64,000 nucleotides of DNA, from positions 1 through 64,000 of the forward strand of contig CAIKWZ010000040.1 in the NCBI GenBank assembly GCA_903831255.1, given 5' to 3'. The stretch is from an uncultured Alphaproteobacteria bacterium. GTDB lineage: Bacteria; Pseudomonadota; Alphaproteobacteria; Caulobacterales; Hyphomonadaceae. Positions within the stretch are counted from its first letter, which is position 1. Each line of letters starts with the position of its first letter. The translations under genes were made by a program, and so were the position numbers. Below are positions 1-64,000 of the stretch, one piece after another. Under the pieces are notes generated by a model. The model ran no database searches, was not told where the DNA came from, and saw nothing but the letters and a program-made list of their open reading frames with translations.

Positions 1-182
1 AAAAACTGTTGAAGCTGAGGCAGTATGCTCTGGTCTATTAACCTGACGCTCTCAAGTTTCATCCCCTTCATAGCAGTAATCAAAGCTAAGTTCAGCGCCT
101 TGGATACGGCTGTCGTTGCAGTTCGAGACAGGTCTACTTTCGTCTCTGCGATAGCATTCAGAATACGCAAAGAGTCAGCCAT
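1..182 (-). CDS. Hypothetical protein, third gene of the ParA operon (truncated by the window edge)
   Basis: A reading frame opens with ATG at 182-180 and stays open to the left edge, giving 60 visible codons; the C-terminus is outside the window. Its start overlaps the end of the ParA gene by 8 bases (ATGGCTGA, in which TGA is the ParA stop), the tight coupling expected of a real operon member. The visible N-terminus begins MADSLRILNAIAETKVDLSR and looks wholly helical, rich in Ala, Leu and Thr. No motif was recognised. It does not look like the start of ParB, KorB or Noc, so a plain partition pair is not obvious. No function is proposed. Confidence 0.6.
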   Translation of the reverse strand, partial: MADSLRILNAIAETKVDLSRTATTAVSKALNLALITAMKGMKLESVRLIDQSILPQLQQF

Positions 183-1053
183 TGCTTCCAAGCTCCCGCA
201 GCATTCTCTTAGTGATTTTACGCAGTTCATTAGCTGTTTCGGATCCGTAAAATCCGTCAAGGGTTTGAATACGGTCAGGGTCGTCCCGGAACATTGCTAG
301 CCGCCGAGGGATCGTCGCCCGTAACTGGACTGAAAGCATTCGATCCTCACCCAGTAGGGTCCCTTCTTTAAGGATCTCATCTGAGAAGCGCTGATGGATT
401 TGCTGGAGTTGGTCCCGACCAACCCGGGTCGCGTCATTCCTCATATTAACAACGAAACGCCAAAGCGGAACGGACTGCCGACCTTCGAGTTCAGAAAGGT
501 ATTCCCGCATGCGATCCATACCCCATACCGCTAGATGCTGCGGTACGATCGGACACAGGACCAAGTCCGCCATCTCAATGGCGACCTCCAACCCGAGGGT
601 GCGCCCGGGTGGGCAGTCGATAAGCGTTATTGCATACCTATCTTTGAGGTCACCCAGAAGTGCTCGGTAAGCTGACTTCAAACGTTCCTCTTGACGGGCA
701 GCAAGAGAGCGCCACTCGACATCCCAAAGCTCTGGTCCGTTTGGATAGAGATCCAAAGTAACGCTACCACGCTCCTTGAGGCTGTGCCGCATCGGGCAGA
801 TGTACTCGTGCGGTGACGGCTGATGTCCTTGTAGATGTTGCTCAATGAACCCAGACAAGACAGCATTGTTTCGCCATAGATCGGCACAATGCTCCGGCTC
901 TAAGAGAGCCTCGGTAGCGCTTCCCTGAGGGTCGAGGTCGACGATTAAGACCGTCTTTTTGAACTCGCTGACAAGAGCCTCAGCTATCCCTATTGTCAAA
1001 GTCGTTTTTCCAACACCGCCTTTTCGGTTAGCAACACAAACCAGCTTGCCCAT
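175..1053 (-). CDS. ParA/MinD-family P-loop ATPase
   Basis: A 292-residue SIMIBI-class ATPase. It has the deviant Walker A motif RKGGVGKTT at residues 10-18, the A' motif DLDPQGSA at 39-46 and Walker B ITLIDCPPG at 142-150. This family dimerises on ATP, often binds DNA or membrane, and drives partitioning or positioning of plasmids, integrative elements or protein complexes. Its ATG (1053-1051) directly follows the stop codon of the PD-(D/E)XK gene with no gap, and its own end overlaps the next gene by 8 bases, so three genes are probably translated as one unit. No ParB gene is visible. Pairing with a nuclease-like protein argues for a role beyond simple partition, but that is inference. ATPase family confidence is high; biological role unknown. 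Confidence 0.9.
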   Translation of the reverse strand: MGKLVCVANRKGGVGKTTLTIGIAEALVSEFKKTVLIVDLDPQGSATEALLEPEHCADLWRNNAVLSGFIEQHLQGHQPSPHEYICPMRHSLKERGSVTLDLYPNGPELWDVEWRSLAARQEERLKSAYRALLGDLKDRYAITLIDCPPGRTLGLEVAIEMADLVLCPIVPQHLAVWGMDRMREYLSELEGRQSVPLWRFVVNMRNDATRVGRDQLQQIHQRFSDEILKEGTLLGEDRMLSVQLRATIPRRLAMFRDDPDRIQTLDGFYGSETANELRKITKRMLRELGSNG

Positions 1054-1830
1054 CTAGCCCCCGCGCCCCACCTGTAAAAGCCGTTGAGCATTGTCGGCGG
1101 TCATTCGATCATCGATGTAGCGATCGACAATATCGGGATCCGGTGATTTTCTTGTTGCAGGTACTTCAATTGTGAAATCACCAAGCCGAGGTTTTCCACC
1201 GTCTATCGCCATCTGAAAGGAGATCATCCCTATACCGTGGGAGACACAGTTTTGTTGAATGTCTCGTGAGCGCTCTGGAGCCAGCTTTGATAGGGGGCAC
1301 ACTAAGTAAGCATAGTGAGCGAAACGCGTGTGGGCCAAAGCTTCATGCACCGATAGTAGGGACGTGCCAGCAAGGTTTTTTAGTTCAAAAGCTAAAACAT
1401 CGAGGCGTCGCCAGGGATCATACTTGCGCCGTCTCACAGTCGCGATTGTAAAGTCCGGACGAGACCAAAGTCCGGAACCTTGCCTTCCTCCAACAGTCGT
1501 CTTCTGCACTACTGCATCGTCCCGGGCCAAACGGAGTGCTTCAAAGGCGTTTGGTCCAAAAAGCCACTTCTCCACCTGATCTTCTAGGTCGCGTTCCGGA
1601 AAATCCGGTTCCGAGAGCTTCACTTGGAAGCTCTCAACTCTTATTGTTTGTTGTTCGGATAGAGCCCGCAGCGCTTCCTTGAAGAGCTGATCGCTTACAG
1701 CCGCGCCAAGCAGTCGTCCGGTACGGATATGTAGATCGTCGACGCTCATGGGACCCGAACTGGATACCACCCTCAGGGCGGCGTCGCCTATCTGAGATGA
1801 GTCGCCTATCCGAGATGAGGTGCCTTCCAT
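1054..1830 (-). CDS. Winged-helix plus PD-(D/E)XK nuclease-like protein
   Basis: A 258-residue protein of unknown name. Residues about 15-70 read as a winged-helix DNA-binding domain, with the recognition region near LGAAVSDQLFKEALRAL. Residues about 82-200 carry the hallmarks of a PD-(D/E)XK nuclease fold: an upstream acidic helix (LEDQVEKWL), RPDF with Asp126, then a strand LDVLAFELKN with Glu149 and Lys151. ATG at 1830 is preferred because GGGGGGCGACGG lies just upstream; a GTG at 1869 has no such site. An AT-rich -10-like TATAAA is on the minus strand at 1900-1895. It is the first intact gene of an overlapping operon with a ParA ATPase. Sequence-specific cleavage or a restriction-like defence role is possible but inferred. 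Confidence 0.6.
   Translation of the reverse strand: MEGTSSRIGDSSQIGDAALRVVSSSGPMSVDDLHIRTGRLLGAAVSDQLFKEALRALSEQQTIRVESFQVKLSEPDFPERDLEDQVEKWLFGPNAFEALRLARDDAVVQKTTVGGRQGSGLWSRPDFTIATVRRRKYDPWRRLDVLAFELKNLAGTSLLSVHEALAHTRFAHYAYLVCPLSKLAPERSRDIQQNCVSHGIGMISFQMAIDGGKPRLGDFTIEVPATRKSPDPDIVDRYIDDRMTADNAQRLLQVGRGG
1783..1818. repeat. Two-copy 18-bp tandem repeat inside the nuclease gene
   Basis: Two adjacent 18-bp units (1783-1800 and 1801-1818) differ at one base (tctgagatga against tccgagatga). In the protein they give the near-duplicate RIGDSS/QIGDAA near the N-terminus. This is a typical slippage repeat and could change the length of the flexible N-terminal tail. Confidence 0.75.
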
Positions 1831-2010
1831 CCGTCGCCCCCCGCGTTGATCACTTGATTCGAAAGACACAGAGAAGTCAAATCTTGCGCCGCGTTTTATA
1901 GCTGAGCCTGCCGGACGTTGCGCTAATCAGCGCGGCCGTAGGTAGTCGAGGCCTCAAGGGGGCAGCCTAGGCTGATCGTTGGGCGGGACCCTTTCTTAGG
2001 CGCATTGCCC

Positions 2011-2324
2011 CTAGTGGCGGACCGGGACCAGCCTCTGCTTCCGCTTCCATTGAGCTGGGGACAATTCCGGTCGCAGCATAAACTCGGCCAAAATCCACTC
2101 ATCCAACCCCCGGGAACTATTCTGAGAAACCGGATCTCCTCTCCGGTCGAAAACCGCACCAGACCGATCACCCTGGTAGGTAGGAGCTTTTTCTCTTCGC
2201 CCGTCATCACGAGGGCGGGCGCGTACAGGCACGGATGGCGTACCTCATTGCGACTTGCAAGATGAACTGCCTCGAGCCGTTCAGTTATCGGACCCGAACG
2301 CTGGAGGCCATCGTCAACGGTCAT
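2011..2324 (-). pseudogene. Small hypothetical gene split by a frameshift
   Basis: Two overlapping minus-strand frames look like the two halves of one protein of about 104 residues. The first opens with ATG at 2324 and reads plausibly through STGEEIRFLRIVPGG. It then loses protein-like character at the run of five C at 2107-2111. Moving by one base at this run gives GLDEWILAEFMLRPELSPA and ends at TAG, 2013-2011. A single-base length change in the homopolymer (mutation, sequencing error or slippage) explains the break. The product is not recognised. It lies upstream of the nuclease/ParA operon on the same strand, so it could be a former regulator or first operon member, which is only a positional argument. 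Confidence 0.5.
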
Positions 2325-2401
2325 CCAAAATCCCGTATCGACGAGCTCCTAACAGGACCGCTTGTGTGTACATCAATATGATATCCGGGTGCTCGGCTCG
2401 C

Positions 2402-2422
2402 AGCGCTTAGGCAATAAGCGCT
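2402..2422 (-). terminator. Perfect hairpin after the membrane-protein gene
   Basis: An 8-bp perfect inverted repeat (AGCGCTTA, 5-base loop, TAAGCGCT) lies 25 bases past the stop of the minus-strand membrane protein gene. No T-run follows, so intrinsic termination is likely but not certain. Confidence 0.45.
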
Positions 2423-2447
2423 ACGAAACCGAGCATTAGCGTCCGTA

Positions 2448-3245
2448 TCATTGCGTCCCTTCCCGACTTGTCTTCCAGTAGCAAATCCCCTCAAGCATGG
2501 AGCGTCCGGTCTTCTTGTTCAGCACCCAAAGAGGCGGAATCACTGCAAAGGGATACAGAATGCAGATAACCATCGCCGCGGTGACTGCGGATCCGTAAAA
2601 ATCCCAAGTCCCGTAAAGGGCATCAACCCTCAAGGTCCCTAACGCGAATGCAACGAAGACAATCGGCGCAACCATGGCGGCGAGAGCAAGTAACCGCCGC
2701 CATCCAATACGGTAAAACCTAACGAAAGCGATCAGAAGATAGAGCAGGAGAACCACCGCCAGAACAGCACAGGCGAGTCTCACCAACTGTAGGCGGTTGT
2801 CTGAACGAATTTCCTCTGGATTGGCATGCCGGACGAGCATCGCAGGCAGATCAGTCGCCCATCTCACGCGCCTATCAAGCAGATCCGAGTACAAGCTATA
2901 CCGTTCATCGTACCACCTAATGCATTGAGCCTTCTCGCAGTACGGGTCGATCTCGTTCTCTAAAATATCAAGCTGCGTGCTTATCTCATTCTCCGCTCGG
3001 AGTTCTTCCGTCCACTCTTCCGTTGCCTCTTTGCGAGATGCGTACTCGCGAAGCTTCTCAATCGTTTCGATGTTTGGCGCGATGGCAGCAAGAAGCGTGC
3101 TCGCCGCTTCGGCGGCGACGCTTGGAGAACTTCGCGCGTCAAGCGCCAACCATCCTATTGCACCGGCCAGCACAATAAGGACAACTAAAGAGAGAATAGA
3201 CAGTCCCCACACTATCGCTTTGACTATTACACCGACCGTGCCCAT
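2448..3245 (-). CDS. Four-helix integral membrane protein, unknown function
   Basis: 265 residues with hydrophobic segments at about 10-34, 155-175, 184-204 and 218-242. Residues 35-154 form a long, charged, probably helical loop. The basic stretch RFYRIGWRR between helices 2 and 3 should be cytoplasmic, which places the long loop in the periplasm. Cys103 and Cys108 in that loop could form a disulphide. The ATG at 3245 follows a G-run serving as ribosome site. It shares the lower GC content of the neighbouring ParA operon and its strand, but is separated from it by a hairpin and a broken gene. No family was recognised. In mobile regions such proteins can be effectors, immunity proteins or transport parts; none of these is shown here. 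Confidence 0.65.
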   Translation of the reverse strand: MGTVGVIVKAIVWGLSILSLVVLIVLAGAIGWLALDARSSPSVAAEAASTLLAAIAPNIETIEKLREYASRKEATEEWTEELRAENEISTQLDILENEIDPYCEKAQCIRWYDERYSLYSDLLDRRVRWATDLPAMLVRHANPEEIRSDNRLQLVRLACAVLAVVLLLYLLIAFVRFYRIGWRRLLALAAMVAPIVFVAFALGTLRVDALYGTWDFYGSAVTAAMVICILYPFAVIPPLWVLNKKTGRSMLEGICYWKTSREGTQ

Positions 3246-3628
3246 TTGATCGCCCCCCCCTAGGAGATGGTCTATATTAAACGCTAGTTGAGCAGCTCCT
3301 CATTTGCTAGCGGGACCATGGTCGCCGCAGGGCTTGCGCGACGTGGAGACGGCCATGCGGCGAGCTCCGGCCCAAACAGCTCAAGCGCAAACACCCGGTA
3401 GCCGAGCTACCCATGCGGGCGGGCGGCGTCGAATGGATGGCCCCTCAACCCGATCAGCAAAGAATGAAGACGGACGGGGGAGGGAGTCAAGCCAACACCC
3501 AGCCAGTCCCCTACATGACAGCCCCGGCGCCGGGTCGCGACGCGGGGGCTTAGTTCAGGCCTTGCGCCATTATCTCCTTGTCACCTTGAAACGCCGCGGT
3601 CGGCTGGGTCCCTCTAATCCCCCGTCCC
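3246..3628. other. Gene-poor junction between low-GC module and GC-rich element
   Basis: No convincing complete gene was found in these 383 bases. The first 60 are AT-rich (tatattaaac near 3275) and mark the change from low-GC sequence on the left to GC-rich sequence on the right. On the plus strand, 3359-3553 holds 64 protein-like codons ending in TAG (for example RPKQLKRKHPVAELPMRAGG) but with no start codon near its beginning and a stop just upstream, so it may be the eroded 3' end of a lost gene. Confidence 0.4.
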
Positions 3629-4111
3629 TCAGGCCACCTTTTTCCATCTTTTCCTCGCCAGCATCGCCGCCGGGTTTGGGCTCGTCTCCGCCGCCTTAAG
3701 AGGCTTGGGAAGGGGGTGTCCGAAGGTGTCGAGGGCGAAGAGGTTCACGATCGAGCAGAAAGCCGAGGCTGGCCAGAGCGCTCCCTCGGGAAGGATGTCA
3801 TGCTGCGCATCGAGCAGGGCGAGGCCGTGATGAATGAGAACCGCCTCAAGGCTCAGAAACCCGGCGCCCAGGAGGGCGATCTGTCCGGCGTGGCGTAAGG
3901 CCCCAGAGGAGAGCGCGGCGAGGAAGCGGGATAGGCTTTGAGTGAGAAGGAAACCCGCCGCGGCGAGGGCGAGGCTCGCAAGGGCGAAGACGAGTAGGCC
4001 TTTCTCCCACGTGCCTAGAGAGGCCAGGGCGATATTGAGGCCGAGGAAGCCGCGGCAGGCCCAGAGCGAGGCCTCACTCTCGTCCGCCGGCGCCGATCGC
4101 GTTGAGTACAT
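3629..4111 (-). CDS. Small hydrophobic membrane protein, unknown function
   Basis: About 160 residues from the ATG at 4111, which has a GGGGGGCGGG stretch directly upstream; ATGs at 4123 and 4129 lack this. Hydrophobic segments at about 21-35, 38-58, 74-100 and 113-130 suggest three or four membrane helices, with a hydrophilic N-terminus rich in Ser and acidic residues and a basic tail (ARKRWKK). No family was recognised. It is the last minus-strand gene of the GC-rich element, after the Sel1 gene, and base composition matches the element. Expression and function are unknown. Confidence 0.5.
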   Translation of the reverse strand: MYSTRSAPADESEASLWACRGFLGLNIALASLGTWEKGLLVFALASLALAAAGFLLTQSLSRFLAALSSGALRHAGQIALLGAGFLSLEAVLIHHGLALLDAQHDILPEGALWPASAFCSIVNLFALDTFGHPLPKPLKAAETSPNPAAMLARKRWKKVA

Positions 4112-4189
4112 CCCGCCCCCCATGCGCATCCCATGCGCATCATCGCGAGGTCCGGTGAATTTTCTGGAAAGGTCGTGAGCGTCCGCTCT

Positions 4190-5170
4190 CTATTGCTTCG
4201 GCTTCCACTCTGCAGAGAGACGCTGCGCCTCTGCGATCTGCTCGGGCGTCATCGTCTTGCGAATAATTTCCTTGTTTTCAGCGGCCTGTTTGTCGCCCTG
4301 AGCCGCGGCAAGGTTCCACCACTTGAAGGCCTCAACTGAATTCTCAGGAACGCCTCGTCCGGTTCCATACATGAAGCCGAGTTTTAACTGCGCGCCGGCA
4401 TTACCTTGCTCTGCCGCAAGCCGGTACCACTTCACCGCCTCGGCATCATTCTTCGGAACGCCTCCTCCGTCGTAGTACATAACGCCGAGGTTGTATTGCG
4501 CATAGGCAATACCTTGCCCCGCAGCCAGGCGGTACCATTTCACCGCCTCGGCATCATTCTCAGGAACGCCTTCTCCGTTCGCATACATGAAGCCGAGGTT
4601 CACTTGGGCGGGGGCGTAACCTTGTTCCGCCGCAAGCCGGTACCACTTCACCGCCTCGGCATCGTTTTCTGGAACACCCTCTCCGTTGGCGTATCTGAGG
4701 CCGAGGTTGTACTGCGCGTCGGCAAGGCCTTGTTCTGCAGCCAGACGGTACCATTTCACAGCCTCCACATCGCTTTCCGGAACGCCCTCTCCTGTGGCGT
4801 ACATAACGCCGAGGCTGAATTGCGCGTCGGCATCGCCTTGTTCAGCGGCGAGGCGGAACCACTTAATCGCCTCAGAATCGTTCTCAGGAACGCCTTCTCC
4901 GTTGGCGTACATACTGGCTAGCCAATATTGCCCAGGGGCGTATCCCTGTTCGGCAGCTAGACGGAACCATCGCACCGCCTCAACATCGTTTTCCGGAACG
5001 CCCTTTCCCTTGCTGTACCACATGCCGAGGAGGACTTGCTCGAAGGCAAGGCCTTGCTCCGCCCGCTTCTGAATTCGCTGAAAGGATGTCATCTCCTGCG
5101 CATGGCCTAGCCCCGTCAAAAGGGAGCCCACGGCGATGATCGCCAACCCACGTCTTGCAACTCCGCTCAT
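4190..5170 (-). CDS. Secreted Sel1-like repeat protein
   Basis: 326 residues from the ATG at 5170, chosen because GGGGGAAAGC lies just upstream; an ATG at 5182 lacks a site. A signal peptide (MSGVARRGLAIIAVGSLLTG, cleavage near GHAQ) precedes seven tandem 36-residue Sel1/TPR-like units with the pattern AQ.NLG.MYANGEGVPEND.EAVKWYRLAAEQG, then a short tail. The units are so alike that the DNA shows a 108-bp periodicity. Sel1 proteins are alpha/alpha solenoid scaffolds for protein-protein contacts in the periplasm or at the host interface. It lies in the integrative element downstream of the small DUF5681-linked genes and is a probable cargo gene. The binding partner is unknown. Confidence 0.88.
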   Translation of the reverse strand: MSGVARRGLAIIAVGSLLTGLGHAQEMTSFQRIQKRAEQGLAFEQVLLGMWYSKGKGVPENDVEAVRWFRLAAEQGYAPGQYWLASMYANGEGVPENDSEAIKWFRLAAEQGDADAQFSLGVMYATGEGVPESDVEAVKWYRLAAEQGLADAQYNLGLRYANGEGVPENDAEAVKWYRLAAEQGYAPAQVNLGFMYANGEGVPENDAEAVKWYRLAAGQGIAYAQYNLGVMYYDGGGVPKNDAEAVKWYRLAAEQGNAGAQLKLGFMYGTGRGVPENSVEAFKWWNLAAAQGDKQAAENKEIIRKTMTPEQIAEAQRLSAEWKPKQ

Positions 5171-5220
5171 GCTTTCCCCCATCAGCCCGGTAGGAAGCTA
5201 GCAGTGAAAGAGACTGCGCA

Positions 5221-5439
5221 TCAATGCGCATGTCTGCGAGAGAGTGGGTCGACGATCCGTCGGATGATAACGCCCGGCTCGCTCCCGCGCTCGCGGAGAT
5301 GCTCGGCCCTTGCATGAGAGACCTTGACCGCCTCGTCATCGCCCGCTCGCGGATCGACCAGGACGCGAACCCATGTCTGCGCATGCGCATCGGTCCGCTT
5401 GGCTTCGAGGAGGATGATTCTTCTTTCAAAGCTCTTCAT
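5221..5439 (-). CDS. Small coiled-coil protein, paralogue of the 6112-6324 product
   Basis: 72 residues from ATG 5439, with GAGAGGGGGC as ribosome site; its start overlaps the preceding gene by 14 bases. It has an N-terminal heptad-like motif (SFERRIILLEAKR), then a strand (WVRVLVDP), an acidic turn (GDDEA), a helix and a second strand (GVIIRRIVDP). The same order occurs in the product of 6112-6324, so the two look like paralogues. Proteins of this size and shape are often seen near terminase-like genes in alphaproteobacterial prophages and islands (general knowledge, not tested here). Function unknown. Confidence 0.55.
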   Translation of the reverse strand: MKSFERRIILLEAKRTDAHAQTWVRVLVDPRAGDDEAVKVSHARAEHLRERGSEPGVIIRRIVDPLSRRHAH

Positions 5440-5692
5440 CAACAAGCCCCCTCTCGGCGTAGGCTCTCTGTAGTCGCTCGTTAACGAGCCCGGATCTCAA
5501 GGACTGAACGAGCTTTCTCGGCGGGATGTCGAGCCACCGCGCCACAGCCTCCGCGCGGCTCTCACTCCCCCGCCGCACGCTTAACTCGTCCCAGAGCGCA
5601 TAACGGTCCGCCCGGATTGCGTCCCCACGAGGATCGGGGAGGCGCTCGGGCGTCATCTTCTCCAAACGGCGGAGGCGATGCTCAAGTCTCAT
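5426..5692 (-). CDS. Small basic coiled-coil protein in element operon
   Basis: 88 residues, ATG at 5692. The start overlaps the end of the DUF5681 gene by 11 bases and its end overlaps the next gene by 14, so it sits in a tightly packed operon. The N-terminus (MRLEHRLRRLEKM) has the same short heptad motif as three neighbouring proteins. The middle (SRAEAVARWLDIPPRKLVQSL) may be a helix-turn-helix-like helical pair. No family was recognised and no function is proposed. Confidence 0.55.
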   Translation of the reverse strand: MRLEHRLRRLEKMTPERLPDPRGDAIRADRYALWDELSVRRGSESRAEAVARWLDIPPRKLVQSLRSGLVNERLQRAYAERGLVDEEL

Positions 5693-6128
5693 TCCTCGCC
5701 TCTAACGCCCTCAGCCGTACCTCGATGTCTGCGAGCTCGCTCTGTTTCCTGTAGGCCTCCAGGAGCGCCGCCAGGGCCTGCGCCTCGCCCGGTGTGATGT
5801 CGCCCGCCGCCGCCCGGCCGAGGAGCTCCGCTGCGATGCGAGGGCCGTCGGCGGGACTGGTCAGGGCCGGGAGCTCGAGAGTCACCGGGCGCTCTTTCCG
5901 TGGCGGGGCGAGGCGATCGAGGAGGGCTTTGAGCAGCGCGGAGTCGCCGCTCATTGCGCAGAGGAGGGCCCTCTGGGTCAGCGCCTCGGCCTTACCCTCG
6001 ATCATGCCCTCGACCAGGAGGCTCACCTTGTTGCGCGACCCTTGCGGCCGCCCCTTAGGGTTTCCGCTCTCGCCCGGCTTAAACCGCCCTCGCGCTTGTT
6101 TAGAGTCTGATTTAGCAGGCCGCTCCAT
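5682..6128 (-). CDS. DUF5681 domain protein
   Basis: 148 residues. The N-terminal third carries the DUF5681 signature GRFKPGESGNPKGRPQGSRN (about residues 14-33), a basic Gly/Pro-rich DNA-binding-like segment. It is followed by a helical body and a C-terminal heptad motif (DIEVRLRALEARN). The family is met in prophages and integrative elements, often close to terminase or packaging genes; its molecular role is not established. ATG at 6128 overlaps the preceding gene by 17 bases, and the 3' end overlaps the next gene. The basic motif and element context suggest DNA binding, perhaps recognition of element DNA for packaging or processing, which is inference. Confidence 0.8.
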   Translation of the reverse strand: MERPAKSDSKQARGRFKPGESGNPKGRPQGSRNKVSLLVEGMIEGKAEALTQRALLCAMSGDSALLKALLDRLAPPRKERPVTLELPALTSPADGPRIAAELLGRAAAGDITPGEAQALAALLEAYRKQSELADIEVRLRALEARNET

Positions 6129-6324
6129 CCTCGCCCTCCCATCGCCAGCCGACGAGGATCACATTGGCCGGCCCCCGCCCAGCGTACTTGGCCCGGGTCC
6201 TCTCGATCGCGGCCGCTTCAGTCTCTCCGCGATCCTGCCAGCCGATAACTACGCCGCCCCGCCGATCGCGATTTCGGCTCTCCAGGTCGCGCAGCCGTTT
6301 CTCAAGATTCAACTTACTCTCCAT
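6112..6324 (-). CDS. Small coiled-coil protein, first gene of the DUF5681 operon
   Basis: 70 residues from ATG 6324, chosen for the strong upstream GGGGAGAGG; the frame stays open further up without a better start. It begins MESKLNLEKRLRDLESRNRD, a short heptad coiled coil, then strand (GGVVIGWQD), acidic turn (GETEA), helix, and second strand (NVILVGWRW). It shares this layout with the 5221-5439 product. Its end overlaps the DUF5681 gene by 17 bases. Likely co-expressed with the three following genes; function unknown. Confidence 0.6.
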   Translation of the reverse strand: MESKLNLEKRLRDLESRNRDRRGGVVIGWQDRGETEAAAIERTRAKYAGRGPANVILVGWRWEGEDGAAC

Positions 6325-6357
6325 TGCACCTCTCCCCTTCGACGGATTGCGGGCTCG

Positions 6358-6491
6358 ACCCGCAACACCGCAACATTGTATTATTTTCAATGGCTTACGC
6401 CAGCTTTCAACCCGCAACACCGCTTCACTTGTTGCGGGTCAAAAGATATCCTAACTACCTGATTTCATTCGTTTGTTGCGGTGTTGCGGGT
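6358..6491. repeat. Cluster of GTTGCGG-type inverted and direct repeats
   Basis: An 18-bp arm ACCCGCAACACCGCAACA at 6358-6375 is matched exactly in inverted form at 6474-6491, inside the last codons of the DUF3631 gene. Between them, 14 bases of the same unit recur directly at 6410-6423, and ACCCGCAAC/GTTGCGGGT (6410-6418 and 6431-6439) forms a 9-bp hairpin. The inner hairpin could end transcription of the DUF3631 gene; the outer arms could form a cruciform or bind a protein. Confidence 0.7.
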
Positions 6492-7792
6492 TGTTCAGGG
6501 GTGTCCTCGTCGAGGTATCGCTCCCACGCCTGTTCGAAGGCCTCGCGGCGATATGCTTTTCTGACTCCAAAGCCACCCAGGCGGACGTCCCGCGAGCGAA
6601 TTCCGAACGGGCGCAGAAGGCGGGCGAGATTCACGGGACTGATCGGCTTCTCCGACTTTCCAAACGCCGCCCAAGGCCCGCCATCGTCCAGGGCGAGGGC
6701 CTCGCATAGGTCAAGGCTTGTGATCTCAGCCCTCGTGTACTCGGCGAAGATTCTGCGAATGTCGCGCAAAAGAGCAGTGCGCGTGGAATCCTGCTCTCCG
6801 TCCTCGACCGCTCCAAGGGTCAGCACGCGGCATGCGGTCCTCGCGCGATCAGGCCAACCTTCGCCGGCGGCGTCGGCTATCGCCAGAAGCGGCCGCCAGT
6901 TGTCCGCTGCGCGATCGTTCAGAAAAGCTGGCGCCTCGGGGTCGGCGTTCGTAAGCCGCTCCTTGACGTCTTGCACCCAGCGAGCCGCACGGCGCCGGAG
7001 GCTGAGGAATTGATCCGGCCTATCGCCGCGCAGCCGTTCAAAGGACTCGTCTCGCGCCTTCCGCTGCATACGAATTATGATCGACCTGTCTTCGAGGGTT
7101 TCTGCGATGCGCCCAATGCTGGCGAGCGCGACGGGGGTCCAGGTGGAGAAGCGCCGCGGTTCGTGTTCGTCGCCATCGCACCGGATGGCGCACCCGTCTC
7201 GGGCGTGGCCCGAGTTGACGACGTTCCTAATGTCCTCGTTCGCGGTTCCGAAGCTGTCGAATTCGTCCAGTAGGAGCGTCGGCCGTTCGGCCTCAACCAC
7301 TCGGAAAAGAGAGGCCGCCGAAATATTCGCCGCGATAAGCGGCCGCCGCGTAAGAAATCCCAAAATGCGAAGGAGCGTCGATTTTCCGCAGCGCTTTTCA
7401 GGCGAGCGGATCGACAGGCGGGGCGAGATAAAGAAGGCCTCGAAAGCGAAGGTATGCAGGACCCAGAGCGCGAGCGAGTCTGCCGCGCCCTCTGGCAGCG
7501 AGAGGAATCGCCGGAATGTTGCCGCGATATCGTCCAGAAGTGCGGCACCGTCGACATCCTCGCCCCAAGGCTCGACCTCGGTGAACGTGAAACCGGGGCG
7601 CCCATGTTCCTCGCTGTGGGACCGGGGCCGCGCTTTCCTCACCGCTTCGTCTAGGGTCGCGACGCGAACGCCGAGACGCTGCGCCTCCTGCGCTCGCATA
7701 GTGTCGTAAACGAGCGGAGCGAGCGCGGCCAGGCGCCGGATCTCTGTTTCCAAATCAATCGGATTTTCGGGCTGGAGCGGCGCATCAAACAT
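6455..7792 (-). CDS. DUF3631 P-loop ATPase (primase/helicase-associated type)
   Basis: About 445 residues from ATG 7792, which has GGTGGGGG upstream; its start overlaps the end of the previous gene by 8 bases. A P-loop (RSPEKRCGKSTLLRILG) is followed by a Walker B-like segment (RPTLLLDEFDSFG) and an arginine-rich C-terminal helical half matching DUF3631. Such domains are found in mobile elements, often fused to or replacing the helicase part of a primase-helicase. Here no Toprim or primase domain is fused, so the protein is the bare ATPase. The element context and nearby iteron array suggest it drives element replication after excision; this is inference. The 3' end runs through one arm of an inverted repeat. 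Confidence 0.8.
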   Translation of the reverse strand: MFDAPLQPENPIDLETEIRRLAALAPLVYDTMRAQEAQRLGVRVATLDEAVRKARPRSHSEEHGRPGFTFTEVEPWGEDVDGAALLDDIAATFRRFLSLPEGAADSLALWVLHTFAFEAFFISPRLSIRSPEKRCGKSTLLRILGFLTRRPLIAANISAASLFRVVEAERPTLLLDEFDSFGTANEDIRNVVNSGHARDGCAIRCDGDEHEPRRFSTWTPVALASIGRIAETLEDRSIIIRMQRKARDESFERLRGDRPDQFLSLRRRAARWVQDVKERLTNADPEAPAFLNDRAADNWRPLLAIADAAGEGWPDRARTACRVLTLGAVEDGEQDSTRTALLRDIRRIFAEYTRAEITSLDLCEALALDDGGPWAAFGKSEKPISPVNLARLLRPFGIRSRDVRLGGFGVRKAYRREAFEQAWERYLDEDTPEQPATPQQTNEIR

Positions 7793-8111
7793 CTGGAAGA
7801 TACCCCCACCAGTCCGCCGGGTCGTTCGTGCCTGCAATCAAGCCCTTGGCGATGACTTCGGAGGCCTCTCCGACGCCGAGGGCGGCCAGCAGGCCAGTTC
7901 GCTGAGCGCAGGCGAACAGCTCGGCGAAGGCCACCGCTTCGTCCAGGGCTCCGCTCGCCACCAGTCCGCCTGCGTTTCTGGCCACAGCCCAAAGTGCCGC
8001 CTCGAAATCCGGCTCGAAACTCCATCCCGCCGCGGCCTCTGCGTCATCACGAGCGGAGACAAGGGCATGAGCAAGATATCCGCACGCGAACGCCCGAAGG
8101 TTCGGTGTCAT
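7785..8111 (-). CDS. Small helical hypothetical protein between AlpA and DUF3631 genes
   Basis: 108 residues from ATG 8111. The stop of the AlpA-like gene (8115-8113) is one base upstream, so the two are translationally coupled, and its 3' end overlaps the DUF3631 gene by 8 bases. The protein is acidic and Ala/Leu/Gly-rich (FEAALWAVARNAGGLVASGA), probably all-helical, and ends DWWGYLPDV. No family was recognised. Position suggests it serves with the replication ATPase, perhaps as a loader or regulator; there is no direct evidence. Confidence 0.55.
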   Translation of the reverse strand: MTPNLRAFACGYLAHALVSARDDAEAAAGWSFEPDFEAALWAVARNAGGLVASGALDEAVAFAELFACAQRTGLLAALGVGEASEVIAKGLIAGTNDPADWWGYLPDV

Positions 8112-8112
8112 C

Positions 8113-8325
8113 TCACAGCTCCGCCGTCTCAAGGCCGGCGGCGATGAGGCGCTCGACACTCCGGCGCGTAACGCGGGTCGTGGAAAGGATTCGCACTCGC
8201 TCGAGGCGTCCGCTTTTGATGAGCTCGAAGATCGAGGTCTTGCCTAGGCCCGTGGCCAATTGCGCTTGCGCGATCGTAAGGAGCTCGCGTCCGCCCAGCG
8301 GGCCACTGAAGGTGTATTCGGACAT
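8113..8325 (-). CDS. AlpA/MerR-like helix-turn-helix protein (excisionase or regulator)
   Basis: 70 residues from ATG 8325, which has GGAGGCGAAAAC upstream; a longer frame without a ribosome site was rejected. The core reads LLTIAQAQLATGLGKTSIFE then a basic wing (RLERVRI...TRVTRRSVERLI), the winged-helix pattern of AlpA/excisionase-type proteins. Such proteins bend DNA at attachment sites to direct excision or activate the integrase or early promoters. It is the first gene of a coupled three-gene unit with the DUF3631 ATPase and lies just downstream of the iteron-like array, a likely binding region. Confidence 0.75.
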   Translation of the reverse strand: MSEYTFSGPLGGRELLTIAQAQLATGLGKTSIFELIKSGRLERVRILSTTRVTRRSVERLIAAGLETAEL

Positions 8326-8365
8326 GTTTTCGCCTCCATTCGCCCGGTCGCGGGCGGCATGGCGC

Positions 8366-8519
8366 GGAAATAAAACCAAAACGGCGGGATAATCCCCTGT
8401 CGCGAATTCAATTGGCGCCCCGGATTGGCGCCCCGCATTGGCGCCCTGAATTTGGGGCATTTTTCGAATCCCCCGTCACGCATTCGAAAGGCGCCCCGGA
8501 TTGGCGCCTCGGATTGTGG
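8366..8519. repeat. Iteron-like array of 13-bp units beside an AT-rich stretch
   Basis: Three perfect-register 13-bp units based on ATTGGCGCCCCGG lie at 8411-8423, 8424-8436 and 8437-8449. Two more are at 8487-8499 and 8500-8512, with partial units after each group. Each holds the palindrome GGCGCC. Next to them, 8366-8395 is A-rich (aaataaaaccaaaac) in an otherwise GC-rich region. Array plus AT-rich DNA next to a replication ATPase gene is the layout of an iteron origin; binding sites for the AlpA-like regulator are the alternative. Confidence 0.7.
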
Positions 8520-8526
8520 AGAGGTC

Positions 8527-9183
8527 CTAGCGCCTTGTCTTGCGCTTCCCCTTCGAAGATCCAAGTTCAGGATAATACCTGCGGACCTCATCCCATGCCC
8601 GTTCAGCGCCCCGCTGTGAAACACCCGTCTTACTTTGAACGTCAGGAACCCAGGATTTCTTCACCGGAAGTTCGCCTTCCTGCTTTCTGTAGGAATCTAC
8701 GAGCTCGCGCAGGTTCCTCTCAGCGTCTTTCTGTTGTCGAATTGAATTTTTCTGTTTGGGCTGCTGGTCGGCCCCTTTTTCCGCGATGAGGGCGCGTACG
8801 GACGTTTCCTCAAGCATTACGAACCCGCCTCTATTTTGTTCTTGCTTCACATCTCGAAGCACGGGCACCAGGACGGGTGCCTCAACCCATCTGGCGCTTA
8901 TCGCTGCGTTTGCGTTCGGCGTGGCCCAATAGCGCTCTGCGACCTGAAACAGTTTTCCGTCATCGTGACCGGGCGCGTTGTCCCATCGGGAGGGGCTGAC
9001 AACCCGCTGCTGTACCAGGAGGTAGGCGTGCAATCGGCCTGCCCTAAGCTCTCGGCATATCAGGTCAGCAAGTTCGTGAAACAGCGGCATGGTTACGGTT
9101 TCCTCGGGACGTGTGATCGACGCCCAGAGATGGACCGCGCTTGGAAAAGACAGGTATCCGGGAACCGCGTTATAGTTGCGCAT
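8527..9183 (-). CDS. Hypothetical element protein, possibly DNA-binding
   Basis: 218 residues from ATG 9183 with TAGGGGGGC upstream. The N-terminal part (MRNYNAVPGYLSFPSAVHLW) and middle are globular with predicted strands. The last 80 residues are very basic and charged (QQPKQKNSIRQQKDAERNL; GSSKGKRKTRR), suggesting nucleic-acid contact. A helix-turn-helix-like segment may lie near TGVSQRGAERAWDEVRR. It sits between the integrase and the iteron array on the same strand. No known family was recognised. A replication initiator or element regulator would fit the place, but nothing shows this directly. Confidence 0.6.
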   Translation of the reverse strand: MRNYNAVPGYLSFPSAVHLWASITRPEETVTMPLFHELADLICRELRAGRLHAYLLVQQRVVSPSRWDNAPGHDDGKLFQVAERYWATPNANAAISARWVEAPVLVPVLRDVKQEQNRGGFVMLEETSVRALIAEKGADQQPKQKNSIRQQKDAERNLRELVDSYRKQEGELPVKKSWVPDVQSKTGVSQRGAERAWDEVRRYYPELGSSKGKRKTRR

Positions 9184-9217
9184 GATAGCCCCCCTACAGG
9201 CTGGCCCCACATGAGAA

Positions 9218-9274
9218 GCGCTGCGGCGGGCCCGGTAGGGGCGGGCTTTCGGCTGGCCGGCCTAGCCGCAGCGC
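9218..9274 (-). terminator. Long-looped inverted repeat after the integrase gene
   Basis: GCGCTGCGGC (9218-9227) and GCCGCAGCGC (9265-9274) form 10-bp arms around 37 bases, directly after the integrase stop on the minus strand. The GC-rich loop can fold further. No T-run follows, so terminator is tentative. Confidence 0.35.
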
Positions 9275-9276
9275 CT

Positions 9277-10533
9277 CTAGCTTATCATGCCCCGGATCGG
9301 CGTCACGTTATGACCTTCGGCGGCTTGGCCCTCGGTGACGTATCGCGCCCAGTCGGCCATCATTCGCCTGCGTTTTTCGAGGAGGTCGCCGCGACGATAC
9401 GCGGCCTCAGTCTTACTCCCCACCGCATGGGCGAGGGCCATTTCGCCGACTTCCCACGAATAAGCCGTCATCTCGCCAGACCAATCCCGCAGCGTGCTGC
9501 GAAAGCCGTGCTGGGTCGCGATACCTTTAAACCCCATCCTGTGCATGTGAGCGCTGAGAGTTGCATCGGAGAGTTGTCGTCCGAACTTCAGATCGCTCCC
9601 GAACACGAGCCCTTCGTGACCGTGGGCGGTGAGACGTTCGCGCAGGATCTTCAGGGCTGGCGCCGAGAGGGGAACACGGTGCTCTCTTCCCGACTTCGTG
9701 CGGGTTCCGGGCACGGTCCAGAGCTCCGCCTCAAAACCAATCTCGGACCATGTCGCGCCGCGAACCTCGCCCGAACGGGCGCCCGTCAAAATAGCGAAGC
9801 GCAGAGCCTCGGCCCCGGCGCCCTCCCGCTCCTGCAGAGCGCGCCAGAACTCAGCGGCCTGTCTGAATGGAAGCGCCGGGTGATGTTTAGGCTGTATCCG
9901 TATGCGAGGCAGGGCGTGGGCGAGGTTTCCTTTGAGGGCCGCCGGATTAGCGCCTTGGGGTCGGTGACCGCGCGCCACCGCCCAATCAAGAACCGCCTCG
10001 ATGCGCTGGCGAACGCGCCGGGCGGTCTCCGGCTTGTGCGTCCAGATCGGGTCCAGCACGCCGAGAACGGCCTTCGTGTCGATTTCAGCGATCGGGGAGG
10101 GACATAAGGCGGCGGCATAATCGAACAGAGACTTGCGCCATTGAGCCCGGTGCTTGGCGTTTTTCCACTGAGTGTCATGCTGAGAAAGGTAGGCCTCCGC
10201 CGCCTGTGCAAAGGTCAAGGACGCCGGCGCGACCGGGGCCGCGGGCCTCCCTTTCGACGTGCGGAGCTCCGCCAGCAGATCGCCGCCGGCCTTGGCCTTG
10301 GCGCGGAACTCAGCGCAGCGCTTGCGGGCCTCGGCCAGCGTCACCCGGTCAGCCGAGCCAAGCCCCAGCTCGCGGCGCTTACCATCGACGGTGACGCGAC
10401 ATAACCAGGACCGGCGCGGCTCACCGTCCGTGCCTGTCGTGATCTGAAGAATGAGCCCGCCTCCGTCGGTGTAGTAACCCGCGCGCCGGATCTTCAAACT
10501 GGCGGCCGTCAGCTTGTTGATTGCTCTGCCCAT
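9277..10533 (-). CDS. Tyrosine site-specific integrase (tRNA-targeting, DUF4102 type)
   Basis: About 418 residues from ATG 10533 (GGTAGGGAA upstream). An N-terminal arm-binding DUF4102 domain (LTAASLKIRRAGYYTDGGGL; RSWLCRVTVDGKRRELGLG) is followed by a SAM-like core-binding region and the catalytic domain. Catalytic residues can be seen: Arg in LTGARSGEVRG, HGFR in QHGFRSTLRDW, a His in LAHAVGS and the nucleophile Tyr in TEAAYRRGD. It looks intact. The gene points away from tRNA-Ser(UGA), with its 5' end 166 bases from the tRNA 3' end, the usual arrangement for integrases that use a tRNA gene as attB. Confidence 0.95.
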   Translation of the reverse strand: MGRAINKLTAASLKIRRAGYYTDGGGLILQITTGTDGEPRRSWLCRVTVDGKRRELGLGSADRVTLAEARKRCAEFRAKAKAGGDLLAELRTSKGRPAAPVAPASLTFAQAAEAYLSQHDTQWKNAKHRAQWRKSLFDYAAALCPSPIAEIDTKAVLGVLDPIWTHKPETARRVRQRIEAVLDWAVARGHRPQGANPAALKGNLAHALPRIRIQPKHHPALPFRQAAEFWRALQEREGAGAEALRFAILTGARSGEVRGATWSEIGFEAELWTVPGTRTKSGREHRVPLSAPALKILRERLTAHGHEGLVFGSDLKFGRQLSDATLSAHMHRMGFKGIATQHGFRSTLRDWSGEMTAYSWEVGEMALAHAVGSKTEAAYRRGDLLEKRRRMMADWARYVTEGQAAEGHNVTPIRGMIS

Positions 10534-10699
10534 TTCCCTACCCACGAACGGCGGGGTTTTTCCTACCACCCCCCTACCACCCTAACTAGCTCCGATCGGG
10601 GACGAAACCAAGCGAACTAGGGCGGACTGAGAAAAGATAGAAGCGGTTTGATTTAATGTTATTTTTGCGAATTTCTGCGAACCGGCTCGAACTGCCACG

Positions 10700-10750
10700 T
10701 GGCGGAAGGGGTGGGATTCGAACCCACGGTGGGCTTTCACCCACGCTGGT
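10700..10750. other. Probable attachment site in the tRNA-Ser 3' part
   Basis: The integrase gene lies immediately beyond the 3' end of the tRNA, and the tRNA is complete, as expected when an element integrates at a tRNA 3' end and restores it. The exact crossover cannot be placed because no second copy of this sequence was seen in the window. Confidence 0.5.
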
Positions 10751-10789
10751 TTTCAAGACCAGTGCCTTAAACCGCTCGGCCACCCTTCC
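10700..10789 (-). tRNA. tRNA-Ser(UGA)
   Basis: A 90-nt class II tRNA on the minus strand. The acceptor stem GGAAGGG pairs with CCCTTCC, the anticodon loop CTTGAAA gives anticodon UGA (10755-10753), there is a long variable arm (GTGGGTGAAAGCCCAC), the T loop reads GGTTCGAATCC and the 3' CCA is encoded. The integrase next to its 3' end marks it as the probable integration target. Confidence 0.97.
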
Positions 10790-10848
10790 ATCGATCAGCA
10801 CTCCTAGTGGGGCCTTGAGAGGAAGAAAACAGTTCTTTTTGATCAAGA

Positions 10849-10882
10849 CGGTCATTTTTGACCGGCCTGATCAGTCAGGCCG
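10849..10882. other. Two overlapping hairpins in the tRNA-Ser/lipoprotein intergenic region
   Basis: CGGTCA-TTTT-TGACCG (10849-10864) overlaps the start of CGGCCTGA-TCAG-TCAGGCCG (10863-10882). The two cannot form together, so they are alternative structures. They lie upstream of both divergent genes, the tRNA (minus) and the lipoprotein hydrolase (plus). Operators or a structured leader are possible. The rest of 10790-11085 holds nothing recognised. Confidence 0.5.
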
Positions 10883-11085
10883 TTCGGCGGTTTGCCTGTA
10901 GGCGCTGATTCTGGCCCTCAGGCTCTGAGGTTTCTTCGAACGGCAATACTCCCGGTCGTCTTGTCACAAGCGCCCGGGGCCCCATAGGCTCGATCTCGGA
11001 AGGGCGGACCTGGAACGGCCGCCTAAGGAAGTGTCGTCATGCCGGCCTTGCCGCTCGAATTGTGCCGGAACCGGGAGGGGACGCC

Positions 11086-12471
11086 GTGAGGATTGTCCTG
11101 GCATGCGCCCTGGCCGGCATCCTGGCCCTTATGGGCTGTTCGACGCCGCCTCGCTCCTCCTGGACCGATAGGGCGGATGCGGTCATCGAGGAGGCGATAT
11201 CGCTCCGTGAGATACCGGGCGCGGTTCTCTGGGTGGGTCGTCGCGATCATACGATCTACCGCAAGGCGTATGGGATGCGGGCCCTTCAACCGACGCCTGA
11301 GGCGATGTCTCTCGATACGGTGTTTGACCTCGCCTCTCTCACAAAGGTCCTCGCGACGGCGAGTGCGGTCATGGTCCTTGTCGAGGATGGAAAGATCCGA
11401 CTGTCCGACAGGGTGAGCGCGGTCCTTCCTGAGTTTACTGGTCCCGGTAAAGAGTTCGTCACCATTCGACATCTCCTGACCCACACCTCGGGACTGAGGC
11501 CCAGTCTCGACCTGCAACCGGGCTGGCGAGGCGCCGAGGAGGCGGTCCGCCGGGCGGCTCAGGAAGACCTGCAGGCGGCCCCCGGAGAGCAGTTCGTCTA
11601 TAGCGACATCGGATTCATTCTGCTGGGCGAGATCGTGTCGAGGGTCAGCGGCGTCCCGCTGGAGGAATTTGTCCGGAGGCGCGTCTGGGAGCCGCTCGGA
11701 ATGGAGCAGACAGAATTCCGGCCGCCGGAATCGTTGATCCCTCGAATTGCTCCCACCCAGTCATGCGCCTCTCAGGACGGACCTTGCGAAGGCGCGGACC
11801 GATCGATGATGCGGGGCGTCGTGCATGACCCCACGGCGCGCCGCATGGGCGGGGTCGCAGGACATGCGGGAGTGTTCGCACCAGCCTCCGATCTCTCACG
11901 CTATGTCCGGATGATTCTTCGGGGGGGCGAACTGGACGGGCGTCGGGTTCTCTCCGCCTCGGGCGTCGCCCGTATGACCTCCCGAGCGACGCCTCCGACC
12001 ATGGACGTTCAGCGGGGGCTCGGATGGGATATCGACAGCCGCTACTCCTCCAGCCGGGGCGACCTCTTTCCCATAGGATCCTTCGGGCATACCGGCTTTA
12101 CCGGCACGTCCATCTGGATTGATCCGTTCTCCGGGGTCTACGTGATCCTGCTGACCCATCGTGTTCACCCCGACGGCCAGGGAGATGCGATACCACTTCG
12201 CTCAAAGGTTGCGACGATCGTCGCCGCAGCGCTAGCAGGAAACTCCTATTCCGAGGCGGCCCGGGGGCGCACCTTCGCGTCACCTGAGTTCAGAAGTCCC
12301 GCGCGTCCTTCCGCCCAACCGCCCCAGCCGCCGGTCGACATAGACAGCAATACGCAAGCGGCGCCTGTTCCTTCCGGCCTGCAGGGTCAGGCGCTCTCAC
12401 CATGGGGCCGCAAAACAAGCATCGCGTCTCAGAACGGAGGTGAACTACACGCCCTCTGGGAGACGGCATGA
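11086..12471 (+). CDS. Lipoprotein serine hydrolase, class C beta-lactamase fold
   Basis: 461 residues from GTG 11086, preferred because GGGAGGGG lies six bases upstream; a GTG at 11062 has no site. A lipoprotein signal (lipobox LMGC, Cys18) anchors it to a membrane facing the periplasm. The serine hydrolase fold shows S84-LTK (SxxK), YSD at 172-174 as the YxN-like motif, and GHTG near the end. Family members include DD-peptidases, esterases and amidases of peptidoglycan or small molecules; true beta-lactamase activity is not implied. Its stop overlaps the next gene (ATGA), so it is co-translated with a sodium/solute symporter. That pairing suggests that the enzyme frees a solute which the transporter takes up. 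The substrate is unknown. Confidence 0.85.
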   Translation: MRIVLACALAGILALMGCSTPPRSSWTDRADAVIEEAISLREIPGAVLWVGRRDHTIYRKAYGMRALQPTPEAMSLDTVFDLASLTKVLATASAVMVLVEDGKIRLSDRVSAVLPEFTGPGKEFVTIRHLLTHTSGLRPSLDLQPGWRGAEEAVRRAAQEDLQAAPGEQFVYSDIGFILLGEIVSRVSGVPLEEFVRRRVWEPLGMEQTEFRPPESLIPRIAPTQSCASQDGPCEGADRSMMRGVVHDPTARRMGGVAGHAGVFAPASDLSRYVRMILRGGELDGRRVLSASGVARMTSRATPPTMDVQRGLGWDIDSRYSSSRGDLFPIGSFGHTGFTGTSIWIDPFSGVYVILLTHRVHPDGQGDAIPLRSKVATIVAAALAGNSYSEAARGRTFASPEFRSPARPSAQPPQPPVDIDSNTQAAPVPSGLQGQALSPWGRKTSIASQNGGELHALWETA

Positions 12472-13994
12472 GCGGGTTCGGCGCCATCGACTGGTTGATT
12501 GTCGGCGCCTATTTCGCGCTGGTGACGCTGATCGGGCATCGTCTCAGCGCGCGTCAGGTGAACGTCGGGGAGTATTTCCTCGGGTCCCGAAGCCTCCCCT
12601 GGTGGACGGTCTCCTCATCCATCGTGTCGACGACCGTGAGCGGCGTGACCTTCATCGGCGTTCCCGCGATCGTCTTTGCTGAGGGGGGCGATTTTCGTTA
12701 CCTGCAGTTCTGCCTTGCCGGTTTCATTTCCAAGTGGATTTTCGGCCACTGGATTCTGCCGAAGCTCTATGCCGGGGCATATTCCAGCCCCTACGATTAT
12801 ATCCGCGACCGCCTGGGCGCAGGTCTCGGGCAGTTGTCAGCCCTTCTGTTTTTTGTCGGAGCCGTTCTCAGCCAGGGTGTGCGCATCTACGCTGTGTCGC
12901 TGGTTCTGGAGTTGCTGACGGGTCTGGATTTCGCCTGGTGCGTCACCCTCAGCGTGGGGGTCGCCGTGGCGAGCACCTGGCTGGGAGGCGTTCGAGCCGT
13001 CGTCTGGACGGATGTCGTTCAGTTCCTCATGCTGATCGCCGGAGGATGCGTCGCGATCGCGTTTATCTCTCAGGATTATCCCGGCGGTTTCGCCTCGCTA
13101 TTGTCGGCGGCGGGAGAGGCCGGGAAGCTCCGGCTGCTTGATCTCTCTCTCGATCCCCTGGTCAGTTACACGATCTGGGCCGGCGTCTTCGCCATGCCGT
13201 TTCAGAATCTCGCCGCCTACGGCGCCGACCAGCTCAACACCCAGAGAATGCTGTGCTGCCGCTCGATCTCCGAAGCCAGAAGAGCGCTCTATCTCAGCAA
13301 TATCGGAGAAGGCGTTGTGCTCCTCTTTCTTCTGGTCGGCGTCGCGCTGTGGGGTTTTTATAGTCGCGAGGCGATCGATCCGCGTTTCGCCGCCCTGGTC
13401 GCGGAGACCAATGACCGGATTTTTCCGGCGTTCATTCTTTCGGAGATGCCCGCAGGGCTTCGGGGGTTCATGGTGGCGGCGATTTTCGCTGCGGCCATGT
13501 CGAGCCCTGTCCTTTCGGCGCTCGCCGAAACAAGCCTCACCATGTTTCATAAAGGTCACAGGACCGGCTCTCTGAGCGACGCTGACGCCGTGGTCCTGTC
13601 CCGAACTCTGGTCGCCCTCTGGGGTGTGGCGCTCGCCGGTTTCGCCATCATGCTTCGCGGGACGGATGAAGGTCTGATCCCTCTGGCCTTCGCCATGACG
13701 TCCTACACTTATGGCGGATTGCTCGGCCTGTTCCTCATGGCGGCGTTCATTCCGAGGCGGCATGTGCGTCGTCCGCTCCTCGGCGTCGCGGCCTCCGCTC
13801 TGACTGTCGTGCTGGTGGACAACGTCTCGGCTCTGGGTTGGTCGGAGACTGGAAAAATTCTTGCCTTTCCATGGCTGTTTCCGCTGGGGCTCGCTGTGTG
13901 CCTCGGGGTTTCGCTGGCGCCGTTCGGCCCGCTAAAAAATCCGCTGGATCCGGACATGCCAGAGGATCCTGATCGGCTCCGCGGAGCCAGTTGA
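12468..13994 (+). CDS. Sodium:solute symporter (SSS family)
   Basis: 508 residues with about 13 membrane helices, beginning GAIDWLIVGAYFALVTLIGH. SSS features are visible: VGEYFLGSRSLPWW after helix 1, SSSIVSTTVSGVTFIGVPA in the ion-binding helix, and the conserved FAAAMSSPVLSALAETS segment in the middle, where the second sodium site serines lie. It is an inner-membrane transporter of a sugar-like, amino acid or amino-sugar solute driven by the sodium gradient. It overlaps the lipoprotein serine hydrolase gene by four bases, so substrate release and uptake are probably linked. A muropeptide or amino-sugar recycling role is one option, not proven. Confidence 0.93.
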   Translation: MSGFGAIDWLIVGAYFALVTLIGHRLSARQVNVGEYFLGSRSLPWWTVSSSIVSTTVSGVTFIGVPAIVFAEGGDFRYLQFCLAGFISKWIFGHWILPKLYAGAYSSPYDYIRDRLGAGLGQLSALLFFVGAVLSQGVRIYAVSLVLELLTGLDFAWCVTLSVGVAVASTWLGGVRAVVWTDVVQFLMLIAGGCVAIAFISQDYPGGFASLLSAAGEAGKLRLLDLSLDPLVSYTIWAGVFAMPFQNLAAYGADQLNTQRMLCCRSISEARRALYLSNIGEGVVLLFLLVGVALWGFYSREAIDPRFAALVAETNDRIFPAFILSEMPAGLRGFMVAAIFAAAMSSPVLSALAETSLTMFHKGHRTGSLSDADAVVLSRTLVALWGVALAGFAIMLRGTDEGLIPLAFAMTSYTYGGLLGLFLMAAFIPRRHVRRPLLGVAASALTVVLVDNVSALGWSETGKILAFPWLFPLGLAVCLGVSLAPFGPLKNPLDPDMPEDPDRLRGAS

Positions 13995-14192
13995 AGCGCT
14001 TATCGCGCTCAGTCCCTGGCTCCCCAGGATCTTGCTGAAAACGGGTCCCTGCGAGCGAGGTGAGGCCGGAATTCAGGGCGGTGCGAGGCCGTTTGGGCGC
14101 AGCCCGGACATTTTGATGAAAATCGATAGATTCGGTTTCACGGAAACCACAGTGCTCCCTGTTAGGGATAACGGGTCATCCGCCATGGGCGG
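13995..14192 (+). other. Hairpin-rich region between the symporter and rlpA
   Basis: The symporter stop is followed at once by AGCGC-TTATC-GCGCT (13995-14009) and CCTGG-CTCC-CCAGG (14015-14028), probably the end of that operon. Further on lie GGTTTC-ACG-GAAACC (14134-14148), CCCT-GTT-AGGG near 14159 and CCGCC-ATG-GGCGG (14180-14192), close to the rlpA start. The later group may be a structured rlpA leader; no known riboswitch was recognised. Confidence 0.45.
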
Positions 14193-14216
14193 GTAAGTGG
14201 ATCTGCGAGGCTTCAC

Positions 14217-15878
14217 ATGCGTCTGGCCAAGACCCGTTTTACAGCGGCCTTTCGGGGTGACGCGCTCGGGTCGCTGTCCTTTCGGGCTTGTCTTCTGAGC
14301 CTGACCTGCCTTGCCGGGTCGCCGGGACTGGCCGATCCGCTGGAAGGCGCGGGCAGGGAGCCCGCCGGGATCATTTTCGCACGAGCCTCTGTGGCGCCCT
14401 CTCCGGCTGTGGCTGATGAGCGGATAAGTCTGGGGCGTCCCATGACCCGTGATGAGGCCGAGGCCGCGGCGCGCCGGGATTTTGAAATGTCCAGCCGCAG
14501 AGCCGTTATCGACACCACCTACTCTGACGCCACACGACAGCGGCCTGACCGGATCTCCGCCTCACCCGCCTTCAGCGAGCGTCCGGAGTTTGTCACCGAA
14601 GCATCGGCTTCGGGCGCGCCGATCTCCTACCGGACGACCCCGACAGCTCAGACAACACCCCGGACCGTCTTCCTGTCCCCGACAGCCGGGACAGGGGAGG
14701 CGAGCCAGGTTGTGTCTTCGACGCGGGTCGAGACCTCGTCGGTTACCTATCGTCCGACCGCAGGCGCCAGATCATCAGGCTACGGGACGACCGGCTCGGA
14801 CCCTGTGCGTGAGCGAACAGCGTCCTCTTACGTCGTGACGGACCCTGAGTACGCCCCGGCGCGCGGATCGGCCTACGCTCCGATCAGCTATAACGCCGAG
14901 CGGCTGGCGCCGCTCTCTTCGCGCGACGGTCAGGACGTCTCAGCGCTGACCAGCGTCGGCTCGCACGAGGGGAGGCCATCTTCCGAACTCAACGCCCCGA
15001 TCGATCTTCGTCCCTCAGCGGTTCGGGCGAGCTACAGCGCTGCGGCGGCTGTCTATCGGCGCGCCCCCGCCTCTCGGGAGAGCGCCTCCCTCGCGGTCGG
15101 CAGCCTTGCAGGGCGCACTGCCGAACCTTACGCCGGCCCTCCCTATGAGGTTGACGGGAAATGGTATGTTCCAGCCCATGAGCCGGATTATGACGAGGTC
15201 GGTCTGGCCTCGTGGTATGGGCCCACCTTTCACGGGAAAGCCTCCGCGTCCGGCGAAGTGTTTGATGAGATGGCCCTCACCGCGGCCCACCCGACCCTGC
15301 CTATTCCATCGATGGTGCGGGTGACCAATCTCGCCAATGGTCGAAGCGCCGTCCTCCGGCTCAATGATCGTGGCCCCTTTGTAGACGATCGCATTATCGA
15401 CCTCTCCAAGGGCGCCGCCATGGCGCTCGACATGAAGGAAAAGGGCGTGGTGCAGGTCAGGGTGCAGTATGAGGGCCCCGCGCCGGAGGCCGGTCCCGAA
15501 GCGCGTCTCACCTCAATTCAGTCGACGCGCACGCCCGATCCTGAGACCCGTACTTTGGGACGGCTCACAGCTGAGGGGCAGGCCCAGCGCTCGGCGCTGC
15601 CGCCCCTGCCGATCGAGCCCGCGCCTGCAGGCGTCGCGCCGACGGGCGGATACTTTGTTCAGGTGGGCGCCTTCGCCGACCTTGGCAACGCCCACCGCCG
15701 CCGGGCCGAGCTTGCGGCCGCCGGTCCGCTCTCAGTTTCCCCGATCCAGCGCCGGGGCTCGGAATATTTCAGGGTTCTGCTCGGTCCGTGGAAAAGCCGG
15801 GCGGAAGCGGAGGATGCTCGCGACCGGCTTGGAGCGGCAGGCGAGGGGGCCCTGATCGTCTCGTCAAGCGACAAATAA
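14217..15878 (+). CDS. rlpA: RlpA family septal lytic transglycosylase with SPOR domain
   Basis: 553 residues. An N-terminal signal region (CLLSLTCLAGSPGLADP) is followed by about 280 low-complexity residues rich in Ser, Thr, Arg and Pro. Next come the double-psi beta-barrel RlpA domain (GLASWYGPTFHGKASASGE; the likely catalytic His in LTAAHPTLP and Asp in LNDRGPF) and a C-terminal SPOR domain (about 475-550, GGYFVQVGAFADLGNAHRR). RlpA cleaves glycan strands that lack stem peptides, and SPOR brings it to the division septum. The long disordered linker is far larger than in E. coli RlpA. It heads a plus-strand set with dacA, so both peptidoglycan enzymes are probably expressed together. Confidence 0.95.
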   Translation: MRLAKTRFTAAFRGDALGSLSFRACLLSLTCLAGSPGLADPLEGAGREPAGIIFARASVAPSPAVADERISLGRPMTRDEAEAAARRDFEMSSRRAVIDTTYSDATRQRPDRISASPAFSERPEFVTEASASGAPISYRTTPTAQTTPRTVFLSPTAGTGEASQVVSSTRVETSSVTYRPTAGARSSGYGTTGSDPVRERTASSYVVTDPEYAPARGSAYAPISYNAERLAPLSSRDGQDVSALTSVGSHEGRPSSELNAPIDLRPSAVRASYSAAAAVYRRAPASRESASLAVGSLAGRTAEPYAGPPYEVDGKWYVPAHEPDYDEVGLASWYGPTFHGKASASGEVFDEMALTAAHPTLPIPSMVRVTNLANGRSAVLRLNDRGPFVDDRIIDLSKGAAMALDMKEKGVVQVRVQYEGPAPEAGPEARLTSIQSTRTPDPETRTLGRLTAEGQAQRSALPPLPIEPAPAGVAPTGGYFVQVGAFADLGNAHRRRAELAAAGPLSVSPIQRRGSEYFRVLLGPWKSRAEAEDARDRLGAAGEGALIVSSSDK

Positions 15879-15988
15879 TCCACAGGCCTGAGCTGTCTCG
15901 GGTCTGCGGCGCTTATCGCCGCTCATAGACGTTGACGTTAGGACCCAAAGCGGGATTTTGTGGCGACCCTGTCAAGGAGATCGCCCCC

Positions 15989-17173
15989 ATGCGTCTGATC
16001 GCCGGCCTGATCGCATCTGCGGTGTGCGCCGCTTCCCTTTTCGCCGCGGCCCAGACGCCTGCCGCGAGCCCGCCATCTGCGGCGGCGGCAGAACAGTTCG
16101 CCGCCGATCCGCTGAACACCCTCGCCCCCTATGCAGTCATTCTCGACGGCGACAGCGGAGAAATTCTCTATTCGAAGCTCGGCGACGAGCCGATGATCCC
16201 CGCATCGATGTCGAAGCTGATGCTCTACTATCTCATCTTCGAGCGTATCCGGGACGGACGCCTCAAGCTCGAGGATGAGTTTACCGTCAGTGAACACGCC
16301 TGGAGAACCGGCGGGGCCGGGACGGATGGCTCCACGATGTTCCTCAAGCTGGGTTCGAAAGTCAGCGTCGAGAACCTGCTCAAGGGAGCTGTGATTCAGT
16401 CGGGCAATGACGCCTGCATCGCGCTGGCTGAAGGAGCCGCCGGAAGCGAGGAAGCATTCGCTCGCGAGATGACGGCGCGTGCAGCGGAACTGGGCCTCAC
16501 CCACTCCACCTTCACAAACGCCACGGGTCTTGATGATCCCGGCCATCGCATGAGCGCGGCGGACATCGCTCGTATCAGTTTTCTGATTATTCGGGACTTC
16601 CCTCAGTTCTATCCCATGTTCCGGGAAACCTCCTTTACCTGGAATGGGATCACTCAGCCCAATCGCAATCCGCTGCTTCGGGAGGTTCCGGGCGCTGACG
16701 GGGTGAAGACCGGTCACCTGTCGTCTTCAGGTTTCGGGCTGGCCGGTTCGGCGGTACGCGAAGGAAAACGCCGGATCGTTGTCCTTCAGGGGCTTTCGAG
16801 CGAGGCGGAACGCCGTATCGAGGGTCCGCGGGTCATGCGCGCAGCCTTCGCGGATTTCCAGACCTATCAGTTCGTCCGCAAGGACGTTGAGGTCGCCGTC
16901 GCTGATGTCTGGCTCGGACAGGCGCCGAGCGTGCCGCTGATCGCCACGCAGGATGTCTCGGCCGGTCTTCACGTTGCGGCGGCCAAGAAGATGCGCGCGG
17001 AGGTTGTCTATAAAGGTCCGCTTTATGCGCCGGTTCGCAAGGGCGACGTCGTCGGAGAACTGATTGTGACGGCGCCCGGCATGAAGGAAATCCGTGTGCC
17101 TGTCGCGGCAGGCGCCGATGTGCCGAAGCTCGGTCTTTTCGGTCGCGCCATGCGCGGCCTGAGGGGCGAATAA
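15989..17173 (+). CDS. dacA: D-alanyl-D-alanine carboxypeptidase (low-molecular-mass PBP)
   Basis: 394 residues from ATG 15989 with AAGGAGA upstream. It has a signal peptide (MRLIAGLIASAVCAASLFAA), then a class A peptidase S11 domain with SMSK at 73-76, SGN at 138-140 and KTG at 240-242, and a C-terminal beta-rich PBP5/6 domain (from about 285). It removes the terminal D-Ala of peptidoglycan stem peptides in the periplasm. The C-terminus (LFGRAMRGLRGE) is an amphipathic helix like the membrane anchor of PBP5. It follows rlpA and precedes tmk by only three bases. Confidence 0.96.
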   Translation: MRLIAGLIASAVCAASLFAAAQTPAASPPSAAAAEQFAADPLNTLAPYAVILDGDSGEILYSKLGDEPMIPASMSKLMLYYLIFERIRDGRLKLEDEFTVSEHAWRTGGAGTDGSTMFLKLGSKVSVENLLKGAVIQSGNDACIALAEGAAGSEEAFAREMTARAAELGLTHSTFTNATGLDDPGHRMSAADIARISFLIIRDFPQFYPMFRETSFTWNGITQPNRNPLLREVPGADGVKTGHLSSSGFGLAGSAVREGKRRIVVLQGLSSEAERRIEGPRVMRAAFADFQTYQFVRKDVEVAVADVWLGQAPSVPLIATQDVSAGLHVAAAKKMRAEVVYKGPLYAPVRKGDVVGELIVTAPGMKEIRVPVAAGADVPKLGLFGRAMRGLRGE

Positions 17174-17176
17174 CTC

Positions 17177-17815
17177 TTGTCCTCTCGCGGGCGCTTCATA
17201 ACCCTTGAGGGCGGCGAAGGCGCTGGCAAGTCGACGCTTGCGAGGCGTCTGAAGGACGCCCTTGAGGCGAGCGGCCACAGCGTCCGGCTGACGCGCGAGC
17301 CAGGCGGGACGCCCGCTGCCGAAGCCCTTCGCTCAATGATTCTCTCGCCGCCCGATGGGGTGACGTTCACCCCGCTCGTAGAAGCGCTGCTGTTCTATGC
17401 GGCCCGAAGGGATCATCTCGAACGTCTTATCCGGCCGGCGCTGTCGACGGGCGTCTGGGTGATTTCCGATCGGTTCTCCGATTCGACCCGCGCGTATCAG
17501 GCGGCAGCCGGAGGCGCGCTCGGCGAAGAAATTGAAACCCTCGAGCGTCTGTGCGTCGGCTCGTCAGGTCCTGACCTCACGCTGATCCTTGATCTTCCCC
17601 TGGACGCCGCCAGCGGACGCGTGCGGGCGCGCGGCGAAGGTCTCGATGCGATCGAGGGACGCGGAGAACCCTATCATGCGCGTGTGCGTGAAGCTTTTCT
17701 GGAGATCGCGCGGCGGGAGCCGCAAAGGTGTGTCGTCCTCGACGCCTCGCTGTCGCCAGAGGCTCTGTGCGAACGGGCGCTCGAAGCGATCGATCAGCGC
17801 CTGGGGGCGTCCTGA
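17177..17815 (+). CDS. tmk: Thymidylate kinase
   Basis: 212 residues; start is TTG at 17177, three bases after the dacA stop, giving FITLEGGEGAGKST as the P-loop region. The DR(Y/F)-type motif VISDRFSDSTRAYQ and the LID region (RVRARGEG) are present. It phosphorylates dTMP to dTDP for DNA synthesis. The stop overlaps the holB start (TGATG), so translation is coupled to the clamp-loader subunit gene, a pairing common in bacteria. Confidence 0.97.
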   Translation: MSSRGRFITLEGGEGAGKSTLARRLKDALEASGHSVRLTREPGGTPAAEALRSMILSPPDGVTFTPLVEALLFYAARRDHLERLIRPALSTGVWVISDRFSDSTRAYQAAAGGALGEEIETLERLCVGSSGPDLTLILDLPLDAASGRVRARGEGLDAIEGRGEPYHARVREAFLEIARREPQRCVVLDASLSPEALCERALEAIDQRLGAS

Positions 17816-18795
17816 TGGAGATCGAGGGAGCCGAGTTCGGGATCGTCGCGGGACACGAAGCTGTCAAGAAGACTTTCCTCGCGGCGATGACATCGGGCCG
17901 CTTTCATCATGGGTGGCTTCTCAAAGGGCCGCGAGGCATCGGCAAATCCCGTCTCGCGCTTCAGATGGCGATCCGCCTCCTGGGAGGCGGACAGGACGCG
18001 GTCTTGAGGACAGGCGTCGAGGATCCGGTCGCGCGTCTGTTGGCGGCCGGAAGTCATCCGGACTTTCGCATGATCCGTCAGCCGGAAGATGACAAGGGAA
18101 AGAAGAAAGCCGAGATCCCGGTTGAGAGCGTCCGCGAGCTCGCGCAGTTCTTCTCGCTTCGCCCGGCGCTGGGGGGGCGAAGGGTCGCGATCATCGATGC
18201 GCTCGATGAGCTCAACCGGTTCGGAGCCAATGCGCTGCTGAAGCCGCTGGAGGAGCCCCCGCCAGGCGCAGTTCTGATCCTGCTGTCGCACGGGGAACGT
18301 GCGGTGTTGCCCACGATCATGAGCCGCTGCCGCGTCCTGCCGCTCTCCATCCTTCCTGAGAAGGAAATGCGCGAGGCTCTCGGCGAGACAGGCGCGCCGG
18401 CCTCGCGGGTCGAGGATCTGATGCGTCTGGCTCCGGGTCGACCCGGACGGGCGCTCGCCTTTCAGGGGGCTGAGGTCGAGACCGCGGAGAAGGCTGTGCG
18501 CGCGGCTCTGCGTTCGATCAATCGTCTTGAGAGCCCGGCTCTTCAGGCCGCACTCAGCGCCGTTGGAAAATCCGACGCCGCTCTGGGCGTCTCTCTGGAT
18601 ATTCTCAGGCGATCAGTGGCCCGCCGCGCGTCGTCTGAGACGGATCCTGTTCTGGCAGGCGAGTTTGCGGCCGCAGCTCTTGATCTCGGACGGCTTGAGG
18701 CGGAGGCGTTCGAGTTGCACATGGATCGCGCCCAGACCCTGGCCATGGCGTTCGGTCGTATCGCGCGGCTCGGCGCCTCTGCGGGCGGAGGCTAG
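17815..18795 (+). CDS. holB: DNA polymerase III delta' subunit
   Basis: 326 residues from ATG 17815, overlapping the tmk stop by one base. The AAA+ P-loop reads GPRGIGKSRLALQ, and the sensor region includes LEEPPPGAVLILLSH and the MSRCRVLPL (SRC) motif that completes ATP sites in neighbouring clamp-loader subunits. It is part of the clamp loader that places the beta sliding clamp on DNA. A longer upstream frame exists but lies inside tmk. In many alphaproteobacteria metG follows; here tatD follows after only five bases. Confidence 0.96.
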   Translation: MEIEGAEFGIVAGHEAVKKTFLAAMTSGRFHHGWLLKGPRGIGKSRLALQMAIRLLGGGQDAVLRTGVEDPVARLLAAGSHPDFRMIRQPEDDKGKKKAEIPVESVRELAQFFSLRPALGGRRVAIIDALDELNRFGANALLKPLEEPPPGAVLILLSHGERAVLPTIMSRCRVLPLSILPEKEMREALGETGAPASRVEDLMRLAPGRPGRALAFQGAEVETAEKAVRAALRSINRLESPALQAALSAVGKSDAALGVSLDILRRSVARRASSETDPVLAGEFAAAALDLGRLEAEAFELHMDRAQTLAMAFGRIARLGASAGGG

Positions 18796-18800
18796 ACGTC

Positions 18801-19577
18801 ATGCTCTTCGACACCCACGTCAATCTTCACGGCGAGGCCTTCGCCAGCGATCTCGACGCGGTCCTCGATCGCGCCCGCTCAGCGGGCGTCGGACGGTTTG
18901 TCGCCATCTGCGATAAGCTGGCGAGCGTTCCGTCCGTCCAGGCGATCGCAGAGGCTCATGGCGATATCTGGTGCAGCGTCGGAGTTCATCCCCATCACGC
19001 CAAGGACCATACCGATCTGGAAACGAAGACCCTTCTTGAGGCGTCCGCGCATCCTCGAGTATGCGCCATCGGCGAGACCGGCCTTGATCAGCATTACGGA
19101 TACAGCGACATCTCGCTTCAGGAGCGCTCCTTCTGCGTGCACATCGAAGCGGCGCGCGAAGCGGATCTGCCGCTCGTGATCCACGCTCGTGAGGCCGATG
19201 ATCTTGCAGGCGACATTCTCGAGCGTGAGTATGCGCGCGCCCCGTTTCGGTTTCTGATGCACTGCTATACGGGCGGCGCGCGACTGGCGGCCCGGGCCCT
19301 TGATCTCGGAGGGATCTTTTCGGTGTCCGGGATCTACTCCTTCCGGGCTGCGCACGACGTCCGGGACGTGATGCGAGCTGTTCCACCGGAGAGGATCATC
19401 CTCGAAACTGATTGTCCCTACCTGGCGCCGGTTCCTCACCGCGGACGTCGCAACGAGCCAGCTTATCTTGTCGACGTCTGCCGCGCCTTTGCAGCGGATC
19501 GCGGATTATCCTTTGACGAGGCGGCGGGAATGACGACACGGACAGCGCTCTCATTTTTCAGCCGGGTGACGCCATGA
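18801..19577 (+). CDS. tatD: TatD family metal-dependent hydrolase
   Basis: 258 residues, TIM-barrel amidohydrolase. Conserved pieces: GVHPHHAKDH, AIGETGLDQHY, VIHAREA, MHCYTGG and ETDCPYLAP. The first metal motif, usually DxHxH, reads DTHVNLH, with Asn8 where the second His is expected. The rest of the site is intact, so activity with altered metal binding is likely rather than loss. TatD proteins act as 3'-5' exonucleases or deoxyribonucleases in DNA repair and quality control. The stop overlaps the next gene (ATGA). Confidence 0.93.
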   Translation: MLFDTHVNLHGEAFASDLDAVLDRARSAGVGRFVAICDKLASVPSVQAIAEAHGDIWCSVGVHPHHAKDHTDLETKTLLEASAHPRVCAIGETGLDQHYGYSDISLQERSFCVHIEAAREADLPLVIHAREADDLAGDILEREYARAPFRFLMHCYTGGARLAARALDLGGIFSVSGIYSFRAAHDVRDVMRAVPPERIILETDCPYLAPVPHRGRRNEPAYLVDVCRAFAADRGLSFDEAAGMTTRTALSFFSRVTP

Positions 19578-20380
19578 CGACCGCCCTGAGGGTCAGGATC
19601 CTGGGGTGCGGATCATCCGGCGGCGTGCCGCGCGTCGGAAACGACTGGGGCGCCTGCGATCCGGCCGAACCGCGCAACCGGCGCACGAGATGCTCGATCC
19701 TTCTGAGCCGCAACGTCGCCGCGAGCGGGCAGGCGACGACCGTCCTGATCGACACCTCTCCCGACCTTCGCGAGCAGCTCCTCGCCGCGCGCTGCGATCG
19801 CCTCGATGCGGTGGCGCTGACCCACGAACATGCCGATCAGTGCCACGGGATCGATGACCTTCGCGCGCTCGCCATACGCCATCGCAAACGCATCCCGATG
19901 TTCATGGACCAGCCGACGGCCGCCATTATCACGCGCCGGTTTGATTACTGTTTCAGCGGTCAGGGCCCCTATCCGGCGATTTTTGACCCGAGAATTGAGC
20001 TGACGCCGGGGCAGGGCCTGGAAATTGCAGGGCCCGGGGGAGCGATCAGCCTGCTGCCGCTGGACCAGGACCATGGCGGCTCCCGCTCGCTGGGCTTCAG
20101 GGTCGGATCGTTCGCCTATTGCAACGATGTGGTGCGCCTGCCGGAGGAGACCCTCGAACGCCTCGGCGGTCTCGACACCCTGGTGGTCGATGCGCTGCGC
20201 TACCAGGTCCATCCGACCCACGCCCACCTTGAGCAGGCTCTGGCCTGGATCGACCGCCTGAAGCCGCGCCGGGCCGTGCTGACCAACATGCATGTGGATC
20301 TGGACTATCGAACGCTCCTGGCCGAGCTGCCGGCCGGCGTCGAGCCTGCGTATGACGGTCTGGAGCTCGACATCCCATGA
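19574..20380 (+). CDS. MBL-fold metal-dependent hydrolase (PhnP-like)
   Basis: 268 residues of metallo-beta-lactamase fold. It begins with GCGSSGGVPRVGNDWGAC, typical of the PhnP-like group, and has the metal motif THEHADQCHGIDDL, further histidines (LDQDHGG; HPTHAHLEQAL) and DTSPDLREQL. PhnP-type enzymes cleave phosphodiesters, but the member beside tatD in alphaproteobacteria has no settled substrate. It overlaps tatD by four bases and ends the plus-strand operon that starts near rlpA. Confidence 0.92.
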   Translation: MTTALRVRILGCGSSGGVPRVGNDWGACDPAEPRNRRTRCSILLSRNVAASGQATTVLIDTSPDLREQLLAARCDRLDAVALTHEHADQCHGIDDLRALAIRHRKRIPMFMDQPTAAIITRRFDYCFSGQGPYPAIFDPRIELTPGQGLEIAGPGGAISLLPLDQDHGGSRSLGFRVGSFAYCNDVVRLPEETLERLGGLDTLVVDALRYQVHPTHAHLEQALAWIDRLKPRRAVLTNMHVDLDYRTLLAELPAGVEPAYDGLELDIP

Positions 20381-20448
20381 CCGCCTGTCCCGGCCCCGCT
20401 CTCTTGCCTACCTCCCTGAAAGAAGGGGGGAATCGGGACTATAGCATA

Positions 20449-20476
20449 ATTTCCCATAATGTAGATTATGCGACTT
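20449..20476 (+). other. Candidate dif site (XerC/XerD chromosome dimer resolution)
   Basis: A 28-bp site with the 11-6-11 layout: left arm ATTTCCCATAA (20449-20459), spacer TGTAGA (20460-20465), right arm TTATGCGACTT (20466-20476). The inner CATAA/TTATG half-sites match the E. coli site exactly, and the spacer differs at one base (TGTATA in E. coli); 19 of 28 positions agree overall. It lies in the gap before mazG, close to where plus-strand genes from the left meet a minus-strand block from 21381 on, as expected where the replichores end. Confidence 0.7.
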
Positions 20477-20492
20477 TTGTATGGAGCCGCGT

Positions 20493-21362
20493 ATGACAGG
20501 CCCGGTCGATCCGCAGTCGCCGTCGGACCGGACGGACGGTCCCGGCCCCGCTCCCCTTCCCCGCACCGGTCGTCCGTTTGAGGACCTGGTCGAGCTGATG
20601 GCGCGCCTGCGGACGCCGGGATCGGGTTGTCCCTGGGACCTTGAGCAGACCTTCGAGACAATCTCGCGCCACACGATTGAGGAAGCCTATGAGGTTGCCG
20701 ACGCGATTTCCCGGCGGGACATGGCGGATCTTCGCGGTGAGCTGGGTGATCTGCTCTTCCAGACGATCTTTCACTCGAGGATGGCTGAGGAAGCCGGCGC
20801 GTTTTCCATTGGCGACGTCATAGCGGGCCTCGTGGACAAGATGGAGGCCCGGCATCCGCATGTCTTCGGCGATGCGCGTATTGAGAGCGCCGATGATCAG
20901 ACGAGCGCCTGGGAGGCGATGAAGGCCGCCGAGCGGGCCTCCCGTCGGCAGACCGGGGCGCTTGACGGTGTCGCTCTGGGGCTTCCGGCGCTCATGAGAG
21001 CGGAGAAGCTGGCGAAGCGAGCCGCTCGCGTAGGGTTCGACTGGCCGGACGCCGCTCAGGTGCTGGACAAGCTTGATGAGGAGGTCGCTGAGTTGAAGGA
21101 GGCGGCAGGCCTCGAGCGTCCGGATCCTGCTCATGTGGCTGAGGAGCTCGGCGATATATTGTTCGTGATCGCCAATCTCTGCCGGAAGCTGGGTGTCGAT
21201 GCGGAGGGAGCGCTGCGCGGCGCAAATGACAAGTTCACGCGACGTTTCAGCGGCATGGAGGCGCTGGCTGAGGTGTCGGGACGTCGCTTCGAGGATCTGA
21301 CCCTCGCGGAACAGGAGGCTCTCTGGACGCAGGTGAAGGTCCAGGAGCGCAGCTCTCGCTGA
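20493..21362 (+). CDS. mazG: Nucleoside triphosphate pyrophosphohydrolase MazG
   Basis: 289 residues from ATG 20493 with GGAG six bases upstream (an ATG at 20481 is less well placed). Two MazG domains are present. The first begins LVELMARLRTPGSGCPWD and has the metal-binding helices HTIEEAYEVADAI and LRGELGDLLFQ; the second has LDEEVAELKEA and HVAEELGDILFV. MazG hydrolyses non-canonical and excess nucleoside triphosphates to monophosphates and pyrophosphate. The first codons lie only 16 bases from the dif-like site, so its promoter must overlap that site or lie upstream of it. Convergent with hflX. Confidence 0.96.
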   Translation: MTGPVDPQSPSDRTDGPGPAPLPRTGRPFEDLVELMARLRTPGSGCPWDLEQTFETISRHTIEEAYEVADAISRRDMADLRGELGDLLFQTIFHSRMAEEAGAFSIGDVIAGLVDKMEARHPHVFGDARIESADDQTSAWEAMKAAERASRRQTGALDGVALGLPALMRAEKLAKRAARVGFDWPDAAQVLDKLDEEVAELKEAAGLERPDPAHVAEELGDILFVIANLCRKLGVDAEGALRGANDKFTRRFSGMEALAEVSGRRFEDLTLAEQEALWTQVKVQERSSR

Positions 21363-21366
21363 ACTC

Positions 21367-21386
21367 ACCTGAAATCCTCTTCAGGT
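21367..21386. terminator. Bidirectional terminator between mazG and hflX
   Basis: ACCTGAA-ATCCTC-TTCAGGT, a perfect 7-bp stem with a 6-base loop, spans the 18-base gap between two convergent genes and includes the hflX stop codon. Placement suggests it stops transcription from both sides. Confidence 0.6.
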
Positions 21387-22694
21387 CCGGATGACCGCGT
21401 CGGGTGAGATCCCGTTCAGTCGCTCGATGTCGGTCTCGCTCATGAAGGCGATGAGTTCGAGCTCTCCGTCCTCGGACAGGCGTTCGGACGAGATCTCACA
21501 ATGGCTGTGAAGCCAGGCGCGGCCCCGGCCGTCATGGGGTTGGAGGCGTATGGTCCGCATGGACCGGCCGGCGAACAGCATCGCCTCCGCCTCGTACAGC
21601 GCTTTCGCCAGGCCATCTCCTGTCAGCGCCGAGGCGAGGACCGCTTTGGGAGAATGGTGGGCGGCCCGTTCCTGGAGCTGATCGCGTGAGGCCGGATCAA
21701 GCGCGTCCGCCTTGTTCCACACCTCAAGGATCGGCGGTCGGTCGATCCCTGTCTCGGCCGCCAGCTGATCCAGGATTGAGTAGACGTCTTCGGCCTGCAC
21801 GTTTGTATCCGGATGGGAGATGTCTCGGACATGGATCAGCAGCCCTGCCTCCATCGCCTCCTCGAGCGTCGCCCTGAAGGCGGCGACAAGATGGGTCGGC
21901 AGATCTGTGATGAACCCCACCGTATCGATGAGAGCGATCGGGCGGCCCGACGCGCCGAGGATCTCGCGCGAGGTCGGATCAAGGGTCGCGAACGGCATGT
22001 CGGCGGCCAGCACGTCCGATGAGGTCAGTCGATTGAACAGCGTGGACTTGCCAGCGTTGGTGTAGCCCACCAGCGCCGCCACCGGCGCCCCGCGACGGGC
22101 GCGTCCCTCTCGCTGAAGCTTTCGGGTCCGCCGGACATCCTCAAGATCACGACGGAACCCTGCAATGCGCTTGTCGAGCATTCTGCGGTCCGCTTCGAGC
22201 TGCGTCTCTCCCGGGCCGCCCAGGAAGCCGAAGCCCCCTCTCTGGCGCTCCAGGTGGGTCCAGGTGCGGACCAGTCTGGATCGCTCATACAGAGAGCGAG
22301 CCATCTCCACCTGCAATCGACCCTCAGCCGTGCGGGCCCGAAGCCCGAAGATCTCAAGGATCAGCCCGGTGCGGTCGACCACCTTGCGTTTGATCTCACG
22401 TTCCAGATTGCGCTGCTGAACAGGCGTCAGAGCGCCGTCCACCACAAGCAGCGTCGCGCCCGTCTCGTCCATTCTCTGGCAGATCGTATCGAGCTGTCCC
22501 TGTCCGAACAGACGAGCCGGATGCGGCTCCCGGATTGTCACGCGTTCAGAAAAGGCCAGTCGGACCCCGAGCGCCTCCGTCAGGCCCTCGCTTTCCTGCA
22601 GCCGCGAACTGGCAAGCCGCGTCCCTCCGATGACCGGAAGCACCACGGCGGCGCACTCCTCCGCCGGTCTCCTGTCTATGAGGTCACGTACCAT
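21381..22694 (-). CDS. hflX: Ribosome-associated GTPase HflX
   Basis: 437 residues. An N-terminal HflX domain with the conserved Arg-rich coiled coil (ERQRGGFGFLGGPGETQLEA) precedes the GTPase domain: G1 GYTNAGKSTLF, G3 DTVGFI, G4 NKAD. HflX binds the 50S subunit and rescues or splits stalled ribosomes under stress. It lies 68 bases downstream of hfq on the same strand, the classic hfq-hflX order. Confidence 0.97.
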   Translation of the reverse strand: MVRDLIDRRPAEECAAVVLPVIGGTRLASSRLQESEGLTEALGVRLAFSERVTIREPHPARLFGQGQLDTICQRMDETGATLLVVDGALTPVQQRNLEREIKRKVVDRTGLILEIFGLRARTAEGRLQVEMARSLYERSRLVRTWTHLERQRGGFGFLGGPGETQLEADRRMLDKRIAGFRRDLEDVRRTRKLQREGRARRGAPVAALVGYTNAGKSTLFNRLTSSDVLAADMPFATLDPTSREILGASGRPIALIDTVGFITDLPTHLVAAFRATLEEAMEAGLLIHVRDISHPDTNVQAEDVYSILDQLAAETGIDRPPILEVWNKADALDPASRDQLQERAAHHSPKAVLASALTGDGLAKALYEAEAMLFAGRSMRTIRLQPHDGRGRAWLHSHCEISSERLSEDGELELIAFMSETDIERLNGISPDAVIRT

Positions 22695-22762
22695 GGCCGC
22701 CCCCCGTCAGGAGCGCCGGGTCCCAGAAGGTCCCTCCCTGGCTTACAGAGCGCACGGAGCGC

Positions 22763-23014
22763 TCAATCCTGCTCGCCATCCTGGTCTTCGAACAGATTGA
22801 CCGGCGCATTGGGAGCGATGGTTGAAATGGCGTGCTTGTAGACGAGTTGCGGCGGACGTCCCTCGCCCTTGAGCAGCACGCAGAAATTGTCAAACCACGA
22901 CACCACGCCCTGAAGTTTGACGCCGTTGACGAGGAAAACCGTAAGGGGAGTTTTGTTTTTCCGGACGGCGTTGAGGAAGATGTCCTGAAGATTTTGTTTT
23001 TTATCTGACGACAT
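22763..23014 (-). CDS. hfq: RNA chaperone Hfq
   Basis: 83 residues. Sm1 ([20 protein letters not shown] through [10 protein letters not shown]) and Sm2 ([11 protein letters not shown]) motifs are complete. Between them, KGEGRPP replaces the usual shorter RDG-type turn, a small local change. The C-terminal tail is short and acidic, as in other alphaproteobacteria. Hfq forms a hexamer that pairs small RNAs with messenger RNAs. It lies between ntrX and hflX with 168 bases upstream for its own promoter. Confidence 0.98.
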
Positions 23015-23182
23015 GGGACTGAAGCCTTCTGTTGTGTCGCGGGCCTTTGACGGCGGTTTAGACCGTCGGGGGCGGTCAGAGCAATGGGGAGGTTTTGTCC
23101 ACTGAAAGACGACGGAAAATCGGGCGCATCAGGCCTGCTTTCCGGACCGGGCGCGTAAAAATCGGGCGAATCCGTCTCCAGC

Positions 23183-24565
23183 TCAGCTCTCCTTTGCGCC
23201 TGAGCCAGACTCCACGCCGAGCGCCTTGAGCTTGCGATGCAGCGCGGAGCGCTCCATTCCGATGAAAGCCGCGGTTCGCGAGATATTGCCTCCGAAGCGT
23301 GTGATCTGCATGGCGAGGTATTCCCGTTCAAAGTGCTCACGGGCGTCCCGAAGCGACATCGAGATCATCTGCATCGAGGCGCCTGCGCCGGGGCCGGGGC
23401 CGACGCTTTCGTTGGGCAGATGATCAGCGGTTATGGGGCCTGGAGGCTCTCCATTGGTGAGGATAAGCAGACGCTCGACGACATTGCGCAGCTGACGGAC
23501 ATTTCCTGGCCACTCGCTGGCCTGCAGAACAGCGAGCGCGTCCTCGCGGAATTTTCGAGCCTGCAGGCCCGTCGCATCCGCGACGCGCCTGACGAAGTAG
23601 TTCGCGAGTTCGGGAATGTCTTCGCGGCGCCGCTCAAGTGACGGCGCCTCCACGGGCACCACATTGAGCCGGTAGTAGAGATCTTCGCGGAACCGTCCGC
23701 CGGCGATCTCCGTGCGCAGATCTCGGGCCGTGGTGCTCATGACCCGCACATCCACGCTCACATCATCCCGTCCGCCGCGTCGCCGGAAGCGCTGATCGAC
23801 AAGCACCCGGAGAATCTTGCTCTGCGCTGCGATAGGCATGTCTGAGATCTCGTCGAGCAGCAGCGTTCCGTTGTGCGCCTGCTCGAACAGGCCGATCTTG
23901 GTTGTGCGTCCGTCAGCGCTTTCCTCTCCGAACAGTTCGGTCTCGACACGGTCCGGCTCCATACTGCCGGAACTGACAATCACGAACGGCCCTTCTGATC
24001 TTTGTGACCGGTCATGGATCAGGCGCGCGACCAGCTCCTTGCCGGATCCGGGAGGTCCGGAAATGAGGATGCGGCTGTTTGTTGGCGCCACCTTGTCGAT
24101 GGCCACTGAAAGTTGTGCGATCGCAGCCGAACTTCCAACCAGTTCGGTTGAGGAGGATGAGCGCGTGCGGAGCTGGGAGTTCTCTCTCTTGAGCGCGGCG
24201 TGCTCGAGCGCCCGGCGCACCGTCACGACAAGCTTTTCCGCCTGAAAAGGCTTTTCGAGATAATCATAAGCGCCGCGCCGGATGGCCGTGACGGCTGTTT
24301 CCACCGTGCCGTGTCCGCTGATCACCACGACCGGCAGGAGCGGGTCCATCTGCTTGAGAACCGAAAGGATCTCGAGGCCGTCGAGTTCAGAACCCTTCAG
24401 CCACACGTCGAGAACGACAAGTTTTGGCGCCCTGTTTCGCACCGCCGCCAGGGCGTCCTGCGATCCGCCAGCCGTGCGGACGGTGAAGCCTTCATCCTCG
24501 AGAATGCCCCCGATCAGGTCCCTAATGTCGCTCTCATCGTCGACAACCAGAATTTCCGTCGCCAT
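23183..24565 (-). CDS. ntrX: Response regulator NtrX
   Basis: 460 residues from ATG 24565, which overlaps the ntrY stop (TGATG); a GTG one codon earlier is possible. Receiver domain with phosphoacceptor Asp53 (VVLDVWLKGSE), AAA+ domain with Walker A GPPGSGKEL and Walker B GTLLLDEISD, and C-terminal Fis-type HTH (GNISRTAAFIGMERSALHRK). The sigma-54 contact loop GAFTGA is replaced by ADGRTTKIGL, as in other alphaproteobacterial NtrX proteins. It therefore probably acts with the main sigma factor. NtrY/NtrX links nitrogen, redox and cell-envelope control. Confidence 0.95.
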   Translation of the reverse strand: MATEILVVDDESDIRDLIGGILEDEGFTVRTAGGSQDALAAVRNRAPKLVVLDVWLKGSELDGLEILSVLKQMDPLLPVVVISGHGTVETAVTAIRRGAYDYLEKPFQAEKLVVTVRRALEHAALKRENSQLRTRSSSSTELVGSSAAIAQLSVAIDKVAPTNSRILISGPPGSGKELVARLIHDRSQRSEGPFVIVSSGSMEPDRVETELFGEESADGRTTKIGLFEQAHNGTLLLDEISDMPIAAQSKILRVLVDQRFRRRGGRDDVSVDVRVMSTTARDLRTEIAGGRFREDLYYRLNVVPVEAPSLERRREDIPELANYFVRRVADATGLQARKFREDALAVLQASEWPGNVRQLRNVVERLLILTNGEPPGPITADHLPNESVGPGPGAGASMQMISMSLRDAREHFEREYLAMQITRFGGNISRTAAFIGMERSALHRKLKALGVESGSGAKES

Positions 24566-26775
24566 CACGCAACTCCCTCGATTGTCGATGCGTCGTGCAG
24601 ATCCGTTCCGGGCGGATCGATGGGAAGCCGGATATCGACACGCGCTCCCTTCGCCGCCTTGTCATTGTCTCCGAGCCACATACGCCCTCCGTGGTCTTCG
24701 ATGATCCGTGCGACGATCGCCAGACCGAGGCCGATGCCGGATTTGCGCGTCGTCACATAGGGTTCAAGCAGTCGGTCGCGGTCTTCAATGGGAAAGCCGG
24801 GTCCAGTGTCGCGAATGACCACCTCGATCTCTTCAAGCCTGCGCGTGATCTCTATCGCAATTACGCCGTTTGGGGTCTCTCCCGGAGCGTGCGCTCCCTC
24901 GATCGCTTCAGCGGCGTTCTTGATCAGATTGGTCAGGGCCTGAGCGAGCATACGCTCATCCCCGTTCATGAGGATCGGACCCTCGCCCCCTTCGAGGCTG
25001 ACCGTCAGTCCCGGAGACGCCATGCGCTGCGCGAACGCCACAGACTGCGCCATGTCGACCAGGTTGAATTCGCTCAGGGTCGGCTTGGGCATTCGGGCAA
25101 ACCCCGAGAACTCCTCGACCATGCGTCCGATGTCGGCGACCTGCCGAGTGATGGTGTCGGTGCAGCGCTCGAATGTCTCAACATCCGTTGTGATCTGGGA
25201 CGAAAACCGACGCTTGAGACGTTCGGCGGAGAGCTGGATCGGCGTCAGCGGATTTCGGATCTCATGAGCGATCCGCCGTGCCACATCACGCCACGCCGCC
25301 TGACGCTGGCCCTGCACCAGTCGTGTCGTGTCGTGGAACGTGATGACGGCGCCGGCGCCGTCGAGCTCGGGGGCTGCGCGCATCTGAAAGTGGGTGGCGC
25401 CTGCCTCGGAAACACGTCTGAATGTCGCCTCTACGAGCGACGCGGCCTCGAGAGCCCGCCGCGTCGGCAGTACGAACTCCGGAGCGATCTCCGAAAGACT
25501 GAGACTGCGCTCAGGCGACTGAACGAAATCAAGCAGAATCTGCGCAGAGGCATTGGCGACAGTGATGTTCATCGAGGCGTCGACACGGATCACGCCCGCT
25601 TCGACACCCGAGAGAACGGCTTCGATGAAGGCGCTTCGCGTTTCTGCATCGATACGGCCGCGATCGAGCGCCTGAGTCTGACGAGCGATCCGCTCGGTCA
25701 TCTGATTGAATGCGTCTGCGAGATCGTCGATCTCGTCGCGTACGGGAGGTCTTTCCATTCGGACAGACAGGTCGCCGTCTCGCACGGCGCGCGCAGCGCC
25801 GGCGAGGCGTCCGATCGGCACTGCGATCCGGTCGGCGGCGGTCATGCCCAGCCAGGCCGTTCCGAGCAGCATCAGCATCGCGGTTTCCAGATAGCTCAGT
25901 AGGAGGACCAGGCTGAGGCGATCACGCCGGTCCTGCGCCTGGCGGAATGCGACAAGCGAATCGTTGGCCTGGACGAGCCGTGCGCTCACCTCAGGAGGAA
26001 TAGTGCTCGACGCCTTGATGTAGACGTCCTCGAAATTGGGCGCGCGGAAGAAGACCCGGATCGCATCCTTGTCTTCCCGAAGAGAGGTTTCTCCCGCCTC
26101 CACCGCCGACCATTCGCTGGGCGTCGGCGCTTCGGAAGGAGCGCCCTGGTCCGCAGCCAGCTCGAACAGACGATTGCCATCGTGATCAAACGCCTCGATG
26201 CGTCGGAAGAGGCCCCGGTACTCGGCGCGCAGTCGTGTGCAGGCTTCCAAAGCGATAATGTCGCGACGGCATGTATCGGCATTTTCAAACGAGAGGTCGG
26301 AGATGATGGCGTCCATTTCCGACTTCGCTTCCGCAGACAGATCATCGAGGGTCGCGCGCGCCGCCGCAGCTCCTCCTTCGACAATCCGGGTCACGGGTTC
26401 GCTGAACCAGCTCTCGACGCTTCGATTGATGGTGACGGCCAGAAAGCCTGCCACGATGACTGTCGGAATGGCCGCAGCCAGGGAAAACAGGAAAAGAATG
26501 CGCAGGCGCAGTCGACCCCCGCCGGCGGTCTCCCGGTTCTCTCTGAACAGTCTCACCACGCGCAGCGCCAGAACGCCCGCCAGCCCGGCGATCAGCCCCA
26601 GATTGGCCGCCAGGAGCCAGAACAGGCCCGGCCGTCCGGCGGCCTCCGGGCTGACGTCGGTGACGGTCAGATAGGTGGCTCCGGCCGCCGTTGCAGCGGC
26701 GACGCCGAAAAGGAGGCTGAACATCACCGAGGTGAAGCGACTGATGCGATCCCGGGTCTGAGAGGCCTGCGCCAT
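24565..26775 (-). CDS. ntrY: Sensor histidine kinase NtrY
   Basis: 736 residues. Four N-terminal membrane helices frame a periplasmic region (about 115-285), followed by HAMP, PAS (about 380-480), HisKA with phosphorylated His in RRIAHEIRNPLTPIQL, and HATPase with DTGPGFP and GIGLGLAIV. It autophosphorylates and passes the phosphate to NtrX. Coupled to ntrX by a one-base overlap; a hairpin separates it from ntrC upstream, so it may have its own promoter. Confidence 0.96.
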   Translation of the reverse strand: MAQASQTRDRISRFTSVMFSLLFGVAAATAAGATYLTVTDVSPEAAGRPGLFWLLAANLGLIAGLAGVLALRVVRLFRENRETAGGGRLRLRILFLFSLAAAIPTVIVAGFLAVTINRSVESWFSEPVTRIVEGGAAAARATLDDLSAEAKSEMDAIISDLSFENADTCRRDIIALEACTRLRAEYRGLFRRIEAFDHDGNRLFELAADQGAPSEAPTPSEWSAVEAGETSLREDKDAIRVFFRAPNFEDVYIKASSTIPPEVSARLVQANDSLVAFRQAQDRRDRLSLVLLLSYLETAMLMLLGTAWLGMTAADRIAVPIGRLAGAARAVRDGDLSVRMERPPVRDEIDDLADAFNQMTERIARQTQALDRGRIDAETRSAFIEAVLSGVEAGVIRVDASMNITVANASAQILLDFVQSPERSLSLSEIAPEFVLPTRRALEAASLVEATFRRVSEAGATHFQMRAAPELDGAGAVITFHDTTRLVQGQRQAAWRDVARRIAHEIRNPLTPIQLSAERLKRRFSSQITTDVETFERCTDTITRQVADIGRMVEEFSGFARMPKPTLSEFNLVDMAQSVAFAQRMASPGLTVSLEGGEGPILMNGDERMLAQALTNLIKNAAEAIEGAHAPGETPNGVIAIEITRRLEEIEVVIRDTGPGFPIEDRDRLLEPYVTTRKSGIGLGLAIVARIIEDHGGRMWLGDNDKAAKGARVDIRLPIDPPGTDLHDASTIEGVA

Positions 26776-26851
26776 GATCGAGGTCCGCGTGTCCCGAAGA
26801 ACAGTGCCCCGATCACACGCTGTGGCTCGGATGCAACGTCAAACGTGACAA

Positions 26852-26875
26852 CATAAGCACACCGTGGTGCTTATG
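26852..26875 (-). terminator. Hairpin between ntrC and ntrY
   Basis: CATAAGCAC-ACCGTG-GTGCTTATG, a perfect 9-bp stem with a 6-base loop, lies 24 bases past the ntrC stop and 77 bases before the ntrY start on the minus strand. Only TTG follows it, not a full T-run, so it may attenuate rather than fully end transcription. Confidence 0.5.
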
Positions 26876-26899
26876 CGCAACAGGACTCTGGCGCCTGTC

Positions 26900-28312
26900 T
26901 CAGTCCTCGGATCCGACCCCAAGACTGTTGATCTTGCTTCGCAGCGTATTGCGGTTGAGCCCGAGAAGGGCGGCCGCCCGAACCTTGTTGCCGTTTGTCG
27001 CCCCCAGCGCGAGCCTTATGAGGGGGCGCTCCACCTGATCGATCACGATCTGGTGGACATTGCCGGCATCAGGGTCGGTGTCAGGATCGGCATTGAGCGC
27101 CGAGGTGAAATAGCGCGAGAGAAGCGCCTCGACCTCCGTCTCGAACTCAAGCCCGATCGGTTCCTTTGTGGTTGAACGCAGTTCGCGTTCCACCTCTCTT
27201 GCGGAAATAACTGGCTCCGGGCTCAGAGCGGACAGGCGCCGGATCACATTCTCAAGCTCGCGAACATTGCCCGGCCAGTCATAGGCGACCAGGAGGTCGT
27301 AGGCGCTCTTGTCCAGCTGCTTTTCGGGCAGTCCTTCTTTCTTCGCGCGAACCAGAAACGCCGCCGCCAGGTCCGTTATATCGTCCTTGCGCTCCCGGAG
27401 CGGCGGGAGGGCCAGCGAAACGACATTCAGCCTGTAGTATAGGTCTTCGCGAAAGAGGCCCTGATCGACGAGCGATCGCAGGTCATACTTGGTCGACGCG
27501 ATGATTCGGACATCGAGATTGTCGCCCTGCTGAGCGAAGCGTCCGTCCTGAAGAAAGCGAACCAGACGGGTCTGGGCTTCCAGAGGCATGTCGCCGACTT
27601 CATCGAGAAACAGAGTTCCTCCATTGGCGTCATGGACCTTTCCCCTGCGGGGGCCTCCGTCCGCGCGCGGGCTGCCGAACAGCTCCGCTTCAATCTGATC
27701 GCGCTGCAGGGCGGCCAGGGTGACCACCACGAAGGGGCCGTTCTTGCGCTTTCCAAGATCGTGAATCGCCCGCGCGGCCAGGTCCTTGCCGGTTCCGGAT
27801 TCGCCTTCGATCAGAACCGTCAGATCATTGTTCATGATGCGGGCTATGATGCGATAGACGGACTGCATCGGCTTGGAGCGCCCGATCAGCGGAAGGGATT
27901 CGTCCTTTTCCGCCCGACGGGTAAGAGGTTCGGCCGTTTTTGACGGTTTCTTCTGCAATGCCCGCCTGACAATCTCGGCGAGACGATCGATGTCGAACGG
28001 CTTGGGCAGATAGTCGTAGGCGCCATGATCGGACGCCATCGCGGCGGTGAGCACCGTCGATTGTCCGCTGATGACGATGACCGGCAGCTCCGGGCGCACG
28101 CGACGTATCTGGGGAAGCATGTCGAAGATTGATTCATCGGGCATGTAGACATCGGTGATGAGCAGATCGCCCTCGCCGGCCTGGATCCACCTCCACAGCG
28201 CCGACATCGTGTTGGTCGAGCGCACATGATAGCCCTCCTGGGCCAGCGTCTGGCTGATCACCAGCCGCACGCTCGCATCGTCGTCAGCGACAAGTATGGT
28301 CGGTCCGCTCAT
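26900..28312 (-). CDS. ntrC: Response regulator NtrC lacking the sigma-54 contact loop
   Basis: 470 residues. Receiver with Asp54 (LLITDVYMPDE), AAA+ domain with Walker A EGESGTGKDL (about 169-178) and Walker B GGTLFLDEVGDM, and Fis-type HTH (GNKVRAAALLGLNRNTLRSK). The stretch where GAFTGA should stand (about 213-226) reads GSPRADGGPRRGKV, so this NtrC cannot make the standard sigma-54 contact. A similar loss is known for NtrC of Rhodobacter capsulatus, which works with sigma-70 holoenzyme. It controls nitrogen assimilation genes. Overlaps ntrB by four bases. Confidence 0.95.
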   Translation of the reverse strand: MSGPTILVADDDASVRLVISQTLAQEGYHVRSTNTMSALWRWIQAGEGDLLITDVYMPDESIFDMLPQIRRVRPELPVIVISGQSTVLTAAMASDHGAYDYLPKPFDIDRLAEIVRRALQKKPSKTAEPLTRRAEKDESLPLIGRSKPMQSVYRIIARIMNNDLTVLIEGESGTGKDLAARAIHDLGKRKNGPFVVVTLAALQRDQIEAELFGSPRADGGPRRGKVHDANGGTLFLDEVGDMPLEAQTRLVRFLQDGRFAQQGDNLDVRIIASTKYDLRSLVDQGLFREDLYYRLNVVSLALPPLRERKDDITDLAAAFLVRAKKEGLPEKQLDKSAYDLLVAYDWPGNVRELENVIRRLSALSPEPVISAREVERELRSTTKEPIGLEFETEVEALLSRYFTSALNADPDTDPDAGNVHQIVIDQVERPLIRLALGATNGNKVRAAALLGLNRNTLRSKINSLGVGSED

Positions 28313-29403
28313 GGCGCTGATCCTGTCTTGCGTGCGAATGGAAAGAGAAGACGGAGGCAGGCCCCCGTCGGGCTGTTGTCCAGGATCACAAAGCCGCCAT
28401 GGGCGGTCATGATTTCAGAGACGACCGCGAGTCCGACGCCGGCCCCAGAGGACTTGGTGGTGTAGAACGGCTCGAAGACATGGGCGACCGCCGTCTCCGG
28501 AACGCCTGACCCGTTATCGGCGACGGAGATCTCGAGAGCTCCATTGGCCCTCGGCGTATCCCGACCTGAAAACCGGAACCCGGCCCGGTAACGGGTCGAC
28601 ACCACAATACGCGGACTCCGGGGGCCCGTTGTGGCCGCCTCCACCGCGTTCTTGATCAGATTGAGGCAGGCCTCGTGAAGATGATCGGGGTCGACTTCGA
28701 TCTCGGGCAGGGACGGGTCGAACCTCAGATCGAACTGCGCGTCGGCCCCGAAACTGGCGCGGGCCAGATCGAGGGCGCTGTTGAGTACGATATGAACGTT
28801 GGTGGAGCGCGTACGGGGCTTGAAGAAGGTTTCGAAGGCCACGAAACGGTCGACGATACGGCCGATTCGTGAGCCCTCTTCACGGATCAGAGCGAGCAGA
28901 TCCTGCTGATCGTCCCTCGCCTTGCGTGCGAGCAGCTGAGCCGCCCCGATGATGCCCGCGAGAGGGTTCTTGACCTCGTGACCAAGCATCCGCGCCACCT
29001 GCGCGACGGCCGAGACCTCTGCCGCGCTCTCCTCCTGGAGCGGGCGGCTCACCGCCAGCGACAGCACGAGACCGGCTTCCCCGTCCGGCGCAGCTGAGAG
29101 ATCGATATCCTGACCCCGGATCTGCGGACCCGAGAGCCTGAGGCCTCGGGCCGAAACGACCCCGCCTTCACGCCTCGCCCGGATGATGAAATCGAACAGG
29201 GGGCTGTCCTGGGCCACCCAGTCGCCAAGCGAGCGTCCGATCAGCAGGGGGGCGCTGCGGCCGAGGAGCGTCTCGGCGGCAGGATTTAGAAACGTGATGC
29301 GATCGCTCACGTCCAGCGCCAGAACCGCGAAGGGCATGGCGTCAAGGATCCGATAAGGGTCGGGATGGGCCGCGACGGCTGCGATTGAGGCTGAGGGTCT
29401 CAT
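28309..29403 (-). CDS. ntrB: Nitrogen sensor kinase NtrB
   Basis: 364 residues, soluble. PAS domain at about 15-125, HisKA with MLGHEVKNPLAGIIGAAQLL (active His) and HATPase with DNGSGVPE and GAGVGLAVVSEI. NtrB adds or removes phosphate on NtrC according to PII protein state. It overlaps dusB upstream by four bases and ntrC downstream by four, forming a dusB-ntrB-ntrC operon. Confidence 0.96.
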   Translation of the reverse strand: MRPSASIAAVAAHPDPYRILDAMPFAVLALDVSDRITFLNPAAETLLGRSAPLLIGRSLGDWVAQDSPLFDFIIRARREGGVVSARGLRLSGPQIRGQDIDLSAAPDGEAGLVLSLAVSRPLQEESAAEVSAVAQVARMLGHEVKNPLAGIIGAAQLLARKARDDQQDLLALIREEGSRIGRIVDRFVAFETFFKPRTRSTNVHIVLNSALDLARASFGADAQFDLRFDPSLPEIEVDPDHLHEACLNLIKNAVEAATTGPRSPRIVVSTRYRAGFRFSGRDTPRANGALEISVADNGSGVPETAVAHVFEPFYTTKSSGAGVGLAVVSEIMTAHGGFVILDNSPTGACLRLLFPFARKTGSAP

Positions 29404-30392
29404 GCTGCGAGCCTCACCTCGAAGAGGGCCGCCTCGAGAGCTTCCACAAGGTCGGCTGCGCGTTCGAGCCGGCAGAGCCCGGTGCGCGTCCCCGTATCAG
29501 CTTCCCGCCCCTCGTCCTCGCAGTATGCGTCGTAAAAGGCCGCGATGTGCTTTCGGACAACCCGGACGCCCAGTCCTTCTCCATAGAGCTCCACGCTGTC
29601 GAACACCTGCCGGATCATGGAGGCCAGCCTCTCCTGGCGCGGCGGCGCACTGAACGCCTTTCCCTCAAGGCCTGCGGCGATTTCGGCGAGCCGCCAGGGT
29701 CGGCCCAGAGCGCCGCGCCCCACCATCACCCCCGCGGCTCCCGAGCGCGCGAGGCAGATGCGGGCGGAGGCGGTGTCGAGAATATCTCCGTTGGCGATAA
29801 CGGGCAGGCTAACGGCCTCCACCGTCGCCCGGATCTTCGTCCAGTCCGCCTGACCGTCATAGAACTGGTTCCGGGTCCGGCCGTGCACGGTGATCATCGA
29901 GGCGCCTTCGCCTTCCGCTATGCGCGCCAGTTCAGGGGCGTTCAGTCGATCCTCGTCCCAGCCGAGTCTCATTTTAACCGTGACAGGCTTCGGGCTGGCG
30001 GCGACCGCCGCCGCGATGAGCTCGCGCGCAAGGCCTGGTTCCCGCATCAGGGCTGACCCGGCCTGCCCGCCCGTCACGCGTTTGGCCGGACAACCCATAT
30101 TGATGTCGATGATGTCAGCCCCAGCCGCCGCGGCCAGCTCCGCCCCCACCCGGATCCAGAGAGGTTCCCGGCCGGCGAGCTGGACAATGAACGGGCCGCC
30201 ACCCGAATGAGGAGCGGCTCGACGAACGAATTCCTCGCTCTTGCGCGCCAGCTCGGAGCCGGCCACCATCTCGGTCACGACCGCCGGGGCGTCGAAATAC
30301 GCCGCCTGCGTTCTGAACGCCGCATCTGTCACCCCCGACATGGGGGCGAGAAATACGGGCGCTGGCAAAGGGACGGCGCCAATCTGAAACAC
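29400..30392 (-). CDS. dusB: tRNA dihydrouridine synthase DusB
   Basis: 330 residues, FMN-binding TIM barrel. It starts FQIGAVPLPAPVFLAPMSGV and holds the active Cys in NMGCPAKRVTGGQAGSALM, plus HGRTRNQFYDGQADW and VMVGRGALGRPW. DusB reduces specific uridines in the D-loop of tRNAs. It heads the ntrBC operon, as in many alphaproteobacteria. Its start is 28 bases from a 17-bp palindrome shared with the divergent ispDF gene. Confidence 0.97.
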   Translation of the reverse strand: MFQIGAVPLPAPVFLAPMSGVTDAAFRTQAAYFDAPAVVTEMVAGSELARKSEEFVRRAAPHSGGGPFIVQLAGREPLWIRVGAELAAAAGADIIDINMGCPAKRVTGGQAGSALMREPGLARELIAAAVAASPKPVTVKMRLGWDEDRLNAPELARIAEGEGASMITVHGRTRNQFYDGQADWTKIRATVEAVSLPVIANGDILDTASARICLARSGAAGVMVGRGALGRPWRLAEIAAGLEGKAFSAPPRQERLASMIRQVFDSVELYGEGLGVRVVRKHIAAFYDAYCEDEGREADTGTRTGLCRLERAADLVEALEAALFEVRLAA

Positions 30393-30419
30393 ATGAACCT
30401 CACAGACTCAGTCGAGTTA

Positions 30420-30436
30420 TGCCTAATACTTAGGCA
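30420..30436. promoter_or_regulatory. Palindrome in the dusB/ispDF divergent promoter region
   Basis: TGCCTAA-TAC-TTAGGCA, a perfect 7-bp inverted repeat with a 3-base centre, lies in the only AT-rich stretch of the 89-base gap between divergent dusB-ntrBC and ispDF. Operator-like; the regulator is unknown. Confidence 0.5.
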
Positions 30437-30481
30437 ACCTAAACATAGCATACGACCAATCCCAGCCGAAAGATTTCTACC

Positions 30482-31669
30482 GTGGTCAAAAACAAGGCAA
30501 AAAGCATATCCGGCGCCTGCGGATTGATAATCGTGGCGGCCGGTGAGGGGCGCCGCATGGGCGAGGGGCCGGCCAAGCAGTATCGCGAGGTCGGCGGGAG
30601 ACCCATGCTTCTCTGGAGCGTGACGGCGGCCCTTGCCTGCCCTGCGATCGACCGGGTTGTCGTTGTGGTCCCCGCTCAGGATGAGGACTATGTCCGGGGC
30701 CTGTTGCCCGAACAACAGCGGATCAGGCTGGCTCATGGCGGCGCGATGCGAACGGATTCCGTTCGCTCCGGTCTCACTGCCCTTGCTGATCTGGACCCGG
30801 CTGCGGTGCTGATCCACGACGCTGCCCGTCCCGGTCTGACCCCGGAGGTGATCCTCGAACTGCTTGCGGCTCTGGAGGGGGCCGATGCGGCGGCCCCTGC
30901 CCTGACCCTGACCGATGCGGTCAAGGAGCTGGGCGAGGATGGACGGTTGAGGACGGTTCCCCGCGACAACTTGCGTCGCATACAGACCCCACAGGCCTTT
31001 CGTACCGAGACGCTCATCCGGGCCTTTGAACAGGCGGCGGAAGCGGCGGTCGACGACCTCGCTCTGGTGGAGGCGGCGCTGGGGCCCGATCGCGCGCGCA
31101 TCGCATTGACGCCGGGCCGCGCGGAGCTCATGAAAATTACGCATGCGGAGGATCTGGCGATCGCTGAGCGACTTCTTTCCCCGCCCCCGTTCCGTATTGG
31201 TGAGGGGTTCGACGTCCACGCCTTCGGCGAGGGCGACTTTGTCACCCTGTGCGGGGTGGCGATCCCCCATTCCCGCGGCCTCAAGGGCCACTCTGACGCC
31301 GATGCCGGATGGCACGCTCTGACGGACGCCATCCTCGGGGCGGCGGCGCTCGGGGATATCGGCGATCACTTTCCGCCCTCTGACCCGACCTGGAAAGGCG
31401 CCTCGTCCCTGATTTTCCTGACGCACGCCGTCAAGCTGGTTCAGAAAATGGGGATGGCGGTCGTCAACGCCGACATCACCCTGATGTGCGAACGACCGAA
31501 AATCGCGCCTCACCGCGAAGCGATGCGGATTGCGACCGCCGAAGCGCTGGGGGCGCCGCTCTCTTGTGTGTCGGTGAAGGCCACCACAACCGAGAAACTG
31601 GGTTTTCTGGGCCGGGAAGAAGGGATCGCGGCATCCGCGGCGGTTCTGCTTGGACCGGCTCCCATCTGA
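30482..31669 (+). CDS. ispDF: Bifunctional IspD/IspF (MEP isoprenoid pathway)
   Basis: 395 residues, GTG start at 30482. The IspD half (about 10-230) has [19 protein letters not shown] and [12 protein letters not shown]; the IspF half (about 237-395) has [10 protein letters not shown] with metal-binding Asp and His, and [15 protein letters not shown]. The two halves catalyse CTP-dependent formation of CDP-methylerythritol and cyclisation to MEcPP; the kinase IspE in between is encoded elsewhere. This fusion is typical of alpha- and epsilonproteobacteria. Divergent from dusB. Confidence 0.97.
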
Positions 31670-31721
31670 GCCGGACGATGTTTGCCGCCGCGGCGGCGTG
31701 TGTGTGTGGAGGCCGGAGACG

Positions 31722-32213
31722 ATGTTTGACGACCATCTCCTGATGCTGGCGCGACTGACCCTGGATGAAGCCCAGCAGCGGCGTCTGAAGATAGCGACCG
31801 CCGAGAGCTGCACCGGCGGCCTCATCGCGGCGCTTCTGACGGAGATCCCGGGTTCCTCGGCGACCGTCGAACGTGGGTTCATCGTTTATTCGAACCGCGC
31901 CAAGGAGGAGATGCTTGGCGTTCCCGGCGATCTGATCGCGGATGCGGGCGCCGTCTCTGAACCGGTGGCGCGAGCCATGGCCGAGGGCGCGTTATCCCAG
32001 TCCCGGGCCAATCTCGCCGTCGCCGTCACCGGCGTCGCCGGCCCTGGAGGGGGCACGCCTCTGAAGCCTGTGGGGACGGTCCATTTCGCCGTCGCCCGTG
32101 AAAACCGTCCTGTTTTCCATCAGGTCATGCGTCACGGCGATGTCGGCCGTTCGGAGGTTCGCCGCCTGACCCTGGTTACGGCTCTGGAGATGCTTCGGCG
32201 GACGATGACCTGA
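31722..32213 (+). CDS. pncC: CinA family protein (PncC-type nicotinamide-nucleotide amidohydrolase)
   Basis: 163 residues from ATG 31722 with GGAGGCCGGAG upstream. The CinA C-terminal domain is complete: TAESCTGGLIAALLTEIPGS, VYSNRAKEEMLGV, AVTGVAGPGGGTP and KPVGTVHFA. Stand-alone domains of this type deamidate nicotinamide mononucleotide in NAD recycling. It follows ispDF by 52 bases and directly abuts the convergent coq10-like gene, their stops forming TGATCA. Confidence 0.93.
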   Translation: MFDDHLLMLARLTLDEAQQRRLKIATAESCTGGLIAALLTEIPGSSATVERGFIVYSNRAKEEMLGVPGDLIADAGAVSEPVARAMAEGALSQSRANLAVAVTGVAGPGGGTPLKPVGTVHFAVARENRPVFHQVMRHGDVGRSEVRRLTLVTALEMLRRTMT

Positions 32214-32699
32214 TCAGACCGAGGCGTCGGGGCGTTGGTCGGCCAGCCGCTTTGCGGATCCGAACCGCCTCTCGGCTTCCTCCAGAAAGCACTCGATCAG
32301 GCGCTGAACGGCGAAGTCCCGGTTACTTTCCGCAAGGGCCTGAAGAAGGAAGTTCCGAAACTCGAAGTCTATGTGAAAATCGACTGTCGATCCCGTCGGC
32401 GTCGGAGTGATCCGCCACCGGTTGGTCAGACGTCTGAGCGGACCACGCACCAGGGCCACATCAACCGTCATGGACGAACGCTTCGTCTCGATGTCGGTGG
32501 TGAATGTCTCGGAAAATCCGCCGAAACCAACCGTGGTCTCTGCGCGACCCGTCCAGCCATCCTCTCGGGTCTGTTCCGAGACGACCCTCAATCGACGGAG
32601 CCACCTGACGAAATCAGGATAGCGGCGGACGTCCGAGATCAGGTCGAACACGTCCTCGCCCCTGTAGGGTAAGTGAAGTGTTCGTCGGCATATCGTCAC
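32214..32699 (-). CDS. Coenzyme Q-binding START-domain protein (COQ10/RatA family)
   Basis: 161 residues from GTG 32699, ten bases after the lipA stop; a longer frame from 32777 would run into lipA and adds no family sequence. The fold starts with a strand then the YRGEDVFDLISDVRRYPDFV signature of the COQ10/RatA family and ends in a long amphipathic helix (FAVQRLIECFLEEAERRFG). It probably binds ubiquinone or its intermediates to support respiration. The RatA toxin annotation seen in some relatives is not favoured beside lipA in an alphaproteobacterium. Confidence 0.88.
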   Translation of the reverse strand: MTICRRTLHLPYRGEDVFDLISDVRRYPDFVRWLRRLRVVSEQTREDGWTGRAETTVGFGGFSETFTTDIETKRSSMTVDVALVRGPLRRLTNRWRITPTPTGSTVDFHIDFEFRNFLLQALAESNRDFAVQRLIECFLEEAERRFGSAKRLADQRPDASV

Positions 32700-32709
32700 C
32701 GAGCGGCTC

Positions 32710-33708
32710 TCAGGCGTCGCCAGCGACAAGCATGGCTCGTCGCGCTGCGCGCAGGCGCTCGAAATCCTCGCCCGCATGATAGGAGGACCGCGTCATCGGG
32801 CTTGAGGCGCACATCAGGAAGCCTTTCGCGCGCGCAATGGTGTCGAGGGCCTGGAATTCCTCGGGCGTCACAAAGCGATCGACCGGAGCGTGCTTTCTGG
32901 AGGGCTGCAGGTACTGCCCGATGGTGATGAAATCGACGCCGGCAGAGCGCATATCGTCCATCACCTGCATCACTTCTTCTTTTGTCTCTCCGAGGCCGAC
33001 CATCAGGCCGGACTTCGTGAACTGCGACGGATCGCGCTCTTTCACGCGCTCCAGAAGGCGCAGGGAATGATAATATCTGGAGCCCGGGCGGATCGAGAGG
33101 TAGAGGCGCGGAACCGTCTCAAGATTGTGATTGAAGACGTCGGGTCCGGCGTCGATGACAAGATCCGCAGCCCGTCCCTTGCGCAGGAAATCCGGCGTGA
33201 GGATCTCGATCGTCGAGTTCGGCGACGCCTCTCTGATCGCCCGCACCGTCGCTGCAAAATGTGCGGCGCCTCCGTCCGCAAGATCATCGCGGTCAACCGA
33301 GGTGATCACCACATGCTCAAGACCCATCGTCGCCACAGCCGCTCCGACGCGACGCGGTTCATCGGCGTCAAGAGCCGCCGGCTGGCCGGTACGCACATTG
33401 CAGAACGCGCAGGCTCTCGTGCAGGTATCGCCCATGATCATCATGGTGGCGTGCTTTTTTGACCAGCATTCGCCGATATTCGGGCAGCTGGCCTCCTCGC
33501 ACACGGTCGCGACCCTCGCATCGCGAACGATGGACCGGGTCTCCAGATACCCTTCGCTCGTCGGGGCTTTGACCCGGATCCAGGCCGGCTTGCGCACGAG
33601 CGGGGTGTCCGGCCGATGACGCTTCTCCGGATGACGCGGGCCGCGGCCTGCATCGTCGCCCGAGGATGGGGGCGTTTGTCCGCTGCGGTTGTCGAAGAGT
33701 GTCGCCAT
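32710..33708 (-). CDS. lipA: Lipoyl synthase
   Basis: 332 residues from ATG 33708. Both iron-sulphur sites can be seen: the auxiliary cluster [12 protein letters not shown] and the radical-SAM motif CTRACAFC. It inserts sulphur at C6 and C8 of protein-bound octanoyl groups, making the lipoyl cofactor of PDH and related complexes. The PDH genes lie nearby on the same strand, separated only by the oppositely oriented acyl-CoA synthetase gene. A frame extending to 33771 has no supporting site. Confidence 0.97.
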
Positions 33709-33789
33709 GGGCGTTTTTAACCTGAACGGGCGGCTGTGGAAACAGGCCAAACGAGAACCCGCCGGGATCAATGGCGGATCTGGGACGAT

Positions 33790-33837
33790 TTGTCCTCGCC
33801 GTCTCGTGAGCTATACTAACCGAAATGTCACGAGACG
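33790..33837 (+). promoter_or_regulatory. Promoter with 10-bp palindromic operator for the acyl-CoA synthetase
   Basis: -35 TTGTCC (33790-33795), 16-base spacer and -10 TATACT (33812-33817) on plus. A perfect 10-bp inverted repeat CGTCTCGTGA / TCACGAGACG (33800-33809 and 33828-33837) brackets the -10 and the expected start of transcription. A repressor bound here would block the promoter; a TetR-type fatty-acid regulator would fit. Confidence 0.65.
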
Positions 33838-33872
33838 AGCCCCGCGGCAGGCGGGCGGCAGGGAGAGCGAAG

Positions 33873-35474
33873 ATGGGGTCTGTCCGGTCTGCGTATAATG
33901 TCGGCAACACGAAACGCTCCGTGTTCGAGGCGCTTCTCGCCGCGCGCAAGGAATATGGCGGGCGCAAGGTCGCCATTCATGACGCCGACGACCGGAAGCT
34001 GACCTATGACGAGATCATCCGAGCGGCCTTCGCACTCGGATCGGCGCTCAAGAAGGGCACCCAGCGCGGCGAAGCGGTCGGCGTCATGCTGCCGACCGGC
34101 GCAGGCGCCGTCATCGCCTTCTTCGCGCTCAGCGCATTTGGAAGAACCCCGGCGATGCTCAACTTCACGGCGGGGGCGCGAAACATCAAGGCCGCCCTCT
34201 CTGCCGGGCGCGTGAAGCGGATCGTCACCGCCCACGCTTTCATCGAGAAGGGAGAACTCCAGCCGCTGGTCGATGAGCTTCGCTCCTCGGCGGAGTTCAT
34301 CTATCTTGAGGACGTCCGGTCGAGCCTCGGGGTCGGCGACAAGGCTGCCGGCGCCATCGGGCCTTCAGCCCCCTGGGCGTTCGCCGCGCCCGCCCGCCCT
34401 GAAGATCCGGCGGTCATCCTGTTCACCTCAGGAACCGAAGGCGATCCGAAGGGAGTTGTCCTGACCCATCAGAACATCGTCGCCAACGTCCATCAGATCC
34501 TGGCTCATGTGCCCGTCGCCCTCACGCCGAACGACGTCCTGTTCAATCCTCTGCCTATCTTTCACTGCTTCGGACTGACCGCTGGGGCGCTTCTTCCTTT
34601 GCTGACCGGCATGAAGTCAGTGCTCTATCCCACGCCGCTGCACGTCAAAATCATTCCGAGCCGGGTCGAGTCGACCGGCTCGACCATCCTCTTCGCCACG
34701 GACACCTTCCTCAATCAGTACATTCGGGCCTGCCAGGGCGATGAGCTGGGCAAGCTTCGCTTTGCGGTCTGCGGGGCCGAAAGGGTTCGTGACGAAACGC
34801 GTCAGCTTGTCAGGCGGCGTTTCAACGTCGAGCTTCTTGAAGGTTATGGCGCCACGGAAGCGGCTCCGGTTATTGCGGTCAATCAGCCGGGTCTCAATCG
34901 GGCCGGCACGGTCGGACGCATGCTGCCGGGAATGGAGGTCCGGTTCGAGCCGGTGCCTGGCATTTCAGACGGCGGACGCATGTTCGTACGCGGGCCCAAC
35001 GTCATGGCCGGTTATCTGATGACCGATCGTCCGGGCGAACTTCAGGCCCTCTCGGACGGCTGGCACGACACGGGCGACATCGTCTCCATGGATGCGGACG
35101 GATATCTGACCATTCGCGGTCGTCTCAAGCGCTTCGCCAAAATCGGCGGTGAGATGGTCTCGCTTGCGGTCGTTGAGAACTGCGCCTCGACTCTGTGGCG
35201 CGATCATGAGCACGCCGCCGCAGTGCTGCCTGATAAGCGCAAGGGAGAGCAGATCGTGCTTCTCACCACAAATCCGAAGGCGGAGCGCCAGGAGCTCCAG
35301 CGCTGGGCCCAGGATCACGGTGTCAACGAGCTGAGCCTTCCCAGGAAGCTCTATGTCGTGCCGTCCATTCCCGTTCTTGGCACCGGAAAAATGGACATCG
35401 GGGCTGTCCAGAAGCTGGCGGCGGTCATGGCTTCAGCCTCGGATGAGGTGGTTCCTGCCGTATCAGAGCCCTGA
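33873..35474 (+). CDS. AMP-binding acyl-CoA / acyl-ACP synthetase
   Basis: 533 residues from ATG 33873, which has GGGAGAG seven bases upstream; ATG 33825 would lie inside the operator and could serve only a leaderless message. ANL-superfamily motifs: P-loop LFTSGTEGDPKGVVLTHQN, EGYGATEAAPV, GWHDTGDIV and the final hinge IRGRLKRFAKIGGEMVS. Overall it resembles the AMP-binding half of Aas (2-acylglycerophosphoethanolamine acyltransferase / acyl-ACP synthetase) without the acyltransferase half. It activates fatty acids for lipid repair or uptake. It interrupts the usual lpdA-lipA neighbourhood in the opposite direction. Confidence 0.9.
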   Translation: MGSVRSAYNVGNTKRSVFEALLAARKEYGGRKVAIHDADDRKLTYDEIIRAAFALGSALKKGTQRGEAVGVMLPTGAGAVIAFFALSAFGRTPAMLNFTAGARNIKAALSAGRVKRIVTAHAFIEKGELQPLVDELRSSAEFIYLEDVRSSLGVGDKAAGAIGPSAPWAFAAPARPEDPAVILFTSGTEGDPKGVVLTHQNIVANVHQILAHVPVALTPNDVLFNPLPIFHCFGLTAGALLPLLTGMKSVLYPTPLHVKIIPSRVESTGSTILFATDTFLNQYIRACQGDELGKLRFAVCGAERVRDETRQLVRRRFNVELLEGYGATEAAPVIAVNQPGLNRAGTVGRMLPGMEVRFEPVPGISDGGRMFVRGPNVMAGYLMTDRPGELQALSDGWHDTGDIVSMDADGYLTIRGRLKRFAKIGGEMVSLAVVENCASTLWRDHEHAAAVLPDKRKGEQIVLLTTNPKAERQELQRWAQDHGVNELSLPRKLYVVPSIPVLGTGKMDIGAVQKLAAVMASASDEVVPAVSEP

Positions 35475-35487
35475 CCAGGCCGAGACT

Positions 35488-36903
35488 TCAGATGTGAAGA
35501 GGGCGCCCGTACGCGGCCAGGACGCTTTCGTGCATCATCTCCGACAGCGTCGGATGGGGAAACACGGTCGCCATCAGCTCGGCTTCGGTGAGTTCTCCCT
35601 GTCGCGCGATGGCGAAACCCTGAATCAGTTCAGTAACGCCCTCGCCTGCGAGATGGGCTCCAAGAAGCTCGCCCGTGGTCTCGTCGAAGATCGTTTTGAT
35701 CATTCCCTCCGTCTCGCCGAGCGCAATCGCCTTCCCGTTGCCGAGGAAGGGAAAGCGGCCGACGCGGATTTTTCGGCCTTTTGCCTTCGCCGCCTCTTCA
35801 GTCAGACCGACCGAGGCGACCTGTGGGTGCGAATAGGTGCATCCCGGGATGTTCCAGGTCTCGAAGGGGTGTGCGGACGCAAGCCCCGCCATCGCCTCGA
35901 CAGCCGCGACGCCTTCATGCATCGCCTTGTGAGCAAGCCAAGGGCCCCCGGTCAGATCCCCGATCGCAAAAAGCCCGGGCACGCCCGTTCGTCCGCGATC
36001 GTCCACGATCACGTGTGTTCGCTCGATGCGGACGCCGAGCGCCTCAAGCCCCAGGCCTTCGACATTGCCGACGATGCCGATGGCGAGAATGACCCGGTCG
36101 GCCTCGACCGGCGCGCGGGTTTCGCCCGTGCGGATCTGCGCCCTCGCCCCGGTCTCGTCGACCGTCAGGGATTCCACGCTTGCCGAGGTCATGATCCGCA
36201 TACCCTGGCGCGAGAACTGCCGGGTCATGAAGGCGGAAATCTCCGCATCCTCGACCGGCAGGATCCGATCAAGCGCCTCCACGATCGTGACCTCTGAACC
36301 GAGGGTCCGGTAGAACGAGGCGAACTCGATCCCGATGGCGCCCGAGCCGATGACCAGCAATCGTCCGGGAAGGATGTCTGGCGTCATGGCTTCGCGATAG
36401 GTCCAGACGACGCCTCCGGCGGCCTTCAGTCCTGAAGCCGGCGCCTCGCGGGCCCGCGCCCCGGTCGCGAGCAGAACGAAGCGGGACTGATGGACGCCGG
36501 CGTCCTTTCCTCTCTCGATCACGACGCGCGGCGCAGGCTGACCGGCCTCCAGCCGCGCCCAGCCTCGCAGGACATCGATCCGATGCTTCTTCATCAGGAA
36601 GGAGACCCCGGAAGACAACTGTCCTGCAATCGCTCTGGAACGGGCGACCATGGCCGGAAGATCCGGGGTCGCTGACGTCGCATTCACGCCGAAGGAAGAG
36701 GCCTCCTTCGCCAGATGGAGCACCTCGGCCGATCGAAGAAGGGCCTTGGTGGGAATACACCCCCAGTTGAGGCACACCCCTCCCAGATCAGCCCCTTCAA
36801 CGATCGCGGTTTTCAGTCCGAGCTGTGAGGCGCGGATGGCCGCCACATAGCCGCCCGGGCCCGATCCGATCACGATCAGATCATAGGTCTTTTGTTCGGC
36901 CAT
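35488..36903 (-). CDS. lpdA: Dihydrolipoyl dehydrogenase (E3)
   Basis: 471 residues from ATG 36903 (GGGAGAGAG upstream). FAD-binding GSGPGGYVAAIRASQLG, the redox disulphide CLNWGC, the NAD-binding GSGAIGIEFASFYRTLG and the C-terminal active-site HPHPTLSEMMHES are present. It reoxidises dihydrolipoyl groups of PDH and related complexes. Last gene of the pdhA-pdhB-pdhC-phosphatase-lpdA group, convergent with the acyl-CoA synthetase gene. Confidence 0.97.
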   Translation of the reverse strand: MAEQKTYDLIVIGSGPGGYVAAIRASQLGLKTAIVEGADLGGVCLNWGCIPTKALLRSAEVLHLAKEASSFGVNATSATPDLPAMVARSRAIAGQLSSGVSFLMKKHRIDVLRGWARLEAGQPAPRVVIERGKDAGVHQSRFVLLATGARAREAPASGLKAAGGVVWTYREAMTPDILPGRLLVIGSGAIGIEFASFYRTLGSEVTIVEALDRILPVEDAEISAFMTRQFSRQGMRIMTSASVESLTVDETGARAQIRTGETRAPVEADRVILAIGIVGNVEGLGLEALGVRIERTHVIVDDRGRTGVPGLFAIGDLTGGPWLAHKAMHEGVAAVEAMAGLASAHPFETWNIPGCTYSHPQVASVGLTEEAAKAKGRKIRVGRFPFLGNGKAIALGETEGMIKTIFDETTGELLGAHLAGEGVTELIQGFAIARQGELTEAELMATVFPHPTLSEMMHESVLAAYGRPLHI

Positions 36904-36956
36904 AGGCTGCTCTCTCTCCCGATCCATTCACGCCGCAGGGCGAGCATTTTTCCCGA

Positions 36957-37547
36957 TCAGTTCGTCTCGGCCGGGGCAGCTGGCTTCAGCGATATGCCCA
37001 GAAGTCCTTCCACCGGCTGCGGATCAGGGGCCTTGTAGCCATTGAAATTGATGGCTTCGGCATGACGAAGCGCGTCCTCGAGACTGTATCCCTTGTGCTT
37101 CACGAGATAGGCCGCCCACATATGGCTTGCGCGCCAGGCGATGGTGCAGTGAAGAAGCACCTTGCCCTTCGCCGAGGAGATGGCGGCGGCGACCTTATCG
37201 ACGGCTTCCGGCGTATACGGATTAGCCATGCCGTCGAGCGGAACGTGGATATACTCCACCCCGAGTTCGGAAAGCAGAGCGGCCTCGTCGAAGGGCACCA
37301 CCTTCCGGTTGTCCATCTCCCGCGGCGTCCGCAGATTGATGATCGTGGTTACGCCCTCGGAGACCAGCTGACGAAGCGCATCGGCGGTCGGCTGCCCGCC
37401 GATGAAGACCGGACCGGTGTCGGCGAATGCAGCCAGAAAATCCGATCTCTGGATCTTCTCCGGAAAGCGGATCGTCTCTTCAGCGACCGCAGGGGCGGCC
37501 GTGGATGCGGCGAGCAGGACGCCCGCGAGGATCATGGATAGTTTCAT
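36957..37547 (-). CDS. Exported protein-tyrosine-phosphatase-like protein (COG3453/DUF442 type)
   Basis: 196 residues from ATG 37547 with GGGAGA upstream. A signal peptide (MKLSMILAGVLLAASTAAPA) is followed by a phosphatase-like fold with FIGGQPTADALRQLVSEGVT, TIINLRTPREMDN and the P-loop LLHCTIAWRASHMWAAYL. The Cys-x4-Arg spacing matches the DUF442/COG3453 group rather than the Cys-x5-Arg of classic tyrosine phosphatases. Substrate unknown; activity is inferred. It sits between pdhC and lpdA on their strand, an unusual place for an exported protein. Confidence 0.85.
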   Translation of the reverse strand: MKLSMILAGVLLAASTAAPAVAEETIRFPEKIQRSDFLAAFADTGPVFIGGQPTADALRQLVSEGVTTIINLRTPREMDNRKVVPFDEAALLSELGVEYIHVPLDGMANPYTPEAVDKVAAAISSAKGKVLLHCTIAWRASHMWAAYLVKHKGYSLEDALRHAEAINFNGYKAPDPQPVEGLLGISLKPAAPAETN

Positions 37548-37665
37548 TGTCGTTGTCTCCCGTTTGCGCGCCCCGCCTGATCCGGGGAGCGCTCTGTCTG
37601 GACGTACACCTAGCGGACCCCGCTCTGCCCGAAAAGCGGTCGACCGCACCGCCGACTGCGCAAGG

Positions 37666-38967
37666 TCAGAGCAGCATCGCCTCCGGCGTTTCAACGAACT
37701 GCCTGAAATGCTGAAGCCAGCGTGCGCCGACAGCCCCGTCCACCACCCTGTGATCGCACGTCAGCGTCACCGTCATCACTGTCGCCGTGGCGAGCTCGCC
37801 ATTGCGGACAACCGGTCTGAGGCTGCCCTCCCCGACCGAGAGGATCATTCCCTCCGGCGGATTGAGAATGGAGGAGAAGGAGCGAATGCCGAACATGCCG
37901 AGGTTCGAGATGGAGAACGTGCCGCCCATATACTCCTGCGGGGTCAGCTTGCGGGATCTGGCTCTTGCCGCGAGATCGCGGGTCTCAGCGGCGATCTGAG
38001 CGAGCCCCTTGGTCTGCGCGTCGCGGATGACCGGCGTGATCAGTCCGCCCTCAATGGCCACCGCCATTGAGACGTGAGCTGACTTGTGCCGGGCTATACC
38101 CCTGTCGGTGAAACTCGCATTGGCGTCCGGCTCCGCGATCAGCGAGAGCGCCGCAGCCTTGATCAGCATGTCGTTGACGGAGATCTTTCCCCCGTCTGAC
38201 ATCGTCTCGTTCATGGCGCGACGGGCCGAAAGCAGGCGATCGATCTCTAAATCCACGGTCAGTGGAAAATGCGGGACCTGCATGAAGCTCTGGGTCAGGC
38301 GGCGGGCCGCTATGCGCCGGACGCCGTCCAGTGGAGTGAGCTCATAGGACCCTGGCGGGTAGATGCGGTCATCGAGTGTCGCCGGCTCGATGAGACTGAA
38401 GCCTCCTGCCGGGGAACCCGGCGGGCTTGCGGCTCGGGATGGGCCTGTCCCGGCTTTTGATCCAGAGGCAAGCGCTTCGATATCGGCCCGAACGATGCGT
38501 CCCTGAGGTCCGCTTCCGGTCACGCCGGCGATGTCAACGCCGCGTTCAGCTGCAAGGCGTCTCGCCAGGGGCGAGGCCCGAACGCGCCGGCCGTGTTCCG
38601 CCCTCGGCGCAACGGCTGCCCGTGAAACGACTGCAGGGGCAGGATCTGTCCGCCCGGGAGGGGGAGCGGCCGGAGCCGTGAGCGCGGCTGGCGCAGGCGA
38701 GGCGACGACCGCAGCTCCCGGCGACCCCTCGCTTTCAAGTTCCGCGATGACGGAATTGACCTTCACCCCTTCGCTTCCTTCGGGAACCAGAAGACGGACG
38801 ATCACGCCCTCCTCGACCGCTTCGACCTCCATGGTCGCCTTGTCCGTTTCAATCTCGGCGAGGATATCTCCCGGACGCACGCGGTCGCCGACCTTGACCA
38901 TCCACTTCCTGAGGGCGCCTTCCTCCATGGTCGGGGAGAGCGCGGGCATGGTGACGGTTGTCTTCAT
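37666..38967 (-). CDS. pdhC: Pyruvate dehydrogenase E2 (dihydrolipoamide acetyltransferase)
   Basis: 433 residues. One lipoyl domain (lipoylated Lys43 in [12 protein letters not shown]), an Ala/Pro-rich linker, a peripheral-subunit-binding domain ([20 protein letters not shown]) and the catalytic domain ending [16 protein letters not shown]. It transfers acetyl from lipoyl to CoA and forms the complex core. Its ATG overlaps the pdhB stop by four bases. Confidence 0.97.
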
Positions 38968-40364
38968 GCCCCGTCTCCCCTGTGAAGCAGCGCGCGAACG
39001 GCGGTCACGATGTCGTTCGTTCCCGGCAGAGACAGGGCCTCAAGATTGGCTGCATAGGGCAAGGGCACGTCCTTTTGGGTCACGCGCAGCGGTGGAGCGT
39101 CCAGCCAGTCGAAGGCCTCCTCGACCACCCGGGCCACGATCTCCGCTCCGACGCCGAAGGGACGCCAGCCCTCCTCGCAGCAGACGAGCCTCGAGGTTTT
39201 GGCGACGCTCGCAACGATGGTGTCCATGTCGAGGGGCCTCAGGCTCCGGAGGTCGATGACCTCCGCAGATATTCCCTCCTGCTCCAGCCGCTCGGCGGCC
39301 TCCAGCGCGAACCGGACCATTCTTGAGTGAGCCGTCAGGGTGACGTCCCGGCCTTCGCGTCGGATGCGCGCCTTGCCGATCGGCTCGAGCACATCCTCGC
39401 CCTCGGGAACATCGAATTCGAGGCCGTAGAGCAGCTCATGTTCGAGGAAGACGACGGGGTTCGGATCACGGATGGCCGCCTTGAGGAGGCCCTTCGCATC
39501 GGCGGCGTCATAAGGGGCGACCACTTTGAGGCCGGGAACGTGACCGTACCAGGCTGAGAAATCCTGACTGTGCTGCGCGCCCACCCGGCTCGCCGCTCCG
39601 TTAGGACCGCGGAAGACGATCGGACAGGACATCTGACCGCCCGACATATAGCGCGTCTTGGCGGCTGAGTTGATGATGTGGTCGATGGCCTGCATCGCGA
39701 AGTTGAACGTCATGAACTCGACAACCGGACGAAGACCGGCAAAGGCCGCTCCGACCCCAAGGCCTGCAAAGCCGTATTCGGTGATGGGCGTATCGATGAC
39801 CCTTTTGTCGCCGAACTCTTCCAGCAGTCCGCGGGAGACCTTGTAGGCCCCCTGATACTGACCGACCTCTTCGCCCATCAGGAAGACCCGGGGATCCCGC
39901 CGCATTTCCTCAGCCAGAGCATCCCGAAGGGCGTCGCGCACAGTGACGCGCCGCACCGCGCGGTTCTGCGCCGGGTCGCCGGCGACGACGGACGCAGCGA
40001 TGGGCTCGGCAGCCCGCGGGGGCGAGGGTCTGGGCGAAGACGGCGCGGTTTCGGGCGGATGTGAGGGCGCCGAACGGATCGGGGCAGCGGGTGCGCTCGC
40101 CCCGGCTGAGACCCCTGACCGCTCATCCGTTCTCAGTCGGGCGATCACGGCGTTGACCTTGACCCCGCTGGAGCCGGCCGGCGTCACCAGCGTCTCGATC
40201 ACGCCTTCATCGACAGCCTCGACCTCCATGACCGCCTTGTCGGTTTCGATTTCCGCGAGAATGTCGCCCGGTCGGACCCGGTCGCCGGGGGCGACGAGCC
40301 ACCGGGCAAGCGCTCCCTCTTCCATCGTGGGAGAAAGGGCCGGCATCAGGATATCGATCACCAT
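38964..40364 (-). CDS. pdhB: Pyruvate dehydrogenase E1 beta with N-terminal lipoyl domain
   Basis: 466 residues from ATG 40364, five bases after pdhA. Residues 1-80 are a lipoyl domain (Lys43 in [12 protein letters not shown]), joined by a Pro/Ala/Ser-rich linker to the E1 beta body ([39 protein letters not shown]). This lipoyl extension is a known alphaproteobacterial trait. With PdhA it decarboxylates pyruvate using thiamine diphosphate. Confidence 0.97.
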
Positions 40365-40369
40365 GGGTC

Positions 40370-41431
40370 TCAGATCTCCGCGAGCACGTCGGTCCAGAGT
40401 TCGGACGGATCCGGCTCGGGACACGTCTGTGCGAACTCGGCGCTGTCGTTCACGATCTCCTTCACGTCTGTCTCGATCCGGCGAAGGTCTTCCTCGCTCG
40501 CCTCACCGCGCTCGAGAAGGCGTCGCTTCAGCATATCGATCGGATCATGACGGTCTCGCATCTCGGCGACTTCTTCCCGGCTTCGGTACTTGGCGGGGTC
40601 GGACATGGAATGTCCCCGATAGCGATAGGTCTTCATTTCCAGTATGAACGGCCCCTCTCCGGCCCGCGCGCGATCGACGGCGCGGCCGGCGGCCCGGCGA
40701 ACAGCGAGCACATCCATTCCATCCACTTCGGCGCCTGGGATCTCAAAGGAGAGGCCGCGCTTATAAAGCTCTGTCTCCGCGGAGGCCCGGGCCACGGACG
40801 TTCCCATAGCGTATTGGTTGTTTTCGATCACGAACACGACCGGAAGCTTCCAGAGGGAGGCCATGTTGAAGGCCTCATAAACCTGTCCCTGATTGGACGC
40901 CCCGTCTCCGAAATAGGTCAGACTGACGGCATCCGTTCCCAGATAGCGGTTGGCGAAGGCAAGCCCGGCCCCGATGGGCGCCTGCGCTCCGACGATGCCG
41001 TGACCGCCATAGAAGTTCTTCTCCTGGCTGAACATGTGCATCGAGCCGCCCTTGCCCCGGGAGTATCCTCCGGAGCGGCCCGTCAGCTCCGCCATCACGC
41101 CTCGCGCATTCATGCCGGCAGCCAGCATGTGGCCATGGTCGCGATAGCCGGTGATCACCTGGTCCTGAGGCTCAAGCACGGACTGGACGCCGACGACCAC
41201 CGCCTCCTGACCGATATAGAGGTGGCAGAAACCGGCGATGAGGCCCATGCCGTAGAGTTGTCCGGCTTTTTCCTCGAAGCGCCGGATGAGAAGCATTTCC
41301 CGATACATGGCGAGAAGCGCCGCCCGTCCAGGTTCGGCTCTGCGCCGTTTCGGGCGCGGCGGCGTTGGGCCTGCCGGAGGCGCTGTCTGGCTGGAGGTCG
41401 GGGCGGCGTCGTCCTGGGAGGAAGAGGTCAC
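40370..41431 (-). CDS. pdhA: Pyruvate dehydrogenase E1 alpha
   Basis: 353 residues, GTG start at 41431. The thiamine-diphosphate motif reads [20 protein letters not shown], and the phosphorylation-loop-like [15 protein letters not shown] is conserved. The first 33 residues are a Ser/Thr/Pro-rich tail ([14 protein letters not shown]). It is the first gene of the PDH operon and lies 68 bases from ftsB on the same strand. Confidence 0.97.
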
Positions 41432-41499
41432 GGGCGGCGGATCCTTGCATTGAGGGCGCTCACCTTGTCGATGTAGGTGCGCGGTCCCCGACAGTCAAA

Positions 41500-41790
41500 T
41501 CAGCGCACGGCGATGATAAGCTCGTCAGCGCGGCTGTAGGAGAGCTTGGTGCGGGCCAGTTCTTCGACATAGTCCAGATCGAGCGTGGAATCGCGAAGAC
41601 GGGTCAGATTGACCAGGAGACGGTCGCGCTCGGTCTCGAGGGTCGCGAGCTCTTTGCGCAGGGTGATCTCCTGAGCCTGAAGCTCCGCCCAGCGAGCAAG
41701 ACCCTGCTCGCCCGCCAGCGCGTGATAGCAGAAATAAAGAAGGACTGCGCTGAACAGCCCCACCACGAGATATATTCTGACCCCTGTCAT
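41500..41790 (-). CDS. ftsB: Septum formation initiator FtsB/DivIC
   Basis: 96 residues: a short cytoplasmic start, one membrane helix (VRIYLVVGLFSAVLLYFCYH), then a periplasmic leucine-zipper coiled coil (LQAQEITLRKELATLETERD) and the conserved DYVEELARTKLSYSRADE end. It acts with FtsL and FtsQ in the divisome. Its place between eno and pdhA is the standard one in the class. Confidence 0.93.
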   Translation of the reverse strand: MTGVRIYLVVGLFSAVLLYFCYHALAGEQGLARWAELQAQEITLRKELATLETERDRLLVNLTRLRDSTLDLDYVEELARTKLSYSRADELIIAVR

Positions 41791-41906
41791 CGCCCCATCG
41801 GTCCGTACGACACCACGGAGGCGACAAGACCTGCGGAGGGTTAATGGGCCGTGAACAACGGCATCTCAAGTCGTCGGGCGGCTTAAAGCCACCATCTGCG
41901 CAATCG

Positions 41907-43449
<1,543 letters not shown>

Positions 43450-43574
43450 GAACGCCTCGGAAGATGACAAAAAAGGGATGGAGGCCGGGTCGCCCCGTCC
43501 TTGCGAGCGCGCTTCATACGCGCTGATATGCGTCCCTGCAAGACCGCCTTCTCGCTCCCCTCGGGCAATCCCTC

Positions 43575-44975
43575 ATGGCCTCCCCTTCCCCCGACGCCGC
43601 CGCCCTGATGCGGGAGGCCCATGCGCTCAAGGCGGCCGGCCGCCTCGAGGAGGCGCTGGGGCTCTACCGTCAGGCCGTCTCGGTTAACCCAGCAAGCGCG
43701 GTGGCCGAGCACAATCTCGCTGGCGCGCTGGGCGACGCCGGCCGTTGGCGGGAGGCTGAGCCCCATCTGCGGTCCGCCTTTCTGAAAGGTCTTGACGCAG
43801 CGGAAACCTGGCTGGTTCTGGCGCGTTGCGAGGAGGCTCTGGGCCGTCATGATGCGGCCGAGCAGGCGTTTGAGGCGGCGATTGCACGCCGGCGGGACCT
43901 CTACGACGCTCACAGGGAGCTCGCCCAGCTCCGCTGGATGCGCGACGGCGATCCCGATCGGGCGCTCGCGGGACTGGAGCGAGCCCGGCATTCGGCCTCG
44001 GAGGATGTCCGTCTCTCGGTGATTCGCTCTGAAATCCTTTCGACGGCCGGTCGATTGCAGGAAAGCGCCGATGGTCTGGCCGGGTTATGCGCCAAGGCGC
44101 CCGGTGATGGCGGCCTCGCTCTCCTCGCCTCTCAGGCTGCCGGAGCCGCCGGCGATCCGGCCGCCGCCCTGGCCTTCGCCGAGCAGGCGAACGCGCGGCT
44201 GCCGCCTCATCCCCCGGTGCTGATCACCCTGGCGGAGGCCTGTCTGATGACCGGGGACGCCCGCCGGGCGGCCACGGTCGCCGCCCGTCTCCGCGAGACG
44301 GCGCCGACGAACCAGCACGCAATAGCGCTTGAGGCGACGGCGCTGCGTATGCTTGGCGATCGGACCTATGACGAGCTGTTCGATTATCCATCCCTTGTGA
44401 GGGCGTTCGACATCGACGCCCCGTCCGGCTGGCCTGATCGGGCAGCGTATCTTCAGGATCTGACCCGAGCGCTCGAGGCGATCCACGCCTACGAGGCGGA
44501 GCCTTTTCATCAGTCGCTGCGAAGAGGAAGTCAGGCCGCCCATCTCCTTCAGGCCGACGATCCCGCGATACGGGCCCTGCCCGCCGCTCTCGACGGAGCC
44601 GTGCGGGCTTATATCGAAGGGCTGGGAGAGGGATTGGATCCTCTCCGACGTCGTCGGACAGCGTCTTACGCCATCGAGGGCATGTGGTCGGTTCGCCTTC
44701 GTCCCGGCGGGTTTCACATCGACCACGTCCATCCCATGGGGTGGATTTCATCCGCCCTGCACATCCGCACGGTCGATCGGCCCGGCAAAGAGGGATGGCT
44801 GCGTTTCGGGCGCCCGGGTGTCGTTACATCGCCGCGCCTTGAAGCCGAATACGACGTTCAGCCTGTCGCGGGCCGACTGGTCCTGTTTCCGGCTTACATG
44901 TGGCACGGCACTCATCCCTTCGAAGGCGACGCCCGTCGTCTGACGGTCGCCTTCGACGTCCTGCCGGGGCGCTGA
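43575..44975 (+). CDS. TPR protein with C-terminal 2-oxoglutarate/Fe(II) oxygenase-like domain
   Basis: 466 residues. Residues 1-270 are TPR-like helical pairs (ALKAAGRLEEALGLYRQAVS; LARCEEALGRHDAAEQAFEA). The last 100 residues hold a jelly-roll oxygenase-like domain with GGFHIDHVHPMGWISSALHI (HxD...H metal ligands), MWHGTHPFEGDARRLTVAFD (distal His and 2-oxoglutarate-binding Arg). It probably hydroxylates a protein or small molecule recognised by the TPR part; the substrate is unknown. It is the only plus-strand gene between rpmF and pyrG and faces pyrG convergently with two bases between stops. Confidence 0.85.
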   Translation: MASPSPDAAALMREAHALKAAGRLEEALGLYRQAVSVNPASAVAEHNLAGALGDAGRWREAEPHLRSAFLKGLDAAETWLVLARCEEALGRHDAAEQAFEAAIARRRDLYDAHRELAQLRWMRDGDPDRALAGLERARHSASEDVRLSVIRSEILSTAGRLQESADGLAGLCAKAPGDGGLALLASQAAGAAGDPAAALAFAEQANARLPPHPPVLITLAEACLMTGDARRAATVAARLRETAPTNQHAIALEATALRMLGDRTYDELFDYPSLVRAFDIDAPSGWPDRAAYLQDLTRALEAIHAYEAEPFHQSLRRGSQAAHLLQADDPAIRALPAALDGAVRAYIEGLGEGLDPLRRRRTASYAIEGMWSVRLRPGGFHIDHVHPMGWISSALHIRTVDRPGKEGWLRFGRPGVVTSPRLEAEYDVQPVAGRLVLFPAYMWHGTHPFEGDARRLTVAFDVLPGR

Positions 44976-44977
44976 GC

Positions 44978-46609
44978 CTAGACGAGGCGGCTTTGCTCGA
45001 CGGCGGCCGCGATGAAGGAGGTGAACAGCGGGTGGGGATCGAAGGGACGCGACTTCAGCTCGGGATGAAACTGAACGCCGATAAACCAGGGATGGTCCGT
45101 CAGCTCGACGATTTCCGGCAGGCGGCCGTCCGGAGACATTCCGGAAAACACCACGCCGTGAGGCTCAAGCTGCGAGATCACGGAGGCGTTCACTTCATAG
45201 CGATGCCTGTGGCGCTCGCTGATGGTGTCGGTTCCATAAATGGCCGCAACCCGGCTGCCCGCTCGCAGGACCGCCGGATAGGCCCCCAGTCTCATCGTCC
45301 CGCCGAGATCGCCCCCCTGCTCGCGCACTTCCCGTGTGTTGCCGCGCGTCCATTCTCCCATCAGACCCACCACCGGCACGTCCGGACGTCCGAACTCCGT
45401 GGTGCCGGCGCCGGCGATGCCCGCGAGATTGCGGGCGAGCTCGATTACGGCGAGCTGCATTCCATAGCAGATGCCGAAACAGGGCAGTTTGTGGCGACGG
45501 GCATATCCCGCCGCGCGCATTTTTCCGAGGGCGCCGCGCTCTCCGAAGCCTCCAGGAAGGAGCACCCCGTCGACCTCATCGAGTTCGCTGAGATCGCTGT
45601 CCGGATCGTCGAACTTGTCGCTCGGGATCCATCGCAGCTCGACCCCGACCCGGTTGGCGAGCCCGCCATGGCCCAGCGCTTCAACCACAGACTTGTAAGC
45701 GTCATGCAGCGCCACATACTTGCCCACGATGGCGATGGTGACCGATCCGTCAGGACGCGCCAGCGTCTCTGAGACATGCCGCCAACGGGAAAGGTCCGGG
45801 GATCGGGCGTCATCGAGTCGGAAATGGCGCAGCACTTCCTCGTCGAGGCCTCGGGCGTGGTATTCGAGAGGAACGTCATAGATGTGACGGGCGTCCAGCG
45901 CTTCGATCACGCTTTCCGGGCGCACATTGCAGAAAAGCGCGATCTTCCGCCGTTCATCCGAGGGAATGGGGAAAGGGGCGCGGCACAGCAGGATGTCGGG
46001 CTGAATTCCGATTGAACGCAGCTCCTTGACCGAGTGCTGCGTCGGCTTCGTCTTCATCTCGCCCGCTGTGGCGATGTAGGGCAGCAGGGTAAGGTGGATA
46101 TAGACGCACTGCTCGCGACCGAGTTCCTGGCCGAACTGCCGTATGGCCTCGAAAAAGGGCAGCCCTTCGATATCCCCGACCGTGCCTCCGATTTCGCACA
46201 GCACGAAATCCACATCATCGCTGTCGGCCCGGATGAAATCTTTGATCGCATCGGTGACATGCGGAATGACCTGCAGCGTCGCTCCGAGGAAATCTCCGCG
46301 TCTCTCCCGTTCAAGGATGGACTGATAGATGCGGCCTGTCGTGGTGTTGTCTGATCGTTTGGCGCTGACGCCGGTGAAGCGTTCGTAATGCCCAAGGTCG
46401 AGGTCCGTCTCCGCCCCGTCGTCCGTGACGAACACTTCCCCGTGCTGCGTCGGCGACATCGTTCCAGGGTCGACGTTGAGATAGGGGTCGAGCTTGCGCA
46501 GGCGCACGCGATATCCACGCGCCTGAAGCAGCGCGCCGAGCGAAGCCGAAGCTATGCCCTTCCCGAGGGAGGACACAACGCCTCCCGTTATGAAGATAAA
46601 ACGCTTCAT
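44978..46609 (-). CDS. pyrG: CTP synthase
   Basis: 543 residues from ATG 46609. The synthetase part begins [20 protein letters not shown] and contains [15 protein letters not shown]; the glutaminase part has GGFGERG, the nucleophile Cys in [12 protein letters not shown] and the [12 protein letters not shown] His-Glu pair. It makes CTP from UTP and glutamine. Convergent with the TPR/oxygenase gene; secG lies 63 bases upstream on the same strand. Confidence 0.98.
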
Positions 46610-46672
46610 CACGGATCAACAGTCTAGCGATTCGGGGTCGATTGGGCGAGGCGCCGAGATGTCACGCCCGGG

Positions 46673-47164
46673 TTACCCACCGTTTTGTTGCTGAACGGTC
46701 GGCTGGGTCGGCTCGGCGGGTCCGGGGGTCGCCGCAGGAGCGGGCCCAGGCGCCGCAGGAACTGCCTGCGTGGCCGCCGGAGCGGCGGGGGCCAGAGGGT
46801 CGGCCGGGGCTGGCGCCGGCGGCGCCGCCGAGGCCGGGGCTCCGGCAGGGGCCGGCGCGCCGGGAGCGGCGAGCGGGTCGAACATGTCGCCCTCCCGCTT
46901 CTCAAGTTCTCTCTGCACGCCCGACGGGGCGCGGGCCTCCTCCGTGTTGAGGCGCGTCAGCGTCAGGCTGGTCACAAAGAAGACCGCAGCCAGGATCATG
47001 GTCGCCCGTGAGAGCACATTGGCGACCCCACGCCCGGAAATCAGCCCGGATCCGCTTCCGCCGCCGCCCATTCCCAGGGCGCCCCCTTCAGAGCGCTGGA
47101 GCATGACGAGGACCACCAGCGCGATGCACGCAAGGAGGTGAATAACCAGGAGAACGTTGAGCAT
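46673..47164 (-). CDS. secG: Protein translocase subunit SecG
   Basis: 163 residues. The SecG core is two membrane helices (LNVLLVIHLLACIALVVLVM; VLSRATMILAAVFFVTSL) around GGALGMGGGGSGSGLISGRG. A long Pro/Ala-rich tail (about residues 95-163) is far beyond the usual SecG length and is low-complexity. It supports SecYEG-mediated protein export. The secG-pyrG order is standard for the class. Confidence 0.95.
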   Translation of the reverse strand: MLNVLLVIHLLACIALVVLVMLQRSEGGALGMGGGGSGSGLISGRGVANVLSRATMILAAVFFVTSLTLTRLNTEEARAPSGVQRELEKREGDMFDPLAAPGAPAPAGAPASAAPPAPAPADPLAPAAPAATQAVPAAPGPAPAATPGPAEPTQPTVQQQNGG

Positions 47165-47261
47165 GGAACAGCTTTACCGCAGGAAACGCCAGCCGCCTCA
47201 AAGCACGTCCGGAGCCCGCGGCCAAGCCCTTTCCTGCGCGTCTATAGGGTCAGAAGGGGCT

Positions 47262-48020
47262 TCAGAGGCCTACAGACGCCCGGGCGATCGCCAGAAAATC
47301 GGCCGCTTTCAGGCTCGCTCCCCCCACCAGAGCCCCGTCGACGTTCGGGGTCGACATCAGGACGGCCGCATTATCGGGTTTCACCGAGCCCCCGTAGAGG
47401 ATCCGCACGCCCCTGCCCCTGTCTCCGAGCCGGTCGCACAGCGCCTCCCTGAGGCGGCCGTGGGCTTCAGCCACCTGATCCAGCGTCGGGGTGAGGCCGG
47501 TTCCGATCGCCCAGACCGGTTCGTAGGCGATCACGATCCCCGCCGTCTCGTCAGGAATGGGGGTGGAGCGCTCGAGCTGATCGGAGATGACGGACAGGGT
47601 CGCCCCGGCCTTCCGCTCGCTCAGGCTCTCGCCGAGGCAGATGACCGGCTGCAGGCCGGCGCGCAGCACCGCGCTCGCCTTGGCGTTCACCATGTCCGAG
47701 GTTTCGCCATGGGCGGTGCGGCGCTCAGAGTGTCCGACGAGAACATAGCGCGCCCCGACATCCGCCCACATTTCCGCGCTGATATCGCCCGTAAACGCCC
47801 CGGCGCGTTCGGCGTGACAGTCCTGTCCCCCGAGGCCGAGCGCGGCGCCCGAGAGGAGCTCTCCCGCCAGCCCCGCCAGAACCGCAGGCGGGCAGATCGC
47901 CATCTCCACCCGGTCGCGAAGGGCCTCTGCGCCCTCGATCATCGCCCGAATCTCGTTCGCCGAAGCGCGGGATCCGTTCATTTTCCAGTTGCCGGCGACA
48001 AGCTTTTTACGTTCGGTCAT
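47262..48020 (-). CDS. tpiA: Triosephosphate isomerase
   Basis: 252 residues from ATG 48020, giving the standard MTERKKLVAGNWKMNGS start. Active His in VLVGHSERR and Glu in IAYEPVWAIGTG, phosphate loop VRILYGGSV. It interconverts dihydroxyacetone phosphate and glyceraldehyde 3-phosphate. Divergent from ppiD; secG follows 97 bases downstream. Confidence 0.98.
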   Translation of the reverse strand: MTERKKLVAGNWKMNGSRASANEIRAMIEGAEALRDRVEMAICPPAVLAGLAGELLSGAALGLGGQDCHAERAGAFTGDISAEMWADVGARYVLVGHSERRTAHGETSDMVNAKASAVLRAGLQPVICLGESLSERKAGATLSVISDQLERSTPIPDETAGIVIAYEPVWAIGTGLTPTLDQVAEAHGRLREALCDRLGDRGRGVRILYGGSVKPDNAAVLMSTPNVDGALVGGASLKAADFLAIARASVGL

Positions 48021-48158
48021 GCCAGACGCGCCTTGCCTAAGAGAGAGGCCTCGCCTAGCAAGCCCTGATCCTGGCGACAAGCCTGACCGGGCGGGCCGCC
48101 GGAGGGACGCCGTCTCCCATGGCGACGGGTCTCTTATCCTGCTGAGGGAAACGCGCCG

Positions 48159-50054
48159 ATGATGTCTGTCATGCGTTCATTCGTGAAGTCCAAATGGGCC
48201 CTGGGCCTGTTTGCGCTTCTCATCATCAGTTTCGGCGTCTTCGGGGTCACAGATCCCTTCTCAGGCGTCTCCGGAGGAGGCTTTGTGAGCGCCGGGGAGC
48301 GCTCTCTGGGCGCCCGCGACGTCTCAAGAACCCTGGATCAGGAAATTCGCTCCATACGCGAAGAGAACGGAGAAATCCTCTCCCAGGCTCAGGCCGCCGA
48401 GCGCGGGATTCCGCAGGCGATCGTTCAGGAGCTGACCCAGCAGCTCACCGCCCTCGCCTACGCCGATCGCATCGGCCTGCGGGCGAGCCCGGTGGCCGTC
48501 GCAGAGATTATCGACGGCGCTCCCGCCTTTCAGAACGGTCTGGGCCAGGTCGATCGGGATGCGATCGCCCGTTACGCGAGTGAACAGGGTTACACGGTCC
48601 CTCAGTTCGAGACCTATCTTCAGGACAGCCTGACCTACGATTATCTGCGCCAGGCGGCGCTCGGAGGTCTGCGCGCGCCGGAGATCCTGTCGCGGCCCAT
48701 CATCACCTTTCTCAGTGAACGCCGGACCCTGACGGTCGCTCGCCTCACCGAGGCCAGCCTTCCCGTCATCCCGCCGCCCAGCGAAGCTGACCTCAAGGCC
48801 TTCTACCAGGAACGCAGCGCGGCCTTCGCTCAGCCGGAGCGTCGCATTCTCGCCGCTGTCAGCTATTCGCCGGAGGATTTTCTCGACAAGGTGAAGGTCG
48901 ATCCGGCCGATGTGAAGGCGGAGTATGATCGTCGCATCCGTGAGTTCTCCGGCCCGGAAACCCGCGAAATCGCCCAGTTCACTGCCGCAACGCAGAAGGC
49001 GGTTCAGGACGTGGTCGACGGCGTCAAGCAGGGAAAGTCTCTTGAGGCGGCCGCGGCCGCGACCCCCGGCGTGACGCTGGCGGTCCTTCAGGTCAAGGCG
49101 GCCGATCTGACGGATAAGGCTTACTCCGACACCGTGTTCGCTCTGCCGAAGGGAGAAACCTTCGGACCGATGCCGCTTGGGGAGTCTTTTGTGGGCGTTC
49201 AGATACGCTCCGTAATCCCTGGGGAAGCCACCCCCTTCGTCCAGCTGGAGGAAACCCTCTCGATGGACGTGGCGCGGCGGGGCGCTGGCAAGCTCTTCGA
49301 CGATTCCGAGGAGATGGTTTACGACATGGTGAGCGGCGGTGCGTCGCTCGAGGACATCGGTTCAGAGCTTGGCGCGCCCGTGATCGCCTTCGCTCCGGTG
49401 GATGGTTCGGGGCGATTTGAAGGGGGCGCGCAGCCTGGCCTTCTGGCCCGGCATCCCGAGGCTGTGAGCGCCGTCTTCGCCCTCAGCGCCGGGGAAGTCG
49501 GTCAGATTGTGGAGGCCGACGGCGAAAGGCTGATCCTGCGCGTTGATACGATTGTTCCGGCCCGCACCCCCGCCTTTGAGGAGGTCAGCGCTCGGCTGCC
49601 GCCTCTTTACCTCGCCGCCAAGCAGGTCGAGGCCGCGGAGAAGGCGGCTGGCGGCGTTGTGGCGGCCGTTCAGGGCGGCAAGACGTTCGAAGCGGCGGCG
49701 GCAGCAGCGAAGCTCCGAGTGATCACTCTTCCCGAGCCGGTCACCCGGGCCAATGCGGCGGGTCTCGATCCGGCCATTGTCGAGGGCGTCTTCGCTCTCA
49801 ATGCAGGGGTCGCCTCGGTGGTGAGGGACAATCAGGGCGAGCCATGGGTCGTCCGTGTCGAAGGGATCGAGCCGGGAGGCGCGAACCCTGATCCGCAGCT
49901 GGTGGCTCAGGTGTCCGGTCTGGTTCAGCAGTCCCTGACCCGGGACATTGGCGAGGCGTTCTCGCGTGGGGTGACGGCGGTGGTGAAGCCCAAGTCCAAC
50001 GAAGGGGCGATCAAGGCCTATCTCGACGGCTTCACGACCGAGGAGACGCCATGA
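48159..50054 (+). CDS. ppiD: Periplasmic folding chaperone PpiD (SurA-like)
   Basis: 631 residues. A single N-terminal membrane anchor (KWALGLFALLIISFGVFGV) is followed by a SurA-N-like helical domain and a parvulin-type region in the middle (ETREIAQFTAATQKAVQDVV; FALPKGETFGPMPLGE), then a helical C-terminal part. It helps outer-membrane and periplasmic proteins fold near the Sec exit. The stop overlaps trpE (ATGA), so trpE is coupled to a folding factor, an order known in alphaproteobacteria. Confidence 0.93.
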   Translation: MMSVMRSFVKSKWALGLFALLIISFGVFGVTDPFSGVSGGGFVSAGERSLGARDVSRTLDQEIRSIREENGEILSQAQAAERGIPQAIVQELTQQLTALAYADRIGLRASPVAVAEIIDGAPAFQNGLGQVDRDAIARYASEQGYTVPQFETYLQDSLTYDYLRQAALGGLRAPEILSRPIITFLSERRTLTVARLTEASLPVIPPPSEADLKAFYQERSAAFAQPERRILAAVSYSPEDFLDKVKVDPADVKAEYDRRIREFSGPETREIAQFTAATQKAVQDVVDGVKQGKSLEAAAAATPGVTLAVLQVKAADLTDKAYSDTVFALPKGETFGPMPLGESFVGVQIRSVIPGEATPFVQLEETLSMDVARRGAGKLFDDSEEMVYDMVSGGASLEDIGSELGAPVIAFAPVDGSGRFEGGAQPGLLARHPEAVSAVFALSAGEVGQIVEADGERLILRVDTIVPARTPAFEEVSARLPPLYLAAKQVEAAEKAAGGVVAAVQGGKTFEAAAAAAKLRVITLPEPVTRANAAGLDPAIVEGVFALNAGVASVVRDNQGEPWVVRVEGIEPGGANPDPQLVAQVSGLVQQSLTRDIGEAFSRGVTAVVKPKSNEGAIKAYLDGFTTEETP

Positions 50055-51496
50055 GCGAGGCCCTGCCCCGCCTGCAGGTCCGACGACGCGTTGACGACAC
50101 TGAATCGCCCGTTTCGGCGGTTCTCAAGCTCGGACCCCTCTCTCCTGGCGTCGTGCTCTTTGAGAGCGTGATGGGCGGTGAGAACCGGGGTCGGTACTCG
50201 TTTGTCGGTCTCAACCCCGATCTGTGGTGGCGGGTCAGAGACGGCCGGGCCGAGACGGCGAGAGACGCCGGCTTCACCGACATCGTTTCGACGAGCGATC
50301 AGCCTCTGACCGATATGAGACGGTTCATCGACGCCTGCAGGGCGGACGGTCTTGAGGGCCTGCCGCCCATGGCGGCCGGCGCTTTCGGCTATATCGGCTA
50401 CGACATGATCCGTCATATGGAGGCTATGCCCGATGCGGCCCCGGATCCGAACGGGGTGCCCGAGGCGATGCTGATGCGTCCGTCAGTGGTCCTGATTTTC
50501 GACGGCGTTCGCCAGGAGATCATTCTCGCCGCTCCCGAGCGCGGGGGCGCCGATGAAGCGGGTCGGCGGCTCGATGAGATCGAGGCGCGTCTCGACCAGC
50601 CCATGCCGGCCGCGCGTCCCACCTCAGCGCCGGTCGACGTGGTGAGCTTTACCTCGAATGTCACCCGCGAGCGCTATCTTGAGATGGTGGGGCGGGCCAG
50701 GGATTACATTCGCGCCGGCGACATCTTCCAGGTGGTGCCCAGTCAGCGGTTCAGCGCTGCGTTCTCCCGGTCCCCTTTCGCGTTTTATCGTTCCCTGCGT
50801 CGCCTGAACCCCTCCCCGTTCATGTTCTATGTGAACTTCGGAAGCTTTCAGATCAGCGGTTCAAGTCCGGAGATTCTCGTTCGGCTCAGAGGCGGCGTCG
50901 TCACTGTCCGGCCGATCGCCGGAACTCTTCCGAGGGGCGCGAGCCGTGAGGCCGATCTGGCCAATGAGCACGCCTTGCTGTCGGATCCAAAGGAGCGCGC
51001 CGAACATCTGATGCTCCTGGACCTCGGGCGCAATGACGTCGGCCGTGTCGCCGCGCGCGGCAGCGTCGAGGTGACCGAGAGCTTCACCATCGAACGCTAC
51101 TCCCATGTCATGCACATCGTCTCCAATGTGCAGGGGCGTCTGCGCGAGGGCGAGGACATGGTCTCGGCGCTGGTCGCTGGCTTTCCGGCCGGGACGGTCT
51201 CGGGCGCTCCGAAGATCCGCGCCATGGAGATCATCTCCGAGCTGGAACCGCACAGACGCGGCGTTTATGCCGGCGGCGTCGGATATTTTGGCGCAGGCGG
51301 CGACATGGACACCTGCATCGCTCTGAGAACGGCTGTGTTCAAGGACGGCCGGATCCATGTCCAGGCGGGCGGCGGGGTCGTGTTCGACAGCGATCCTCAG
51401 AAGGAATTCGAAGAGACGGTCCACAAGGCGAGCGCGCTTTTCCGGGCCGCTGAAGAAGCTTCTCGCTACGACGCCGGCGCCGGGAGGGGCGGATGA
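50051..51496 (+). CDS. trpE: Anthranilate synthase component I
   Basis: 481 residues. The chorismate-binding core shows DIFQVVPSQRFSA, GSSPEILVRL, PIAGTLPRGASREAD, DLGRNDVGRV and FPAGTVSGAPKIRAME. It makes anthranilate from chorismate with ammonia supplied by TrpG, the first step of tryptophan synthesis. Overlaps ppiD and trpG by four bases each. No trp leader peptide or attenuator precedes it, because ppiD is fused to its start. Confidence 0.97.
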   Translation: MSEALPRLQVRRRVDDTESPVSAVLKLGPLSPGVVLFESVMGGENRGRYSFVGLNPDLWWRVRDGRAETARDAGFTDIVSTSDQPLTDMRRFIDACRADGLEGLPPMAAGAFGYIGYDMIRHMEAMPDAAPDPNGVPEAMLMRPSVVLIFDGVRQEIILAAPERGGADEAGRRLDEIEARLDQPMPAARPTSAPVDVVSFTSNVTRERYLEMVGRARDYIRAGDIFQVVPSQRFSAAFSRSPFAFYRSLRRLNPSPFMFYVNFGSFQISGSSPEILVRLRGGVVTVRPIAGTLPRGASREADLANEHALLSDPKERAEHLMLLDLGRNDVGRVAARGSVEVTESFTIERYSHVMHIVSNVQGRLREGEDMVSALVAGFPAGTVSGAPKIRAMEIISELEPHRRGVYAGGVGYFGAGGDMDTCIALRTAVFKDGRIHVQAGGGVVFDSDPQKEFEETVHKASALFRAAEEASRYDAGAGRGG

Positions 51497-52101
51497 TCCT
51501 CCTCATCGATAATTATGACAGCTTCACCTACAACCTGGTGCACTTCCTCCAGGATCTGGGCGCAGACGTCAGCGTCGTGAGGAACGACGCCCTGACGGCC
51601 GCAGAGGCCGTCGCCAGCGGAGCTGAAGCAGTCGTTCTCTCTCCCGGGCCCTGCGCGCCGGTCGATGCGGGCATTTGCCTGGAGCTGATCGCCGCTGCGC
51701 CGCCCGAACTTCCCTTGCTTGGGGTCTGTCTGGGGCATCAGGCGATCGGCCAGGCCTTCGGAGGACAGGTCGTTTCGGCGATGGAGATTATTCACGGGAA
51801 AACCTCTGAGGTGACCCATTCGGGAGGTCCCCTCTTCAAGGGGGTTCCAACACGTTTTGAAGCCGTCCGGTATCACTCCCTCGCGGTTGCCCGGGCCGGG
51901 CTACCCGAAACGCTGCGGATCGACGCGGAAACGGCCGACGGAGAGATCATGGCGCTCTCTCACGTCGGGCGGCCAATCTTCGGCGTTCAGTTCCACCCGG
52001 AGTCGATCGGATCTCAGCATGGCATGACCATGCTTGGAAACTTCCTGAAACAGGCCCGAAAGCCGAAGAGAAGCGCTGCAAGAAAAGGTCCGGCGACGTG
52101 A
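51493..52101 (+). CDS. trpG: Anthranilate synthase component II (glutamine amidotransferase)
   Basis: 202 residues. Class I amidotransferase: LLIDNYDSFTYNLVHFLQDL, LSPGPCAP, nucleophile Cys in LGVCLGHQAIGQAFGG and FGVQFHPESI with the catalytic His-Glu. Releases ammonia from glutamine for TrpE. ATGA overlap with trpE and GTGA overlap with trpD. Confidence 0.98.
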   Translation: MILLIDNYDSFTYNLVHFLQDLGADVSVVRNDALTAAEAVASGAEAVVLSPGPCAPVDAGICLELIAAAPPELPLLGVCLGHQAIGQAFGGQVVSAMEIIHGKTSEVTHSGGPLFKGVPTRFEAVRYHSLAVARAGLPETLRIDAETADGEIMALSHVGRPIFGVQFHPESIGSQHGMTMLGNFLKQARKPKRSAARKGPAT

Positions 52102-53114
52102 GCGAGCCGGTTCGCACCGCCCTTCATTGTCTCGTCGCCGGCGACCGGCCGGATCAGGACGCGGTGGCGTCCGCGCTGGAATCCATTCTTCGCGGGGAGT
52201 GCGATGCGGCGCTCATTGCGGCGTTTCTCACCGCCCTCAGTCTGAGGGGCGAACGAACTGAGGATATCGTTGCCGGCGCGCGCGTGATGCGCGCCCATCT
52301 GAGGCCGGCCCCCGCCCCTGAGGGCGTGATCGACACCTGCGGCACCGGAGGGCTTGCGTGGGTCTCGCTCAACACCTCGACGGCCGCAGCGTTTGTGGCG
52401 GCCGGCGCAGGTGCGACAGTCGCCAAGCACGGCAATCGCTCCGTCCCGCCAAAGACCGGCTCGGCGGATGTCCTTGAAGCTCTCGGCGTCAATCTGACAC
52501 CCTCAGACGCTCAGATCGAAGCGTGCTTTTCCTCCGCGAACCTCGCCTTTCTGTTTGCGCCCGCTCATCACGCCGCCATGAAGCATGTCGGTCCCGTCCG
52601 GCGCCTGCTGGGGATCCGGACGCTGTTCAACCTGCTGGGTCCTCTGGCCAATCCCGCCGGAGCGCGTCGCCAGCTTCTTGGGGTCTATGATCCCGCCTGG
52701 CTCGAACCTTATGCGAACGCGCTGCGTGAGCTCGGGTCCCGACACGCCATGGTGGTCCACGGTCTGGACGGGATGGACGAGATTTCGACTTCCGGTCCCA
52801 CCCGCATCGTGGAGTTGAAGGAGGGCGACCTGACCATACGTGAGATGCTTCCGGAAGACCTCGGCCTCACCCGGTCGCGGCTGGAGGATCTGCGCGGCGG
52901 GTCAGCCTCAGAGAACGCTCAGGCGCTTGCATCTGTGCTGGCCGGCGCGCCGGGACCGTTTGCGGATCTGGTCTCGGTGAACGCAGGCGCGGCTGTCTAT
53001 CTTGCCGGTCTGGCGGAGGATCTGCGCGAAGGGCTTCATCTCGCCCGTCTGTCCATCTCGAGCGGTCGCGCCATGGCCGCCCTCGATGCGCTCAGGGCGG
53101 CCTCTCATGGCTGA
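52098..53114 (+). CDS. trpD: Anthranilate phosphoribosyltransferase
   Basis: 338 residues, GTG start overlapping trpG by four bases. Motifs: DTCGTGGLAWVSLNTSTAAA (PRPP binding), AKHGNRSVPPKTGSADVLEA and FLFAPAHHAAMKHVGPVRR. It joins anthranilate to phosphoribosyl pyrophosphate. The 3' end overlaps trpC by eight bases. Confidence 0.98.
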   Translation: MSEPVRTALHCLVAGDRPDQDAVASALESILRGECDAALIAAFLTALSLRGERTEDIVAGARVMRAHLRPAPAPEGVIDTCGTGGLAWVSLNTSTAAAFVAAGAGATVAKHGNRSVPPKTGSADVLEALGVNLTPSDAQIEACFSSANLAFLFAPAHHAAMKHVGPVRRLLGIRTLFNLLGPLANPAGARRQLLGVYDPAWLEPYANALRELGSRHAMVVHGLDGMDEISTSGPTRIVELKEGDLTIREMLPEDLGLTRSRLEDLRGGSASENAQALASVLAGAPGPFADLVSVNAGAAVYLAGLAEDLREGLHLARLSISSGRAMAALDALRAASHG

Positions 53115-53913
53115 TGGGGTCCCAGATCGTCTCCGGCGGATACTTGATTACAAGAAGGACGAGGTGCGCGCGCTTCGCGCCGAGAGATCTCTCGCCTCAC
53201 TTGAGGCGGACGCAAAAGAGCAGTCGCCGCCGCGGGATTTCGCCGGAAGTCTTCTGTCCATCGCCCGGTCGGGAGGAAACGCCCTGATCTGCGAGATGAA
53301 GCGGAAAAGCCCCTCCGCCGGGGCCATCAATACGGCTCGCGCGCCCGCCGAGGCGGCTCGCGCCTATCAGGCGGGGGGAGCTGCGTGCATTTCGGTTCTG
53401 ACCGACGGACAGTCTTTCGGCGGTGAGATCGCCGATCTGACAGAGGTGCGCTCAAGCGTGTCTCTGCCGGTGATCCGCAAGGATTTCATGATCGATCCGA
53501 TCCAGATTGTGCAATCCCGGGCGATCGGCGCGGATGCGATCCTGATCATTATGGCTGCGGTTGACGACGCCTGCGCCCGCGATCTTCACGCTGCGGCTGA
53601 CGCCCTGGGCCTCGCCGTTCTTCTCGAGGCTCATGACGAGAGTGAACTTGAGCGCGCCCTCGCCCTGCCCTCGCCGCTCGTGGGGGTGAACAACAGGGAC
53701 CTTCGCCGCTTCGTCACGGATCTCGGGGTCTCTGAGCGTCTCTCGGCGCTCATACCGGCGGATCGTCTTCTGATTTCCGAAAGCGGCGTGGCGTCTCCGG
53801 CCGACATTGTCCGACTTCGCGGCTGCGGAGCGCGCAGCTTTCTCATTGGCGAGGTGCTGATGCGGGCGGAAGATCCGGAAGCGGCCGTAAGAGCCCTTGT
53901 TGAGGCCCGATAG
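53107..53913 (+). CDS. trpC: Indole-3-glycerol phosphate synthase
   Basis: 268 residues from ATG 53107; a longer frame lies within trpD. TIM barrel with LICEMKRKSPSAG, LPVIRKDFMIDPIQI, GVNNRDLRRF and LISESGV. It closes the ring in tryptophan synthesis. No trpF, trpB or trpA follows, so the pathway is split, as is usual in the class. The moaC-moeA pair often found next is absent. Confidence 0.98.
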   Translation: MADGVPDRLRRILDYKKDEVRALRAERSLASLEADAKEQSPPRDFAGSLLSIARSGGNALICEMKRKSPSAGAINTARAPAEAARAYQAGGAACISVLTDGQSFGGEIADLTEVRSSVSLPVIRKDFMIDPIQIVQSRAIGADAILIIMAAVDDACARDLHAAADALGLAVLLEAHDESELERALALPSPLVGVNNRDLRRFVTDLGVSERLSALIPADRLLISESGVASPADIVRLRGCGARSFLIGEVLMRAEDPEAAVRALVEAR

Positions 53914-54158
53914 GAAAACGGTAGGTCAACGGGTCCCGCGCCCTGCGACCGCCTCGGGCGGGCTCAGCGGCTCGGGGACCTGGGGCAGACCCGACGAAAT
54001 CGCGTCGCGGACGCTCATAAGGCGGGCGAGCCGGGCGGACACAGCGCCTTACGCCCTGATCAGCCCAGCCCTTCGATTGTCGGCGTCCGGCCTGCGGTCG
54101 TCATGATTTCCGATCCTTTGATCGCGCCGCCCTGAATTTGACCTGACCGATTAGGAAA
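53914..54158. other. Intergenic region between trpC and the lexA promoter
   Basis: No intact gene was found; with the lexA promoter and leader the gene-free stretch is 307 bases. On the minus strand, 54018-53926 encodes 30 codons ending in TGA (starting MSVRDAISSGL, containing PPEAVAGR) that faintly recall the N-terminus of MoeA, a gene often found here. The likeness is weak and the strand is opposite to expectation, so this may be chance. Confidence 0.35.
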
Positions 54159-54187
54159 TTGACCCATAACGTGAACACATGTAGAAC
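54159..54187 (+). promoter_or_regulatory. lexA promoter with alphaproteobacterial SOS box
   Basis: GAAC-ACATGTA-GAAC (54173-54187) matches the direct-repeat SOS box GAAC-N7-GAAC of alphaproteobacteria. It overlaps a sigma-70-like promoter with -35 TTGACC (54159-54164), 17-base spacer and -10 TAGAAC (54182-54187), so bound LexA would block RNA polymerase. Confidence 0.85.
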
Positions 54188-54220
54188 TCTTTGCGACTCA
54201 TGATGGGTCTCGAGGACGCC

Positions 54221-54928
54221 ATGCTCACGAAAAAACAAAAAGAATTGCTCGAGTTCATTCATGAGCGGATCCTCGCCACAGGGGTTTCGCCCTCCTTTGA
54301 CGAGATGAAGGAGGCCCTCGATCTGGCCTCGAAGTCGGGGATCCACCGGCTGATTATGGCCCTTGAGGAACGCGGCTTTCTGCGCCGTCTGCCCAATCGG
54401 GCGAGGGCGCTGGAGGTTTTGAAGCTGCCGGAGAGCGCAACCGCTCCCACGCCGGCTGCAGCGCCGAGCGCGCCTCCGCCGCGCGGCCCGTTCAGGCCCA
54501 GCCTCGTGGGCGCTCCCCAGGAGCCCAGGGCCGAGGCCGTGAGATCTGGGCTTATCCCGGTTCTGGGACGGATTGCGGCGGGAACCGCCATCGAGGCGAT
54601 CCAGCACGAAACCCATCGTATCGCCCCGCCGGACGGACAGCTCGATCCGGATACGCATTATGCTCTTGAGGTGCGTGGGGATTCGATGATCAACGCCGGG
54701 ATCCTGGACGGAGACACGGTGATCCTCAAGCGCACGGATATCGCCGATTCCGGAGATATCGTGGTCGCTCTGGTGGATGAGGCGGAGGCCACTCTCAAGC
54801 GCTTCCGCAAGAAGGGTGGATCGATCGCGCTCGAGGCCGCCAATCCGGCCTATGGGACGCGGATTTTCGGGCCGGATCGCGTCCGCATTCAGGGGCGTCT
54901 CGTCGCGCTCGTTCGGCGCTACCTCTAG
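54221..54928 (+). CDS. lexA: SOS repressor LexA
   Basis: 235 residues from ATG 54221 with GAGGA upstream. Winged-helix DNA-binding domain ([36 protein letters not shown]), an Ala/Pro linker, and a peptidase S24 domain with cleavage site Ala120-Gly121, catalytic Ser155 (RGDSM) and Lys193 (ATLKRF). It represses DNA-damage genes and cuts itself on RecA activation. The SOS box 34 bases upstream shows autoregulation. Confidence 0.97.
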
Positions 54929-55076
54929 CAGGCCGGCGGATAGTCTTTCTTGCCGGGAGGGGATCCTCTTTGCTCGCCCTCTTGCCTCCAGGCGGGGCTC
55001 TGTGGTCTTCCATGGCCGGTCTGCGGGCTCGGGCGGAGATGACCTCCAGCCGCGCAGCGAACCGATCGGGTTGTTC

Positions 55077-56555
55077 ATGCAGGTTGTCACGCGCTTTGCG
55101 CCGTCTCCCACAGGTTTCCTTCACATCGGGGGCGCCAGGACGGCGCTGTTCTGCTGGCTGTATGCCCGGGCGAAGGGCGGAAAGTTTCTTCTTCGGATCG
55201 AGGACACTGATCGCGAGCGTTCAACCCAGGCGGCGGTGGACGCCATATTTGACGGCCTGAGCTGGCTCGGACTGGATGCCGACGAGCCGCCCCTGCTCCA
55301 GAGCGAGCGCGCGGAACGTCACAGGGAGGTCGCTCTGGAGCTGGTTCGTCGGGGGGCCGCCTATCGCTGTCCGGTGACCCAGGACGAACTTGAAGCGCGA
55401 CGCGCGGCGGCGGCGGCTCTGCGCCGCGAACGCGAGATCGCCGCTCCGATGTCGGAGCGCGATGCCGCCTCCCTCGAGGCGGCGCGCGATCATCTCATGA
55501 AGCCTTTCAGATCCGCCTGGCGCGATCCTGCGCGCGCGCTGCCGGACGGAGCGCCTTATGTCGTGCGGCTGAGAATGCCGGATGAAGGAGAGATTGTCGT
55601 CGAGGACAGGGTCCAGGGTCGGGTGCGGATCGCCTGTTCGGATCTCGATGATCTGATTCTTCTGCGCTCGGATGGAACGCCGACTTACATGCTGGCGGTT
55701 GTGGTGGACGATCATGATATGGGCGTCACCCACGTGATCCGCGGCGACGATCATCTGACCAACACCTTCCGTCAGTTGCCCATCTATCTGGGCATGGGAT
55801 GGACCCCTCCGGTGCATTCGCACGTCCCGATGATCCACGGCCCCGACGGCAAGAAGCTGTCCAAACGTCACGGGGCGCTGGGCGTCGAGGCCTATCGGGA
55901 GCTCGGTTATCTTCCGGAAGCGCTCAAGAACTATCTGCTTCGTCTGGGGTGGTCCCATGGAGACGATGAGATCATCGACACGGACCAGGCGATCGCCTGG
56001 TTCGATCTTGACGGGCTCGGCAAGGCCCCCGCCCGACTGGACATCGCGAAGCTGAATGCGGTGAACGGCCATTACATGGGGCTTGCGGACAATGATCGTC
56101 TCGCCGACCTCTTTTTCGCCCTGCCGTTCGAACCGGACCTTGAGGCTCGACTGAGCCCGGCGGCCCGCGAGCGGATCCGGGCCGCCATGGGGGTTCTGAA
56201 AACACGGGCGGCGACCATTGTTCAGCTCAAGGACGCCAGCGCGTTCCTGACCGACCTGAGACCGATCGCTCTGACCGGTAAGAGCGCTGACCTGCTCAAT
56301 GATGAGGCGCGAGAGCGCCTGCGACAGGTCGTCCGTCGCCTTGAGGCCCTCGCGGACTGGTCGGAAGGTCCTATTCGGGATGAAATGACGGGTCTTTGCG
56401 CCGAACTGGGGGTGTCGATGGGCAAAATCGGCCCGCTCCTGAGAGCGGTTCTGACGGGTGGGGCCTCGGCTCCCGACATAATGCTTGTACTGACTTTACT
56501 TGGACGTAATGAGTGTCTGGCAAGACTGAAGGATCAGGCCGAAGGCGCGCGCTGA
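55077..56555 (+). CDS. gltX: Glutamyl-tRNA synthetase
   Basis: 492 residues from ATG 55077, giving [20 protein letters not shown] as the class I signature region; the open frame upstream is not family-like. The KMSKS-equivalent GKKLSKRHG and an anticodon-binding helical C-terminus are present. It charges tRNA-Glu and, where tRNA-Gln is made indirectly, tRNA-Gln too. The gap 54929-55076 before it lacks the comEC gene often found here. Confidence 0.97.
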
Positions 56556-56563
56556 GCCTGTCG

Positions 56564-56580
56564 TCCCGTTGCGGACGGGA
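56564..56580 (+). terminator. Hairpin between gltX and gltA
   Basis: TCCCGT-TGCGG-ACGGGA, a 6-bp stem, starts nine bases after the gltX stop and ends 18 bases before the gltA start. Only AATTT follows, so it may be partial termination or a gltA leader element. Confidence 0.4.
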
Positions 56581-56598
56581 ATTTCGAGGAGAGGGACT

Positions 56599-57906
56599 AT
56601 GGAGAACAAGGTCAAACTGAAGGGCAAGGCGCAGATGACGGTGAACGGCCGTACGGCCGAATTCCCTGTCTACAGCGGGACGCTCGGACCGGATGTCGTT
56701 GATATCGGGACCCTGTACAAGCAGGCCGACGTGTTCACCCTCGACCCCGGGTTCACCTCGACCGGCAGCTGCGAGAGCCAGATCACCTTCATCGACGGCG
56801 ATGAGGGCGTGCTCCTCCATCGGGGATATCCGATCGATCAGCTGGCCGAGAAGTCCTCCTTCCTTGAAGTGTGCTACCTGCTTCTTCACGGCGAGCTTCC
56901 CAACGAAAGCCAGGCGAAGACGTTCAATACGACGATCACGCGCCATACCATGCTGCATGCGCAGTTCGACCGGTTCTTTGAAGGCTTCCGCCGCGACGCG
57001 CACCCCATGGCGGTGATGGTCGGCGCCGTAGGCGCCCTCTCGGCTTTCTATCATGACTCGACGGACATCAATGATCCGGTTCAGCGCCTGGTCGCCTCCC
57101 ACCGCATGATCGCCAAGATGCCCACGATTGCGGCCAGAGCCTACAAGTATACCTCCGGCCAGCCCTTCGTCTCGCCGCGAAATGAACTCGACTACGCCTC
57201 CAACTTCCTGCGCATGTGCTTCTCGGTTCCGGCAGAGGACTATGCCGTCAATCCGGTGCTCGCCCGGGCCATGGACCGCATCTTCATCCTGCATGCTGAT
57301 CACGAGCAGAACGCCTCGACCTCGACGGTGAGGCTCGCCGGATCGTCCGGAGCCAATCCCTTTGCCTGCATCGCCGCCGGCATCGCATGTCTTTGGGGGC
57401 CCAGCCATGGCGGGGCTAACGAGGCCGCTCTCAAGATGCTCAGTGAGATCGGGACCGTCGATCGCGTGCACGAGTACGTCAAAAAGGCGAAGGACAAGAA
57501 CGATCCCTTCCGCCTGATGGGCTTCGGCCACCGGGTCTATAAGAACTACGACCCGCGCGCGAAGGTGATGCAGAAGACCTGCCATGAGGTTCTCAAGGAA
57601 GTCGGCGCGGAGTCCGATCCGCTTCTGCCGGTCGCCATGGAACTCGAGCGTATCGCGCTCAGCGACGAGTATTTCATCGAGAAGAAGCTCTATCCGAACA
57701 TCGACTTCTATTCGGGCATCACGCTGAAGGCGATGGGCTTCCCGACGGACATGTTCACCGTGCTGTTCGCCCTCGCCCGTACGGTCGGCTGGATCGCCCA
57801 GTGGCAGGAAATGATCGAGGATCCCACTCAGCGCATCGGTCGTCCGCGTCAGATCTACACCGGCGCGCCTCGCCGCGACTACGTGCCCATGAGTCAGCGC
57901 GGCTGA
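56599..57906 (+). CDS. gltA: Citrate synthase (type II)
   Basis: 435 residues from ATG 56599 with GAGGAGAGGG upstream. Active-site pieces: [23 protein letters not shown] and [16 protein letters not shown], plus [20 protein letters not shown]. It condenses acetyl-CoA and oxaloacetate in the TCA cycle. Its length and N-terminal beta domain match the hexameric Gram-negative type. Convergent with lpxB, 15 bases between stops. Confidence 0.98.
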
Positions 57907-57921
57907 TCTCTCAGGCCGGTT

Positions 57922-59064
57922 TCAGGCCAGTTTCAGGATCGTTTCTGCGGCGATCTCCGCTGCAGGACGTCCTGGTCCGGCCATCGCCTCGAGGGCCCGC
58001 TTCTGGCGGGCCCTTTGCGCATCCAGCGCCTGCGGATCATCCAGCAGCCTGATGCAGGCGCCCGCCGTGCGCGCAGGCGTGAAACGCGTCTGGACAAACT
58101 CCGGGGCGGCCTCTTCTCCCGCCGCGACATTGATGAGCGTGATGAACCGCGAGCGCATCAGAAAGAGACGCGCAATCGCCCATGTGACCCATCCTAACCG
58201 ATAACCCACGACGATCGCTGCGCCCTGGACGGCAAGCTCGGTGGTCACTGTTCCCGAACAGGCCAGCGCGACCTCCATGGCGGCGAAGGCGGAGGACTTC
58301 TCATCCTCCGACACCAGAACATGAGGAAAGGTCCAGGTCGCAGCCATCGCGCGAACCTGTTTTTCTACGCCTGGCGCCATAACGCAGACCACGATCACAT
58401 CGGGCCGCTGGCGGCAGACCTGTTCGCAGGCTTCAATCAGCGTCGGGGCCGTGCGGCGGAGTTCCGAAGGGCGGCTGCCGGGAAGAAGACCGACGATCCG
58501 GCGTCCGGAATGAAATCCGTGCGCCTGAGAGAACGCCTGGCCGTCCGCCTCGCGACCTCGCCCGAGAGCGGGGTTGCCGATGACCGTCGTGGCCAGCCCG
58601 TACTTCTCAAAATACGGCTGCTCGAATGCGTGAATGCACAGGAGGTGGTCGCACCAGCGCGCAAGAACCTTCGCCCGCCCGGGACGTGTCGCCCAGACCT
58701 GCGGACCGATCAGCTTGATACGGCGCGCCTTGACGCCCGCGAGCTTCAGCTCCCGGGCCAGACGCCACATGAACCCCCAGGAATCGATCAGAACCACTGC
58801 ATCCGGCGCGCTCGCCGCAATCGCCTCGGCCGCCTCCCGAACAAGGCGCTTCACGCGCGAATACGCCTTGAGGCCGTCCACGAGACCCAGAACGGCCAGC
58901 CCGTCGAGCCGAACGGGAAGACTTGAGGCCGCAGCGCTCATCGCTCCCCCGCCGATCACCGAGAGACGGACGTCCGGCGATCTGGCCTTCAGGGCGGCGA
59001 TCACTTCCGCGCCAAGCGCGTCCCCGGAGGCCTCCGCCGCCACAAGCACGATATGGCGGCTCAC
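57922..59064 (-). CDS. lpxB: Lipid-A-disaccharide synthase
   Basis: 380 residues, GT19 glycosyltransferase. It starts IVLVAAEASGDALGAEVIAA and has VLIDSWGFMWRLAREL, GPQVWATRPGR, GLLPGSRPSELRRTAP and CSGTVTTELAVQGA. It joins UDP-diacylglucosamine and lipid X to the tetraacyl disaccharide at the inner membrane. Its ATG overlaps the lpxI stop (ATGA); last gene of the bamA-skp-lpxD-lpxA-lpxI-lpxB unit. Confidence 0.97.
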   Translation of the reverse strand: MSRHIVLVAAEASGDALGAEVIAALKARSPDVRLSVIGGGAMSAAASSLPVRLDGLAVLGLVDGLKAYSRVKRLVREAAEAIAASAPDAVVLIDSWGFMWRLARELKLAGVKARRIKLIGPQVWATRPGRAKVLARWCDHLLCIHAFEQPYFEKYGLATTVIGNPALGRGREADGQAFSQAHGFHSGRRIVGLLPGSRPSELRRTAPTLIEACEQVCRQRPDVIVVCVMAPGVEKQVRAMAATWTFPHVLVSEDEKSSAFAAMEVALACSGTVTTELAVQGAAIVVGYRLGWVTWAIARLFLMRSRFITLINVAAGEEAAPEFVQTRFTPARTAGACIRLLDDPQALDAQRARQKRALEAMAGPGRPAAEIAAETILKLA

Positions 59065-59897
59065 ACGATCTCCTCCGGACGGAAGCCGTAGATAAACAGC
59101 CCCAGCTGATCGGCGAGTGCAATCGTTGCAGGCCGGTTCACGATCAGAGCGCCGCCCGCGAGAACGGCGAGCCCTGAAAGTTTCCCCTCCGCGGCTCGTC
59201 TCACCGTCTCCTCGCCGATCGTGGGAAGATCGACCCGTGCGTCCTGTATGGGCTTGGGGCGCTTCACCAGAACGCCTCCCTGACCCCGAACGGCAGGCGG
59301 CAGAGCGGCGCAGCGCGCGAGCATGTGGTCGGTGCCTTCCTGAGCCTCAAGGGCGAGAACGATGCCGCCAGCGCTCACCGCGCCCTGTCCGATATCGAGC
59401 GCGCCGATCGCTTCTGCGGCCTTCGCCGCACGGCGGATATCCCGCCAGTCCCCCTCGCCGGGCGCATGCCGACCCATGACCCCCGATGGAGCGAGAAGGG
59501 CGCTGGCCGCCTGTTCGGCGCCGATAATGCGCAGACCGGCGGCGCTGAAGGCCCCGAGCACGACCCGCAGCAGCGCGTCGTCGCCCTTCCCGGCGGCTTC
59601 CTTCAGAGCTGGCAGGAGACTGAGGCCTTCCTCGTCGAACGTGAGCTGGCTGAAGTCCGGACGCTGAACCACCCCGGCGAAGACAATGTCCTCACACCCG
59701 GCGTCTTTCAGAAAGCGGATCTGCCGTCCGGTCTCGCCGATCCCGAAACTCTGTCCGCCAAAGGCGGAGACAAGGTCTGGGTCGGCAAATCCGCTGACCC
59801 CCAGCACCACGACTTCGCGGCCTGCAGCCCTCGCCAGCTCGGCGGTTCGTCGAGGCAGGTCTCCTGCGCCTGCGATGATCCCCAGCGGTCCGCTCAT
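59061..59897 (-). CDS. lpxI: UDP-2,3-diacylglucosamine pyrophosphatase LpxI
   Basis: 278 residues from ATG 59897, four bases after lpxA. The family start GPLGIIAGAGDLPRRTAELA, the DUF1009 core FAGVVQRPDFSQL, GDDALLRVVLGAF, ALEAQEGTDHML and the C-terminal DLPTIGEETVRRAA are present. It cleaves UDP-2,3-diacylglucosamine to lipid X, the alphaproteobacterial replacement for LpxH. Alternative upstream starts lie inside lpxA. Confidence 0.95.
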   Translation of the reverse strand: MSGPLGIIAGAGDLPRRTAELARAAGREVVVLGVSGFADPDLVSAFGGQSFGIGETGRQIRFLKDAGCEDIVFAGVVQRPDFSQLTFDEEGLSLLPALKEAAGKGDDALLRVVLGAFSAAGLRIIGAEQAASALLAPSGVMGRHAPGEGDWRDIRRAAKAAEAIGALDIGQGAVSAGGIVLALEAQEGTDHMLARCAALPPAVRGQGGVLVKRPKPIQDARVDLPTIGEETVRRAAEGKLSGLAVLAGGALIVNRPATIALADQLGLFIYGFRPEEIV

Positions 59898-59901
59898 AGC
59901 C

Positions 59902-60693
59902 TCACTCCGCCGCTGGCAGACACAGAGGCCTGCGATCGCCGTCGCGGATGAAGGCGAGGATCTCGCTGACCTCCGCACAGTCGCTGTGACGCGCCGCGAC
60001 GAGCTCCAGGCGCTCGCTGAAAACGCCGGCGCCGTGAAAGAGCTCCCGGTAAAAGGCGCGCAGGGTCGTGATGGTCTCGCGTGAGAAGCCGCGTCTCTTG
60101 AGACCGATGAGGTTCAGGCCATGCAGACGTCCGTGATTGTCGGCCATTCCGAACGGGATGAGATCCCCGAGGAGGGGCGCACCTCCGCCGACCATGGAAT
60201 TGCGGCCGATCCGAACAAACTGATGGATGGCGGAGAGGCCGCCGAAGTTGACATTATCGCCCACCTCGACGAACCCGCCCATCACTGCGCCGGTCGCCAT
60301 GACGGCCCCGTTTCCGACAATGCAGTCATGACCGATATGGCTGTTGGCCATGAAGAACCCGCCGTCGCCGACGCGCGTCACGCCGCGACCCTTGGGGGTG
60401 CCAAGGTTCATCGTGACCCCTTCGCGAAGGATGTTCCCTCGCCCGATCTGCAGGGCGGTGTCTTCACCGCGATAACGGATGTCCTGCGGCCCCTGACCGA
60501 GTGAGACGAAGGGATGAACGACCGTATCGGCGCCGATCGAGGTGCGTCCCTGGACCGATACATGGCTGATCAGCTTCACGCCCGCCTCGAGACGGACAAG
60601 CGGACCGACCGTGCAGAAAGGGCCGATCTCGACGCCCTCCCCCAGCTCCGCAGCCGAAGAGACGATGGCTGTGGGGTCTATGGACACGCTCAT
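59902..60693 (-). CDS. lpxA: UDP-N-acetylglucosamine acyltransferase LpxA
   Basis: 263 residues of left-handed beta-helix hexapeptide repeats. It starts IDPTAIVSSAAELGEGVEIG, has the family block DTVVHPFVSLGQGPQDIRYR, the catalytic His in FFMANSHIGHDCIVG and a helical C-terminus (RGFSRETITTLRAFYREL). It adds the first hydroxyacyl chain in lipid A synthesis. Preceded by lpxD with only 35 bases between, where fabZ normally lies. Confidence 0.97.
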   Translation of the reverse strand: MSVSIDPTAIVSSAAELGEGVEIGPFCTVGPLVRLEAGVKLISHVSVQGRTSIGADTVVHPFVSLGQGPQDIRYRGEDTALQIGRGNILREGVTMNLGTPKGRGVTRVGDGGFFMANSHIGHDCIVGNGAVMATGAVMGGFVEVGDNVNFGGLSAIHQFVRIGRNSMVGGGAPLLGDLIPFGMADNHGRLHGLNLIGLKRRGFSRETITTLRAFYRELFHGAGVFSERLELVAARHSDCAEVSEILAFIRDGDRRPLCLPAAE

Positions 60694-60728
60694 CGGCCCG
60701 TCTCCTTTTCAGGCGAACGCCTCGGCGT

Positions 60729-61745
60729 TCAACCGTCCTTCGAGCCGCGTTTCTGCGCTTCCCGGGCGAGCCATGCAAGCTCGCGCATCCACGTCCGCGA
60801 GGGCTTGGCCGGATAGCCGGCGACGGTCTCGCCCTCTGCGACATCCTTCAGCACGGCGGCCCCGGCGGCGATGCGCGCCCCGCGACCGACGACGATATGA
60901 TCGCCAAGACCGACGCGGCCCCCGAACTGCGCCCCATCCCCGACGATCGAGGAGCCCGAGACGCCCGCGAAGGCGGCCATCACGACGTGACGTCCGATAC
61001 GAACATTATGCCCGATGTGGCAGAGGTTATCGATGTGAGAGCCCTCGCCGATGACGGTGTCGGCGAAAAGTCCCCGGTCGATGCAGCTGTTGGCGCCGAC
61101 AGTGACGCCGTTCTGAAGGATAACCCGCCCGAAGTGCGGGGTGAGGCGTGCTCCGTCGGCATGCTGAGCGAGGCCGAAACCGGTCTCCCCGATCACCACC
61201 CCGGACAGCAGCGTGACGTCGTCGCCGATGAGGGCGCAGCTGATGACTGCGCCGGCCCCTATCCGGGATCTCCATCCGATCTGCACTCCGGGCCCGATCA
61301 CGGCGTTCGGACCGATCGCAGCTCCGGCCCCGATGGTGGCCCCAGCCCCGATGATGCACCCTGGAAGGATCCTCGCCCCCGCCTCGATCCTCGCTGTCGG
61401 ATGGATCGCCGGATCCCCGGGCTGTGTCTCGATCCGCTGGAAAATCCTCTCGCTCGCCCGGGCGAAGGCGGCCCTCGGTCGTTCCGAAACGATGCAGGTC
61501 ATCCGGTCCGGGCGCCCTGAAAGCGCCTCCGGGCGAACAAAGCAGATCCCTGCCCGCACCCGACGTAGCGCATCCGGACTGCGATCTTCGAGGAAGGTCA
61601 GATCCTCTGGTCCCGCCTCGAGGCTTGGCGCGACGGAGGCGACCACCCGGTCTTCCACGCCCTCGACAACGTTTGATCCGGCCTCCGATGCCAGTTGAAG
61701 GGCGGAGGCCGGACCGAGATAGGCGTAGAAACGACGGTCAATCAC
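60729..61745 (-). CDS. lpxD: UDP-3-O-acylglucosamine N-acyltransferase LpxD
   Basis: 338 residues, GTG start at 61745, 16 bases after skp. An N-terminal uridine-binding domain (GPEDLTFLEDRSPDALRRVR) precedes hexapeptide repeats and the family block LCHIGHNVRIGRHVVMAAFA with catalytic His. The C-terminal helix reads SRTWMRELAWLAREAQKRG. It adds the N-linked hydroxyacyl chain of lipid A. Confidence 0.97.
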   Translation of the reverse strand: MIDRRFYAYLGPASALQLASEAGSNVVEGVEDRVVASVAPSLEAGPEDLTFLEDRSPDALRRVRAGICFVRPEALSGRPDRMTCIVSERPRAAFARASERIFQRIETQPGDPAIHPTARIEAGARILPGCIIGAGATIGAGAAIGPNAVIGPGVQIGWRSRIGAGAVISCALIGDDVTLLSGVVIGETGFGLAQHADGARLTPHFGRVILQNGVTVGANSCIDRGLFADTVIGEGSHIDNLCHIGHNVRIGRHVVMAAFAGVSGSSIVGDGAQFGGRVGLGDHIVVGRGARIAAGAAVLKDVAEGETVAGYPAKPSRTWMRELAWLAREAQKRGSKDG

Positions 61746-61761
61746 CGGCCCGACCCAGCCC

Positions 61762-62382
61762 TCAGGGCTTGGGAGCGGCGGCGGCGGCCGGCTGGGCCTT
61801 GGCCATCGCAGCTTCCGCGGCGGCTTTCAGCGCAGCAAGGGTCGGCGTCGTGGCGTCGAGTCGCGCGACGACCTTGGCGCTGATGTCGGCGACCGGCTTG
61901 ACGAACCAGGTTGAAGAAATCGAGACAACGATATCCGCCCCGGCTTCCTTGGCGGCAAAATCCACCGCCGGCTGCAGCGCGAGGGTAAAGGCCTGATTGG
62001 CCGCCGTCTGTTGCTGTCCCAGGGCCTGGTCGAGAATATTGGCCTTCTGAAGGAACTCGTTCTTTTTCTTGTCCAGAGCCTCGACCCGCGCCTTGAGCGT
62101 CGCGTTGGCGGCGAGCGCTTCCTTGGAAAGGGACTGGATCTGCGGCTTCAGAGCCTCGTCTTCCGCCTTGATCTCGGTTCCAAGGGTCTCGAGGCCAAGC
62201 TTGGTGACCCCTTCCTGTCTGACGCTTTCGATCGTGGCGGCGATTTCCTTGCCGACCTTGCTGTTTTCGCGGATCGCCGCTTCGTCGATCACGAACACTT
62301 TCGACTGCGCCTGCGCCGCCGTCATGGTCGACGTGAAGCCTGAGAGCAGGAGCGCGGCCAGCGCCAAATGGTGAATTCTCAT
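61762..62382 (-). CDS. skp: Periplasmic chaperone Skp/OmpH
   Basis: 206 residues from ATG 62382, one base after bamA. A signal peptide (MRIHHLALAALLLSGFTSTM, cleavage near AQA) precedes an OmpH domain with a long helical hairpin (LKARVEALDKKKNEFLQKAN). The C-terminal tail is Ala-rich. Skp forms trimers that hold unfolded outer-membrane proteins on the way to the Bam complex, fitting its place beside bamA. Confidence 0.93.
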   Translation of the reverse strand: MRIHHLALAALLLSGFTSTMTAAQAQSKVFVIDEAAIRENSKVGKEIAATIESVRQEGVTKLGLETLGTEIKAEDEALKPQIQSLSKEALAANATLKARVEALDKKKNEFLQKANILDQALGQQQTAANQAFTLALQPAVDFAAKEAGADIVVSISSTWFVKPVADISAKVVARLDATTPTLAALKAAAEAAMAKAQPAAAAAPKP

Positions 62383-62383
62383 A

Positions 62384-64000
62384 CTAGAACCTCGTATTGG
62401 TGCTGAAACGGAAGGTCTCAGTGCGATCGTATTCCTCTCGCGCCAGGATCTGGGAGAGGTCGAACCGGATCGGTCCGAACGGCGAATCCCAGAAGATACT
62501 GACGCCTGCCGACGCTCTGAGGCTGGCGCTGTCGTCAACCCTGAACGCATTAAACAGATCGTCCGCCTTCCGGTCGCGGTCAACGCCGTCGAGCAGTCCG
62601 ACCGTCCCGAACTCTGCAAACATGGCGCCATCAATTCCCAGTTCATCCGGGGCGAACGGGATGGGGAAGGAGAGCTCAAGAGCGCCGATCGCGTAGGCCT
62701 TTCCGCCCAGGGCGTTGAACGGACGGACCTGCTGAGGCAGCAGCGTCCCGGCGGCGTCGCGCCGCGCGGCGGTGAACAGCAACTCTCCGGCCGAATTGAC
62801 CTGTTGGTTACCGTCGGTGTCCAGCAGGGGTGTTGAGAGATAGGGAGCGGCCACCCCGGGCGCCCGGGCGATGGTTTCCGTCTCGTAGAAGTACTGGACC
62901 TCTCGGGGCCCCAGGCCAGCGACATCAAAGCCCCGGAATGAGTTTCCGCCCTTGAAGAAGCGGTTGTTGATGCGGATCGCCTGATCGCCCCAGCTTTCGA
63001 TATATCCCGCCTCGATGCGGGCGCTGGCGGTGATCTTGGGCAGGATGCCGCGATAGACTGCGCCTCGAAGCTCGGTCTTCACGTAATTCACATCCCCGCC
63101 CAGCCCGGCGACGTCCTGGCTGAAGGACAGGTTGAAGCCGCGTGTCGGCTCCAGATAGTCGTTCGTCCGGTCCATCGTCAGGGTGTAGCCGACCGCTGAT
63201 GTCAGACGCGCGCCCTGCTGATCGCAGAGAGAAGATCGGAAGAAGGCGTCGTTCGAGCAGTCGGTGAGCAGGGGATCCAGCTGCAGGTCGTCGTCCCGAA
63301 GGTTGTAGCGCAGACCGATCTGATCGGTGTCCGAGAGCGGGAACAGCAACCGCCCGCCTAAGCCGACAATGCCGTTCTGGAAGCCGGCCTCTTCATAAAA
63401 ATCCGACTGCGTCATGAACAGGTCGACGCCCACGGCGAGGTTGCGGTCCTGGAATTTCGGCTCCGTGAACCTGAATTCGATGTCCTGCTGGCGCGAAGTT
63501 GTCTGGATGCGCGCGCTCAGGAATTGTCCGCGGCCCCGGAAATTGCGCTGCGTCGCGCTGACCGAGAAGAGGAACGCGTCAGCCGATGAGAAGCCTGCCG
63601 AGAAGGCGAGCTCGCCCGTCGCCTCTTCCTCGACCTTGACCTTGACCACGTTCCGGTCGTCGGTCGAGCCGGGCTCTTCCGTGATCTCCACGCTGTCTTC
63701 CTTGAAGAAGCCCAGCGCGCGGATGCGGTTCTTCGCGTTGTCGAGCAGAACCTTGTTGTAGGCATCGCCCTCCGCCGTGCGGATCTCCCGGCGAATGACG
63801 CGATCGAGGGTCTGGGTGTTGCCGGCGATATCGATCCGCTCGACATAGACGCGCGGTCCCTCATCGACCTCGAAGATGATGTCCACGGTCTGGGTTTCGG
63901 GATTACGCGTTTCGCGAGGTCTGACGACCACGTTAGCGTACCCGGCCGATCCGGCCGCGAATGTGATCGTATCGATCGAATCCTCGATCATCTTGCTTTT
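62384..64000 (-). CDS. bamA: Outer-membrane assembly factor BamA (5' end outside window)
   Basis: The frame is open to the right edge; 538 C-terminal residues are visible. The first part holds the last POTRA domains (DIIFEVDEGPRVYVERIDIA; LDNAKNRIRALGFF), and the rest is the 16-strand barrel with the conserved loop-6 FRGF in GGNSFRGFDVAGLGPRE and a C-terminal Phe (FRFSTNTRF) as beta-signal. It inserts beta-barrel proteins into the outer membrane. First visible gene of the lipid A / outer membrane operon. Confidence 0.97.
   Translation of the reverse strand, partial: KSKMIEDSIDTITFAAGSAGYANVVVRPRETRNPETQTVDIIFEVDEGPRVYVERIDIAGNTQTLDRVIRREIRTAEGDAYNKVLLDNAKNRIRALGFFKEDSVEITEEPGSTDDRNVVKVKVEEEATGELAFSAGFSSADAFLFSVSATQRNFRGRGQFLSARIQTTSRQQDIEFRFTEPKFQDRNLAVGVDLFMTQSDFYEEAGFQNGIVGLGGRLLFPLSDTDQIGLRYNLRDDDLQLDPLLTDCSNDAFFRSSLCDQQGARLTSAVGYTLTMDRTNDYLEPTRGFNLSFSQDVAGLGGDVNYVKTELRGAVYRGILPKITASARIEAGYIESWGDQAIRINNRFFKGGNSFRGFDVAGLGPREVQYFYETETIARAPGVAAPYLSTPLLDTDGNQQVNSAGELLFTAARRDAAGTLLPQQVRPFNALGGKAYAIGALELSFPIPFAPDELGIDGAMFAEFGTVGLLDGVDRDRKADDLFNAFRVDDSASLRASAGVSIFWDSPFGPIRFDLSQILAREEYDRTETFRFSTNTRF

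Follow-up and report, generated by a model that had tools for sequence, protein, structure and literature searches.

A 28-bp palindrome between two genes in a 64,000-nucleotide stretch of DNA from an uncultured alphaproteobacterium (hereafter the window) raises two questions: whether it is the chromosomal dif site, and why such a site should lie beside mazG. The first-pass annotation of the window had proposed a candidate dif site with an 11-6-11 layout, CATAA/TTATG inner arms and the spacer TGTAGA. Exactly this arrangement is present at 20449-20476, where the plus strand, read directly, is ATTTCCCATAA TGTAGA TTATGCGACTT. Its placement just upstream of mazG also holds, as the site is intergenic and occupies the gap between the end of an MBL-fold metallohydrolase gene (20380) and mazG, whose open reading frame runs from 20481. 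The site has a G+C content of 0.32 in surrounding DNA of about 0.64, and the pattern CATAA-N6-TTATG, which is its own reverse complement, has one plus-strand occurrence in the window.

Comparison with published dif sites suggests that the right arm, which is of the CGCATAA type, belongs to XerC and the left arm to XerD, so the canonical reading would be that of the minus strand. In XerC-to-XerD order, the 28-bp dif site (20449-20476, minus strand) then reads AAGTCGCATAA TCTACA TTATGGGAAAT; its designation draws on single copy, conservation and the turn in KOPS polarity described below. The predicted XerC-binding arm AAGTCGCATAA (20466-20476, minus strand) was assigned against the published sites in the accessible part of Table 1 of PMC2731167, and the predicted XerD-binding arm TTATGGGAAAT (20449-20459, minus strand) likewise by comparison with published dif sites. 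Between them lies the central hexamer TCTACA (20460-20465, minus strand), which is TCAACA in 13 congeners. On the plus strand these congeners, including the nearest (G014, MazG 90% identical), have TGTTGA where this genome has TGTAGA, a difference that points to a recent change in the predicted crossover region of this species.

For comparison with known sites we used a 2009 survey by Carnoy and Roten. Its available text (PMC2731167) characterizes dif as single copy, intergenic, low in G+C, palindromic and near the skew switch, and all of these features are clearly seen here except closeness to the skew switch. The present site shares its intergenic location and ATAA/ATTATG core with the Agrobacterium, Mesorhizobium, Rhodobacter and Magnetospirillum sites in the accessible rows of Table 1 of that survey. 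The alphaproteobacterial sites given there lie near the skew switch. Most carry TCGCATAA on the XerC side, as does the present one, whereas the outer arms and hexamer differ. The available text of the survey gives no description of the genes beside these sites. The Magnetospirillum and Bartonella sites seem to be printed in that table, as far as it is available, in reverse orientation relative to the others. Resemblance to the E. coli dif/XerCD system extends to the 28-bp length, 11-6-11 layout, palindromic inner arms, A+T richness, intergenic location and single copy, and to the CATAA/TTATG core, the presence of XerC and XerD candidates and KOPS convergence. The XerD arm, in contrast, is TTATGGGAAAT here and TTATGTTAAAT in E. 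coli, and the hexamer here is TCTACA. An E. coli-like dif pattern allowing up to three mismatches has no match in the window, so such a scan overlooks this dif.

A search for CATAATGTANATTATG with up to two mismatches on both strands of the 3,321,201-base draft genome (76 contigs; 99.99% complete by the tool's estimate) located one place, and a reversed-pattern control returned 0 matches. We also built a 28-position sequence model, R1, from 14 sites, the present one being among its 14 training rows. Its sole strong match in the genome falls at exactly 20449-20476 (31.9 bits, E 4.4e-7), and its second match (E 0.12) falls there too, on the opposite strand, so that both scans agree on a site unique in the draft genome. 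A chance palindrome is ruled out by this single occurrence together with the conservation described below.

The genome also encodes candidates for the proteins that would act at such a site. Seven integrase-family domain matches were detected, one of them below the family cut-off, and two of the seven were scanned against NCBIfam. The C3 protein scores 315 bits against XerD and 270 against XerC, and the C75 protein 285 against XerC and 230 against XerD; both fall below the NCBIfam XerC/XerD equivalog cut-offs, and each fits its expected model better. Going by the better-fitting model, we call them XerD-like and XerC-like, respectively. A single FtsK gamma domain is present in the genome. By analogy with the E. 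coli system, the right arm at 20466-20476 would be occupied by XerC and the left one at 20449-20459 by XerD. Guided by GGGNAGGG octamers that point at the site from both sides, FtsK would bring both dif copies of a chromosome dimer together at the septum and activate XerD, and strand exchange at the central hexamer would turn the dimer into two monomers.

KOPS (FtsK-orienting polar sequences, GGGNAGGG in E. coli) steer FtsK. The nearest KOPS-like octamers on either side of the site, GGGNAGGG at 20009-20016 (plus strand) on the left and its counterpart at 20554-20561 (minus strand) on the right, both point at dif, and octamer polarity turns at the site in its own contig and in six relatives. 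Plus and minus octamers in the own contig (G000) number 5/2 on the left and 2/41 on the right (Fisher 1.9e-4), both left exceptions (2457 and 10536) lying inside a tRNA-Ser element. This contig starts only 20.4 kb left of dif, about half of that being foreign DNA, and it allows two equally good change-point brackets, 20009-20554, which contains dif, and 28705-30895. The relatives offer longer tracts. Stretches of 400 kb gave 25/4 and 1/44 in the congener G013 (Fisher 1.6e-14), where polarity turns in the interval 182282-188182 and dif is at 188088, and 21/0 and 1/59 in G033 (Fisher 1.6e-18), with the turn between 2413016 and 2418185, dif at 2413141 and mazG at 2647920. Twenty sampled stretches of G019 gave 9/0 and 1/13, with a turn between 1700983 and 1745230 that includes dif (1733489) and excludes mazG (1761657). 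In the closed genome G023, also read in 20 sampled stretches, octamers point rightward before 765 kb and leftward after it with a few exceptions, and rightward again in stretches from 2.65 Mb on, past dnaA at 2.397 Mb.

Two further genomes separate dif from one or the other of its usual neighbors. In G239, dif adjoins the MBL-fold gene with mazG 145 kb off (12/1 left, 0/16 right); in G094, it adjoins mazG with the MBL-fold gene 247 kb off (31/3 left, 9/66 right). The best change-points bracket dif in G013, G033, G239 and G094. The G239 and G094 brackets each also hold all or part of the retained gene, and since these two genomes are split in opposite ways, dif is the common element of both brackets. 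Among 56 rearrangements of its letters, GGGNAGGG itself is the most convergent (195 of 205 occurrences in G000, G013 and G033); the other 55 have a median convergence of 0.69, the next best reaching 0.83. In octamer, polarity rule and turn at dif, these putative KOPS are the same as those of E. coli.

GC skew is uninformative in the own contig, where it is nearly the same on both sides of the site (-0.0232 left, -0.0226 right). Its sign changes at dif in G019 (+0.081, +0.018 in the dif stretch, then -0.051) and in G239, and about 20-45 kb from dif in G023 and G033; in G094 it is weak and mixed. Some stretches far to the right of dif in G033 have positive skew with octamer polarity kept. Similarly, at about 260001-340000 of G013:C2, some 70-150 kb right of dif, the skew is reversed and KOPS polarity unchanged. 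GC skew and KOPS can thus disagree locally, and KOPS polarity is the sharper test of the two. According to the accessible text of a 2011 study (PMC3025954), dif correlates with the skew shift-point without coinciding with it, a pattern that some of the relatives match.

Conservation of the site upstream of mazG, a further expectation of the dif reading, extends through the genus and often far beyond it. In a near-home sample of 61 genomes (our own and 60 relatives), 13 of 14 congeners carry the 16-bp core with at most one mismatch; the remaining one, G006, has a completeness of 73% and no mazG match either. In those 13, 4-80 bp separate the site from the point where the mazG match begins (the match in G002 being partial, at a contig end), and the bases beyond the 28 differ among congeners. 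R1 matches at E<=1 in 48 of the 61 genomes; this narrow model has no match at that threshold in the other 13 and only weak matches in several order-level genomes. Apart from its dif at mazG, the congener G012 has a second dif-like core, CATAATGAAGATTATG (L021, G012:C410:2706-2721), a weak match (E 0.009) that is possibly a chance occurrence or an element-borne site.

The palindrome's position immediately upstream of mazG in the 13 congeners, and often elsewhere in the class, would also suit a mazG operator or promoter element that resembles dif by accident. Within the family, however, the site lies 28 kb (G019), 45 kb (G027), 47 kb (G018), 80 kb (G028) and 235 kb (G033) from mazG, and four genomes without a mazG match (G103, G099, G153 and G204) retain it near the MBL-fold gene. 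KOPS polarity follows the site rather than mazG in G033 and G239; because it turns at the site in G033 with mazG 235 kb away, the site is not a mazG control element. We reject the operator reading, which is very improbable, on these grounds: site and mazG are apart in several relatives and polarity stays with the site. Less probable still is that a mobile element left the palindrome behind as an attachment site or a resolution site of the plasmid type. The available text of PMC2731167 notes that dif can serve the integration of foreign DNA, for example by filamentous phages, and an integrase gene lies 10 kb from the site. That integrase, however, is of the phage type with an Arm-DNA-bind_3 domain and belongs to an element beside tRNA-Ser; the draft genome has no second copy of the site that would mark an insertion, and 13 of 14 congeners share the site. 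Viral contigs, scanned once for exact matches to a single form of the dif pattern of the family, contained none. The single copy and the integrase's membership of the tRNA-Ser element led us to reject this explanation too.

The site at 20449-20476 is almost certainly the chromosomal dif of this alphaproteobacterium, with no competitive rival. Its identity rests on sequence, single copy, conservation, octamer convergence and the presence of xerC-like, xerD-like and ftsK genes, and the initial proposal is supported by its single copy, its conservation and the KOPS turn at the site.

The genes around dif are arranged in blocks. The MBL-fold metallohydrolase gene (19574-20380, plus strand) is its left neighbor, and mazG, encoding a nucleoside triphosphate pyrophosphohydrolase (20493-21362, plus strand; start codon predicted), its right neighbor; both are found in many other alphaproteobacteria. 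For mazG, the ATG at 20493, which follows GGAG, is the likelier start than the opening of the reading frame at 20481. Next on the right are hflX (21381-22694, minus strand) and hfq (22763-23014, minus strand). With our choice of genes among the listed open reading frames, plus-strand genes extend to 21362 and minus-strand genes begin at 21381. The strand-block switch that the first-pass annotation had placed near the site is therefore real, but it falls about 0.9 kb to the right of dif and is weak evidence for it. Octamer polarity suggests that the blocks are co-directional with the replication forks on both sides, mazG excepted, since it points away from dif and so would run against the fork.

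To the left, an apparent integrative element extends from position 1, where the contig begins, to about 10700 and adjoins a tRNA-Ser gene (10700-10789, minus strand). It carries genes for a ParA-like ATPase (175-1053), a Sel1-repeat protein (4190-5182), a DUF3631 protein (6455-7837) and a phage-type integrase with Arm-DNA-bind_3 and Phage_int_M domains (9277-10569). No repeat of the tRNA-Ser region of at least 12 bases, as would mark the far end of the element, occurs elsewhere in the window. The element resembles a tRNA-type insertion, and dif is not where it inserted. The suggestion that the terminus helps explain nearby insertions calls for revision, as the phage-type integrase adjoins tRNA-Ser and dif is not needed to explain the element.

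The replication terminus is often regarded as a fluid region. To follow the surroundings of dif across the class, we assembled a second, broader model, R2, from nine sites of the same order along with six published alphaproteobacterial ones, ran it on 192 genomes drawn across Alphaproteobacteria, and located mazG, HflX and the MBL-fold protein in the same set. Class counts use a dif match at E<=0.01 and a mazG match at E<=1e-30 and leave out G000, as well as second or reverse-strand readings in one genome. A dif match was obtained in 129 of the 191 other genomes and none at this threshold in 62, of which 12 have a best dif E of 0.01-0.05 and 50 no match at E<=0.05. Four genomes with a dif E of 0.01-0.05 (G106, G156, G176 and G232) carry the site upstream of mazG, at distances of 60 bp to 2.7 kb, and their omission lowers the near-mazG count; G165, with mazG and no dif match, is absent from the distance tally.

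Both dif and mazG were found in 99 genomes, on the same contig in 81 and on different contigs, where distance cannot be judged, in 18. Upstream of mazG, dif lies within 300 bp in 32 of the 99 genomes, within 3 kb in 58 and within 10 kb in 70. These 70 genomes represent 49 families and all have one relative orientation, and dif was never found within 10 kb on the opposite side of mazG. Same-contig counts favor short distances in drafts, so we give counts over all 99 and also for single-contig genomes, where dif is within 10 kb of mazG in 6 of 10 and within 17 kb in 8 of 10, the exceptions being G223 and G239. Among 80 named mazG loci, R2 at E<=0.01 has a match in 15, the best always upstream of mazG on the opposite strand, and none in 65, Brevundimonas included, with some loci ending at contig ends.

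The other neighbors recur as well. Among the matches listed, 78 of 95 same-contig genomes have an MBL-fold gene no more than 10 kb from dif on its non-mazG side, pointing at dif in all 78, and 4 others have one on the mazG side at up to 10 kb. Again among the matches listed, HflX was placed on the mazG side, no more than 10 kb from dif and directed back towards it, in 54 of 74 same-contig genomes; 1 other has it to the left of dif. With the same limit to listed matches, dif is flanked by the MBL-fold gene and mazG, each within 10 kb, in 52 of the 69 genomes that have all three on one contig, and by both within 1 kb each in 22 of those 69. In the four genomes mentioned above, which lack a mazG match at E<=1e-30, the site is centred 33-88 bp from where the MBL-fold gene ends. 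That the address recurs is firmly established for the genomes with a dif match.

What keeps this address is a separate matter. We lean towards the reading that dif in Alphaproteobacteria has a fixed ancestral address at the MBL-fold/mazG junction, followed by hflX. On this view the KOPS pivot would hold dif and its immediate neighbors in place, which is why 49 sampled families retain the address and the terminus is conserved at its very centre. The likeliest reason would be selection against any break that parts dif from the point where octamer polarity pivots. Insertions beside dif would be tolerated, its distances from its neighbors ranging from 8 bp to tens of kb, and under this combination the neighbors would be carried along. 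Persistence of the address may also reflect gene order that has simply stayed put. Class-wide linkage would follow, too, if dif and MazG were functionally tied, for instance through terminus-linked dosage or expression rather than neighbor carriage, and the 70 of 99 genomes within 10 kb, all in one orientation, speak for such a tie. Against it, by the 10 kb rule on the same contig and among the matches listed, dif stays with the MBL-fold gene only in 8 genomes and with mazG only in 6. Several of these splits are mere stretching to 11-19 kb, and a 20 kb rule leaves 4 and 2, small numbers that show no preference for mazG. The four genomes that keep dif beside the MBL-fold gene without a mazG match likewise count against such a tie, which we consider unlikely.

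The recurring address bears on how dif surroundings have been described. According to the available text of the 2009 survey (PMC2731167), dif has no specific genetic environment, whereas in the alphaproteobacterial genomes sampled here that environment is often the same. Flanking genes vary at the Legionella site in the accessible part of PMC9765430. Linkage of mazG and dif was not found in the open-access papers surveyed, including the available portions of PMC7901474, PMC9765430 and PMC5993296, and open-access matches for mazG with the replication terminus were phage papers only.

As a dif site, then, the palindrome is ordinary, and the new part is its recurring address, which qualifies the published view of a dif without a specific genetic environment. 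In a 76-contig draft whose GC skew could not reveal it, the site shows where the replication terminus of this uncultured alphaproteobacterium lies, and the MBL-fold/mazG junction should often allow dif, and hence the terminus, to be found in draft alphaproteobacterial genomes. If it is true that selection on the FtsK/KOPS pivot keeps the address, the junction would give direct access to the constraints that chromosome segregation puts on gene order.
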